This document shows, one piece after another, positions 1 to 33,624 of a stretch of 33,624 nucleotides of DNA (positions are counted from its first letter, which is position 1; each line of letters begins with the position of its first letter). Origin of the DNA: Deltaproteobacteria bacterium (GTDB taxonomy: Bacteria; Desulfobacterota; Desulfuromonadia; Geobacterales; Pseudopelobacteraceae); NCBI GenBank assembly GCA_021779135.1, contig JAJYBH010000024.1:1-33624 (forward strand), given 5' to 3'. The notes beneath the pieces were generated by a model that saw only the letters and a program-made list of their open reading frames with translations, did no database searches and had not been told where the DNA came from. Made by a program: the position numbers and the translations under genes.

Positions 1-391
1 CTATAGAAGAGGCTCCCAACGGAGAGTTTTGATTACCAGCCAGCATCAATGCCTCTGACCATTGGCCTTTTAACCCCATGGAAGGTGGCAACTCTTCTAC
101 TTTATACACTTCTCCAGATATCTTATGGAGCTTGCCCATATTAGAATAAGGGCTCTTTGAAATCGACTCTATTGAGGACTTTTTTATTGAATCCCAAGAT
201 TCTCCTGTAGCTGTAAGAAGACGATTTGAGGCTACTTCAATATTGCCGTTAGTTAAAATAGACTTGTCAGAAGTATTGAAAACTGTCTGCGCTTTAGGAA
301 CAGGCGTCTCACTGGCTGGCGCTGAACCTTTGCTGCAGTCACACCCAGCCATCATCATCACCATAACCGCATATACCATAAAGTTTTTCAT
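1..391 (-). CDS. Partial lipoprotein gene downstream of the repressor
   Basis: An open frame runs leftwards from ATG at 391 and leaves the window at position 1 without a stop (130 codons visible). The start has a strong GGAGGAGG ribosome site 5 bases upstream, and its A is shared with the repressor stop (TGATG), so the two genes are probably co-transcribed and translationally coupled. The N-terminus is MKNFMVYAVMVMMMAGC: a hydrophobic stretch ending in the lipobox MAGC, predicting signal peptidase II processing and anchoring at Cys17. The rest is Ser/Thr-rich and I do not recognise it. Expression with the repressor in the lysogen suggests a lysogenic-conversion or superinfection-exclusion role, but that is inference. 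The sequence is visibly more AT-rich than the structural genes. Confidence 0.75.
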   Translation of the reverse strand, partial: MKNFMVYAVMVMMMAGCDCSKGSAPASETPVPKAQTVFNTSDKSILTNGNIEVASNRLLTATGESWDSIKKSSIESISKSPYSNMGKLHKISGEVYKVEELPPSMGLKGQWSEALMLAGNQNSPLGASSI

Positions 392-1158
392 CACATCCTC
401 CTCCCGCACCAAACCACACGCCCGACCACATCCAGGCCATTAACCAACTCTCCACTTATTGTCTCCGGCTCATAGACGGGATTATCGCCCTTAACCGTGA
501 TTGATCCGTCGTGCCGCCTCTGGATGCGCTTGACCACCAGCTTGCCATCATATCTCAATACGTAAACAGCATTATCATCAACACCTTCCGCGCTCATATC
601 GATCAGGATAACATCACCATTGGACAGTGTAGGTTCCATGCTGTCGCCCTTCACGTTAATCAACGCAAGGGATGATACCGGCACGCCCAGGGCATTGCGT
701 ACCCAGTCGGATCGGAACGTGAGGTGGTCCACAATCTGCTCGCTGTGGATGATCGACCCGCCACCAGCGCTGGCTGATACCTTGTATCGCGGGATCTGCA
801 CGAAGCCCTCCAGTGGGGTGGCTTTATACTCAGCGCACGTCACGGCGTAAGTATCGCCAGGCCTCATTCCACCTTCGCCAGTCAACAGCCAATTAATTGA
901 ACAACCAGAGATACGAGCTATTGCAATGATTGCAGGCCGCGTAGGTTCGCTTTTGCCTGAAAGGTATTGACGGATAACAGTATCTGACATCCCACATTCG
1001 CCAGCGAATGAGCGCACAGATCTAGCTCCGATAGCTTTTTGGAGTCTATCGGGAAAACTTCCGAGTTCATCATCGATACTCGGAAATCTATCGCGTTTTA
1101 ACTCGGAAGATTCCGAGTTTGATAATATACTGATATTATGTGTTTTTTCTGGTTTCAC
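391..1158 (-). CDS. LexA/CI-like phage repressor (HTH plus S24 peptidase)
   Basis: 255 residues. An N-terminal helix-turn-helix (about 35-95; SFAGECGMSDTVIRQYLSG) is followed by a LexA/S24-type C-terminal domain (about 120-250). The Ser of GDSMEPTLSNGDVIL is the expected nucleophile and the Lys of GKLVVKRIQ the expected general base, so RecA-stimulated self-cleavage is likely. It occupies the place of Mu c: leftward, divergent from the early operon. The GTG at 1158 has only a weak ribosome site, and the first 34 residues lie outside the HTH and are encoded by DNA full of ACTCGGAA operators. No better in-frame start is visible, so the N-terminus is uncertain. Its first five residues (MKPEK) are identical to those of the divergent ner-like gene. 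The role, maintaining lysogeny by repressing the early promoter, is inferred from family and position. Confidence 0.9.
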   Translation of the reverse strand: MKPEKTHNISILSNSESSELKRDRFPSIDDELGSFPDRLQKAIGARSVRSFAGECGMSDTVIRQYLSGKSEPTRPAIIAIARISGCSINWLLTGEGGMRPGDTYAVTCAEYKATPLEGFVQIPRYKVSASAGGGSIIHSEQIVDHLTFRSDWVRNALGVPVSSLALINVKGDSMEPTLSNGDVILIDMSAEGVDDNAVYVLRYDGKLVVKRIQRRHDGSITVKGDNPVYEPETISGELVNGLDVVGRVVWCGRRM

Positions 1159-1187
1159 GGGATCACCATAAGAAATTTAACTCGGAA
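1059..1187. promoter_or_regulatory. Repressor operator cluster (ACTCGGAA repeats)
   Basis: Five copies of ACTCGGAA or its complement lie at 1059-1066, 1078-1085, 1101-1108, 1111-1118 and 1180-1187. The third and fourth form a perfect palindrome, AACTCGGAA and TTCCGAGTT separated by 2 bp (1100-1119). The first and second form a wider inverted pair. Four of the five lie within the first 34 codons of the repressor frame and the fifth is between that gene and the early promoter. Tandem operators of this kind are expected for an autoregulated Mu-type repressor. Binding has not been shown. Confidence 0.7.
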
Positions 1188-1201
1188 GCAAGTTTTATAT
1201 A

Positions 1202-1230
1202 TTGACAGTGCGATCTATAGCGTGTATTTA
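1202..1230 (+). promoter_or_regulatory. Early promoter (sigma70-type)
   Basis: A perfect -35 TTGACA (1202-1207), 17-bp spacer and -10 TATTTA (1225-1230) sit upstream of the ner-like gene, reading into the early operon. The predicted transcript would start near 1237, about 50 bases before the start codon. Three ATAGC words (around 1217, 1230 and 1240) overlap the -10 and start region and could be Ner or repressor contacts. The operator at 1180-1187 lies 14 bp upstream of the -35. Confidence 0.7.
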
Positions 1231-1289
1231 TAGCTACAGATAGCGCGCAACCAATTTATACAAAATAAGCCAAAAAAAAGGAGTCAAAA

Positions 1290-1505
1290 ATGAAGCCTGA
1301 AAAAGACGGAATGCCACCTGCAAAAATCCGCGCTTTGTTGATCGAAAACAAGGTCAAGCAGGTCGATATCGCAAAGGATCTGGGTCTATCGACTGGGTGC
1401 CCCGGTCGGGTCATTGACCGCCATTACAAGTCCCATCGTGTCCAGGAAGCCATCGCAAAGAGCGTAAAGGTCCCGTTTGAAAAGATGTGGGGCAAAGCAG
1501 CCTGA
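1290..1505 (+). CDS. ner: Ner-like DNA-binding regulator
   Basis: 71 residues with a single lambda-repressor-type helix-turn-helix (about 10-55: KIRALLIENKVKQVDIAKDL, then a Ser/Gly turn and RVIDRHYKSHRVQEAIAKSV) and a C-terminal WGKAA. Size, single-domain build and place as first gene of the early operon match Ner of Mu, which represses both the early and the repressor promoters after infection. AAGGAG lies 6 bases before the ATG. The name rests on architecture and position rather than strong identity, so a generic Cro-like protein is the alternative. Confidence 0.75.
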   Translation: MKPEKDGMPPAKIRALLIENKVKQVDIAKDLGLSTGCPGRVIDRHYKSHRVQEAIAKSVKVPFEKMWGKAA

Positions 1506-1563
1506 TCAGTCGCTGTTATACCACAACTTTGATCTGATTCTAGCGGGAAAAACGAGGGACGTC

Positions 1564-1995
1564 ATGGCAAAAAATACTGATTCAAAAGATACCAGCGTAT
1601 CAAAGCAGCAGACCCTGTTTGATAATAGTCTCGTAGAGGGGTCGTTTGATATAGCCCTGGGGCTCAAACAGCAGCTCTCGCGGGATCTGAAAGGCTTTGA
1701 TCGTTACATGATCGCCGCCCAGATCAGCAAAGCCATGCTTAAAGACATCAGCAAAGATACCCTGGACAAGCACATTGCCAGCGATCCGGCCTACCAGCCG
1801 GGCATCATAGAAGTAGCCGTTATCTGTAAAATCACCGGCAGCCTGGAGCCCTTCCGCTATGTGCTGGAACACCTGGGCAGCGACGTACTAAACCCCGAAG
1901 ATCGTGATCTGATCGAACTGGCCCGCCTCCAGGAGCAAGAGCGCATCATCAAATCCAAAATGGACGCCATCCGCACCAAGCGGGGGCTGAAATGA
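1564..1995 (+). CDS. Early phage protein of unknown function preceding the transposase
   Basis: 143 residues from ATG 1564, which has GAGGGAC just upstream; an in-frame upstream ATG at 1477 lies inside the ner-like gene and has no ribosome site. The protein is helix-rich. The middle (LSRDLKGFDRYMIAAQISKA...DTLDKHIASD) is compatible with a DNA-binding fold like that of phage CII-type regulators. The C-terminus (DRDLIELARLQEQERIIKSK) looks like a coiled coil. Its TGA overlaps the transposase ATG (ATGA). A regulatory or transposition-accessory role is plausible from position only. Confidence 0.75.
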   Translation: MAKNTDSKDTSVSKQQTLFDNSLVEGSFDIALGLKQQLSRDLKGFDRYMIAAQISKAMLKDISKDTLDKHIASDPAYQPGIIEVAVICKITGSLEPFRYVLEHLGSDVLNPEDRDLIELARLQEQERIIKSKMDAIRTKRGLK

Positions 1996-4091
1996 AAAGC
2001 CACTACACCGCCAAAGAATTGGAAGGCCTTCCAGGCCTAAAAATAACGGAACGTGCCATTCGTGATCTTGCCGATCGCGAATCCTGGCCATTCCAGAAAC
2101 GCACCGGACGCGGTGGCGGCAAAGAATACCCGCTCGCAGCGCTTCCGGAAGAGACGCGGGGCTACATTGCCCGGCGCGGCATGGTAAACGCCCCGGCCGT
2201 GAAAACTACCACATCGGTACCTGCTGTCATCAAGACCACCGGGATCGTCGCATCCAACCCTGCCCAGCTCAAACAGTGGCAGCGTGTTGTCATGGACGCC
2301 CGCGTCGCCATCATGCGCATGATCGAGCGGGCCTCCCAACTGGTCGGCGTCAACAAGGCCATTAACACCATAGTTAAAGCCAGTGTAAACGGCGAACTCC
2401 TAGAGTTCGCCGCTGCCAATGCCCGCAAGGGACAGGGGCGTTCCCTCTCTTATGATGGCGTCATGAAGTGGTGGATGTGCTGGAAGAAATCAGGCGGCGA
2501 CTGCCTTCAGTTGGCTCCCAAGGACACAGAAAACTATCTGGAGCCCGTCTGGGCCGAGTCCTTCCTGCAATGCTGGGCCAAGCCGCAAAAGCCCTGCCTG
2601 ACCGATGTCCTGGAGGAGTACTCGCGCACCGCCCCCGCCGGGATCCAGCTGCCCAGCTACAGCCAGGCGCGTCACTACCTGCAGAAGATGGGCGTCATAG
2701 ACCGCGAGAAAGGGCGCAAAACAGGCAATGAACTCAAATCAATCAAACCCTGCCGCCGTCGCGACACCTCCGGCATGTACCCCGGCGACGCCTACACCGC
2801 CGACGGCCACTGCTTTGACGGCGAGGTCGCCCACCCCTTCCACGGCCGCCCGTTCCGCCCCGAGATCACCCCGGTCCTGGACGTCAACACCCGCCTGTGT
2901 GTCGGCTGGTCGTGCGATCTGGCCGAGAGCGGCCTGGCTGTCCTGGATGCCCTGCGCGGAGCCTGCGAGAACTACGGCCCTTGCGCCATCTTTTATACCG
3001 ATAACGGCTCCGGCTTTAAAAACCAGATGATGACCGCCCCTGGTACCGGCATCCTGCACCGCGCCGGCATCACCCCTGAGTACTCCCGGCCCCGCAACCC
3101 GCAGGCCCACGGACTCTCCGAGCGCGGCCATCAGACCATCCTGATCAAAGCCGCCAAGCAGCTCTGTACCTACATCGGCAGCACCATGGACAACGACGCC
3201 GCCCGCCTGGTCTACAAGCAGACCCGCAAGGCCATCAAAAATGGTGAATCCAGCCCGCTGCTGATCGAATGGGATGACTTCGTAGCCTTCGTCAACAACG
3301 CGGTCGATCGTTATAACAACAACCCGCACCGTGGTCTGCCCGCCGTGCGTAATTCTATCACCCGCAAGCGCATCAACCTGACACCGGCCCAGGCATGGCA
3401 GTTGGGTATGGAGCGCATGCAGCGCGAACTGCCGCAGGATGAATGGCTGGTACCGGCCAAAGAACTGCCCGACCTGTACCACCCAGCCGAAGAGCGCACC
3501 TGCAACCGTGGCGAAGTCCGCCTGGGTACCCTCACCACCGGCCTGCCCAAGATCTATTACAGCCGCGACCTGGAAGAATGGCACGGGCAACGGGTCCAGG
3601 TCGCCTACTCCCCCAGCGACTCTTCCAAAGTGTGGGTTCGCGATCTGGAACATCAGCGCCTGCTGGCCGTGGCCGAGCTGGGTGGCAACTCCGACCATTA
3701 CTTTGCGCCCAGCAGGTTGGAAGAGGCCCGCATCAAGCGCGGTCAGGGTCAGCTGAAACGGCTGGAGAATCAGGCCGAAGAAATCAGGCAAGAGATGCAC
3801 GGCCCGGCCCCGGTGATTGTCGAACATTCAGAGGAAATCAAGCGCGAATGCCTGCGGGTCGTCAAACAGATCGAGGAAGCCGAGATAGTCCAGGCCAGCG
3901 TTTTCGAGCTGCCACCCAGCGAGCGTGAGCGCCAGTATCTCTGGCAGGAGCTGGACGCACGGATGCAAGCCGGTGAAGTGGTTCAGGCTGAGGCCGTCAG
4001 TTTCCACAAGGGATGGCAAAACAGTGATTACTTCAAGGCGTGGAAGTCGATACAGGAAGATCTGGCAGGGAAAACAGCAGCAGCACAATAA
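1992..4091 (+). CDS. A: Mu-type DDE transposase (MuA homologue)
   Basis: 699 residues, close to MuA (663). The N-terminal Mu DNA-binding wHTH domain spans about 4-62 (YTAKELEGLPGLKITERAIR...). The catalytic RNase-H-like core carries D271 (YTADGH), D337 (FYTDNGSGF) and E377 (GLSERGH), giving a D-65-D-39-E triad. The C-terminal Mu transposase beta-barrel domain covers about 495-560, followed by a charged helical tail (about 580-650) comparable to the MuB- and ClpX-contacting end of MuA. The protein catalyses strand transfer for integration and replicative transposition. The start overlaps the preceding stop. Confidence 0.97.
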   Translation: MKSHYTAKELEGLPGLKITERAIRDLADRESWPFQKRTGRGGGKEYPLAALPEETRGYIARRGMVNAPAVKTTTSVPAVIKTTGIVASNPAQLKQWQRVVMDARVAIMRMIERASQLVGVNKAINTIVKASVNGELLEFAAANARKGQGRSLSYDGVMKWWMCWKKSGGDCLQLAPKDTENYLEPVWAESFLQCWAKPQKPCLTDVLEEYSRTAPAGIQLPSYSQARHYLQKMGVIDREKGRKTGNELKSIKPCRRRDTSGMYPGDAYTADGHCFDGEVAHPFHGRPFRPEITPVLDVNTRLCVGWSCDLAESGLAVLDALRGACENYGPCAIFYTDNGSGFKNQMMTAPGTGILHRAGITPEYSRPRNPQAHGLSERGHQTILIKAAKQLCTYIGSTMDNDAARLVYKQTRKAIKNGESSPLLIEWDDFVAFVNNAVDRYNNNPHRGLPAVRNSITRKRINLTPAQAWQLGMERMQRELPQDEWLVPAKELPDLYHPAEERTCNRGEVRLGTLTTGLPKIYYSRDLEEWHGQRVQVAYSPSDSSKVWVRDLEHQRLLAVAELGGNSDHYFAPSRLEEARIKRGQGQLKRLENQAEEIRQEMHGPAPVIVEHSEEIKRECLRVVKQIEEAEIVQASVFELPPSERERQYLWQELDARMQAGEVVQAEAVSFHKGWQNSDYFKAWKSIQEDLAGKTAAAQ

Positions 4092-4132
4092 GAATAAAGG
4101 CCAGGGACTCGCGACCCCTGACCTCTTAAACC

Positions 4133-4145
4133 GCCCTTTAAGGGC
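4133..4145. repeat. Short palindrome upstream of the B-like gene
   Basis: GCCCTT and AAGGGC flank a single T in the 75-base gap between the transposase and the ATPase gene. It is immediately preceded by a looser inverted repeat (CAGGG at about 4102, CCCTG at about 4116). No T-tract follows, so it is not a normal terminator. It could fold in the B leader upstream of the AGGAGG ribosome site at 4157-4162. Confidence 0.35.
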
Positions 4146-4166
4146 TCAACTAAACCAGGAGGAATT

Positions 4167-4904
4167 ATGTCAAAGAACGGATTGGATGTCACGACAGCAG
4201 GATTGAGCATCGTCATGCTGGCAATGGGATGCCTGAAACGCATCATGGACCGCCGGGATCACCTGCCCGGCATGGCCGTACTCTACGGTTTCAGTGGCTT
4301 CGGAAAGTCCACCGCCGCCGCCTATATCAGCAACAAACTCAACGCCTACTACATCGAGTGCAAGAGCGTCTGGAGCAAGAAAGCCTTTATGGAAAATGTC
4401 CTCAAGGTTATGGGCATCACCCCTGGGCGCACCGTCTCCGAGATGCTCGATCAGATCTGCGAGCAGCTCGTAAAGTCCGGCAGGCCCCTGATCATCGATG
4501 AAATGGACCACATCGTCGAAAAAGTCGCCGTCGAGGTCGTCCGCGACATCTACGAAGGCTCCCGCGCCCCGATCCTGCTGATCGGAGAGGAGCGGCTGCC
4601 GGCCAAACTGGCCAAGTGGGAGCGCTTCCATGGCCGCATCATGGAATGGGCCGCTGCGCCTCCGGCTGATCTGAACGACGCCAAGGTGCTGGCTGACTTC
4701 TACTGCGCTGGGGTCACGGTAGGTGATGATCTGCTGGCTACCATCCACGGCAAGAGCAAGGGCAGCGTGCGCCGTATCGTGACCAACCTCGACCTGGTCC
4801 GTAAAGAAGCCCAGAGCCAGGGGCTGTCAATGATCGGTTCCAAGGAATGGGGCAAACGTGAGCTGTATACAGGAGAGGCACCGCAACCGAGGAGGTTTCA
4901 GTGA
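4167..4904 (+). CDS. B: MuB-type AAA+ ATPase, transposition target activator
   Basis: 245 residues. Walker A is at about 38-46 (GFSGFGKST) and Walker B at about 109-114 (PLIIDEMDH), with a C-terminal helical region typical of the AAA_22/MuB group. MuB polymerises on target DNA with ATP and delivers targets to the transposase, and it also underlies target immunity. It is shorter than Mu B (312) and appears to lack a long N-terminal HTH appendage. The gene has AGGAGG 4 bases before the ATG and follows the transposase. Its TGA overlaps the next gene's GTG (GTGA). Confidence 0.92.
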   Translation: MSKNGLDVTTAGLSIVMLAMGCLKRIMDRRDHLPGMAVLYGFSGFGKSTAAAYISNKLNAYYIECKSVWSKKAFMENVLKVMGITPGRTVSEMLDQICEQLVKSGRPLIIDEMDHIVEKVAVEVVRDIYEGSRAPILLIGEERLPAKLAKWERFHGRIMEWAAAPPADLNDAKVLADFYCAGVTVGDDLLATIHGKSKGSVRRIVTNLDLVRKEAQSQGLSMIGSKEWGKRELYTGEAPQPRRFQ

Positions 4905-5497
4905 GCCGCAAACCAATCGATCAGCAGCAACCGACAGAATGCCGTCAGGCCATCTGGGATGCAATACGAGCATTCTCGCATGTAGGCACGTTTACAGTCG
5001 GCAGTGTTGAGATCGTCACCAGATGCTCGTCGGGAATGATACGGGAGTATCTCACAGGGCTCACAGCAGCTGGGTACCTGGAAATAAAGGACTATCCCAG
5101 CCTGGTAAAGAAAGTAGCGCTTCCGCTCTACTACCGTCTCATAAACGATTGCGGCAACGATGCACCCAGGGTGCGCAAAGACGGCACAGCCGTCACCCAG
5201 GGGCAGGGCCGCCTGCAGATGTGGAACGCCATGCGGATCCTCAAAACATTCACCACCCAGGATCTGGCCTTTAACAGCAGCACCGATGACCACACAGTGG
5301 CCGTATCAGAGGCTAAAGCCTATATCGGAGCCCTTTGTAAGTCCGGCTATCTAGTAGGCCGCTCCGAAGGTAAATTCATGTTGATCCCGGCCATGTGGAC
5401 CGGCCCACATCCTCCACAGATCCAGCGCACCAAGCAGGTCTACGATCCTAACCTCAAGCGAGTAGTCTGGTCAAAGATTGAAGGAGGTGCCGAGTGA
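4901..5497 (+). CDS. Tandem winged-helix early protein
   Basis: 198 residues, GTG start with GAGGAGGT just upstream and overlapping the B-like stop. It appears to contain two similar helix-turn-helix/winged-helix units, residues about 12-65 (AIWDAIRAFSHVGTFTVGS...SGMIREYLTGLTAAGYLE) and about 105-160 (QMWNAMRILKTFTTQDLAFN...EAKAYIGALCKSGYLV). The repeat suggests DNA binding through a duplicated domain. I do not recognise a named Mu counterpart. The operon position points to early regulation or replication. Both the duplication and the function are my reading of the sequence. Confidence 0.8.
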   Translation: MSRKPIDQQQPTECRQAIWDAIRAFSHVGTFTVGSVEIVTRCSSGMIREYLTGLTAAGYLEIKDYPSLVKKVALPLYYRLINDCGNDAPRVRKDGTAVTQGQGRLQMWNAMRILKTFTTQDLAFNSSTDDHTVAVSEAKAYIGALCKSGYLVGRSEGKFMLIPAMWTGPHPPQIQRTKQVYDPNLKRVVWSKIEGGAE

Positions 5498-5811
5498 CCT
5501 ATCCCGATGCAATGCAGCTGCTCCGTGAAAAAGTCGCTGAACATGGCCAGGCCGCTGTTGGCCGGATGCTTGGATACTCCAACGGTTCCGGTGTTTGTCA
5601 GGTTCTCAAAGGCGAATACAAAGGAGCTCCGGATGAAATGCTCAAACGCGTGATCGAGGTCTTTGGTGGTCTGACGGTTGATTGCCCTATCCTGGGCGAG
5701 ATTCCACTTAACCAATGTGCTGGAGAACGAAAGAAACCCTTTGCCGCCACCAGTCATCAACGGGTGGCACTATGGAAAGCCTGCCAGAAATGTGAAAGGA
5801 GCAAGCCATGA
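5494..5811 (+). CDS. Small HTH protein with C-terminal cysteine cluster
   Basis: 105 residues from a GTG start overlapping the previous stop, with AAGGAGGTG upstream. The N-terminal half (AMQLLREKVAEHGQAAVGRMLGYS...VCQVLKGEY) reads as a Cro/YdaS-like helix-turn-helix. The C-terminal half carries DCPILGEIPLNQC and ACQKC, four cysteines that could bind a metal. This layout recurs in early regions of Mu-like phages of environmental proteobacteria, as I recall, but has no assigned function. It is probably a DNA-binding regulator. Confidence 0.75.
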   Translation: MTYPDAMQLLREKVAEHGQAAVGRMLGYSNGSGVCQVLKGEYKGAPDEMLKRVIEVFGGLTVDCPILGEIPLNQCAGERKKPFAATSHQRVALWKACQKCERSKP

Positions 5812-5915
5812 TCAGACGCATCTTAAAACGGGTTTTACAGACCATTAAAGAAGAGTACGAATTTTTCAAATTGCGCACCTGGATGAAATCCCGTGCCGTC
5901 AGGTTCGTTCGATGA
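5808..5915 (+). CDS. Small basic protein, 35 residues
   Basis: A short frame from ATG 5808 (overlapping the previous TGA as ATGA) to TGA 5913-5915, which itself overlaps the next ATG. AAAGGAG lies 7 bases upstream of the start. The peptide is strongly basic (begins MIRRILKRVLQTIKEEYEFF, ends RAVRFVR) and likely one amphipathic helix. Support comes from the ribosome site and the exact four-base overlaps on both sides, the same junction used throughout this operon. Function unknown; nucleic-acid or membrane association are both possible. Confidence 0.55.
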   Translation: MIRRILKRVLQTIKEEYEFFKLRTWMKSRAVRFVR

Positions 5916-6115
5916 CCGCCCGCGCCTGGCTGGCCCTGTGCGCCACTGCCATGATCCTGGGTGCCCTGATCGGCTGGAGTGCCAGGACGATAACCACCGG
6001 AGACCGTTATATCCGGTCGCTGGCAGAAAAGCATGAAGCCACTGCCAGCTACTTCAATACCAAGCTGGACACAATGATCCAGGAGAATGAAAGGACTTTC
6101 AAACATGGAAAATAG
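5912..6115 (+). CDS. Small single-pass membrane protein
   Basis: 67 residues. One hydrophobic segment (about 5-22, WLALCATAMILGALIGW) is followed by a polar, probably helical tail (YIRSLAEKHEATASYFNTKL). It is likely anchored in the inner membrane by its N-terminus, with the tail in periplasm or cytoplasm depending on insertion. ATGA overlap with the preceding small gene and an 11-base overlap with the DUF3164 gene put it firmly in the early operon. No family recognised. Confidence 0.65.
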   Translation: MTARAWLALCATAMILGALIGWSARTITTGDRYIRSLAEKHEATASYFNTKLDTMIQENERTFKHGK

Positions 6116-6710
6116 AGACCCACAGTACATGGCAGATGCCCAGGGCCGCCTGGTCCCCGTTGCACAGATCCGGCAGATTGACCTGGAGCGTGATTTCCTG
6201 GTCAAAGAGATCTTTGGAAAGGCCAACGAGCTGTCCGGAGTCCTGGCCGGATTCAAGGAAAAGACCCTGGGTGACATTCAGGCCTTTACCGAGCTGTCCG
6301 CCGAGAAGTATGGGGCGAAGCTGGGCGGCAAAAAGGGCAACGTCACCCTGATGAGCTTCGACGGCCGCATAAAGCTCCAGCGCTCCATAGATGAACACCT
6401 GGTCTTTGATGAGCGCCTCCAGGCCGCCAAGTCTTTGATCGATGAATGCATCAACCAATGGGCCGAGAACTCCGACCCCAAAATCAAGGCCCTGATCGGT
6501 GATGCCTTCCAGGTTGACAAGGCCGGGCGGCTCAACGTCAACCGCATCCTTGGCCTGCGCCGGCTCAACTTCGAGGATGAGCGCTGGAGCCGGGCCATGA
6601 CCGCCATCGGTGAGAGCCTCCAGGTTGTCGGCTCAAAGGCCTACATCCGGATCTACACGCGCCATGCTGATGGCGAATACAAACCGCTTCCGCTTGATGT
6701 AGCGGCATAG
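6105..6710 (+). CDS. DUF3164 family protein
   Basis: 201 residues from ATG 6105, which has AAAGGA about 10 bases upstream; an in-frame ATG at 6087 has no comparable ribosome site. The sequence is typical of DUF3164, a family common in early regions of Mu-like phages: MADAQGRLVPVAQIRQIDLERD near the start, then a GKKGNVTLMSFDGR strand pair and a conserved C-terminal half (ERWSRAMTAIGESLQVVGSK, then YIRIYTR). Biochemical function is not known. Membership is by pattern recall and was not tested by search. Confidence 0.85.
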   Translation: MENRDPQYMADAQGRLVPVAQIRQIDLERDFLVKEIFGKANELSGVLAGFKEKTLGDIQAFTELSAEKYGAKLGGKKGNVTLMSFDGRIKLQRSIDEHLVFDERLQAAKSLIDECINQWAENSDPKIKALIGDAFQVDKAGRLNVNRILGLRRLNFEDERWSRAMTAIGESLQVVGSKAYIRIYTRHADGEYKPLPLDVAA

Positions 6711-6765
6711 GGGACAGCTATGCCATCGACAACCGCTTGCATATCAACCAGCACGGAGGACTGAC

Positions 6766-7020
6766 ATGACCCGCATGCACGCCGCCAATATTGACGACAG
6801 TCCGCGCCTCCAGAAGGTCCGGGATTTCTTACGCCGCAACGGTGGAGCGACAACCCGCGAGATCAGCAAAGCCTGTGACGTCTATGCCATCAACAGTATT
6901 GTGGCAGAGCTGAGGGCCAACGGCTTCACCGTCAACTGTAACCCAGTCAAAGGGCAGCGCGGTGTGTATCGGTATGAACTGATAGAAGAAAATCAGATGC
7001 AGCTGTTTGGGAGGATATGA
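6766..7020 (+). CDS. Helix-turn-helix protein (HTH_39-like)
   Basis: 84 residues, with GGAGG about 8 bases before the ATG. The core DFLRRNGGATTREISKAC, then INSIVAELRANGF, is a winged helix-turn-helix of the kind in small phage proteins assigned to HTH_39. The C-terminal wing is GQRGVYRYEL. It probably binds DNA, but its target is unknown. Its TGA overlaps the next gene's start. This is one of several small DNA-binding proteins between B and gemA. Confidence 0.75.
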   Translation: MTRMHAANIDDSPRLQKVRDFLRRNGGATTREISKACDVYAINSIVAELRANGFTVNCNPVKGQRGVYRYELIEENQMQLFGRI

Positions 7021-7391
7021 TGAGTATTGTTGAACTTGGTGAGTGCAGTCGGCTCTTCGCCCGGATCAGCCCGAAGCAATGTCAGAAAAACCGGAAGAAC
7101 GGAACCTTTGCTTGCACCGAATGCTCAGGACTGACCGCTACTAAGCTTATCAAAGCGCATGACCTTGTTGAAACAAAGCCCGTAACAGTCGCGGCCGTGC
7201 CTTCTCCGGCTCGCCCGGTGCCGGTGCTTGACCCGCCGTTTTTATCTTTAGTCTTTACCGATGATAATCTGGATATCATCCGCCGTTTTGCCGCCCTTAG
7301 TAACCAGTGTGGTGGCCCGCTGGTCGATGATCTCTGCACCATTATCGATCTGTATCTTGATGAAAAACTGATGTTGAGAAAGGATATTTAA
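7020..7391 (+). CDS. Unknown early protein with N-terminal cysteine motif
   Basis: 123 residues. Two ATGs lie in tandem (7017 and 7020). The GGAGG at 7010-7014 is better spaced for 7020, which shares its A with the preceding stop. The N-terminal part has four cysteines (GECSRLF, KQCQK, FACTECSG) suggesting a small zinc site, followed by a Pro/Val-rich linker and a helical C-terminal part (LSLVFTDDNLDIIRRFAALS...DLCTIIDLYLDEKLM). I do not recognise the family. A zinc-binding adaptor or regulator is a guess. Confidence 0.65.
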   Translation: MSIVELGECSRLFARISPKQCQKNRKNGTFACTECSGLTATKLIKAHDLVETKPVTVAAVPSPARPVPVLDPPFLSLVFTDDNLDIIRRFAALSNQCGGPLVDDLCTIIDLYLDEKLMLRKDI

Positions 7392-7392
7392 C

Positions 7393-7584
7393 ATGGGACG
7401 AAAGAGCCAAAATCCCCGCTATAACGTACTCTCCTGCCGGGTCAGCGATGATCTGCGCGGCAGCATCAATCACGCCCTGGGCGGCCGGTCCATACAAGAG
7501 TTCCTGCATGCGGCTGTCGAAGAAAAGCTGAACAGTGATCGCCAGGCCCGCATCGATAAACTGATCAGGGAGCATCGCCGATGA
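7393..7584 (+). CDS. Small ribbon-helix-helix-like protein
   Basis: 63 residues. A short strand NVLSCRVSDDLRGSINHAL followed by helices SIQEFLHAAVEEKLN fits the Arc/MetJ-type ribbon-helix-helix pattern, in which two chains pair through the N-terminal strand and insert it in the DNA major groove. The basic tail (DKLIREHRR) overlaps the next gene by ATGA. Probably a DNA-binding regulator. It is not next to a toxin-like gene, so an antitoxin role is unlikely. Confidence 0.65.
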   Translation: MGRKSQNPRYNVLSCRVSDDLRGSINHALGGRSIQEFLHAAVEEKLNSDRQARIDKLIREHRR

Positions 7585-8072
7585 CTTTTCATCCACCACA
7601 TACAACCGTCCAAGGCTTCCCCGTCCGCACCAACGGCCTGTCCCACATCCCGCGCCGGGCACAGGGCATCCAGGCCCTGGCCGTGTGGAAGGGCGAGAAC
7701 CCCGGCGCTCCAGATGCCTGGCTCCGGCAGGAGATCGGCATGGCCTTCCAGCAGATGGTCTGCCTGGCCCTGGATGGCGCTCCTGCTGCCGAGATGCTAC
7801 CGCTGACCGCTGAGATGTGGGTCATGACCATCGGCTTCGGCCTGAGAGAGGATCTCGATCGTCAACGGATCCGCGACGGCTTCATGCAGCTCTATCGCAA
7901 GCTCAAGAAGTGGCCCCAGCCGATTGAGCTGACCGACGTACTGCCAGGCCGCCCCAAGCGCTCCGGATTGCCGGAGCCGGTTATGAGCAAAACAGATCAT
8001 GCCGAGGGTGCCCGCAAGCTCCAGGACATCATGGATATGCTGAATAAAGGGGAGAGCGACCATGTCAAGTAG
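7581..8072 (+). CDS. Conserved Mu-like early protein of unknown function
   Basis: 163 residues, ATGA-overlapping with the preceding gene and overlapping gemA by 11 bases. It is mainly helical: an Ala/Leu-rich middle (AWLRQEIGMAFQQMVCLALD...AEMWVMTIGFGL), a basic Pro-rich linker (VLPGRPKRSGLPEP), and a C-terminal helix (GARKLQDIMDMLNK). Proteins of this shape sit just before gemA in many Mu-like prophages, as I recall. No catalytic motif is visible and function cannot be assigned. Confidence 0.7.
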   Translation: MTFHPPHTTVQGFPVRTNGLSHIPRRAQGIQALAVWKGENPGAPDAWLRQEIGMAFQQMVCLALDGAPAAEMLPLTAEMWVMTIGFGLREDLDRQRIRDGFMQLYRKLKKWPQPIELTDVLPGRPKRSGLPEPVMSKTDHAEGARKLQDIMDMLNKGESDHVK

Positions 8073-8484
8073 AGCCAACCTGGCCAAGATCCACATCGCC
8101 AAGAAAGAACTCAACATGGATGACGATATCTATCGCGACATCCTTCACACACAGTTTAAAAAGACTTCAAGTGCCAATTTAAGCGATTTTCAATGTGTGA
8201 AGCTATTGCAACACTTCGAGTCTCTGGGCTGGAAACAGAGCGAGGGCAAACCTAAGAAGAAAGCAAACCATGGCCGCAAGCCGCACAACATGAACAAGTC
8301 GCAGTACCTCTCCAAGATAGAGGCACTGTTGGCCGAGGCCGGCCGCTCCTGGGCCTATGCCGACGGCATGGCCAAGCACATGTACAAGATTGACAACATC
8401 CAGTTCTGCCAGCCGGATCAGCTGCGCGGCATCGTCGCGGCCCTGGTGAAGAACGCGAAAAAAGAAGGGCGGAGGGTGGCATGA
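8062..8484 (+). CDS. gemA: GemA-like regulatory protein (DUF1018)
   Basis: 140 residues. The opening RANLAKIHIAKKELNMDDDI followed by YRDIL is the DUF1018/GemA signature, as is the C-terminal WAYADGMAKHMYKI...DQLRGIVAAL. In Mu, GemA (gp16) alters host gene expression and DNA supercoiling-sensitive genes, and the gene lies immediately before mor, as here. GGGGAGAG precedes the ATG by about 5 bases and the TGA overlaps the mor ATG. Family assignment is confident; action in this host is inferred. Confidence 0.9.
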   Translation: MSSRANLAKIHIAKKELNMDDDIYRDILHTQFKKTSSANLSDFQCVKLLQHFESLGWKQSEGKPKKKANHGRKPHNMNKSQYLSKIEALLAEAGRSWAYADGMAKHMYKIDNIQFCQPDQLRGIVAALVKNAKKEGRRVA

Positions 8485-8846
8485 AAAAACGCCAGGTAGA
8501 CACAACCAAGCGCGGGAAATATACCGAAGTCCTGGAGCAGCTTGTCGCGGGGATCGCCGCCGGCTACATGGAAGAATTCAAGGATCCGGCAGAGATTGCC
8601 CGCAAGCGCGCAGAGCTGGCTATGAGCCGGATCCAGGCCGAGGCATCCGGCACCGGGATCTACATCGCCAAGGGGCACCTGTGGTTTATCAGTGAGAAGC
8701 ATCGCCGCATCTATCGACGCTTCACCGGTACCAACCACGCCGCCCTGGCGCGTGAGTTTGACCTGACTGAGCGGCAGATCTACAGCATCATTGCGGCAGT
8801 GGGGCAAGAAGAATTTAACCGTAAGCAATGTAAGTTGTTTGAATAA
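8481..8846 (+). CDS. mor: Mor/C-family transcription activator
   Basis: 121 residues. The N-terminal dimerisation part (VLEQLVAGIAAGYMEEFKDP) and C-terminal helix-turn-helix (HAALAREFDLTERQIYSIIA) match the Mor/C family, which binds palindromes near -35 and recruits sigma70 polymerase. It is the only Mor/C-type gene in the window, so it may serve both the middle and late roles, acting at the three TTTGAAnCCCTTCAAA elements. GGAGGG precedes the ATG. The stop TAA is part of the first attC-like site (GAATAAC), so the gene is fused to the cassette array at its last codon. Confidence 0.9.
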   Translation: MKKRQVDTTKRGKYTEVLEQLVAGIAAGYMEEFKDPAEIARKRAELAMSRIQAEASGTGIYIAKGHLWFISEKHRRIYRRFTGTNHAALAREFDLTERQIYSIIAAVGQEEFNRKQCKLFE

Positions 8847-8899
8847 CGGCCTCCGCCTGACCGGGGGGCTTTATCCTCCGGTCCTGGCGGTTGTTATGT
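8841..8899 (+). other. attC-like site a, fused to the mor stop
   Basis: 59 bp from inverse core GAATAAC (8841-8847) to core GTTATGT (8893-8899). Internal arms CCGCC/GGCGG and GACCGG/CCGGTC make an imperfect hairpin. The mor stop TAA lies in the inverse core. The core continues as GTTATGTGTC, which is complementary to the inverse core of the following cassette over 10 bases. No matching core is found upstream of mor, so this is either a captured attC or the functional substitute for attI. Confidence 0.8.
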
Positions 8900-8921
8900 G
8901 TCGAAGCATTGAAGGAGAATC

Positions 8922-9421
8922 ATGCAACCGTATTTACTCGGCATAGCACATGAGGTGCAAGACCAGACGGACATCGTGTTCACACCTGCAGATGTAGCGC
9001 GGGACGTGGTGGCGCATTTCGCCCCTTCTGGCCGGATACTTGACCCCTGCAAGGGTGATGGTGCTTTCTTCGATCATTTACCCTCTGGCGCTGAATTTTG
9101 CGAACTGAAAGACGGCAAAGATTTTTTCCACTGGACAGAGCCGGTTGACTGGATCGTGAGCAACCCGCCGTACAGCATTTTTTTGCCTGGCTGGATCATA
9201 GTTTCACCGTGGCCGAAAACATCGTGTACCTGATACCGATAAACAAGCCGTTTAACTCTTTTTCGATGATGCGGCGGCTGTCTGAGTACGGCGGAATTCG
9301 GGAAATCTATGTTGTCGGGCCAGGAAGTGCGCTTAAGTTCCCGATAGGCTTTGCAATCGGAGCGGTACATTTTCAGAGGGGCTACCGTGGGGGTATGCTC
9401 CTCAGTTTCAGAGACACATAA
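8922..9421 (+). CDS. Cassette 1: DNA adenine methyltransferase, frameshifted at a T7 run
   Basis: Two frames form one class I SAM-dependent methyltransferase. The first (8922-9185 and on to a stop at 9233) has motif I DPCKGDGAF and catalytic motif IV NPPYSIF. The second resumes in the -1 frame with AWLDHSFTVAENIVYLIPIN and ends at TAA 9419-9421 inside attC b. The junction is A followed by T7 then G (9177-9185), which contains the heptamer T-TTT-TTG in register for -1 slippage; the fusion would be about 166 residues. Programmed frameshifting, phase variation by tract length, a disabled gene or a sequencing error are all possible. AGGAG precedes the ATG. N6-adenine methylation is the likely activity, for protection from restriction. 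Confidence 0.8.
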
Positions 9422-9478
9422 CGGCTACGCCCTGTGCGGCGGAGCGTAGCGGAGACCGCCACCAGGGCGGGGTTATAG
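9416..9478 (+). other. attC site b
   Basis: 63 bp from inverse core ACATAAC (9416-9422) to core GTTATAG (9472-9478). Arms GCCCTG/CAGGGC and GGCGG/CCGCC fold it. The inverse core extended leftwards (GACACATAAC) is the exact complement of the cassette's own start GTTATGTGTC at 8893-8902. It holds the stop codon of cassette 1. Confidence 0.88.
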
Positions 9479-9493
9479 TGCGTAGAGGTGAAG

Positions 9494-10105
9494 ATGGAAT
9501 CTGTGACGATTGGAAATGCAACTCTATGGCTCGGTGACAATCGCGAGGTAATGCCGCTACTCACGGGCATTGACGCGGTTATCACTGACCCGCCCTATGG
9601 CTGCAACAAGGCCGAATGGGACGGTAATTTTCCGGTTGAATGGTACGCTCCGGCCCGCGACAAGGCGGGAATGGTGGCAATCATCACGGGCTCAAGCGGG
9701 CTGAAAGATAGCGTGCGCCTGGTCGGGGAGGATTTCGTTGACGTGATTTCCGCCCGGAACATGAACGGCATGACACGCGGCCCGATAGGTTTCGGCAACT
9801 GGCTGGCGGCTGTGTTGGCGGGCAAGAAGCCCGCCCAAGGCCCTAACGCCTTTGACTTCTGCGTAAGTGGTGACATGCCGGACCATCCGAGCCCGAAGCC
9901 TTACGAGTACATGCACAAGCTCGTTGCCCGGCTGACCAAGAAGGGTGACACGGTGCTTGACTGCTTCATGGGTTCCGGCACAACCGGCGTTGCCTGCATG
10001 AACCTTGACCGGCACTTCGTCGGCATCGAGATTGAGCGGAAATTTTTTGACATCGCTTGCGAACGGATCGCGGCGGCACAGCAACAGTTGAAGCTAGCAC
10101 TATAA
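9494..10105 (+). CDS. Cassette 2: DNA methyltransferase (DNA_methylase N4/N6 type)
   Basis: 203 residues from ATG 9494, with AGAGGTG just upstream; an in-frame GTG at 9488 overlaps that ribosome site. Catalytic motif IV DPPYG comes early (about residue 33) and SAM-binding motif I (DCFMGSGTTGVA) late (about 162), the order of beta-class N4-cytosine/N6-adenine methyltransferases. The C-terminus has the usual HFVGIEIERKFFDIACERI. Short single-domain enzymes of this kind are frequent in phages, where they modify phage DNA against restriction. The recognition sequence cannot be read. The stop is within attC c. Confidence 0.92.
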   Translation: MESVTIGNATLWLGDNREVMPLLTGIDAVITDPPYGCNKAEWDGNFPVEWYAPARDKAGMVAIITGSSGLKDSVRLVGEDFVDVISARNMNGMTRGPIGFGNWLAAVLAGKKPAQGPNAFDFCVSGDMPDHPSPKPYEYMHKLVARLTKKGDTVLDCFMGSGTTGVACMNLDRHFVGIEIERKFFDIACERIAAAQQQLKLAL

Positions 10106-10153
10106 CGATCAAGCGTCACCAGCCGAAGGGCTGGTGGACAGCGCTGGTTATCC
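10100..10153 (+). other. attC site c
   Basis: 54 bp from CTATAAC (10100-10106) to GTTATCC (10147-10153). The central hairpin is very regular: CACCAGCC and GGCTGGTG around a short loop. The inverse core GCACTATAAC is the exact complement of the cassette's start GTTATAGTGC (9472-9481). Confidence 0.88.
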
Positions 10154-10185
10154 CTTTTGGGAGCCAGCGGAGGGAGAAATGGATT

Positions 10186-10494
10186 TTGAAAGATTCAGTG
10201 GCTGGAAAGGTAGTCTACATCAGCGGTGCCATTACCGCCGATCCTGATTTCAAGCGGAAATTCAATCGCGCTGCTGAGGCGGTCAAGGCCGCTGGTGCCG
10301 CGCTCTGCCTCAACCCTGCCGAGTTGCCGGAAGGGTGGGGAAATTATGAGGCGTACATGGAGCACTGTATGTTGATGGTTCGCCGTGCAGAGGTAGTCGT
10401 CATGTTGCCGTGTTGGCCGTATTCTCCCGGCGCTAAGGCTGAACGGGCCTATGCTGAGAGTTTGAAACGGATTGTGGTTGATTTTAAGGAATAA
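10186..10494 (+). CDS. Cassette 3: DUF4406 (nucleoside deoxyribosyltransferase-like) protein
   Basis: The core KVVYISGAITADPDFKRKFN, followed by RAAEAV, AALCLNPAELPEGWGNYEAY and a C-terminal SPGAKAERAYAESL, is typical of DUF4406, a Rossmann-like group related to nucleoside 2-deoxyribosyltransferases. The frame is open upstream to 10057 inside the previous cassette. With cassette start at 10148, plausible starts are TTG 10186 (GGGAG 9 bases upstream; about 102 residues) or GTG 10198. An ATG at 10179 is out of frame. Possible roles are nucleotide metabolism or modified-base handling; no substrate is known. The stop lies in attC d. Confidence 0.78.
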   Translation: MKDSVAGKVVYISGAITADPDFKRKFNRAAEAVKAAGAALCLNPAELPEGWGNYEAYMEHCMLMVRRAEVVVMLPCWPYSPGAKAERAYAESLKRIVVDFKE

Positions 10495-10545
10495 CGGCTT
10501 TAGTACAGCAGCGGCCTTTCCGGCTGCTGCTACGTTTTGTTATCT
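10489..10545 (+). other. attC site d
   Basis: 57 bp from GAATAAC (10489-10495) to GTTATCT (10539-10545). The hairpin is CAGCAGC...GCTGCTG with flanking GTA/TAC. The inverse core AAGGAATAAC pairs with the cassette start GTTATCCCTT (10147-10156) in 9 of 10 positions. Confidence 0.86.
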
Positions 10546-10570
10546 GGCGGCGGTGATCGGAGGAACAACG

Positions 10571-10759
10571 ATGAACGATGGATCTATAATAGTTATCGAC
10601 GGCAAACCATATGAGGCTGAATTGCATGATAGTGATGCGTGTGGCGGCTGTGACCTGTTCAATGCGTATTGTCAATGCCCGTCCGTTTGCTGGAACGATG
10701 AGGGTATCAATTTAAGATTCAAAATGCTGCCACTGGAGGGATCATGTGGGAGTTTATAA
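10571..10759 (+). CDS. Cassette 4, gene 1: small cysteine-rich protein
   Basis: 62 residues from ATG 10571, with GGAGGA 6 bases upstream. An upstream extension of the frame to 10472 crosses the attC site and is ignored. Cysteines come as CGGC, CQC and SVC, six Cys in about 35 residues including one near the C-terminus, suggesting a small metal-binding fold. The N-terminus SIIVIDGKPYEAEL is beta-like. No family recognised. It overlaps gene 2 of the same cassette by 16 bases. Confidence 0.65.
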   Translation: MNDGSIIVIDGKPYEAELHDSDACGGCDLFNAYCQCPSVCWNDEGINLRFKMLPLEGSCGSL

Positions 10760-10944
10760 AAATCAGTGCATTTTGGGTAAATATCGCAATCTGTTGTGCT
10801 GGTATCGGAGTTGCCTATTTATGGGTAATTGATTGGCTGCTCGGCAGGCTGTTCAAATACTGGGCAGGCTACAAATACATGATTGAGTACGCACTGAATC
10901 ACAGGGAGTTCAAAAAATGGCTGGAAGCACGGAAAGCCAGATAA
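10744..10944 (+). CDS. Cassette 4, gene 2: small membrane protein
   Basis: 66 residues, ATG 10744 with GGAGGG 2 bases before. One long hydrophobic segment (about 8-34; FWVNIAICCAGIGVAYLWVI) is followed by an aromatic and basic tail (FKYWAGYKYMIEYALNHREF, then KKWLEARKAR). It is probably anchored in the inner membrane with a cytoplasmic tail. The stop TAA lies in attC e, so this is the cassette-terminal gene. Function unknown. A two-gene cassette is less usual than a single-gene one. Confidence 0.7.
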   Translation: MWEFIKISAFWVNIAICCAGIGVAYLWVIDWLLGRLFKYWAGYKYMIEYALNHREFKKWLEARKAR

Positions 10945-11000
10945 CGGCCAGAGGGTCACGCGCGGCGGTTTTCCGTCGCCGTGCATCCCTCTGGTTAGGC
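10939..11000 (+). other. attC site e
   Basis: 62 bp from AGATAAC (10939-10945) to GTTAGGC (10994-11000), the latter a perfect GTTRRRY core. Outer arms CCAGAGGG/CCCTCTGG are perfect; inner arms CGGCGG and CCGTCGCCG close a TTTT loop. The inverse core CCAGATAAC is the exact complement of the cassette start GTTATCTGG (10539-10547). Confidence 0.9.
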
Positions 11001-11014
11001 GCAGGAGGATGATC

Positions 11015-11305
11015 GTGACAGGAAAGGTTCTTTACCCAGAAAAATGCAATCGCGGCCGGTGTGACTGCCAACCATACGCCCTCATTGAGAGCAATACTGA
11101 CCCCACAGAGCCGAGCTTTTTCTGTGTCGGGAACAACGGCGGGAAACTCTCTCCGACAGTCTCAACGGACACTTACACCGTATGTTTTAAAGGGCGATTC
11201 CGCGATGAAATGTCGTTCTTCGACGAGCGGGATTTGATCCACCAACAATATGTGATTGCTGCTGCCCTCGTTCACATCAACCTGGATAAGGGCGAAAGCG
11301 CATAA
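11015..11305 (+). CDS. Cassette 5: unknown protein, 96 residues
   Basis: The frame opens at ATG 11009, but GGAGG (11004-11008) abuts that ATG. GTG 11015 has ideal spacing and is preferred. The sequence starts MTGKVLYPEKCNRGRCDCQP and has four N-terminal-half cysteines (KCNRGRCDC, FFC), a beta-rich middle (FCVGNNGGKLSPTV...TYTVCFKGRF) and a helical C-terminus. No family recognised. The stop lies in attC f. Confidence 0.7.
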   Translation: MTGKVLYPEKCNRGRCDCQPYALIESNTDPTEPSFFCVGNNGGKLSPTVSTDTYTVCFKGRFRDEMSFFDERDLIHQQYVIAAALVHINLDKGESA

Positions 11306-11362
11306 CGGCCGCGTGGTGACGGGCCGGGCTTCATCGGCCCCTGTCCACCATCGTGGTTATCT
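11300..11362 (+). other. attC site f
   Basis: 63 bp from GCATAAC (11300-11306) to GTTATCT (11356-11362). Arms GGGCCG/CGGCCC and GGTG/CACC fold it. The inverse core GCGCATAAC pairs with its cassette start GTTAGGCGC (10994-11002) in 8 of 9 positions. Confidence 0.88.
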
Positions 11363-11384
11363 GTTTCAGTGATCGGAGGCAATG

Positions 11385-11672
11385 ATGGTTCCAATATTTG
11401 TGTTGGCTGGGAATCGTGAGCAATTCCAAAATTTTGTCCGCAAGCACGCTGAAGGTCCGAACTCGTTTGAGTGCCCTCGAATGCGCTTCCTCTCTTCGCG
11501 GGACCAGTGCCGGGGCTTCCGTGATGCATCGTTGATCTATCTGGAGGGTTCCGAGTTCAACGAGGCATACGACCAACGCTTCTTTGACACGCTGTATCTG
11601 GCGCTGAACAAGACGAGTCAAAAACTGCTTACTCTGGTAGTGGTGCCGAAATTCGAGAGGTTCAACAGATAA
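11385..11672 (+). CDS. Cassette 6: unknown protein, 95 residues
   Basis: Tandem ATGs at 11382 and 11385; GGAGG (11375-11379) is best spaced for 11385. It begins VPIFVLAGNREQFQNFVRKH, followed by a probable alternation of strands and helices (RMRFLSSRDQCRGF, ASLIYLEGSEFNE, FFDTLYLALNK, LLTLVVVPKF). This could be a small alpha/beta fold, but no motif identifies a family. The stop TAA lies in the terminal inverse core. Confidence 0.7.
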   Translation: MVPIFVLAGNREQFQNFVRKHAEGPNSFECPRMRFLSSRDQCRGFRDASLIYLEGSEFNEAYDQRFFDTLYLALNKTSQKLLTLVVVPKFERFNR

Positions 11673-11673
11673 C
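11664..11673 (+). other. Orphan inverse core (attC remnant) before intI
   Basis: AACAGATAAC is the exact complement of the cassette 6 start GTTATCTGTT (11356-11365), so this is the inverse core of cassette 6. No folded arms or GTT core follow; the next 47 bases lead straight to the intI ribosome site (AAAGGAGG, 11708-11715). The distal part of this attC has been lost or replaced. Confidence 0.75.
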
Positions 11674-11720
11674 AATAATTATCAACCCGTAGTCGCTGTA
11701 TATCTCGAAAGGAGGAAATC

Positions 11721-12752
11721 ATGAACACAGCCCGTAAAGATAATGTCTATCACCTGCCGCATCGCGATAATGGCCCAGAAAAAAGCCGCCAGCAAATTCA
11801 AAAAGAAATCCTCCTGGGAAAGCTCAGTGCGGCGATCAAGTTGAAACACTACTCTCGTGCCACCGAGCGGATGTATAGTGGATATGTTTCTGAATTCATC
11901 GACTTCCAACTCCTCCAGAACCACCCTGAGCACGGTGCTAAGGCCATAGAGGAATATCTAACACACCTGGCACGAAAGAACGTAGCTGCATCAACCCAGA
12001 ACGTCGCCTTCAACGCTCTGCTGTTCTTTTATCGCCGGGTGCTCGGCCAGGAACCGGGTGAGATAAATGCACTCCGGGCCAAGAAGCCACAACGTATCCC
12101 GATTGTCTGTACTAAGGATGAGGTCAAGGCCATATTAGACCACCTCAAGGGTGATGTCTGGCTGGTGGTGGCGTTGCTTTATGGCTGCGGGCTGCGTTGT
12201 GAAGTGGATTGCTTGCAGTTGCGGGTAAAAGATGTTGATTTCGGACAAGTGACCGTGACTGTGCGGGAGAGCAAAGGCGGCTCTGCCCGCGTTCTCAACC
12301 TGCCAGTGTTACTATTGGAACGGCTTCAGCGTCACATAACTAAGGTCAAGGCAATTCACGAACAGGATCTTCGCGATGGTTGGGGCACGGTTGAATTACC
12401 TGGGGCACTGGCAAAAAAATACCCGAATGCCAATAAGGATTTCGGCTGGCAATACCTTTTCCCGGCTCAATCTCGCTGGGTTAACGAAGATACCGGAGAG
12501 CAGGGCCGCCCATATATTCACCCGACAGTAATTCAGAAAGCGGTGGCTTCGGCCCGTCGTGCATCTGGTATCATCAAGCACGTTACACCCCACACATTTC
12601 GTCATTCCTATGCAACCCATCTATTAGAGGACGGAGAAACGATTCGAACTGTTCAAGAGCTTCTCGGTCATAAGTCCGTGACCACCACCATGATTTACAC
12701 ACATGTCATGCAAAAGAAAAATGCGGTTAAAAGCCCTCTGGACAGATTATGA
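11721..12752 (+). CDS. intI: Integron-type integrase (tyrosine recombinase)
   Basis: 343 residues. A SAM-like core-binding N-terminus ([20 protein letters not shown]...[19 protein letters not shown]) precedes the catalytic domain with R159 (CGLR), K185 (SKGG), H291 and R294 ([12 protein letters not shown]), H317 (LLGHKSV) and Y326 (MIYTHV). The insertion [20 protein letters not shown], then LFPAQ, between K and HxxR is the hallmark of IntI as against XerC/D. It should recombine folded attC sites. The R159 helix reads [12 protein letters not shown], apparently one residue longer than the usual IntI pattern. The ribosome site is strong. The gene is co-oriented with, and 3' of, the cassettes. 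Confidence 0.95.
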
Positions 12753-12759
12753 TGCCTGT

Positions 12760-13017
12760 TCACTCCCACTTATCCTTTGCCTTGGCATCCCCCACCGTCT
12801 GCCACTGCATATTACCAGGATCATCACATCCACCCCGCTTCAAGGGAATTATATGGTCAATCACATAGCCTTTGCGCCCCTTAGAGTAACCAGTTTCCCT
12901 CTTGAACTCGGTCACCGCAGCGCGACTTCTTTTGATTCGGCCATGGTAGTCCCTGGGTATCTGTTGTGCGGATGAATAACAGACCATCCCTGCACTAACC
13001 AGCATCAAAGTGAACAA
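12760..13017 (-). CDS. Small exported HNH nuclease
   Basis: 85 residues from TTG 13017, which has GGAGGTG at 7-10 bases upstream. The N-terminus (MFTLMLVSAGMVCYSSAQQ) looks like a signal peptide with cleavage after SSA. The mature part has an HNH core: DHIIPLKRGG, DPGNMQW and a C-terminal KAKDKWE. Such periplasmic or secreted mini-HNH proteins occur in phages and plasmids. It lies on the strand opposite the lytic genes, 7 bases past the intI stop, tail to tail, so it is probably expressed independently. It might attack incoming DNA or act in lysogenic conversion. Confidence 0.82.
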   Translation of the reverse strand: MFTLMLVSAGMVCYSSAQQIPRDYHGRIKRSRAAVTEFKRETGYSKGRKGYVIDHIIPLKRGGCDDPGNMQWQTVGDAKAKDKWE

Positions 13018-13065
13018 AGCAGCACCTCCAACAGGTTAACCGTATATACTACCAACAAGCAAAAC

Positions 13066-13094
13066 TTGACATCCTAATCCCGTCGCGATATAAG
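13066..13094 (+). promoter_or_regulatory. Sigma70-like promoter just upstream of terminator 1
   Basis: TTGACA (13066-13071), 17-bp spacer and TATAAG (13089-13094). A transcript starting near 13101 would meet the terminator hairpin after about 10 bases. A comparable pair occurs before terminator 2 (TTGACA, 17 bp, CATAAG) and a weaker one before terminator 3 (GTGACA, 17 bp, CATATG). Confidence 0.5.
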
Positions 13095-13110
13095 GCGATA
13101 AATTACCAGC

Positions 13111-13145
13111 AAAGCCCCTTTCTGTCTACCAGAGAGGGGCTTTTT
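13111..13145 (+). terminator. Intrinsic terminator 1
   Basis: A 13-bp stem (13111-13123 with 13131-13143, containing AAAGCCCC and GGGGCTTT, one G-U pair) with a 7-base loop, followed by a T5 tract. The A-rich 5' side would make it work in both directions. It ends the early/integron transcription unit before the lysis operon. Confidence 0.88.
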
Positions 13146-13146
13146 G

Positions 13147-13191
13147 TTTGAATCCCTTCAAATAGAATCTCCCCGACTCATCCCGTAATAT
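13147..13191 (+). promoter_or_regulatory. Late promoter element 1 (lysis operon)
   Basis: Palindrome TTTGAATCCCTTCAAA (13147-13162), TAGAATC (13163-13169), then TAATAT (13186-13191) 16 bp later as a likely -10. The same element occurs at 21681 and 28950, each directly behind a terminator. The absence of a good -35 and the dyad placed just upstream of it fit a Mor/C-activated promoter. Confidence 0.75.
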
Positions 13192-13241
13192 CCCCCACAT
13201 CGAACATACATGACCGGCGGCCAATGCCGACCCAAGACGCC

Positions 13242-13287
13242 CTTCGACTCCGCTCAGGGAGCTTTCGTTTGGTGAGCGAAGTCGAAC
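13242..13287. repeat. REP-like inverted repeat in the lysis leader
   Basis: CTTCGACTCCGCTCAG (13242-13257) and its near complement GTGAGCGAAGTCGAAC (13272-13287) form a 14-bp hairpin with one mismatch in the 5' leader of the endolysin gene. The same 16-mer family recurs at 21366, 21415, 21626, 21659 and 32109. No T-tract follows here. The remaining 13192-13316 shows no other gene or site. Confidence 0.7.
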
Positions 13288-13316
13288 CCCGTCCCGGTCC
13301 ATTTCTGGAGGATGTT

Positions 13317-13961
13317 ATGTTGTCAGCCGACCAATTCAAAGCACTCTTCCCCAATAATAAACACCCTGACATCTGGGCCGCCGCCCTGGCTGCCATCCTG
13401 CCGAAATACGCCATTGACTCTCCGCTCCGTTTGGCTGCATTCCTGGCCGAGGTTGGGCACGAAAGCAATGGATTTACCAGCCTGGTTGAGAATCTCAATT
13501 ACAGCGCCCAGGCCCTGGCCGTCACCTGGCCCAACCGCTATGCCGTAGACCCCAAGGCCAAGACCAAAACTCCAAATGCCCTGGCCATAAAACTCAATCG
13601 CAATCCCGAGGCTATCGCCAACAACGTCTATGCCAATCGCCTGGGCAACGGCAACGAGGCCTCCGGCGATGGCTGGGCACATCGCGGCCGGGGCGGGCTC
13701 CAGTGCACCGGCCGGGGCAACTACATCAATTTCGCCACGGCGATCGGCAAACCATACGCAGAGATCACCGCATACCTGGAAACGCCGGAAGGGGCTGTCG
13801 AATCCGCCTGCTGGTTCTGGTCAACCAATAAGCTCAATCCCCTGGCCGATGCCGAAAAAATCGTGCAAATCACCCGCATCATCAACGGTGGCTATAACGG
13901 GCTGGCTGGCCGGCAGGCCCGTTATGACCAGGCCCGCGCGCTGCTGGCCACCACCGCATGA
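13317..13961 (+). CDS. Endolysin, glycoside hydrolase family 19
   Basis: 214 residues from ATG 13317, with GGAGG 5 bases upstream; the frame is open further upstream but without a start signal. E49 in AEVGHES and E58 in SLVENLNYSA are the likely catalytic pair of the GH19 fold. YANRLGNGNEASGDGWAHRG followed by RGGLQCTGRGNY is the family's most typical stretch. There is no signal peptide, so release needs a holin. It is the first gene of the late lysis operon, as lys is in Mu. It cleaves the peptidoglycan glycan strand. Confidence 0.93.
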   Translation: MLSADQFKALFPNNKHPDIWAAALAAILPKYAIDSPLRLAAFLAEVGHESNGFTSLVENLNYSAQALAVTWPNRYAVDPKAKTKTPNALAIKLNRNPEAIANNVYANRLGNGNEASGDGWAHRGRGGLQCTGRGNYINFATAIGKPYAEITAYLETPEGAVESACWFWSTNKLNPLADAEKIVQITRIINGGYNGLAGRQARYDQARALLATTA

Positions 13962-14107
13962 AACGCTGGGATTGGCAGGGCATAATGGGTGTGGTGATGA
14001 CTCCTCTATGGATTGTCGTGCTCATAGTTTCCGTCCCCGTAGGCAGTGTAATCACCGCAGTCGCATGGCTGTGCAGTTCGATCTCAAATTTTGTGAGAAA
14101 GGGATAA
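13958..14107 (+). CDS. Small membrane protein in the lysis cluster
   Basis: 49 residues from ATG 13958 (ATGA overlap with the endolysin stop) to TAA 14105-14107. A basic/aromatic N-terminus (MKRWDWQGIMG) leads into one long hydrophobic segment (about 9-42: VVMTPLWIVVLIVSVPVG...VITAVAWLC) and a basic tail (FVRKG). The size and place beside the endolysin suggest a holin or holin partner, but one transmembrane span and no family match leave this open. The overlap supports it as real. Confidence 0.6.
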   Translation: MKRWDWQGIMGVVMTPLWIVVLIVSVPVGSVITAVAWLCSSISNFVRKG

Positions 14108-14117
14108 CTCTGACTAT

Positions 14118-14588
14118 ATGAGAATCGCCGATCACACTACCGCCGAGGCCGCCCGTCACGGCATCGCCCGTAGCCCACACTGGCCGAAGGTTGAAAAGGC
14201 TTTCGCAGCTGAAAACCCGCTCTGCGCATGTTGCGGCAAGGGTCCGATCCAGGTGCATCACCGTTTTCCCTTCCATTACGTGATCGCCCTGGGCCGTCCG
14301 GATCTGGAACTGGATCCCCGCAACCTGATCTCGCTCTGCGAGTCGGAAAAGGGCATCGAAGACGACAATCACCACCTGCTGATCGGGCACCTGGATGATT
14401 TCAAGAGCAGCAACATGACAGTCAGTGACGATGTAATCCTGTTTGCCGGGCTGACAAAAGAGCAGATCAGCAGCGATGAACGGTGGCTACTGAAAAAGAA
14501 AATCCGGCTAAAACTATTGGACCAGATGATGGATGAGGATAAAGCGGAATTTATACAGCGGATGAACGAAATGTTCCCGCTCAACTAA
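14118..14588 (+). CDS. HNH endonuclease-like protein
   Basis: 156 residues. The N-terminal half holds an HNH-type zinc finger: CACCGKG, then IQVHHRFPFHYV, DPRNLISLCES and NHHLLIGH. The C-terminal half (TKEQISSDERWLLKKKIRLK and a charged helix) is unassigned. HNH proteins are often encoded near the terminase of phages and support DNA packaging or cleavage; this one precedes the terminase by about 1.6 kb. The ribosome site is weak (AAGGGATAA at 14 or more bases). Confidence 0.82.
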   Translation: MRIADHTTAEAARHGIARSPHWPKVEKAFAAENPLCACCGKGPIQVHHRFPFHYVIALGRPDLELDPRNLISLCESEKGIEDDNHHLLIGHLDDFKSSNMTVSDDVILFAGLTKEQISSDERWLLKKKIRLKLLDQMMDEDKAEFIQRMNEMFPLN

Positions 14589-14617
14589 GGCGAAAGCCAC
14601 AAAAAAGGAGCCCAATT

Positions 14618-14893
14618 ATGAAAAGTCTGAAAAGTCTGTTCTGTTTTACCCTGATAGTCCTGGTATGCGCCGTAACCGCGTTTGCAGCTGATCCGGTCGC
14701 TACCGTTGCCGTAGCACCTATCGCCACGGTTTCGATTTTGGACTGGTTCAAGCAAAACTCTGCCGCAATTTTCGGGGCGCTCTTTGCCATCAGTGAAGTT
14801 CTGGGGGCTATACCAGGTTTCAAAGGCAACGGCATTTTCGATACCATTGTCAAGGCCTTGTCAATTCTGAGCAATAAACAAGAGGCCCTCTAA
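14618..14893 (+). CDS. Exported/membrane protein of the lysis cluster
   Basis: 91 residues, AAAAGGAG upstream of the ATG. The N-terminus MKSLKSLFCFTLIVLVCAVT, then AFAADP, is a clear Sec signal with cleavage after AFA. A second hydrophobic region (about 48-68, AAIFGALFAISEVLGAIPGF) may span or associate with the membrane. It could be a signal-arrest holin-type or periplasmic lysis factor; no family recognised. The stop shares one base with the next start. Confidence 0.7.
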   Translation: MKSLKSLFCFTLIVLVCAVTAFAADPVATVAVAPIATVSILDWFKQNSAAIFGALFAISEVLGAIPGFKGNGIFDTIVKALSILSNKQEAL

Positions 14894-15192
14894 TGGTAGC
14901 CATGATTTCCAGCATCCTGGGCATTATCGCCATGATGCTGGAAATCTGGATGCAAAACAGACCAAACGCACAGGAGACCCGCTATGCGGAAATACAAACA
15001 GGCCGCAAGGATATTGCCGCTGGCAATGGCGATGCTGTTAATGCTCGCATTGATCGGCTGCTCACTGTTACCAACTCGGGTAACGACCCTTCAGGGGAAC
15101 AACACAGTGAAATTACAGCAGGGCGCATCAGCGCCGTTCTCGGGGTGGCTGCTGCAGGACGAGGCCCTGGTGCGGATACTGGAAAAAGCTGA
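14893..15192 (+). CDS. Small membrane-anchored protein, possible inner-membrane spanin
   Basis: 99 residues. A hydrophobic N-terminus (ISSILGIIAMMLEIWM) is followed by a polar segment (ETRYAEIQTGRKDIAAGNGD, then AVNARIDRLLT). The last third has a low-complexity Gly/Ala character and is overlapped in the +1 frame by the lipoprotein gene below. The arrangement resembles Rz/Rz1. The segment up to about residue 57 is the best supported. The true C-terminus may be selected only by the overlapping gene. Confidence 0.6.
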   Translation: MVAMISSILGIIAMMLEIWMQNRPNAQETRYAEIQTGRKDIAAGNGDAVNARIDRLLTVTNSGNDPSGEQHSEITAGRISAVLGVAAAGRGPGADTGKS

Positions 15193-15220
15193 AAACTGCC
15201 AGGGAAAAACGGTTAACTGA
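14984..15220 (+). CDS. Overlapping lipoprotein, possible Rz1-like outer-membrane spanin
   Basis: 78 residues, ATG 14984 inside the preceding gene in the +1 frame (209-base overlap), with CAGGAG upstream. A basic N-terminus, hydrophobic core (LAMAMLLMLALIG) and lipobox LIGC at about 23-26 predict a lipoprotein. The mature part is short and polar. Nested +1-frame lipoproteins next to endolysins are typical of Rz1 o-spanins, which connect to the inner-membrane partner and fuse membranes. It lacks the strong Pro richness of classical Rz1, so the role is inferred from arrangement. Confidence 0.7.
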   Translation: MRKYKQAARILPLAMAMLLMLALIGCSLLPTRVTTLQGNNTVKLQQGASAPFSGWLLQDEALVRILEKAENCQGKTVN

Positions 15221-15429
15221 TGGACGAAATCGACCAGGCTCAGAGTAATAACGAAGATTTCCAGGCGTTTGCGCTGAAGTTGAATCAGCGCAAACGCGAA
15301 CCCGGCAACTATACCGGTGTCTGGTGTCTGGATTGCGATGAGGTGATCCCCGAGAAACGACGGCAGGCGGTACCAGGCTGTCGCAGATGTATAGATTGCC
15401 AGGAAACATTCGAAATGGAGGCGGCATGA
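15220..15429 (+). CDS. DksA/TraR-type zinc finger protein
   Basis: 69 residues. The C-terminal CLDCDEVIPEKRRQAVPGCR, then RCIDCQ, is the four-cysteine zinc finger of the DksA/TraR family, with the typical spacing of about 17 residues between Cys pairs. The N-terminus is a short acidic helix. TraR-like phage proteins bind RNA polymerase through the secondary channel and mimic DksA-ppGpp. Mu-like phages commonly carry one in this position. It starts at the last base of the lipoprotein stop. Confidence 0.88.
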   Translation: MDEIDQAQSNNEDFQAFALKLNQRKREPGNYTGVWCLDCDEVIPEKRRQAVPGCRRCIDCQETFEMEAA

Positions 15430-15854
15430 CACCCGATTACCCCGATTACCCCAAGTGGAAACTCGTTTTAGACCTGATCCAGATGTTGGGGACTGTCGCC
15501 GTAGCTATCTATGTCTGGTGGAGTAACCGGGAAAAAGTAACCTCTCAGCGCTTTTCAGCTCTCGAAAAAGAGGTAGCGGAGCGGCTTAAAAAGACTGATC
15601 TGGATGAAGCCAAGATTGCTCGCGACCTTCACTGTTCGGACCATAAAAACGAGACTAAAGCGCTTAGTAAGGCGTACGCAGATCTGCATATTGAGGTCAC
15701 TCGCCTTCCGGATCGCCGTGAGATAACGAATCTGGATAACACGATGAAACAGCTGGCTGAAAAGCTCGGCAACCTGGATGGCCGCATGTCCGGCATGAAC
15801 CGGGCTGTTGATTTGATTAACGAATTTTTGATTGACCAGGGAGGGAAAAAATAA
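15426..15854 (+). CDS. DUF2730-like membrane-anchored coiled-coil protein (Mu gp25-like)
   Basis: 142 residues from ATG 15426 (TGGAGG upstream, overlapping the zinc-finger gene's stop); an upstream in-frame ATG at 15387 is internal to that gene. One transmembrane segment (about 14-30, LVLDLIQMLGTVAVAIYVWW) is followed by a long predicted coiled coil with heptad-like Leu/Ile. This layout and position match DUF2730. The function is unknown. With its N-terminal anchor and coiled coil, an i-spanin role is an alternative. Confidence 0.75.
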   Translation: MTPDYPDYPKWKLVLDLIQMLGTVAVAIYVWWSNREKVTSQRFSALEKEVAERLKKTDLDEAKIARDLHCSDHKNETKALSKAYADLHIEVTRLPDRREITNLDNTMKQLAEKLGNLDGRMSGMNRAVDLINEFLIDQGGKK

Positions 15855-16159
15855 TGGGCAACTTTGCTGACGTCATCACAGCCGACATTCGGCTGGTCCT
15901 GCTGCGCTTCTTGATGGAAAGCGATGGCGACTACCGGCTCAACTCCTCTATCCTGCACAAGCTGTTGGACATGAAAGCAGGCTATACAACACCGCGCGAT
16001 AAAATGCTTACCGAGCTGTTCTGGCTCAAAGAGCAGGGGCTGATCGAACTGGAGGAGTCCGGAAGCATCTACATCGCTACCCTCACGCAGCGTGGCATGG
16101 ATATCGCCTCCGGATCGGCCCGCCTGCCAGGCGTCGCCCGACCCAGCCCAAGGACTTAA
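15854..16159 (+). CDS. Winged-helix phage protein (Mu gp26-like)
   Basis: 101 residues, start overlapping the previous TAA. RLVLLRFLMESDGDYRLNSS, then ILHKLLD...TPRDKMLTELFWLKEQGLIE, reads as a winged helix-turn-helix with a beta wing (SGSIYIATLTQRG). The family is fixed between the DUF2730-type gene and the small terminase in Mu-like phages. DNA binding is likely, perhaps linked to packaging, but untested. Confidence 0.82.
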   Translation: MGNFADVITADIRLVLLRFLMESDGDYRLNSSILHKLLDMKAGYTTPRDKMLTELFWLKEQGLIELEESGSIYIATLTQRGMDIASGSARLPGVARPSPRT

Positions 16160-16162
16160 ACC

Positions 16163-16732
16163 ATGCCAAAGCCGTCCACCATAGAAATATTGCCCCCCGA
16201 AATCAAGGCCCAGTTGCAGGCCTGGCTCCAGGATCCCCGCATCACCCAGCTGGAGGCAACCGAGCGGGCCAATAGCCTGCTGGAACTGGCCGGCCATCCG
16301 GAGCGGGTCACAAAGAGCGCCGTCAACCGCTATGCTGTGCGCATGGAGGAGGTTGGTGCCAAGCTGCGCCAGAGCCGTGAAGTGGCCCAGATGTACATTG
16401 CCCAGGTCGGCGCAGCGCCCCAGGGGCAATCCGGACTGCTGATCAATGAAATGCTGAGGTCAATGGCATTTGAAGTGTCGTTAAAGATGCAAGAGGCCGA
16501 CGCCGGAGACCCGGAGTCAATGGCAGCCACCATCAATCAGCTCAAAAACCTGGCCCTCACTATGCAGCGCCTGGAGCAGAGCGCTACCATCAACGTCAAG
16601 CGAGAGAACGAGATCAAGAGACAAGCCCTGGAAGAGGCCACCAAAACCATGGAGGCTACCGCCAAGAGCGAAGGCGTGACGGCCGAGACTATACAGCGCA
16701 TTCGGCGTGATGTTCTCATGATGGCTGGATAA
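16163..16732 (+). CDS. Terminase small subunit (DUF3486, Mu gp27-like)
   Basis: 189 residues. The N-terminal region (PPEIKAQLQAWLQDPRITQL...LLELAGHPERVTKSAVNRYA) is the DUF3486 HTH-like DNA-binding part. A long helical middle and C-terminal coiled coil (ENEIKRQALEEATKTMEATA) would support ring assembly. It should recognise the phage end for headful packaging. The TAA overlaps the large subunit start. Assigned by sequence pattern plus fixed order next to the gp28-like gene. Confidence 0.9.
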   Translation: MPKPSTIEILPPEIKAQLQAWLQDPRITQLEATERANSLLELAGHPERVTKSAVNRYAVRMEEVGAKLRQSREVAQMYIAQVGAAPQGQSGLLINEMLRSMAFEVSLKMQEADAGDPESMAATINQLKNLALTMQRLEQSATINVKRENEIKRQALEEATKTMEATAKSEGVTAETIQRIRRDVLMMAG

Positions 16733-18180
16733 TGACGGTCAAGGCCAAGAACATACCCGCCAACCCCGGCGGTCTGTTCCTCCCCTACCAGGAGAAGTGG
16801 ATCGTCGATCGCTCCAGGTTGAAGCTGATGGAAAAGGCCCGCCAGATTGGTCTGTCCTGGTCTACCGCCTACGCCGCCGATGAGCGCACCGCCGAGGCCG
16901 GATCCCGTTTCGACCAATGGATCTCCAGTCGTGATGATCTCCAAGCGCGCCTGGTAATCGAAGACTGCAAGATGTTCGCAAAGGTGCTCGACCTGGCTGC
17001 CCAGGATCTGGGCGAGTTGGTCATCGATCCGGAAAAGAAGATTTCCGCCTATGTGCTGCACTTCGCCAACGGTCGACGGATCCACTCCATGTCGTCCAAC
17101 CCGGATGCTCAGGCCGGCAAGCGTGGTGGCCGTATCCTGGATGAATTCGCCCTGCATCCGGATCCCCGGAAACTCTGGTCAATTGCCTATCCCGGTATAA
17201 CCTGGGGCGGTAACATGGAAGTAATCTCCACCCACCGTGGTAGTGGAAACTTCTTTAACCAGCTGATCCGCGAGATCCGAGAACACAACAACCCCAAGAA
17301 GATCAGCCTACATCGTGTAACGCTCCAGGATGCCCTCGATCAAGGTTTTCTCTATAAGTTACAGCAGTCGCTTCCTGATGATCACGAGATCCAGGAGATG
17401 GACGAGGCTGCCTACTTCGATTTCATCCGTTCCGGCTGCGCCGATGAAGAGTCGTTCCAGCAGGAATACATGTGTGTCCCGGCCGACGATGCCAGCGCCT
17501 TCCTGGAATACGACCTGATCGCCGGCTGCGAGTACAGCAGCGGTGAAGTATGGGAGATGGAATTTGACGACTTATCCGGTGTCTGGAAGTACAACGGCAA
17601 GGGTCGCCTGTTTGCCGGTCTCGATATCGGCCGCAAAAAGGATTTGACCGTGCTCTGGATACTGGAGCTATTAGGCGATACGCTCTATACCCGCAAGATC
17701 ATCGAGCTGAAGAATATGAGCAAACCGAACCAGGAGAAGGTGATCTGGCCCTGGATGGCCTTATGCGCCCGTACATGCCTGGACTATACCGGCATCGGTA
17801 TCGGCTGGGGTGATGACGCCCAGCGCAAGTTCGGAGAGTATCGCGTCGAATGCGTCACATTTACTAGCCGCGTCAAAGAAGCCTTGGCCTATCCGGTTCG
17901 CGGCAAGATGGAAGACAAGAAGCTGCGCATTCCCTACAAACCCGAGGTCCGCGCGGATCTGCGCGCCGTCACCAAGGAAACGACCGTTGCCGGCAATATC
18001 CGCTTTACCGCAGAACGCTCCGAGAATGGCCATGCCGACCGCTTCTGGGCGCTGGCCCTGGCGATTCATGCAGCGGGCAATGGCGTGTCGCCCATCGAAT
18101 TTACAACCTCCGGCCCCTCCGGAATGCGGCTTTCTTCCGGGTCCACCATGAATAACTTTATGAGGTCTATCAATGGCTGA
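16732..18180 (+). CDS. Terminase large subunit (Mu gp28-like)
   Basis: 482 residues. The ATPase domain has a degenerate Walker A typical of this group (EKARQIGLSWS, about 32-42) and a Walker B-like GGRILDEF (about 131-138). The RNase-H-like nuclease domain begins at about 295 (FAGLDIGRKKDLTVLWILE), with acidic residues for metal binding. It pumps DNA into the prohead and cuts host-joined DNA at headful. The ATG overlaps the preceding stop and the end overlaps the portal gene by 8 bases. Confidence 0.95.
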   Translation: MTVKAKNIPANPGGLFLPYQEKWIVDRSRLKLMEKARQIGLSWSTAYAADERTAEAGSRFDQWISSRDDLQARLVIEDCKMFAKVLDLAAQDLGELVIDPEKKISAYVLHFANGRRIHSMSSNPDAQAGKRGGRILDEFALHPDPRKLWSIAYPGITWGGNMEVISTHRGSGNFFNQLIREIREHNNPKKISLHRVTLQDALDQGFLYKLQQSLPDDHEIQEMDEAAYFDFIRSGCADEESFQQEYMCVPADDASAFLEYDLIAGCEYSSGEVWEMEFDDLSGVWKYNGKGRLFAGLDIGRKKDLTVLWILELLGDTLYTRKIIELKNMSKPNQEKVIWPWMALCARTCLDYTGIGIGWGDDAQRKFGEYRVECVTFTSRVKEALAYPVRGKMEDKKLRIPYKPEVRADLRAVTKETTVAGNIRFTAERSENGHADRFWALALAIHAAGNGVSPIEFTTSGPSGMRLSSGSTMNNFMRSING

Positions 18181-19750
18181 CGATACTATCCTGGATTTCA
18201 ACCCGACTATCTCGATAGATGGTAAACGACCGCTCACCAACGAGATCGCCTCGGCCGCCACCGATGTGGACATGTTCCAGGGCTGGCTGCCGGTCATGGA
18301 AAACACTGATCCAGTCCTGGGTGCCGAAGGTGGTGGCAACATCGCTCTCTATGATCAGATCGGTAGGGATCCGCGCGTCGCCGCCTCGCTTCGTACCCGC
18401 GCCAAGGCCGTCACCGGCCGCGAGTGGCAGATCGTGCCTTTTTCCCAGGATGCACGTGATATCCAGATCGCCGAGTACGTCGACAAGGTTTTCAAGAATT
18501 TCCCCTATGACCTGAGCCGCAGGCCGATCCTGCGCGGTGGCGTGCTGAAAGGTTACAGCGTCGGCGAAGTGATGTGGGATTACAGCGAGGGCGATACCTT
18601 CATCAAAAATATCCACTATCGCCACCAGCGCCGCTTCCGCTTCGCACCCAACGGTAACCTGCATCTGATGACCCTGGGCAATCCCTATCCCGGCATTGAT
18701 GTCACCGTCGATGCCTCCACCGGGCTGCCGCTCAAGAAGTTCCAGGTATTCACCTTCGGCGATGAGGTTACAACCCCTTACGGCAACGGTCTGGGACAGG
18801 AGCTGTACTGGCCCTGGTGGTTCAAGAAAAACGGCATCAAGTTCTGGCTGGTCTTTATCGAAAAGTTCGCTTCGCCTACAGCTGCAGGCGAATACGATGA
18901 CGGCACCGATCCGGCCAAGCAGCAGGAACTGCTCTCGGCAGCCGCTTCGCTGCACTCCAACTCGGCCGTCATCTATCCCAAGGGGATGAACCTCAAACTG
19001 ATCGAGGCGGCCCGTGGCGGCAATATCAGCTCCTACAAAGAGCTGTGCGATTTCATGAACGATGAGATGACGATCGCCATCCTTGGGCAGACTGCCACCA
19101 CAAGCGGCAAACCGGGTGGATTGGGCAATGCCGAAGAGCAGCAGCAGGTACTGGACGATTACCTAAAAGACGATGGCGATTCCCTATGCGAAGCGCAGAA
19201 TGATCGCGCGGGTGGCGTCATCCCCTGGCTCGTGGATTATCAGTTCCCTGGTGCCAAGCTCTATCCCAAAATCATGATCAAATCCGGTGACGAAGACGAC
19301 AGTAAAACCCTGGCCGAGAGGGATAAGAACCTGTCCGAGGCTATGGACAGGAGCGGGCTGCGCTTCTCCCGCTCCTATTATGTCCGGACCCATGGTCTGG
19401 AGGATGGCGATCTTGAGGATACCTTGCCAACGGTTCCTCCCCAGGGCCAAATTGATAAAAAGAAAAATTTGCCTGTTTCGGTCGATTTTGCCGAAGGCGC
19501 CGCACCATTCCCCGGCGAGCCGGAGCTGGACGTGCTGGCCGAATCCTTCACTCCGGAAGCACTGCAAACCCTCATTGAAGGACCATTAAAACCGCTCTTT
19601 AAGTTGATCAAAGAAGGTGGCAACCTGGTCGATCTGATGGACGATCTGGTCAAACTATTCCCTGAGATGGACACCGATGCGCTCCAGGACAAGCTGGCCC
19701 GGATGATCTTCGTGGCCGAGGTCTGGGGAAGGCTGCAGGCCGATGAATAA
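18173..19750 (+). CDS. Portal protein (DUF935, Mu gp29-like)
   Basis: 525 residues. The opening IALYDQIGRDPRVAASLRTR, then AKAVTGREWQI, is characteristic of DUF935 portals. The central body includes NGLGQELYWPWWFKKNGIKF and a TATTSGKPGGLGNAEEQQQV stretch. The C-terminal part after about 430 is acidic and helical. Twelve copies would form the DNA entry vertex. Overlaps of 8 bases on each side are consistent with tight coupling in the head operon. Confidence 0.95.
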   Translation: MADDTILDFNPTISIDGKRPLTNEIASAATDVDMFQGWLPVMENTDPVLGAEGGGNIALYDQIGRDPRVAASLRTRAKAVTGREWQIVPFSQDARDIQIAEYVDKVFKNFPYDLSRRPILRGGVLKGYSVGEVMWDYSEGDTFIKNIHYRHQRRFRFAPNGNLHLMTLGNPYPGIDVTVDASTGLPLKKFQVFTFGDEVTTPYGNGLGQELYWPWWFKKNGIKFWLVFIEKFASPTAAGEYDDGTDPAKQQELLSAAASLHSNSAVIYPKGMNLKLIEAARGGNISSYKELCDFMNDEMTIAILGQTATTSGKPGGLGNAEEQQQVLDDYLKDDGDSLCEAQNDRAGGVIPWLVDYQFPGAKLYPKIMIKSGDEDDSKTLAERDKNLSEAMDRSGLRFSRSYYVRTHGLEDGDLEDTLPTVPPQGQIDKKKNLPVSVDFAEGAAPFPGEPELDVLAESFTPEALQTLIEGPLKPLFKLIKEGGNLVDLMDDLVKLFPEMDTDALQDKLARMIFVAEVWGRLQADE

Positions 19751-20561
19751 AGTCGACCTGGCATACGCCTTCGGCCTCAAGCCCGAAAAAGCGATCGATT
19801 ACTTCAAATCCAAAGGCTATGCCTTTTCCTGGGACTGGGAGGAGGTGTGGCAGGAAGCTCACACTAAGGCCTTTACCGTGGCCAAGGTCCTGCGCATGGA
19901 CATCCTCCAGGATATCCGCGACGGCGTCCAGCAGGCGCTGGATAATGGCATCACCTTCCAGGAGTTCAGAAAAACCCTGGAACCGACCCTGCGGGCCAAG
20001 GGGTGGTGGGGTAAACAGGAACATGTCGACGAAAGCACCGGCGAGATCACTGACGTCCAGCTGGGCAGCCCTTATCGCCTGCGCACCATCTTCGACCAAA
20101 ACCTTCAGACCGCCTACAACGTCGGCCGCTACCGCAGCCAGATGGAGATGGCTGATGTGCGTCCCTTCTGGGAATACGTGGCCGTCATGGACGCCCGCAC
20201 CCGTCCGTCTCATGCTGCGCTCAATGGTCGTGTTTTCCGAGCTGATGATCCCTTCTGGGATTCTTTCTACCCGCCCAACGGCTGGCGCTGCCGCTGCCGG
20301 GTGCGCTCGCTGGACGGCGGCGACCTCAAGGATGGAGGGCTCAAGCTGGAAAGCTCCGCCGGCAAGATCACCAGCCGCGAGGAACTGGTTTCCAAAAAGA
20401 CCGGTGAGATGCAGCCGGTGGCGGTCTTTACCGCCCTTGACCCGATCAGTGGCAAACGGGTCAGTACCGCTCCGGATGTCGGCTGGTCCTATAACCCCGG
20501 TGCTGTTGAATGGAAGCCGGACATGAGCAAGTACAGCCCGGAGATCAAGGCATTGTTCTAA
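19743..20561 (+). CDS. F: Head morphogenesis protein (Mu gpF/gp30-like)
   Basis: 272 residues. The C-terminal half has the phage Mu protein F-like signature: NVGRYRSQMEMADVRPFWEY, then RTRPSHAALNGRVFRADDPF and PPNGWRCRCRVRSL. The protein is a minor head component needed for capsid assembly and stability. The frame begins 8 bases inside the portal gene. It is shorter than Mu gpF (about 430), which suggests loss of a C-terminal extension. Confidence 0.93.
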   Translation: MNKVDLAYAFGLKPEKAIDYFKSKGYAFSWDWEEVWQEAHTKAFTVAKVLRMDILQDIRDGVQQALDNGITFQEFRKTLEPTLRAKGWWGKQEHVDESTGEITDVQLGSPYRLRTIFDQNLQTAYNVGRYRSQMEMADVRPFWEYVAVMDARTRPSHAALNGRVFRADDPFWDSFYPPNGWRCRCRVRSLDGGDLKDGGLKLESSAGKITSREELVSKKTGEMQPVAVFTALDPISGKRVSTAPDVGWSYNPGAVEWKPDMSKYSPEIKALF

Positions 20562-20571
20562 AGGGGGGAGT

Positions 20572-20769
20572 ATGGCAAGCAAGCGCGGCATACGCCGAAA
20601 GCAATGCGGCAGAAAGACCCGTTATGAAAACCCGACGGCTGCTGCGGCTGCCATGCATTCACTCATCAGATCCGGAAGGAAGAATGGTGGTTTTCTCCAT
20701 ACCTATCCGTGCCGGTTTTGCGGCGGTTTCCACTTTGGCCATGCTCCCGTGTCCGGGGGCAGAGGATAA
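20572..20769 (+). CDS. Small basic zinc-finger-like protein
   Basis: 65 residues, with GGGGGAG upstream of the ATG. It is rich in Lys/Arg at the N-terminus (KRGIRRKQCGRKTRYE) and contains YPCRFCGGFHFGH near the C-terminus, a compact C-x2-C-x3-H-x2-H possible metal site. A longer overlapping frame (20510-20773) lacks these features and is taken as a shadow. Function unknown. Short basic proteins between gpF and gpG could bind DNA in the head. Confidence 0.65.
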   Translation: MASKRGIRRKQCGRKTRYENPTAAAAAMHSLIRSGRKNGGFLHTYPCRFCGGFHFGHAPVSGGRG

Positions 20770-20772
20770 CTG

Positions 20773-21363
20773 ATGGACGGCATGATAAAGGTAAGCGACA
20801 ACTTTGACGAAGGTGCCAGGCTCTTCGACCGCATCGCCCGCAAGGCCGGAAATACGGTTGGCTTGATGAAGGCCATCGCCGGGATCATGCATCACGAGGT
20901 GGAAGAGAACTTTGCCAACGAGGGCCGCCCCAACAAATGGAAGCCCCTGGCTCAGTCTACCATCCGCGCCCGACGCAAAAAGGGCAACTGGCCCGGCAAA
21001 ATCCTCCAGGTGCGCGGCCGATTGGCCACGTCCTTCCAGACTGATTATGACAACAACAAAGCGGTCTGCGGCACCAATGTGATCTACGCCGCCATCCAGC
21101 ACTTCGGCGGCACAACCAAACATGCCGCCCGCATGCGGATCTTGCACTTTGGTGACACCCACGCTGCCCGCATGGGCAAGGACCGCTATGGTCCTGGTCG
21201 GGCAACCCGCAGTTTCGCCAAGCCAGGCAAGGCAACCTTTGGCATGAAGGTGCCGGGTCACGCCTACAGCGCCACTATCCCGGCCCGGCCCATTCTTTAC
21301 ATCAGTCAGGGCGGTTTGCAGAAGATGCTCGACGCCGGCAAGGCTTGGCTGAGAAGTGCATGA
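20773..21363 (+). CDS. G: Virion morphogenesis protein (Mu gpG / phage_tail_S family)
   Basis: 196 residues. The N-terminus (LFDRIARKAGNTVGLMKAIA...EVEENFANEGRPNKWKPLAQ) and middle (ILQVRGRLATSF...VIYAAIQHFGG) are typical of the phage virion morphogenesis family, which includes Mu gpG and P2 gpS. It is involved in tail completion or head-tail joining. It is the last gene before a 390-base gene-free stretch with repeats, terminator 2 and late element 2. Confidence 0.92.
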   Translation: MDGMIKVSDNFDEGARLFDRIARKAGNTVGLMKAIAGIMHHEVEENFANEGRPNKWKPLAQSTIRARRKKGNWPGKILQVRGRLATSFQTDYDNNKAVCGTNVIYAAIQHFGGTTKHAARMRILHFGDTHAARMGKDRYGPGRATRSFAKPGKATFGMKVPGHAYSATIPARPILYISQGGLQKMLDAGKAWLRSA

Positions 21364-21365
21364 CC

Positions 21366-21430
21366 CTTCGACTCCGCTCAGGGCACATTGGTGGCTGAGC
21401 GGAGCATCCGGTGGCTGAGCGGAGTCGGAG
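21366..21430. repeat. REP-like repeat cluster after gpG
   Basis: CTTCGACTCCGCTCAG (21366-21381), a partial CTGAGCGGAG (21395-21404) and CTGAGCGGAGTCGGAG (21415-21430) can pair in alternative hairpins directly after the gpG stop. The next 159 bases, 21431-21589, contain no gene or motif I can support. Confidence 0.7.
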
Positions 21431-21589
21431 CGCGAAATTTGCCCTGTGAGGGCCGACAGATAACCAGAACGCCGTGCCCCCCGCAGTCGATTCTGTTCGC
21501 CCAGCACACGGAAGTTTAAAGACTGTTTTAACACGGTTCCAAAACTCATCGGCGCGTCAATTTTCAAACCCGGCTCAAAGACTCCCCGC

Positions 21590-21618
21590 TTGACATAAAT
21601 TCCCTGCCGTGTCATAAG
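21590..21618 (+). promoter_or_regulatory. Sigma70-like promoter just upstream of terminator 2
   Basis: TTGACA (21590-21595), 17-bp spacer, CATAAG (21613-21618). It resembles the pair before terminator 1 in spacing and in the following GGCGA. A transcript would begin at the base of the terminator stem, so productive output is doubtful without antitermination. Confidence 0.4.
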
Positions 21619-21625
21619 GCGAATG

Positions 21626-21679
21626 CTTCGACTTCGCTCAGCAGCCGTAACCCGGTAACTGAGCGGAGTCGAAGTTTTT
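21626..21679 (+). terminator. Intrinsic terminator 2 built from REP-like arms
   Basis: A 16-bp stem of CTTCGACTTCGCTCAG (21626-21641) with CTGAGCGGAGTCGAAG (21659-21674), including one T-G pair, a 17-base loop and T5 (21675-21679). It separates the terminase/portal unit from the capsid operon. Confidence 0.85.
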
Positions 21680-21680
21680 A

Positions 21681-21725
21681 TTTGAAGCCCTTCAAATAGA
21701 ATCCCGCCCCCATTGTCCGTAGGAT
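21681..21725 (+). promoter_or_regulatory. Late promoter element 2 (protease/capsid operon)
   Basis: TTTGAAGCCCTTCAAA (21681-21696), TAGAATC (21697-21703), and TAGGAT (21720-21725) 16 bp on as the possible -10. Its place upstream of the gpI-like gene mirrors the Mu late promoter PI. Confidence 0.75.
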
Positions 21726-21754
21726 GCTTTCCGAAGTACGCACCGGAGGCATCT

Positions 21755-22222
21755 ATGAAAGGCAATCCCGATATCATTTCCGCACTGAACGCCCGCATGG
21801 TTGACGAGCTGACCGCCATCGATCAGTACTCTGCACATTTGGCACGGGTAGCCGTCTGGCAATATCCTGGCCTGGTCGCCTACCTGGAAGAGCGTATCGC
21901 CGACGAAACCAAACACTTCAACACGTTGCGGGCCTGGATCGTTTTTCAGGGCGGCAGCCTTGCCACCGGAATCATCAACCGCGTTAATGTCGGCGCTGAT
22001 ATCAAACAGATGCATTTATTTGACCGCACCGCAGAAGAAACCGCCATCACCCTCTATCGCGACCTGGTGCAACTATGCATTCAGTTCAAGGATGCCGATA
22101 CACGCGCCGTGATTGAGGATATCCTGTCTGACGAAATAGACCACCTCCGCGATCTGGAAGCGCAGCTGATCCAGATTGAGCAGATGGGTATTCAAAACTA
22201 CCTGTCGGCCCGGCTGGCATAA
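21755..22222 (+). CDS. Bacterioferritin-like diiron protein
   Basis: 156 residues from ATG 21755 (GGAGGC 5 bases upstream), close to bacterioferritin (about 158). It opens MKGNPDIISALNARMVDELT, and the ferroxidase ligands fall at exact Bfr positions: E18, E51, H54, E94, E127 and H130. The tail IEQMGIQNYLSARL also matches. Position 52, Met in haem-binding bacterioferritin, is Thr here, so haem binding between subunits is unlikely. The expected activity is Fe(II) oxidation and storage or peroxide removal in a 24-mer. It is the first gene of a phage head operon, which is unusual; virion or infection-time roles are open. Confidence 0.92.
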   Translation: MKGNPDIISALNARMVDELTAIDQYSAHLARVAVWQYPGLVAYLEERIADETKHFNTLRAWIVFQGGSLATGIINRVNVGADIKQMHLFDRTAEETAITLYRDLVQLCIQFKDADTRAVIEDILSDEIDHLRDLEAQLIQIEQMGIQNYLSARLA

Positions 22223-22231
22223 GGAGCAACC

Positions 22232-23233
22232 ATGGCAAAGAAACTCGAAATATTTAAACCAGGCACTTTCACGGCGATGGACGGCACCGAATATACGTTT
22301 TCTGAAGCCGATGTGCGGACCACGGCCGCGGTTTATAATCCGGATCTGCATGAAGCGCAGTTGGTAGTCGGCCATCCCCGGCACAATGCGCCATCCTACG
22401 GCGGCGTAAAATCACTGGAATTCAGCGACGTGCTTTTAGCCGACCATCAGCGTGTTGACCCTGCCTTTGCTGAAATGGTCAATGCCGGGCGCTTTCCCAA
22501 AATTTCCGCCAGTTTTTATTCACCCAATTCTCCGAACAACCCGGTTCCCGGCACATTCTATTTGCGGCACGTCGGTTTTCTCGGCGCTATGGCTCCAGCG
22601 GTCAAAGGGCTCAAGACGGCCAGTTTCGCTGCCTTTGAAGAAGGCGTGATCGAATTTGGCGACTACGAGGACCGCGTCGTTGTCCGTATGTTCCGTAGCA
22701 TTAAAAACTATCTGATCGGGACCGTCGGGCAGGAGCAGGCCGATAAGGTTATCGACGAATACGATCTCACCTATCTCACGGAAGACGCCATGACACCGGA
22801 TCAGAAATGCGATCCGGAAGAGTTGTCCTATCACGAAAACGACAAAGGAGAAACTATGCTGACCCAGGCACAAATTGCAGAAAAAGAGGCCGATCTGACA
22901 CGCCGTGAAAATGCGTTGAAGGTCGAAGAAACAACCAAGAAACATGCCGGTAACCTGTCCTTTGCCGAAGGCTTGGTCAAAGAGGGCAAGCTGTTGGCCG
23001 CCAATAAGGCCGCCCTGGTAGGCGTGCTGGATTTCGCCGCCGGTGTCATCGAAGGCGACACCATCGAATTCGGCGAAGGTGACGGCAAAAAAAGCCTGTC
23101 TCCCCTGGATACGATCAAGACCCTGTTCGGTTCCATGCCCAAGGTGATCGAGTTCAGTGAATTCGATTTCAGTGAGGGCACAGAAAAGAAACTGCAGGCC
23201 GCGGCTACCATCGACGTTTCAAAATACGTTTAA
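22232..23233 (+). CDS. I: Prohead protease/scaffold (Mu gpI-like)
   Basis: 333 residues. The N-terminal two thirds match Mu gpI-type proteases (LVVGHPRHNAPSYGGVKSLE, and GRFPKISASFYSP, with the Ser of KISASFY the likely nucleophile and the H of VGHP a likely partner). The C-terminal part is charged and helical (QIAEKEADLTRRENALKVEE), the scaffold. The protease processes the scaffold during capsid maturation. An internal start at 22856 would produce the scaffold alone. AAGGAG precedes the ATG. Confidence 0.92.
   Translation: MAKKLEIFKPGTFTAMDGTEYTFSEADVRTTAAVYNPDLHEAQLVVGHPRHNAPSYGGVKSLEFSDVLLADHQRVDPAFAEMVNAGRFPKISASFYSPNSPNNPVPGTFYLRHVGFLGAMAPAVKGLKTASFAAFEEGVIEFGDYEDRVVVRMFRSIKNYLIGTVGQEQADKVIDEYDLTYLTEDAMTPDQKCDPEELSYHENDKGETMLTQAQIAEKEADLTRRENALKVEETTKKHAGNLSFAEGLVKEGKLLAANKAALVGVLDFAAGVIEGDTIEFGEGDGKKSLSPLDTIKTLFGSMPKVIEFSEFDFSEGTEKKLQAAATIDVSKYV
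22856..23233 (+). CDS. Z: Internal in-frame scaffold start (Mu gpZ-like)
   Basis: ATG 22856 is in the protease frame (codon 209) and has AAAGGAG 5 bases upstream, an ideal ribosome site in the middle of a gene. The 125-residue product begins MLTQAQIAEKEADLTRRENA and consists of the helical scaffold region. In Mu the scaffold Z is made the same way from within I. The internal ribosome site is visible; separate translation is inferred. Confidence 0.75.
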   Translation: MLTQAQIAEKEADLTRRENALKVEETTKKHAGNLSFAEGLVKEGKLLAANKAALVGVLDFAAGVIEGDTIEFGEGDGKKSLSPLDTIKTLFGSMPKVIEFSEFDFSEGTEKKLQAAATIDVSKYV

Positions 23234-23267
23234 GGCCAGTTAATAACCCATTGAAAAGGAGTCTCTC

Positions 23268-23627
23268 ATGACAATCCAAGGCAGAACCGCAGTATTCACC
23301 CGCGACGAACGTCGCGCCCAGAACCCGGCCGGGCACCCGCCGGTTGTAATTGGTGCCGCACTCAAAGTCAACGATGGCACCTATCTTCTGGGGCAGATCC
23401 TGAAGCGTGACGTCGATGGGATCACAATGGTCCGCGCGGCTGAAGGGGACACCTTCTGTGGTGTCCTGGACAGCACCGTCGATACAACCCAACAGGCATC
23501 CGGTAACGTGGTCATCCACGGCAGCGTGGTAGTTGGCAACCTGGTGATCGGAGCAGCTGGCGCCGAGGTCGCCCCTACCCAGGCCGCTCTGCTCAAACTC
23601 CAGACGGAAGGCATTTTCCCGGCGTAA
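23268..23627 (+). CDS. Head decoration protein (lambda gpD-like)
   Basis: 119 residues, AAAAGGAG before the ATG. It is beta-rich with little charge in the body: VVIGAALKVNDGTYLLGQIL, GDTFCGVLDSTVD, GNVVIHGSVVVGNLVIG. This fits the HDPD/lambda D decoration family that trimerises on the expanded capsid. Its place between protease/scaffold and major capsid protein supports this. Confidence 0.85.
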   Translation: MTIQGRTAVFTRDERRAQNPAGHPPVVIGAALKVNDGTYLLGQILKRDVDGITMVRAAEGDTFCGVLDSTVDTTQQASGNVVIHGSVVVGNLVIGAAGAEVAPTQAALLKLQTEGIFPA

Positions 23628-23662
23628 TCAGTCCACCACTTTATAGATAAGGAGTTCTCATC

Positions 23663-24688
23663 ATGGTAAACATTCGTAACCTCTTCACCCGCGATGCAAT
23701 CATCCAGTACCTGCAGATCCTCGGCCCCATGTTTCCGACCCGTGTTATGGACACGGTCTTTACCCGTCGTCCGCAGCAGCCCGGCCCCCTGATCGGCTCC
23801 GACATCATCAAGCAGTCGGTCAAGGCGATGCCTCTGGGTCGCCGTGGTTCCCGCTCCATCACCATCGGCGGCGCTGCCGGCCAGACCGAATTCTACGAGC
23901 CGTACCCGATTCACCCCGATATTTCCGTCACCGGTGCCGATCTGAACAACCTGCGCATGTTCATGCAGCAGGGTAACAGCCAGGAGTTGCTCAAAGTCTG
24001 GGCTCAGTCAAAAACCGAGATCCTTCGTCAGACCGTCCGCAATACCGCCGAGGCCATGTGCGCTACGACCCTTTCCGGAAAACTGCAGTGGCCGGTCCAG
24101 ATCGAAGGCGGCGGGTTTGAAACCTACGAGGTTGACTATGGCGCACCTCAGACACTGGCACCCGGCGAGTTCAAATATTGGGACGATCCCGCTACCAAAG
24201 TAGCTGACATCCTCAATATGTTCATCCTGATTCAGGTCCTGTTCCAGCGTTCGGGTATTGGCGGCCGGATGGCTTTCTGGGCAGGTAAGGACGCCTTCCT
24301 GACACTGTTTACTCTGGCCTCCAGGATCCTGACCTCGACAAAACTGCTCGTTGAAGCCGGTGTGTCGATGCAGCTGGGCGAGAACTTCGTCATGATCGGC
24401 AATAACAAAATCGAACTGGCTGCCGAAGAATATTGGAATCCCCAGACGGCAGCTTTCGTCCCGATCGTGCCGGTAGATACCTTCCAGGCCATTGCTCTGG
24501 ATGCCGGTCACCAGATGCCCTATGCCTCGATCGATGACCTGGACGGTGGTCTGCAGGCCATGCCGTTCTTCATCAAGCCGCTCAAGACCGATAACCCCAG
24601 TGGCTACAGCCTGATCGCTGAATCCAAACCTTTGCCGGTTGTCAATCCGCTCGGCCTGTTCCGGCTGCAGGTGCTGGCCCCGGTCTGA
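23663..24688 (+). CDS. Major capsid protein (phage E family)
   Basis: 341 residues; ribosome site AAGGAG. It reads as the lambda gpE-type HK97-fold family: NLFTRDAIIQYLQILGPMFP, RVMDTVF, then a central domain (FWAGKDAFLTLFTLASRI, followed by LTSTKL) and the C-terminal DGGLQAMPFFIKPLKTDNPS with a SLIAESKPLPVV strand. The pairing with a D-like decoration protein is the usual one for this family. It forms the icosahedral shell. Confidence 0.93.
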   Translation: MVNIRNLFTRDAIIQYLQILGPMFPTRVMDTVFTRRPQQPGPLIGSDIIKQSVKAMPLGRRGSRSITIGGAAGQTEFYEPYPIHPDISVTGADLNNLRMFMQQGNSQELLKVWAQSKTEILRQTVRNTAEAMCATTLSGKLQWPVQIEGGGFETYEVDYGAPQTLAPGEFKYWDDPATKVADILNMFILIQVLFQRSGIGGRMAFWAGKDAFLTLFTLASRILTSTKLLVEAGVSMQLGENFVMIGNNKIELAAEEYWNPQTAAFVPIVPVDTFQAIALDAGHQMPYASIDDLDGGLQAMPFFIKPLKTDNPSGYSLIAESKPLPVVNPLGLFRLQVLAPV

Positions 24689-24707
24689 TAACAGATAGTA
24701 TCCCTAC

Positions 24708-24729
24708 GGGCGGCCGTGGCTGGCCGCCC
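24708..24729. repeat. GC-rich hairpin after the capsid gene
   Basis: GGGCGGCC and GGCCGCCC with a 6-base loop, followed by TCATTGAT rather than a T-tract. It is likely a stabilising or attenuating hairpin between the abundant capsid message and the genes downstream. Confidence 0.6.
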
Positions 24730-24776
24730 TCATTGATACAAACACCCACATACGTTTGATACGAGGAGACCTACTC

Positions 24777-25214
24777 ATGAAAAAGCTATCTCTGATCAGT
24801 ATACTGGCCCTCTCGATACTGATAATCGCCGCCGCTGCTTTTGCCATCACCACCTACACGGTAAAGCCCGGTCAGCCGGTTTATGCAGATGGTGTGATTG
24901 TCCAGAATGCCACCGCTCCCGCACCTCTCAAGGCCGGTAACGTCTGTATCGTCAAAACCATCCATAATGCCGGCGACATTGCCACCTTCAATCTGTACAG
25001 CTCCAACAGCTGGTACCGTCAGGCCAATTGGCAAGCGGTCAAAAGCGCCGACGGCAGCGCATTCATCGTCCAGCGCAAACTGGGCAACAATACTACCGGC
25101 AGCGTGGGTGACCATGGCAGTCTGACCGTCAACCGGGAGTACAGTACCTACACTCTCTCGACGTTCGGGAATGCCACCAGCGCCTCAGTGACACTCTGTC
25201 AGGACCGCAATTAA
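24777..25214 (+). CDS. Exported protein between capsid and tail-completion genes
   Basis: 145 residues from ATG 24777 (GAGGAG upstream); an earlier in-frame ATG at 24756 lacks a ribosome site. The signal peptide is clear (KKLSLISILALSILIIAAAA, cleavage near AFA). The mature part is beta-rich and Ser/Thr/Asn-rich (TTYTVKPGQPVYADGVIVQN, YSSNSWYRQANW, YSTYTLSTFGNATSA). No family recognised. An exported protein in a virion operon is out of place; it might be a moron acting on the cell envelope or a surface protein. Confidence 0.7.
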   Translation: MKKLSLISILALSILIIAAAAFAITTYTVKPGQPVYADGVIVQNATAPAPLKAGNVCIVKTIHNAGDIATFNLYSSNSWYRQANWQAVKSADGSAFIVQRKLGNNTTGSVGDHGSLTVNREYSTYTLSTFGNATSASVTLCQDRN

Positions 25215-25215
25215 C

Positions 25216-25719
25216 ATGAGCTACAGCATCTTTGACGATATCCTGGGCGAGATCTCGCAGGACGTCCTGATCCAGCTGACGAATGACAGCTATACCGTCA
25301 TCACCGCTGACATGATCCAGCTGGCCATCAGCGCGGGAAATCTTTCAGCGTTGACCCCCGATGAGGTGCTGGCTGCCAATTTTGCGGCCGCGACTATCAA
25401 TAAGGTGCTGGAGCGTTCCTCGGCGCAGGTGGATGGCTATTGCAGCAACCTCTACGACGTGCCGTTTGATACTGTTACCTCGTTTTTGCGGTCGCTCGAT
25501 CTGGATATCGTTATTTATAACCTGTTTTCCCGCCGCGAAAACGTGCCGGAAAACCGATTGACCCGTTACAAAAACGCCGTCAAGTGCCTGGAAGGTATCG
25601 CCAGGGGCGATATCCAGCTGGGAGCCACCAAGACAGCGGCTCCGCAGAAGGGCCAAACGGTAGCTGTGTCACCTGCCATGGAGGAAATCTTCACCATGGA
25701 TCGGTTGAAAAACTACTGA
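25216..25719 (+). CDS. Head-tail joining protein (DUF1320, Mu gp36-like)
   Basis: 167 residues. The helical SAQVDGYCSNLYDVPFDTVT, then LRSLDLDIVIYNLFSRR..PENRLTRYKNAVKCLEGIARGD, is diagnostic for DUF1320, the gp36 family that forms part of the head-tail connector. The C-terminus is longer than the family core by about 15-20 residues (MEEIFTMDRLKNY). It ends in TGATG shared with the gp37-like gene. Confidence 0.92.
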   Translation: MSYSIFDDILGEISQDVLIQLTNDSYTVITADMIQLAISAGNLSALTPDEVLAANFAAATINKVLERSSAQVDGYCSNLYDVPFDTVTSFLRSLDLDIVIYNLFSRRENVPENRLTRYKNAVKCLEGIARGDIQLGATKTAAPQKGQTVAVSPAMEEIFTMDRLKNY

Positions 25720-26264
25720 TGGCACTTATCCCTCCGACACCGGTAACCAGTCCGACCGATATCGAGACCGCGATTGAGGCATGGCTGGTTGCCCAGATCG
25801 CAGCGTTCAAGACCGCCAAGCGCCAGCAGAATATGCGCTTTATCTTCACCGATCCGGCCGTAACCGTGGCGGTGTTTGACGGCAAGCTGGTACCGGCGGG
25901 CCGGATATCCTTCCGGGTCACCTGTCCGGTGCATGTAGAGCTGGCCATGACCAATGCCAAAAGTGAGGAAGCCCGCCGCGATGGCATCAACCCGCTGGTG
26001 TTTGGTGTCATCCAGGTATTGAGCCGCCAGCGTTTCGGACTGGCTATTACGGATCTGTTCCCCAAAGGGTTCAAGGACGTTACCAGCGAAGAGGATTTCA
26101 AGAATAATCGCATCGTCTACGATTTGGAGTTTGAAACCAGTTTCTACATCGAGATCGCCCCCGATGCCACCGAGACTGCGCTGCTGACCATCGGTCTGTC
26201 CTATTTCCTGCAGCCGGATGATGGTGTGGCCGACGCAACCGATACCATAAACTTTGCCCCCTGA
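25719..26264 (+). CDS. Tail-completion protein (DUF1834, Mu gp37-like)
   Basis: 181 residues from ATG 25719, chosen because it overlaps the preceding stop (TGATG); the frame is open upstream to 25584 without a signal. The sequence includes DIETAIEAWLVAQIAAFKTA and beta-rich FRVTCPVHVELAMTNAKSEE, then YDLEFETSFYIE, matching DUF1834. It is a tail terminator/completion protein. The ribosome site is weak, so reinitiation is likely. Confidence 0.88.
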   Translation: MALIPPTPVTSPTDIETAIEAWLVAQIAAFKTAKRQQNMRFIFTDPAVTVAVFDGKLVPAGRISFRVTCPVHVELAMTNAKSEEARRDGINPLVFGVIQVLSRQRFGLAITDLFPKGFKDVTSEEDFKNNRIVYDLEFETSFYIEIAPDATETALLTIGLSYFLQPDDGVADATDTINFAP

Positions 26265-26278
26265 AGGAGGGAACCCTG

Positions 26279-26476
26279 ATGATCGTACAAGCTGCGCCGG
26301 GGCTGAAATGCCCCATAGAAGGAAAACCCAGGGAGTATATCAACGACTCCGAACCTGTGCCGGTTGCAGATACCACATACTATCGCCGATTGGTAGACGA
26401 TGGATCTCTGGTGCTGGTCACAGCAGGCAAGTCGTCCGCCCCTAAAGCGGCCAAATCCGATGGAGGTGCAGCATGA
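26279..26476 (+). CDS. DUF2635 protein (Mu gp38-like)
   Basis: 65 residues, GAAGGAGGG before the ATG. The pattern PGLKCPIEGKPREYINDSEP followed by VPVADTTYYRRLVDDGSLVL is the DUF2635 signature. The C-terminus is Lys/Ala-rich. This small protein always precedes the sheath in Mu-like phages, and its role is unknown. ATGA overlap with the sheath gene. Confidence 0.9.
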   Translation: MIVQAAPGLKCPIEGKPREYINDSEPVPVADTTYYRRLVDDGSLVLVTAGKSSAPKAAKSDGGAA

Positions 26477-27900
26477 GTTCACCCAACGTAACGTTTTCAC
26501 AGATCCCGGCCGGGGTCCGCAAACCGGGGCAGTATCTTGAGTTCAATACCTCCAACGCCGTGTCTACCCTGCCGGCCAACGCGCAACGCATGCTGATCAT
26601 CGCCCAGCGCCTGGCTGCCGGTACCGTGGCGGCCCTGCTGCCGACCAAGGTATTCAGCTCTACCGATGCCGCTAATTATTTTGGTTCCGGCTCCATGGCT
26701 CACCTGATGGTCAGGACCGCTATCGCCGAGAACCCTTACCTGGACCTGACCGTCTGCGCCCTGGATGATGCCGGAGCAGGCGCAGCAGCGACGGGCACGA
26801 TTACCATCACCGGCCCTGCTACCGGCCCCGGTATTCTGGACCTGTACATAGGCAGTCGCCGGATCGAGATCGCCATTGCCAGCGCCGATGCGGCCACCGC
26901 CATCGCGGCCGCTCTTAATACCGCTATCGGCGCTATCCCTGACCTGCCGGTCACCGCCGGCGTGGCCCTGGGTGTGGTAACCCTCACTGCCCGCCATAAG
27001 GGGCTGGTGGGTAACCAGATCAGTCTGACTGCCACGGTCACCGCTGCCGGCGTCGCCGCTGCCGTGGTCGCCATGGCCGCCGGCGCTACCGATCCGGATA
27101 TTACCACCGCCCTGGCCAAGGTTTACGCCAGCCAGTACGACAAGATCGCCACCCCCTACAACGATCAGACCAGCCTGACTGCTCTGCGTACCCATCTGGA
27201 AAGCGTTGCCGGTCCCCTGGAACAGCGTCCCGGTTGCGGGGTGTATGCCATCACCGGTTCGCTGGCCTCGGCTACTACACTGGCTGGCCAGCTCAACGAA
27301 GGGCGGCTGGTTGGCGCGTTGCTGCGCGGCACCATTTCCCCGGCCTATGAGATCGCCGCTGCCCTGGCTGCCGTCTGGTGTCGAGAGCCCGATCCGGCCC
27401 GGCCGCTCAATACGCTGCCCCTGGTCACCATCGCACCGCCCGCTATCGATCAGCGCCTGTCACGCACCGAGCAGGAATCCTGCCTGGCCAACGGGGTCAC
27501 TCCGCTGGAGGTCGGCCCTGGTGAGATGGTGCAAATCGTGCGGCTGATCACCACCTATACTCTGAACCCGCAGGGGATCGCCGACGTGGCGCTCCTGGAT
27601 GCCACTACCATTACCAGCCTCGATTATACCCGGCTGGCGGTGCGTACCCGCATCGCCCTGCGCTTTCCCCGGTCCAAGATCAGCATCAAGGGTAAGACCC
27701 CGGAACGGGTGCGCGGCCAGATCCTGGACGTGCTCCACCAGCTGGAATCCCTGGAGATCCTGGATAATGTGGATGCCTACAAAGCGCAACTGATCGTTGA
27801 GAAGGACAGCCAGAACGTGGGCCAACTCAACGCCCGCATCCCGGCCAACGTAGTCCCCGGTCTGCACGTATTCGCCGCTGTAATTGATCTGTATCTCTAA
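26473..27900 (+). CDS. L: Contractile tail sheath (Mu gpL-like)
   Basis: 475 residues. It starts NVTFSQIPAGVRKPGQYLEF, typical of gpL. The middle (about 95-205) is an Ala/Gly/Thr-rich variable domain. The C-terminal conserved sheath domain (about 280-475) includes DYTRLAVRTRIALRFPRSKI, then IKGKTPERVRGQILDVLHQLESL, and ends in a strand suited to donor-strand exchange. It shows that the virion is a myovirus with contractile tail. Confidence 0.95.
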   Translation: MSSPNVTFSQIPAGVRKPGQYLEFNTSNAVSTLPANAQRMLIIAQRLAAGTVAALLPTKVFSSTDAANYFGSGSMAHLMVRTAIAENPYLDLTVCALDDAGAGAAATGTITITGPATGPGILDLYIGSRRIEIAIASADAATAIAAALNTAIGAIPDLPVTAGVALGVVTLTARHKGLVGNQISLTATVTAAGVAAAVVAMAAGATDPDITTALAKVYASQYDKIATPYNDQTSLTALRTHLESVAGPLEQRPGCGVYAITGSLASATTLAGQLNEGRLVGALLRGTISPAYEIAAALAAVWCREPDPARPLNTLPLVTIAPPAIDQRLSRTEQESCLANGVTPLEVGPGEMVQIVRLITTYTLNPQGIADVALLDATTITSLDYTRLAVRTRIALRFPRSKISIKGKTPERVRGQILDVLHQLESLEILDNVDAYKAQLIVEKDSQNVGQLNARIPANVVPGLHVFAAVIDLYL

Positions 27901-27923
27901 ATTCTAAAGCAACCCCCCTCAAT

Positions 27924-27970
27924 CCCCCCTTATCAGGGGGGAAGCAATGGCACTCCCCTGATAAGGGGAG
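27924..27970. repeat. Paired mirror hairpins between sheath and tube genes
   Basis: Hairpin one: CCCCCCT, loop TATC, AGGGGGG (27924-27941). Hairpin two: CTCCCCT, loop GATA, AGGGGAG (27953-27970). The two are reverse complements of each other in their 14-base cores, so they can also pair together. The 97-base gap otherwise holds only the tube gene's ribosome site. Confidence 0.7.
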
Positions 27971-27996
27971 CGGGGAGGGGTTAGGAGGTTTACACC

Positions 27997-28356
27997 ATGG
28001 AATATGTCCGCAAAGTCCTGCTGGAGATCAACGGCCAGGAGATCACAGATTTTAAAACGGTCACCGAGGGAGAACGGACCCTGCGCGTACCGGTCAAACT
28101 GATGAACAAAACCGGGTTCGCCAACGTTACCCAACGGCCCACCGTCCAGGTTGACTACATCATCCCCAAGTCCGCCCCGGAGTTTGACTTTGACTCGGTT
28201 GAAGACGGTACCCTGACCATCGATTATGATAACGGCACCCGCATTACTTACGGCGGCATCTGCACCGACAAAATCGGCTCGGTCAAATACGATGAGGATA
28301 ACGATGCCGTCAAGCAGATCGATTTTATCGTTACCGGCGGAAGGGTGGAGGAGTAA
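27997..28356 (+). CDS. M: Tail tube protein (Mu gpM-like)
   Basis: 119 residues, AGGAGG upstream of the ATG. It is all-beta: VRKVLLEINGQEITDFKTVT, RVPVKLMNKTGFANVTQRPT, GTLTIDYDNGTRITYGG, as in the Mu-type Tail_tube family. It forms the inner tube within the sheath. It follows the sheath as in Mu. Confidence 0.93.
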   Translation: MEYVRKVLLEINGQEITDFKTVTEGERTLRVPVKLMNKTGFANVTQRPTVQVDYIIPKSAPEFDFDSVEDGTLTIDYDNGTRITYGGICTDKIGSVKYDEDNDAVKQIDFIVTGGRVEE

Positions 28357-28359
28357 ACG

Positions 28360-28794
28360 ATGGAGCTCTTCACTGAAAAAGGCACCTTCACCCACGGCAT
28401 CATCGTCGACAATAAAATCCATCGCGAGTTTGTCCTGGAAGAGGAGGTCATGCGGCATACCTTCCTGGTCTCCAACGATCCTACTCTGGATTTCGTCCGC
28501 CTGGCCGGTAATGACAAGGCCAAGCCTCCGGTTCCGGCCGACGAGGCCTATTACTCTGCCTGCCTGATGGCAGCCCGCTTAAAGGTGGAAGGGCTGGATA
28601 AGGTCACGCCCGAACAGGTGGAACAGCTCTCCAAAGAAGATGCCAGACGGCTCTTGACACTATCGGCAATTATCGAGCAGCGGAGGGATCATTTTCGAGC
28701 GGAGATTGCGACCCATGCGCAGGGACATCCTGGTACTGAAAAAGCTGGGGTTCACCACAAAGGAAGTGGTAAACATGAGCCGGGGAATGATTAA
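28360..28794 (+). CDS. Tail assembly chaperone (Mu gp41-like)
   Basis: 144 residues. The N-terminus (LFTEKGTFTHGIIVDNKIHR, then EFVLEEEV) and a helical body (VPADEAYYSACLMAARLKVE...LSKEDARRLLTLSAIIEQR) are those of tail assembly chaperones placed between tube and tape measure. The last 25 or so residues (HAQGHPGTEKAGVHHKGSGK) look like out-of-frame coding for the small gene that overlaps. Frameshifting from this gene into the next frame is expected by analogy with Mu. Confidence 0.85.
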   Translation: MELFTEKGTFTHGIIVDNKIHREFVLEEEVMRHTFLVSNDPTLDFVRLAGNDKAKPPVPADEAYYSACLMAARLKVEGLDKVTPEQVEQLSKEDARRLLTLSAIIEQRRDHFRAEIATHAQGHPGTEKAGVHHKGSGKHEPGND

Positions 28795-28876
28795 AAGCTA
28801 TGACCGGGCCTTTGATGAGCTGAACCATCCGCCCAAAGCTGGTAAAACGTATAAAGTCCGGCGCGAAAAAGCGTGA
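28715..28876 (+). CDS. Downstream tail-chaperone frame (Mu gp42-like, 53 residues)
   Basis: Frame from ATG 28715 to TGA 28874-28876, open upstream to 28658, overlapping the chaperone gene. The sequence (MRRDILVLKKLGFTTKEVVN, then MSRGMIKSYDRAFDELNHPP and a basic tail) is compact and protein-like. It lies in the frame reached by a -2 shift (equal to +1) from the chaperone frame. GCGGAG is about 10 bases upstream of the ATG, so independent initiation is also possible. Confidence 0.72.
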   Translation: MRRDILVLKKLGFTTKEVVNMSRGMIKSYDRAFDELNHPPKAGKTYKVRREKA

Positions 28877-28901
28877 CAAATTGATCTGAATCTGGCATAT
28901 G
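28873..28901 (+). promoter_or_regulatory. Weak sigma70-like promoter upstream of terminator 3
   Basis: GTGACA (28873-28878, overlapping the preceding stop), 17-bp spacer, CATATG (28896-28901). It is listed because the same spacing precedes terminators 1 and 2. Alone it would be weak evidence. Confidence 0.25.
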
Positions 28902-28912
28902 TCCAGAAAACG

Positions 28913-28948
28913 AAAAGCCCTTCTCCCTATCTCGGAGAGGGGCTTTTT
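28913..28948 (+). terminator. Intrinsic terminator 3
   Basis: A 14-bp stem (28913-28926 with 28934-28947, AAAAGCCC...GGGCTTTT with one T-G pair), 7-base loop and T5. It is nearly the same design as terminator 1. It ends the capsid/sheath/tube transcript. Confidence 0.88.
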
Positions 28949-28949
28949 G

Positions 28950-28995
28950 TTTGAAACCCTTCAAATAGAATCCCCCTGCCTATCACTGCTATGCT
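28950..28995 (+). promoter_or_regulatory. Late promoter element 3 (tape measure/tail operon)
   Basis: TTTGAAACCCTTCAAA (28950-28965), TAGAATC (28966-28972), then TATGCT (28990-28995) 17 bp on as the likely -10. Transcription would start about at the tape-measure ATG. Confidence 0.72.
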
Positions 28996-29002
28996 CCCCC
29001 GC

Positions 29003-30799
29003 ATGAACGACTCCTTTAAACTCGCAATGCAGCTTACCATGATTGATATGCTCTCCGGAGTGGCCCAGGTCGCTAAACGGAACATTCTCGCCATGGGCAA
29101 CGCTGGTAAAGAGGTCCAGCGCGATTTTGATCTGATGACCCACCATATCAGCCGGGGTCTCAAATCCATCGCTGTGGCCAATTACGGTTTCGAGAAGATC
29201 AAGCCCGGCATCGCGGCTGCTGCTGATTTACAGGAGAATCTGATCGATGTACGCATGTCGTTGATGCGTTCCGGAAAAGATGCCAATACCCTTGGTAAGG
29301 AGTTGGAACAGGTCCGCGCCACAGCCGTAGACTTGCAGAAGATCACCCCATTTTCCGCTTCGGATGTCGTTCAGGTACAGAAAGAACTGCTCAACTCGGG
29401 CCTGGAGTTCGATTCGGTCATCGGCAAGGGAGCCACCCGCGCCGCCATGATGTTGGCCACCATCACCAAGGAAGCCCCCTCGGCTGCTGCTGCCGCCATG
29501 CTCAACATCGGCATTCCCTATCATCTCAAATCCAGCGAATACGGCGATGTGGCCGACGTGATTCAGAAGCATGTCATGTCCGGCCGCATGAAGCTGCCGG
29601 ATCTGAACGCCGCCCTGCCGTATGTCGCCCCGGTGGCCAAACAGTTCAAGGTGCCCTGGGATGACCTGCTGACCGGTATGGCGGTCCTGGGAGAACAGGG
29701 CCAGCTCGGATCAATGGCCGGTACACACCTCAAGGATTTTTATGGCCGGCTGACCGGTGCATCGCGTATCTCCCGCCGGATCATGGGTGCCGTCAACCGC
29801 GACCTGGTCGGTAAAGGTCATGCCCCGCTGGAGTTTTGGGATAAGAAGGGCGAGATGTTGCCTACCCAACAGCTGATCAAGAACCTGCGCAGTTCCATGG
29901 GCAATTATAATACCAAGCAGCGCATGTTCATTCTTGAGAAGATCTTCGGCGAGCAGGGCGGCTTGGCGGCCATGGGCCTGATGAGCGAAGGCACCGGTTC
30001 CTGGGAGTTTGTTAAAAAGAAGGTCATGGACGTTGCTGGAGCCGAGGAGAAAATGACCGAGCGTTTGAAGGGCTTTAATGCCAGTTTAACCGCTCTTAAA
30101 GGCACCAGTACAACCTCACTGGCCAGCCTGTTTAATCCGATGCTGTCACCCCTTACCCAGGCTGCGGACCTGATGAACACCTTGGTCGCAGGTGCCGGGA
30201 AATTGGCCGATGCCCATCCTACTGTCACTGCTGTCGGCAATGGGATTATCGGTACGGCAGTAGCCGGCGCCGGTGCTTATGGCCTCTACAACCTTGCCAA
30301 AGGGGGTGCAGCGGGTGCTCGTGTACTGAAAGGCTTGCGCGGCTTCGGCGGGTCGGCCCTGGGGATCGCCGAGGGCAAAGCTGTCCAGGCCGCTACCGGA
30401 GTCCAACCTGTGTTTGTCACGAACTGGCCGGGCGGCGTTATCCCTGGTGTGGCCGAATCTGCCGGCGTCTCTGCTGCCTCAATGGCTGCCAAGGCGCTGC
30501 CCTGGGCTACCATAGCCGGTGGCGGTGTAGCCGCTGCAGCTTTGGCCGGTATCCCCATCAGCATGGCCCTTTCCCGTGCCGCCCGTGAAAACGGTTGGTC
30601 GAGCCAGACCTATAACCGTAATAGTAGCGAGTATGAGGTCATGGGCGTCGGTGGCCGCCGAGGCACAAAAAACAACATCCACATCGATATGAAAATTGAC
30701 GGCAACGGTCGTGTTATTTCCTCTACCAACAGTATGGATACCAGCATTAAAACTATGCCTCGCGGCAGCTTTTTTGCTGGTATGCCGGCGGTCCGCTAA
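29003..30799 (+). CDS. Tail tape measure protein
   Basis: 598 residues from ATG 29003; an ATG at 28991 falls in the predicted -10. No Shine-Dalgarno sequence precedes either. The N-terminal third has the tape-measure core domain (ATAVDLQKITPFSASDVVQV, NSGLEFDSVIGKG, KLPDLNAALPYVAPVAKQFK). Hydrophobic and Ala/Gly-rich segments follow (about 395-435 and 490-520), likely to insert in the host membrane. Its length sets tail length; at about 1.5 angstrom per residue this implies a tail of roughly 90 nm. That figure is a rule-of-thumb estimate. Confidence 0.92.
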   Translation: MNDSFKLAMQLTMIDMLSGVAQVAKRNILAMGNAGKEVQRDFDLMTHHISRGLKSIAVANYGFEKIKPGIAAAADLQENLIDVRMSLMRSGKDANTLGKELEQVRATAVDLQKITPFSASDVVQVQKELLNSGLEFDSVIGKGATRAAMMLATITKEAPSAAAAAMLNIGIPYHLKSSEYGDVADVIQKHVMSGRMKLPDLNAALPYVAPVAKQFKVPWDDLLTGMAVLGEQGQLGSMAGTHLKDFYGRLTGASRISRRIMGAVNRDLVGKGHAPLEFWDKKGEMLPTQQLIKNLRSSMGNYNTKQRMFILEKIFGEQGGLAAMGLMSEGTGSWEFVKKKVMDVAGAEEKMTERLKGFNASLTALKGTSTTSLASLFNPMLSPLTQAADLMNTLVAGAGKLADAHPTVTAVGNGIIGTAVAGAGAYGLYNLAKGGAAGARVLKGLRGFGGSALGIAEGKAVQAATGVQPVFVTNWPGGVIPGVAESAGVSAASMAAKALPWATIAGGGVAAAALAGIPISMALSRAARENGWSSQTYNRNSSEYEVMGVGGRRGTKNNIHIDMKIDGNGRVISSTNSMDTSIKTMPRGSFFAGMPAVR

Positions 30800-32112
30800 T
30801 GGCGGATCTCTACGAAGCATATCTGGATGATATCCAACTGCAGCTGGAAACCATTGAAGACCAATTCGGCAAGGTCATCGCCAAATACTCCTACCCCTAC
30901 GCCGATGGCGATGATCTGGAGGATATGGGGCAAAAGGGTCATTCAACCCGGCTGCGCGCGTATTTCATAGATGAGGGAGATCGGCTGGCCTATGACGATC
31001 ACATCAAACTGATCAACCACCTGGCCGACAAAACTGATTTTATCCTCTACCATCCCAAATACGGCATCATTCACGGACTGGTCGAGGATGTCACGGCCCG
31101 GCACGATGATCGCCAGCGCTGTGCCGAAGTGGATTTCACGTTTCTGGAGCAGATGCGTCAGCCGATCGATACTGCTCCAGACATGGATGTGGCCTCGGCG
31201 GTCGAAAGCCACTTTCTGACCGGCCAGGATGAGCAGATATTCGAAGCAGTACGTGATGTTGTCTCACTTGGGCTCCCCCCGGAAATCCCTCTCGATGCTA
31301 CTAACAGCATCATGGCACAGATTAAAGTGGCGAGCGGATCCCTGCGGATTATCGCCAAAGAGGTCGATGATCATATCGCCATGCTCCGCGCCACTGCAAT
31401 TGAGATCATTCAGCCGGTAAACTCCCTGGTTGCCACCATTACCTATACCACCACGATACCTGGACTCCTGATCGGGACAGCGACTTTCTGTGTTGAGCGC
31501 GTAGCGCGGCTCTATGATTCAGTAGCCGATGCACCGGCCCATTATCTGGCCAACCTGGATTTTGCCTTCAAACAATTGATCCAGGCAGCAGGCGATCTTC
31601 CCGGTACCGGTACTGCTCCTGGCCAACAGGCCCGCACCATACTGATCAAACACCTGCAGTTGGCCTGTTCCCAACGTCTGGCCCTGGAATCCGCCTATAG
31701 CTACGCGACAGACGAATCCCGGCGCCAGCTGGTCCGCAAGGCGGAAAAGCAGGTCAGTTTCGATATTTTGGGCCGCTACCTGTCACCTGCTGCTACGGAC
31801 CCGCTCATGAATCTGCGCGAGCTGGAAAACACACTGGCAACGTCTCGCGCCTGGTTGCAGGATGGCGTTACCGCAGCGCGGTCTATGCAGTCCCTGAAAG
31901 ATCTGGCTCTGGATCTGTTGACTCATGTTTCCAGTGTCAAGCTGGAGCGTGAAAAGATCATCACCGTCACGGTCATCAATCCCACTCCATTGCATCTGAT
32001 CTGTCTGATCTATGGTCTGCCTTATAATTATGCCGAGCGTATTCGCGGCATCAACCCGCACATGGCCAACCCCAACGCCGTCAGCGGCGACATCCAGATC
32101 TACGTATGCTGA
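30799..32112 (+). CDS. N: DNA circularisation/baseplate protein (Mu gpN-like)
   Basis: 437 residues. The N-terminal domain (about 10-115: IEDQFGKVIAKYSYPYADGD, then YHPKYGIIHGLVEDVTARHD, and VDFTFLEQ) matches the DNA_circ_N domain of Mu gpN. The C-terminal end (LICLIYGLPYNYAERIRGIN) reads like a short LysM-type module. In Mu, gpN is a baseplate or tail-tip component; the circularisation name is historical. The ATG overlaps the tape-measure stop. Confidence 0.9.
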   Translation: MADLYEAYLDDIQLQLETIEDQFGKVIAKYSYPYADGDDLEDMGQKGHSTRLRAYFIDEGDRLAYDDHIKLINHLADKTDFILYHPKYGIIHGLVEDVTARHDDRQRCAEVDFTFLEQMRQPIDTAPDMDVASAVESHFLTGQDEQIFEAVRDVVSLGLPPEIPLDATNSIMAQIKVASGSLRIIAKEVDDHIAMLRATAIEIIQPVNSLVATITYTTTIPGLLIGTATFCVERVARLYDSVADAPAHYLANLDFAFKQLIQAAGDLPGTGTAPGQQARTILIKHLQLACSQRLALESAYSYATDESRRQLVRKAEKQVSFDILGRYLSPAATDPLMNLRELENTLATSRAWLQDGVTAARSMQSLKDLALDLLTHVSSVKLEREKIITVTVINPTPLHLICLIYGLPYNYAERIRGINPHMANPNAVSGDIQIYVC

Positions 32113-32124
32113 GCGGAGCCGAAG
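32109..32124 (+). repeat. REP-like half repeat at the gpN/gpP junction
   Basis: CTGAGCGGAGCCGAAG covers the gpN stop codon (TGA 32110-32112) and supplies the only Shine-Dalgarno-like sequence (GCGGAG) for the gpP gene. It belongs to the same family as the repeats at 13242 and 21366-21674. Confidence 0.7.
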
Positions 32125-32125
32125 T

Positions 32126-33244
32126 ATGAGCGACTCTATATTCCTGCAAATAGGCGGCAAGAAAATCCGCAACTTTATCTCCTACACCGCTGAGGCGGAC
32201 CTGTACGTCGCTGATCACGCTTTTTCTCTCATGCTGTCCAACCCGGAGACCGAGATCACAGGTGGGCAGAAATGCGAGCTGTATGTCAATGACCAGCTGG
32301 AGCTGACCGGTATTATTGATCACATTAATTCCCGTGTGGATAAGAGCGGCCGGACTCTGACCGTGGAAGGTCGCGACCTGATGGGGCTGGTTGTCGATTC
32401 AAGCTGTGAACAGTTCATAAGCGTTCAAAACTGGAAACTGTCCAAACTGGCCCAGCTGCTGCTCAAGGACGTGCCCTTTATCAACCTCAAGCAGATCCTC
32501 TATCAGCAGGATATCGTCGGCAAACTGAAAACCCGGCGCAGCCGTACAGCCTCCTATGGTCTGGAGGCCATGATGGGCGCAGAAAGTACCGGCGAGCGTA
32601 TCGCTCAGATCCATCCGGGTATGAGCAAGTTTCAGGTGCTGCAGATGTATGCCCTCTCCAAGGGACTGATGTTCTACAGCCTGCCCGACGGCACCTTTGT
32701 CTTTGGTCGCCCCCTGGCCGGTGGTGATCCGGACTATACGATCATCATCAACAAGGAGGGGCGGGGCGTGAACTTCATCTCGGCCGAGATTGATCGTAAC
32801 TGGTCCAAACGCTTCAGCAAAGTGACTGTTGTAGGCCAGCGGCAGGCCCATGTAGATGACGGGCTGAATGTCATGTCTACTAACATCGGTGGCGCGGCAG
32901 GGACGGTGGTAGATCCTGATTACCCTTTTTATAAACCGTTTGTACAGCTTTCGCATAACGATTCACAAACGCCGCAACAACATGCCCGCATGATCATGGA
33001 TAAAGGCCGCCATGACGGTTTCCGGCTTGTCTATGAGCTGCCACGGCATAGCCAAGGTAGTAAGAACTTCACCATCAACCGTATGGCTTTGATCAAGGAT
33101 GATATCCATAACATCCATGGCAGCTATCTAGTCTCCGGCCGCACGTTCAAAATGGATAAAGCAAAAGGGCCTACTACATCGATTACCGTCACGCTGCCCG
33201 GCCTGGTGGAAGATGGCGGTAAGCCGGGCGGGCCTCATAAATGA
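32126..33244 (+). CDS. P: Baseplate hub protein (Mu gpP/gp44-like)
   Basis: 372 residues from ATG 32126; the frame is open upstream inside gpN without a start signal. The beta-rich N-terminus (SIFLQIGGKKIRNFISYTAE, CELYVNDQLELTGIIDHINS) and the central QILYQQDIVG...GERIAQIHPGMSKFQVLQMY match the Mu gp44 hub, related to the T4 gp27 fold. The C-terminus (LVEDGGKPGGPHK) is flexible. The trimeric hub would seat the gp45 spike encoded next (ATGA overlap). Confidence 0.92.
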   Translation: MSDSIFLQIGGKKIRNFISYTAEADLYVADHAFSLMLSNPETEITGGQKCELYVNDQLELTGIIDHINSRVDKSGRTLTVEGRDLMGLVVDSSCEQFISVQNWKLSKLAQLLLKDVPFINLKQILYQQDIVGKLKTRRSRTASYGLEAMMGAESTGERIAQIHPGMSKFQVLQMYALSKGLMFYSLPDGTFVFGRPLAGGDPDYTIIINKEGRGVNFISAEIDRNWSKRFSKVTVVGQRQAHVDDGLNVMSTNIGGAAGTVVDPDYPFYKPFVQLSHNDSQTPQQHARMIMDKGRHDGFRLVYELPRHSQGSKNFTINRMALIKDDIHNIHGSYLVSGRTFKMDKAKGPTTSITVTLPGLVEDGGKPGGPHK

Positions 33245-33624
33245 TGGTGCGCGGCATTGTCAAAGCCATCACTGATGGCCTGGTACGCATGCTGTCGGCC
33301 TCCGGCATGGCGGGGCAGTCGTTCGATAATCGCGAAATCATCCAACATTACGGTATGGCATCCAGCCCTCTGCCGGGTGCCGAGGTAGTTCTGCTGGTAC
33401 ATGGCAACGTCATCACCGCGATCGGGTCCGATGATCGCCGGTACCGGATCGCCCTGGATAATGGAGAAGTTGCTCTCTATACCGATGAAGGTGACATGGT
33501 CCACCTCCGGCGCAATCGCATCATTGATATCATCGGCGGGGAACAGGTGAATGTTACTACCAAGGTGGCCAATATTAACGCATCAAGCCAGGTGACGCTC
33601 AATACTCCAGATGTATTCTGCAGC
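33241..33624 (+). CDS. Baseplate spike protein (Mu gp45-like), partial
   Basis: An open frame from ATG 33241 (second ATG 33244) runs off the window after 128 codons. It begins MMVRGIVKAITDGLVRMLSA, then QHYGMASSPLPGAEVVLLVH and GNVITAIGSDDRRYRIAL. The start is that of the Mu gp45 spike, which pierces the outer membrane. The region near the end (VNVTTKVANINASSQVTLNT) begins the beta-helix part. The C-terminal metal-binding tip is outside the window. Confidence 0.9.
   Translation, partial: MMVRGIVKAITDGLVRMLSASGMAGQSFDNREIIQHYGMASSPLPGAEVVLLVHGNVITAIGSDDRRYRIALDNGEVALYTDEGDMVHLRRNRIIDIIGGEQVNVTTKVANINASSQVTLNTPDVFCS

Follow-up and report, generated by a model that had tools for sequence, protein, structure and literature searches.

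A bacterioferritin-like gene (bfr) leads the late head operon of a Mu-like phage, and its product keeps an intact ferroxidase site, has lost the haem ligand Met52 and groups with other phage bacterioferritins (Bfrs) in a single clade. The window, meaning the whole stretch of DNA analysed here, is an entire 33.6-kb contig within a 3.4-Mb assembly. We put at about one in two the probability that this protein is a phage-adapted haem-less ferroxidase, acquired once, fixed in head modules, made late and acting as a one-way iron sink.

The window was identified as a Mu-like phage by genes encoding an S24-type repressor, Mu transposase, MuB-like AAA ATPase, GemA and a Mor-family activator, followed later by terminase, portal, F- and G-type genes and genes for a Mu-I-type head protease, a decoration-like protein and a major head protein. 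The bfr gene (21755..22222, 155 aa) has a Shine-Dalgarno-like ccggagg, read from the sequence, at 21743..21749, and the gene for a Mu G-type virion morphogenesis protein (20773..21363) lies ahead of its leader. The Mu-I-type head maturation protease gene (22232..23233; phrog_976, 9e-95) starts 9 nt past the bfr stop codon, which its own Shine-Dalgarno sequence overlaps (TAAGGAG), and is followed by a head decoration-like gene (23268..23627), weakly matched to phrog_49 (E = 0.005), and by the major head gene (23663..24688; phrog_29). From the morphogenesis gene to the major head gene these features are on the plus strand, and the position of bfr at the head of the capsid operon is as given in the preliminary description. 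The major head ORFs of two related phages, L003 (2513-2645) and L096 (10995-11148), carry an in-frame hydrophobic, signal-peptide-like N-terminal extension, which is absent from the start of the window ORF (23663). The product of 24756-25214, directly after the major head gene, is a small protein that apparently bears a signal peptide, and homologues of it were found at the matching place in L003, L096 and L097.

Assignment of the bfr product rests on its translation, profile and PDB matches, a ligand alignment and an AlphaFold model. The protein matched PF00210 (Ferritin) with an E-value of 6.1e-21 and 75.3 bits, passing the Pfam gathering cut-off of 24.5, and the bacterioferritin profile TIGR00754 with 4.6e-21 over profile positions 1-153 of 157, at 75.5 bits, below the NCBIfam equivalog cut-off of 125.55 bits. 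The best bacterioferritin in a PDB sequence search had an E-value of 4.3e-19, identity to solved bacterioferritins was approximately 30%, and PHROGs contained no family matching the protein. The AlphaFold2 monomer model (pLDDT 96.2) superposed on solved Bfrs with a TM-score of about 0.95-0.98 at ~0.9 A. Its helices (residues 5-35, 38-64, 83-110, 114-144 and 146-152) form a predicted four-helix ferritin fold with a short fifth helix, and the length is within the ~155-160 aa taken as the criterion for Bfr. A BFVD structure search with this model also returned A0A6J7WPK9, A0A6J7XDU5 and A0A6J7WIS1, proteins of 333-763 aa from uncultured phages that are named Prohead protease; these weak matches (E 0.008-0.14) possibly represent a ferritin-like domain fused to a head protease.

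In the alignment to E. coli Bfr, whose numbering is used here, the protein has E18, Y25, E51, H54, E94, E127 and H130, and Thr replaces the axial haem ligand Met52. Both the canonical register of E18, E51, H54, E94, E127 and H130 and the replacement of Met52 by Thr, as described earlier, were thus recovered. The PDB matches give an identical register. Residue 46, a metal-binding His in E. coli Bfr, is Glu in the window protein and is variable among cellular relatives too. From the intact di-iron site, we infer that the protein would oxidise Fe(II). Haem in Bfr mediates electron transfer for iron release (PMC8945002), and the lost haem ligand predicts the loss of haem-mediated reductive release, which would make the protein a one-way sink. 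The loss of Met52 beside an intact ferroxidase site is not novel by itself, since the same state is found in cellular proteins, namely, Magnetospirillum Bfr1 and P. aeruginosa FtnA.

A conserved leader precedes bfr, running from a promoter-like TTGACA-N17-CATAAG (21590..21618) through a terminator-like, repeat-type hairpin, CTTCGACTTCGCTCAG...CTGAGCGGAGTCGAAG-TTTTT (21627..21679), to the dyad TATTTGAA-GCCC-TTCAAATA plus GAATC (21679..21703), all on the plus strand. The leader ends in the 23-nt motif TTTGAANCCCTTCAAATAGAATC, of which three plus-strand copies were found in the window (0 expected from shuffles), ahead of an endolysin-like gene (13147..13169), bfr and a tail tape measure-like gene (28950..28972), the bfr copy being the second; a search across the 3.4-Mb host genome found none outside these three. 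The endolysin-like name is a tentative one based on the sequence, and Pfam gave no match. The three late leaders span 13060-13170, 21590-21703 and 28868-28972, and each comprises a promoter-like TTGACA-N17-hexamer (GTGACA in the third), a terminator hairpin and a TTTGAA-NCCC-TTCAAATA dyad. Phage Mu has separate late promoters, to which this layout is similar. The generic promoter scan of the window did not list TTGACA-N17-CATAAG because CATAAG lacks the final T; the element is kept in L003 and other Mu-like phages. In sister leaders, the stem at the hairpin position is a GAGAGGGGC-TTTTT terminator. Intergenic regions contain repeats of the CTTCGACTCCGCTCAG...CTGAGCGGAGTCGAAG type (21364-21435, 21627-21674 and 13240-13286), and one of them has apparently replaced the usual terminator stem at the bfr leader, with hairpin and T-run kept.

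The leader also precedes the head protease gene I or the tape measure gene in the Mu-like phages L126-L130, L134 and L153 and precedes bfr in L003, and in L097 the dyad alone was found ahead of I. Since the leader stands directly before I in phages lacking bfr, bfr sits between the late leader and I. A predicted promoter followed immediately by a terminator suggests control by antitermination or attenuation, plus the Mor/C-family transcription activator (8481..8846, plus strand; PF08765, 2.1e-20) as a candidate regulator of the late leaders. The late-operon leader and the short spacing to the head protease agree with the earlier proposal that bfr is expressed late with the head genes, and as the first gene of this operon, bfr is expected to be co-produced with capsid proteins.

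The Bfrs of the window, L003, L175, L177 and L178 formed one clade (ultrafast bootstrap 99, SH-aLRT 93), and a quick tree from which the longest branches had been removed gave a support of 92. Met52 is lost in all five (T in the window, L003 and L178, V in L175 and R in L177), and the ferroxidase ligands are retained in L175, L177 and L178, as are all six in L003. Cellular homologues at 40-45% identity all keep Met52, and the sampled cellular Met52-less Bfrs (K52, Gammaproteobacteria) formed a distant clade. A copy of the host gene was ruled out as the source, because the host's own Bfr (C186) is ~39% identical to the window Bfr, retains Met52 and falls among the Geobacterales Bfrs. A possible sister of the haem-less clade is the L163 Bfr (support 92/73), in which Met52 is present. 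Its gene (8001-8474) lies between the capsid and tail genes of a structural region and adjoins methyltransferase-like and glycosyltransferase-like genes, named from sequence only.

Phage Bfrs of the L175, L177 and L178 type were obtained from viral-contig scans with alignment-based queries, and a single-sequence query against viral contigs gave no match. Two further scans of viral contigs returned no clearly new clade members, with weak matches in L181 and L194. The INPHARED matches (Salmonella and Acinetobacter records of 130-580 kb and Pseudomonas phage Y5) were set aside, as they resemble host contigs or unannotated records. Cellular Bfrs were sampled incompletely, so the clade could also include a cellular member. 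In our best explanation, bfr would have been gained once by phages and thereafter fixed in head gene modules.

Bfr genes of this clade recur beside head genes, with a spacing to the head protease gene of 8 nt in L003, 12 nt in L175 and 3 nt in L178. The order in L175 is portal, endolysin, Bfr, head protease (phrog_94), decoration and major head; in L178, portal, Bfr, head protease (phrog_53) and decoration; and in L177, terminase (terL), Bfr and portal. Blastp among the head proteases of the window, L175 and L178 showed no mutual similarity, and among the head proteins of the window, L175, L177 and L178, no useful similarity was found except between the L175 and L178 portals (25%). Outside the clade, the Bfr gene of L173 (Q52) immediately precedes head-tail joining, portal and major head genes, and L172 has one between a head-tail adaptor and a major head gene; other viral Bfrs, for example that of L168, are located away from head genes. 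The rarity of ferritin-like genes in phage structural operons, claimed in the preliminary description, holds for Mu-like phages, but such genes recur in the head modules of unrelated phages. This recurrence suggests a function linked to virion production; with few independent cases, L175 and L178 being sisters, the placement is suggestive and not proof.

A Bfr inside the prohead or capsid, or bound to it, as encapsulin-like cargo, a scaffold aid or protection of virion DNA against iron and reactive oxygen species, would account for its repeated position within head modules and directly upstream of non-similar head proteases among otherwise dissimilar head genes, although the operon start is a frequent landing site of accessory genes as well. 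Family 1 encapsulins encode a ferritin-like cargo just ahead of an HK97-fold shell (PMC8346489), but the phage Bfrs stop at the Bfr core length with no C-terminal targeting extension, and a 12-nm Bfr cage would be bulky inside a DNA-filled head. Host Bfr peptides were detected in CsCl-purified AXL1 virions (PMC9206674), where they may be co-purified contamination, and the ferritin-fold BFVD matches among proteins called Prohead protease point the same way but are weak. We regard such an association as possible, albeit doubtful. A broader proposal, which we consider unlikely, is that the pairing of a dedicated haem-less ferritin and HK97-lineage head machinery arose repeatedly in tailed phages, such that the ferritin would function as part of the prohead or virion, an iron-handling capsid parallel or ancestral to iron-storing encapsulins.

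The haem pocket and two-fold interface residues of the window Bfr differ from those of a typical bacterioferritin. Many positions that hardly vary among 48 cellular homologues are altered in the window and L003 Bfrs, several of them at the dimer interface, and changes fixed in both Mu-like copies include L15M, M31R/Q, A55F, I59R, R61W, L65Q, P69L, E128I and D132R, among others. Therefore, assembly of the window Bfr may differ, and the altered interface could disfavour homo-assembly. The phage subunit might instead join the Met52 Bfr encoded by the host, dilute its haem sites and block Bfd-driven iron release. Co-assembly of Met52-less, ferroxidase-positive subunits with haem-binding ones occurs in Magnetospirillum (PMC6529640) and P. 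aeruginosa (PMC8945002), and the top PDB sequence matches include the hetero-oligomeric Bfr chains 9h1u and 9iig. However, considering the low identity to C186, the changed interface residues and the location of clade members in phages without assigned hosts, we find a mixed host-phage cage quite improbable.

Among Mu-like phages, an 85%-identical Bfr is encoded at the matching site in L003, a contig of a Geobacteraceae MAG that is apparently identical with G525/L149. L096, whose portal is 75% identical, retains a remnant with residues 1-24 and ~87-155 in different frames, which indicates that bfr was dispensable there. A recent isolated insertion, the outcome that the preliminary description had set beforehand as refuting its reading, is thus ruled out by the intact L003 copy and the L096 remnant. 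In a survey of 81 loci that have an I homologue preceded by 700 bp or more of sequence, the window and L003 counted in, bfr was found only in these two and as the remnant in L096, and ~78 related loci were without it. A bfr upstream of I is thus no general trait of Mu-like phages and is restricted to one small subgroup. Between the window and L003, bfr had a dN of ~0.091 and a dS of ~1.10 (dN/dS ~0.08), indicating strong purifying selection; its dN was the lowest among six genes compared, whereas the neighbouring genes had dN values of 0.26-0.49 with dS saturated or nearly so. The somewhat lower dS of bfr may reflect exchange of the cassette after the neighbours diverged. A passenger gene (moron), neutral or of slight benefit and inserted behind a strong late promoter, would fit the many loci without bfr, the decayed L096 copy and the usual first-in-operon site of accessory genes, but is very unlikely in light of the low dN/dS and dN, the ferroxidase ligands retained across the clade and the single origin with repeated placement in head modules.

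In the one-way iron sink that we favour, Bfr would be produced together with capsid proteins, its di-iron site would oxidise Fe(II) with H2O2 or O2, and the iron would be held as Fe(III). Without haem-mediated reduction this iron would stay bound, which would keep Fenton chemistry off newly packaged DNA and capsids. The host lineage, related to Geobacteraceae, has heavy iron traffic. A purely metabolic role leaves the repeated placement next to the head protease unexplained, which counts against the iron sink.

Several parts of this picture are already known, namely, phage bfr as an auxiliary metabolic gene (AMG), phage Dps and catalase, Met52-less Bfr and ferritin-loaded encapsulins (PMC8346489). 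In the open-access literature, we found no description of a haem-less Bfr clade that is specific to phages and linked to head modules, and nothing relevant on ferritin genes in Mu-like prophages or beside a prohead protease. A phage-only ferritin clade next to unlike head proteases makes the coupling of iron proteins and capsids by phages testable, and it gives direct access to the question of how phages deal with iron and peroxide in the late infection of iron-rich anaerobes.

The window protein resembles typical Bfr (TIGR00754, E. coli 1bcf and P. aeruginosa BfrB) in fold, length and di-iron ligands, and differs in being phage-encoded in a head operon and in the loss of Met52. It shares the presence of the ferroxidase site and the absence of Met52 with Magnetospirillum Bfr1 and P. 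aeruginosa FtnA (formerly BfrA), but these are cellular genes, and Bfr1 is encoded beside a haem-binding partner gene, of which none was seen in the window phage. Bfr1 assembles poorly alone, has low activity and needs its partner (PMC6529640). In a tree without Bfr1 and FtnA, the window clade is apart from the Lys52 gammaproteobacterial Bfrs. A viral Bfr from Vrana Lake sediment is likewise phage-borne, under purifying selection and read as an iron-oxidising AMG, but that gene belongs to a predicted Bathyarchaeia virus and derives from Thermoproteota (PMC10904782), whereas the window bfr falls in its own bacterial-phage clade and leads a head operon. The Dps-like and Mn-catalase genes of Gratiaviridae and Lactobacillus phages are also phage ferritin-superfamily enzymes, proposed to serve in oxidative stress (PMC8008677). 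They belong to the Dps or catalase family, and those of Lactobacillus phages lie near DNA-metabolism genes, unlike the window bfr at the start of the head operon.

Encapsulins are regarded as phage capsids that were domesticated and carry ferritin-like cargo. As with family 1 encapsulins whose cargo is ferritin-like or a Bfr, the window has a ferritin-like gene immediately upstream of an HK97-lineage shell block. The window Bfr was rejected as encapsulin cargo since it has no C-terminal targeting peptide (it ends ...NYLSARLA, at core length), and an encapsulin shell beside bfr was rejected because the neighbour is a phage head protease and the shell a phage major head protein. Unlike a family 1 encapsulin, the phage in the window is complete, has genes for portal, protease and tail, and carries the protease gene between bfr and the shell.
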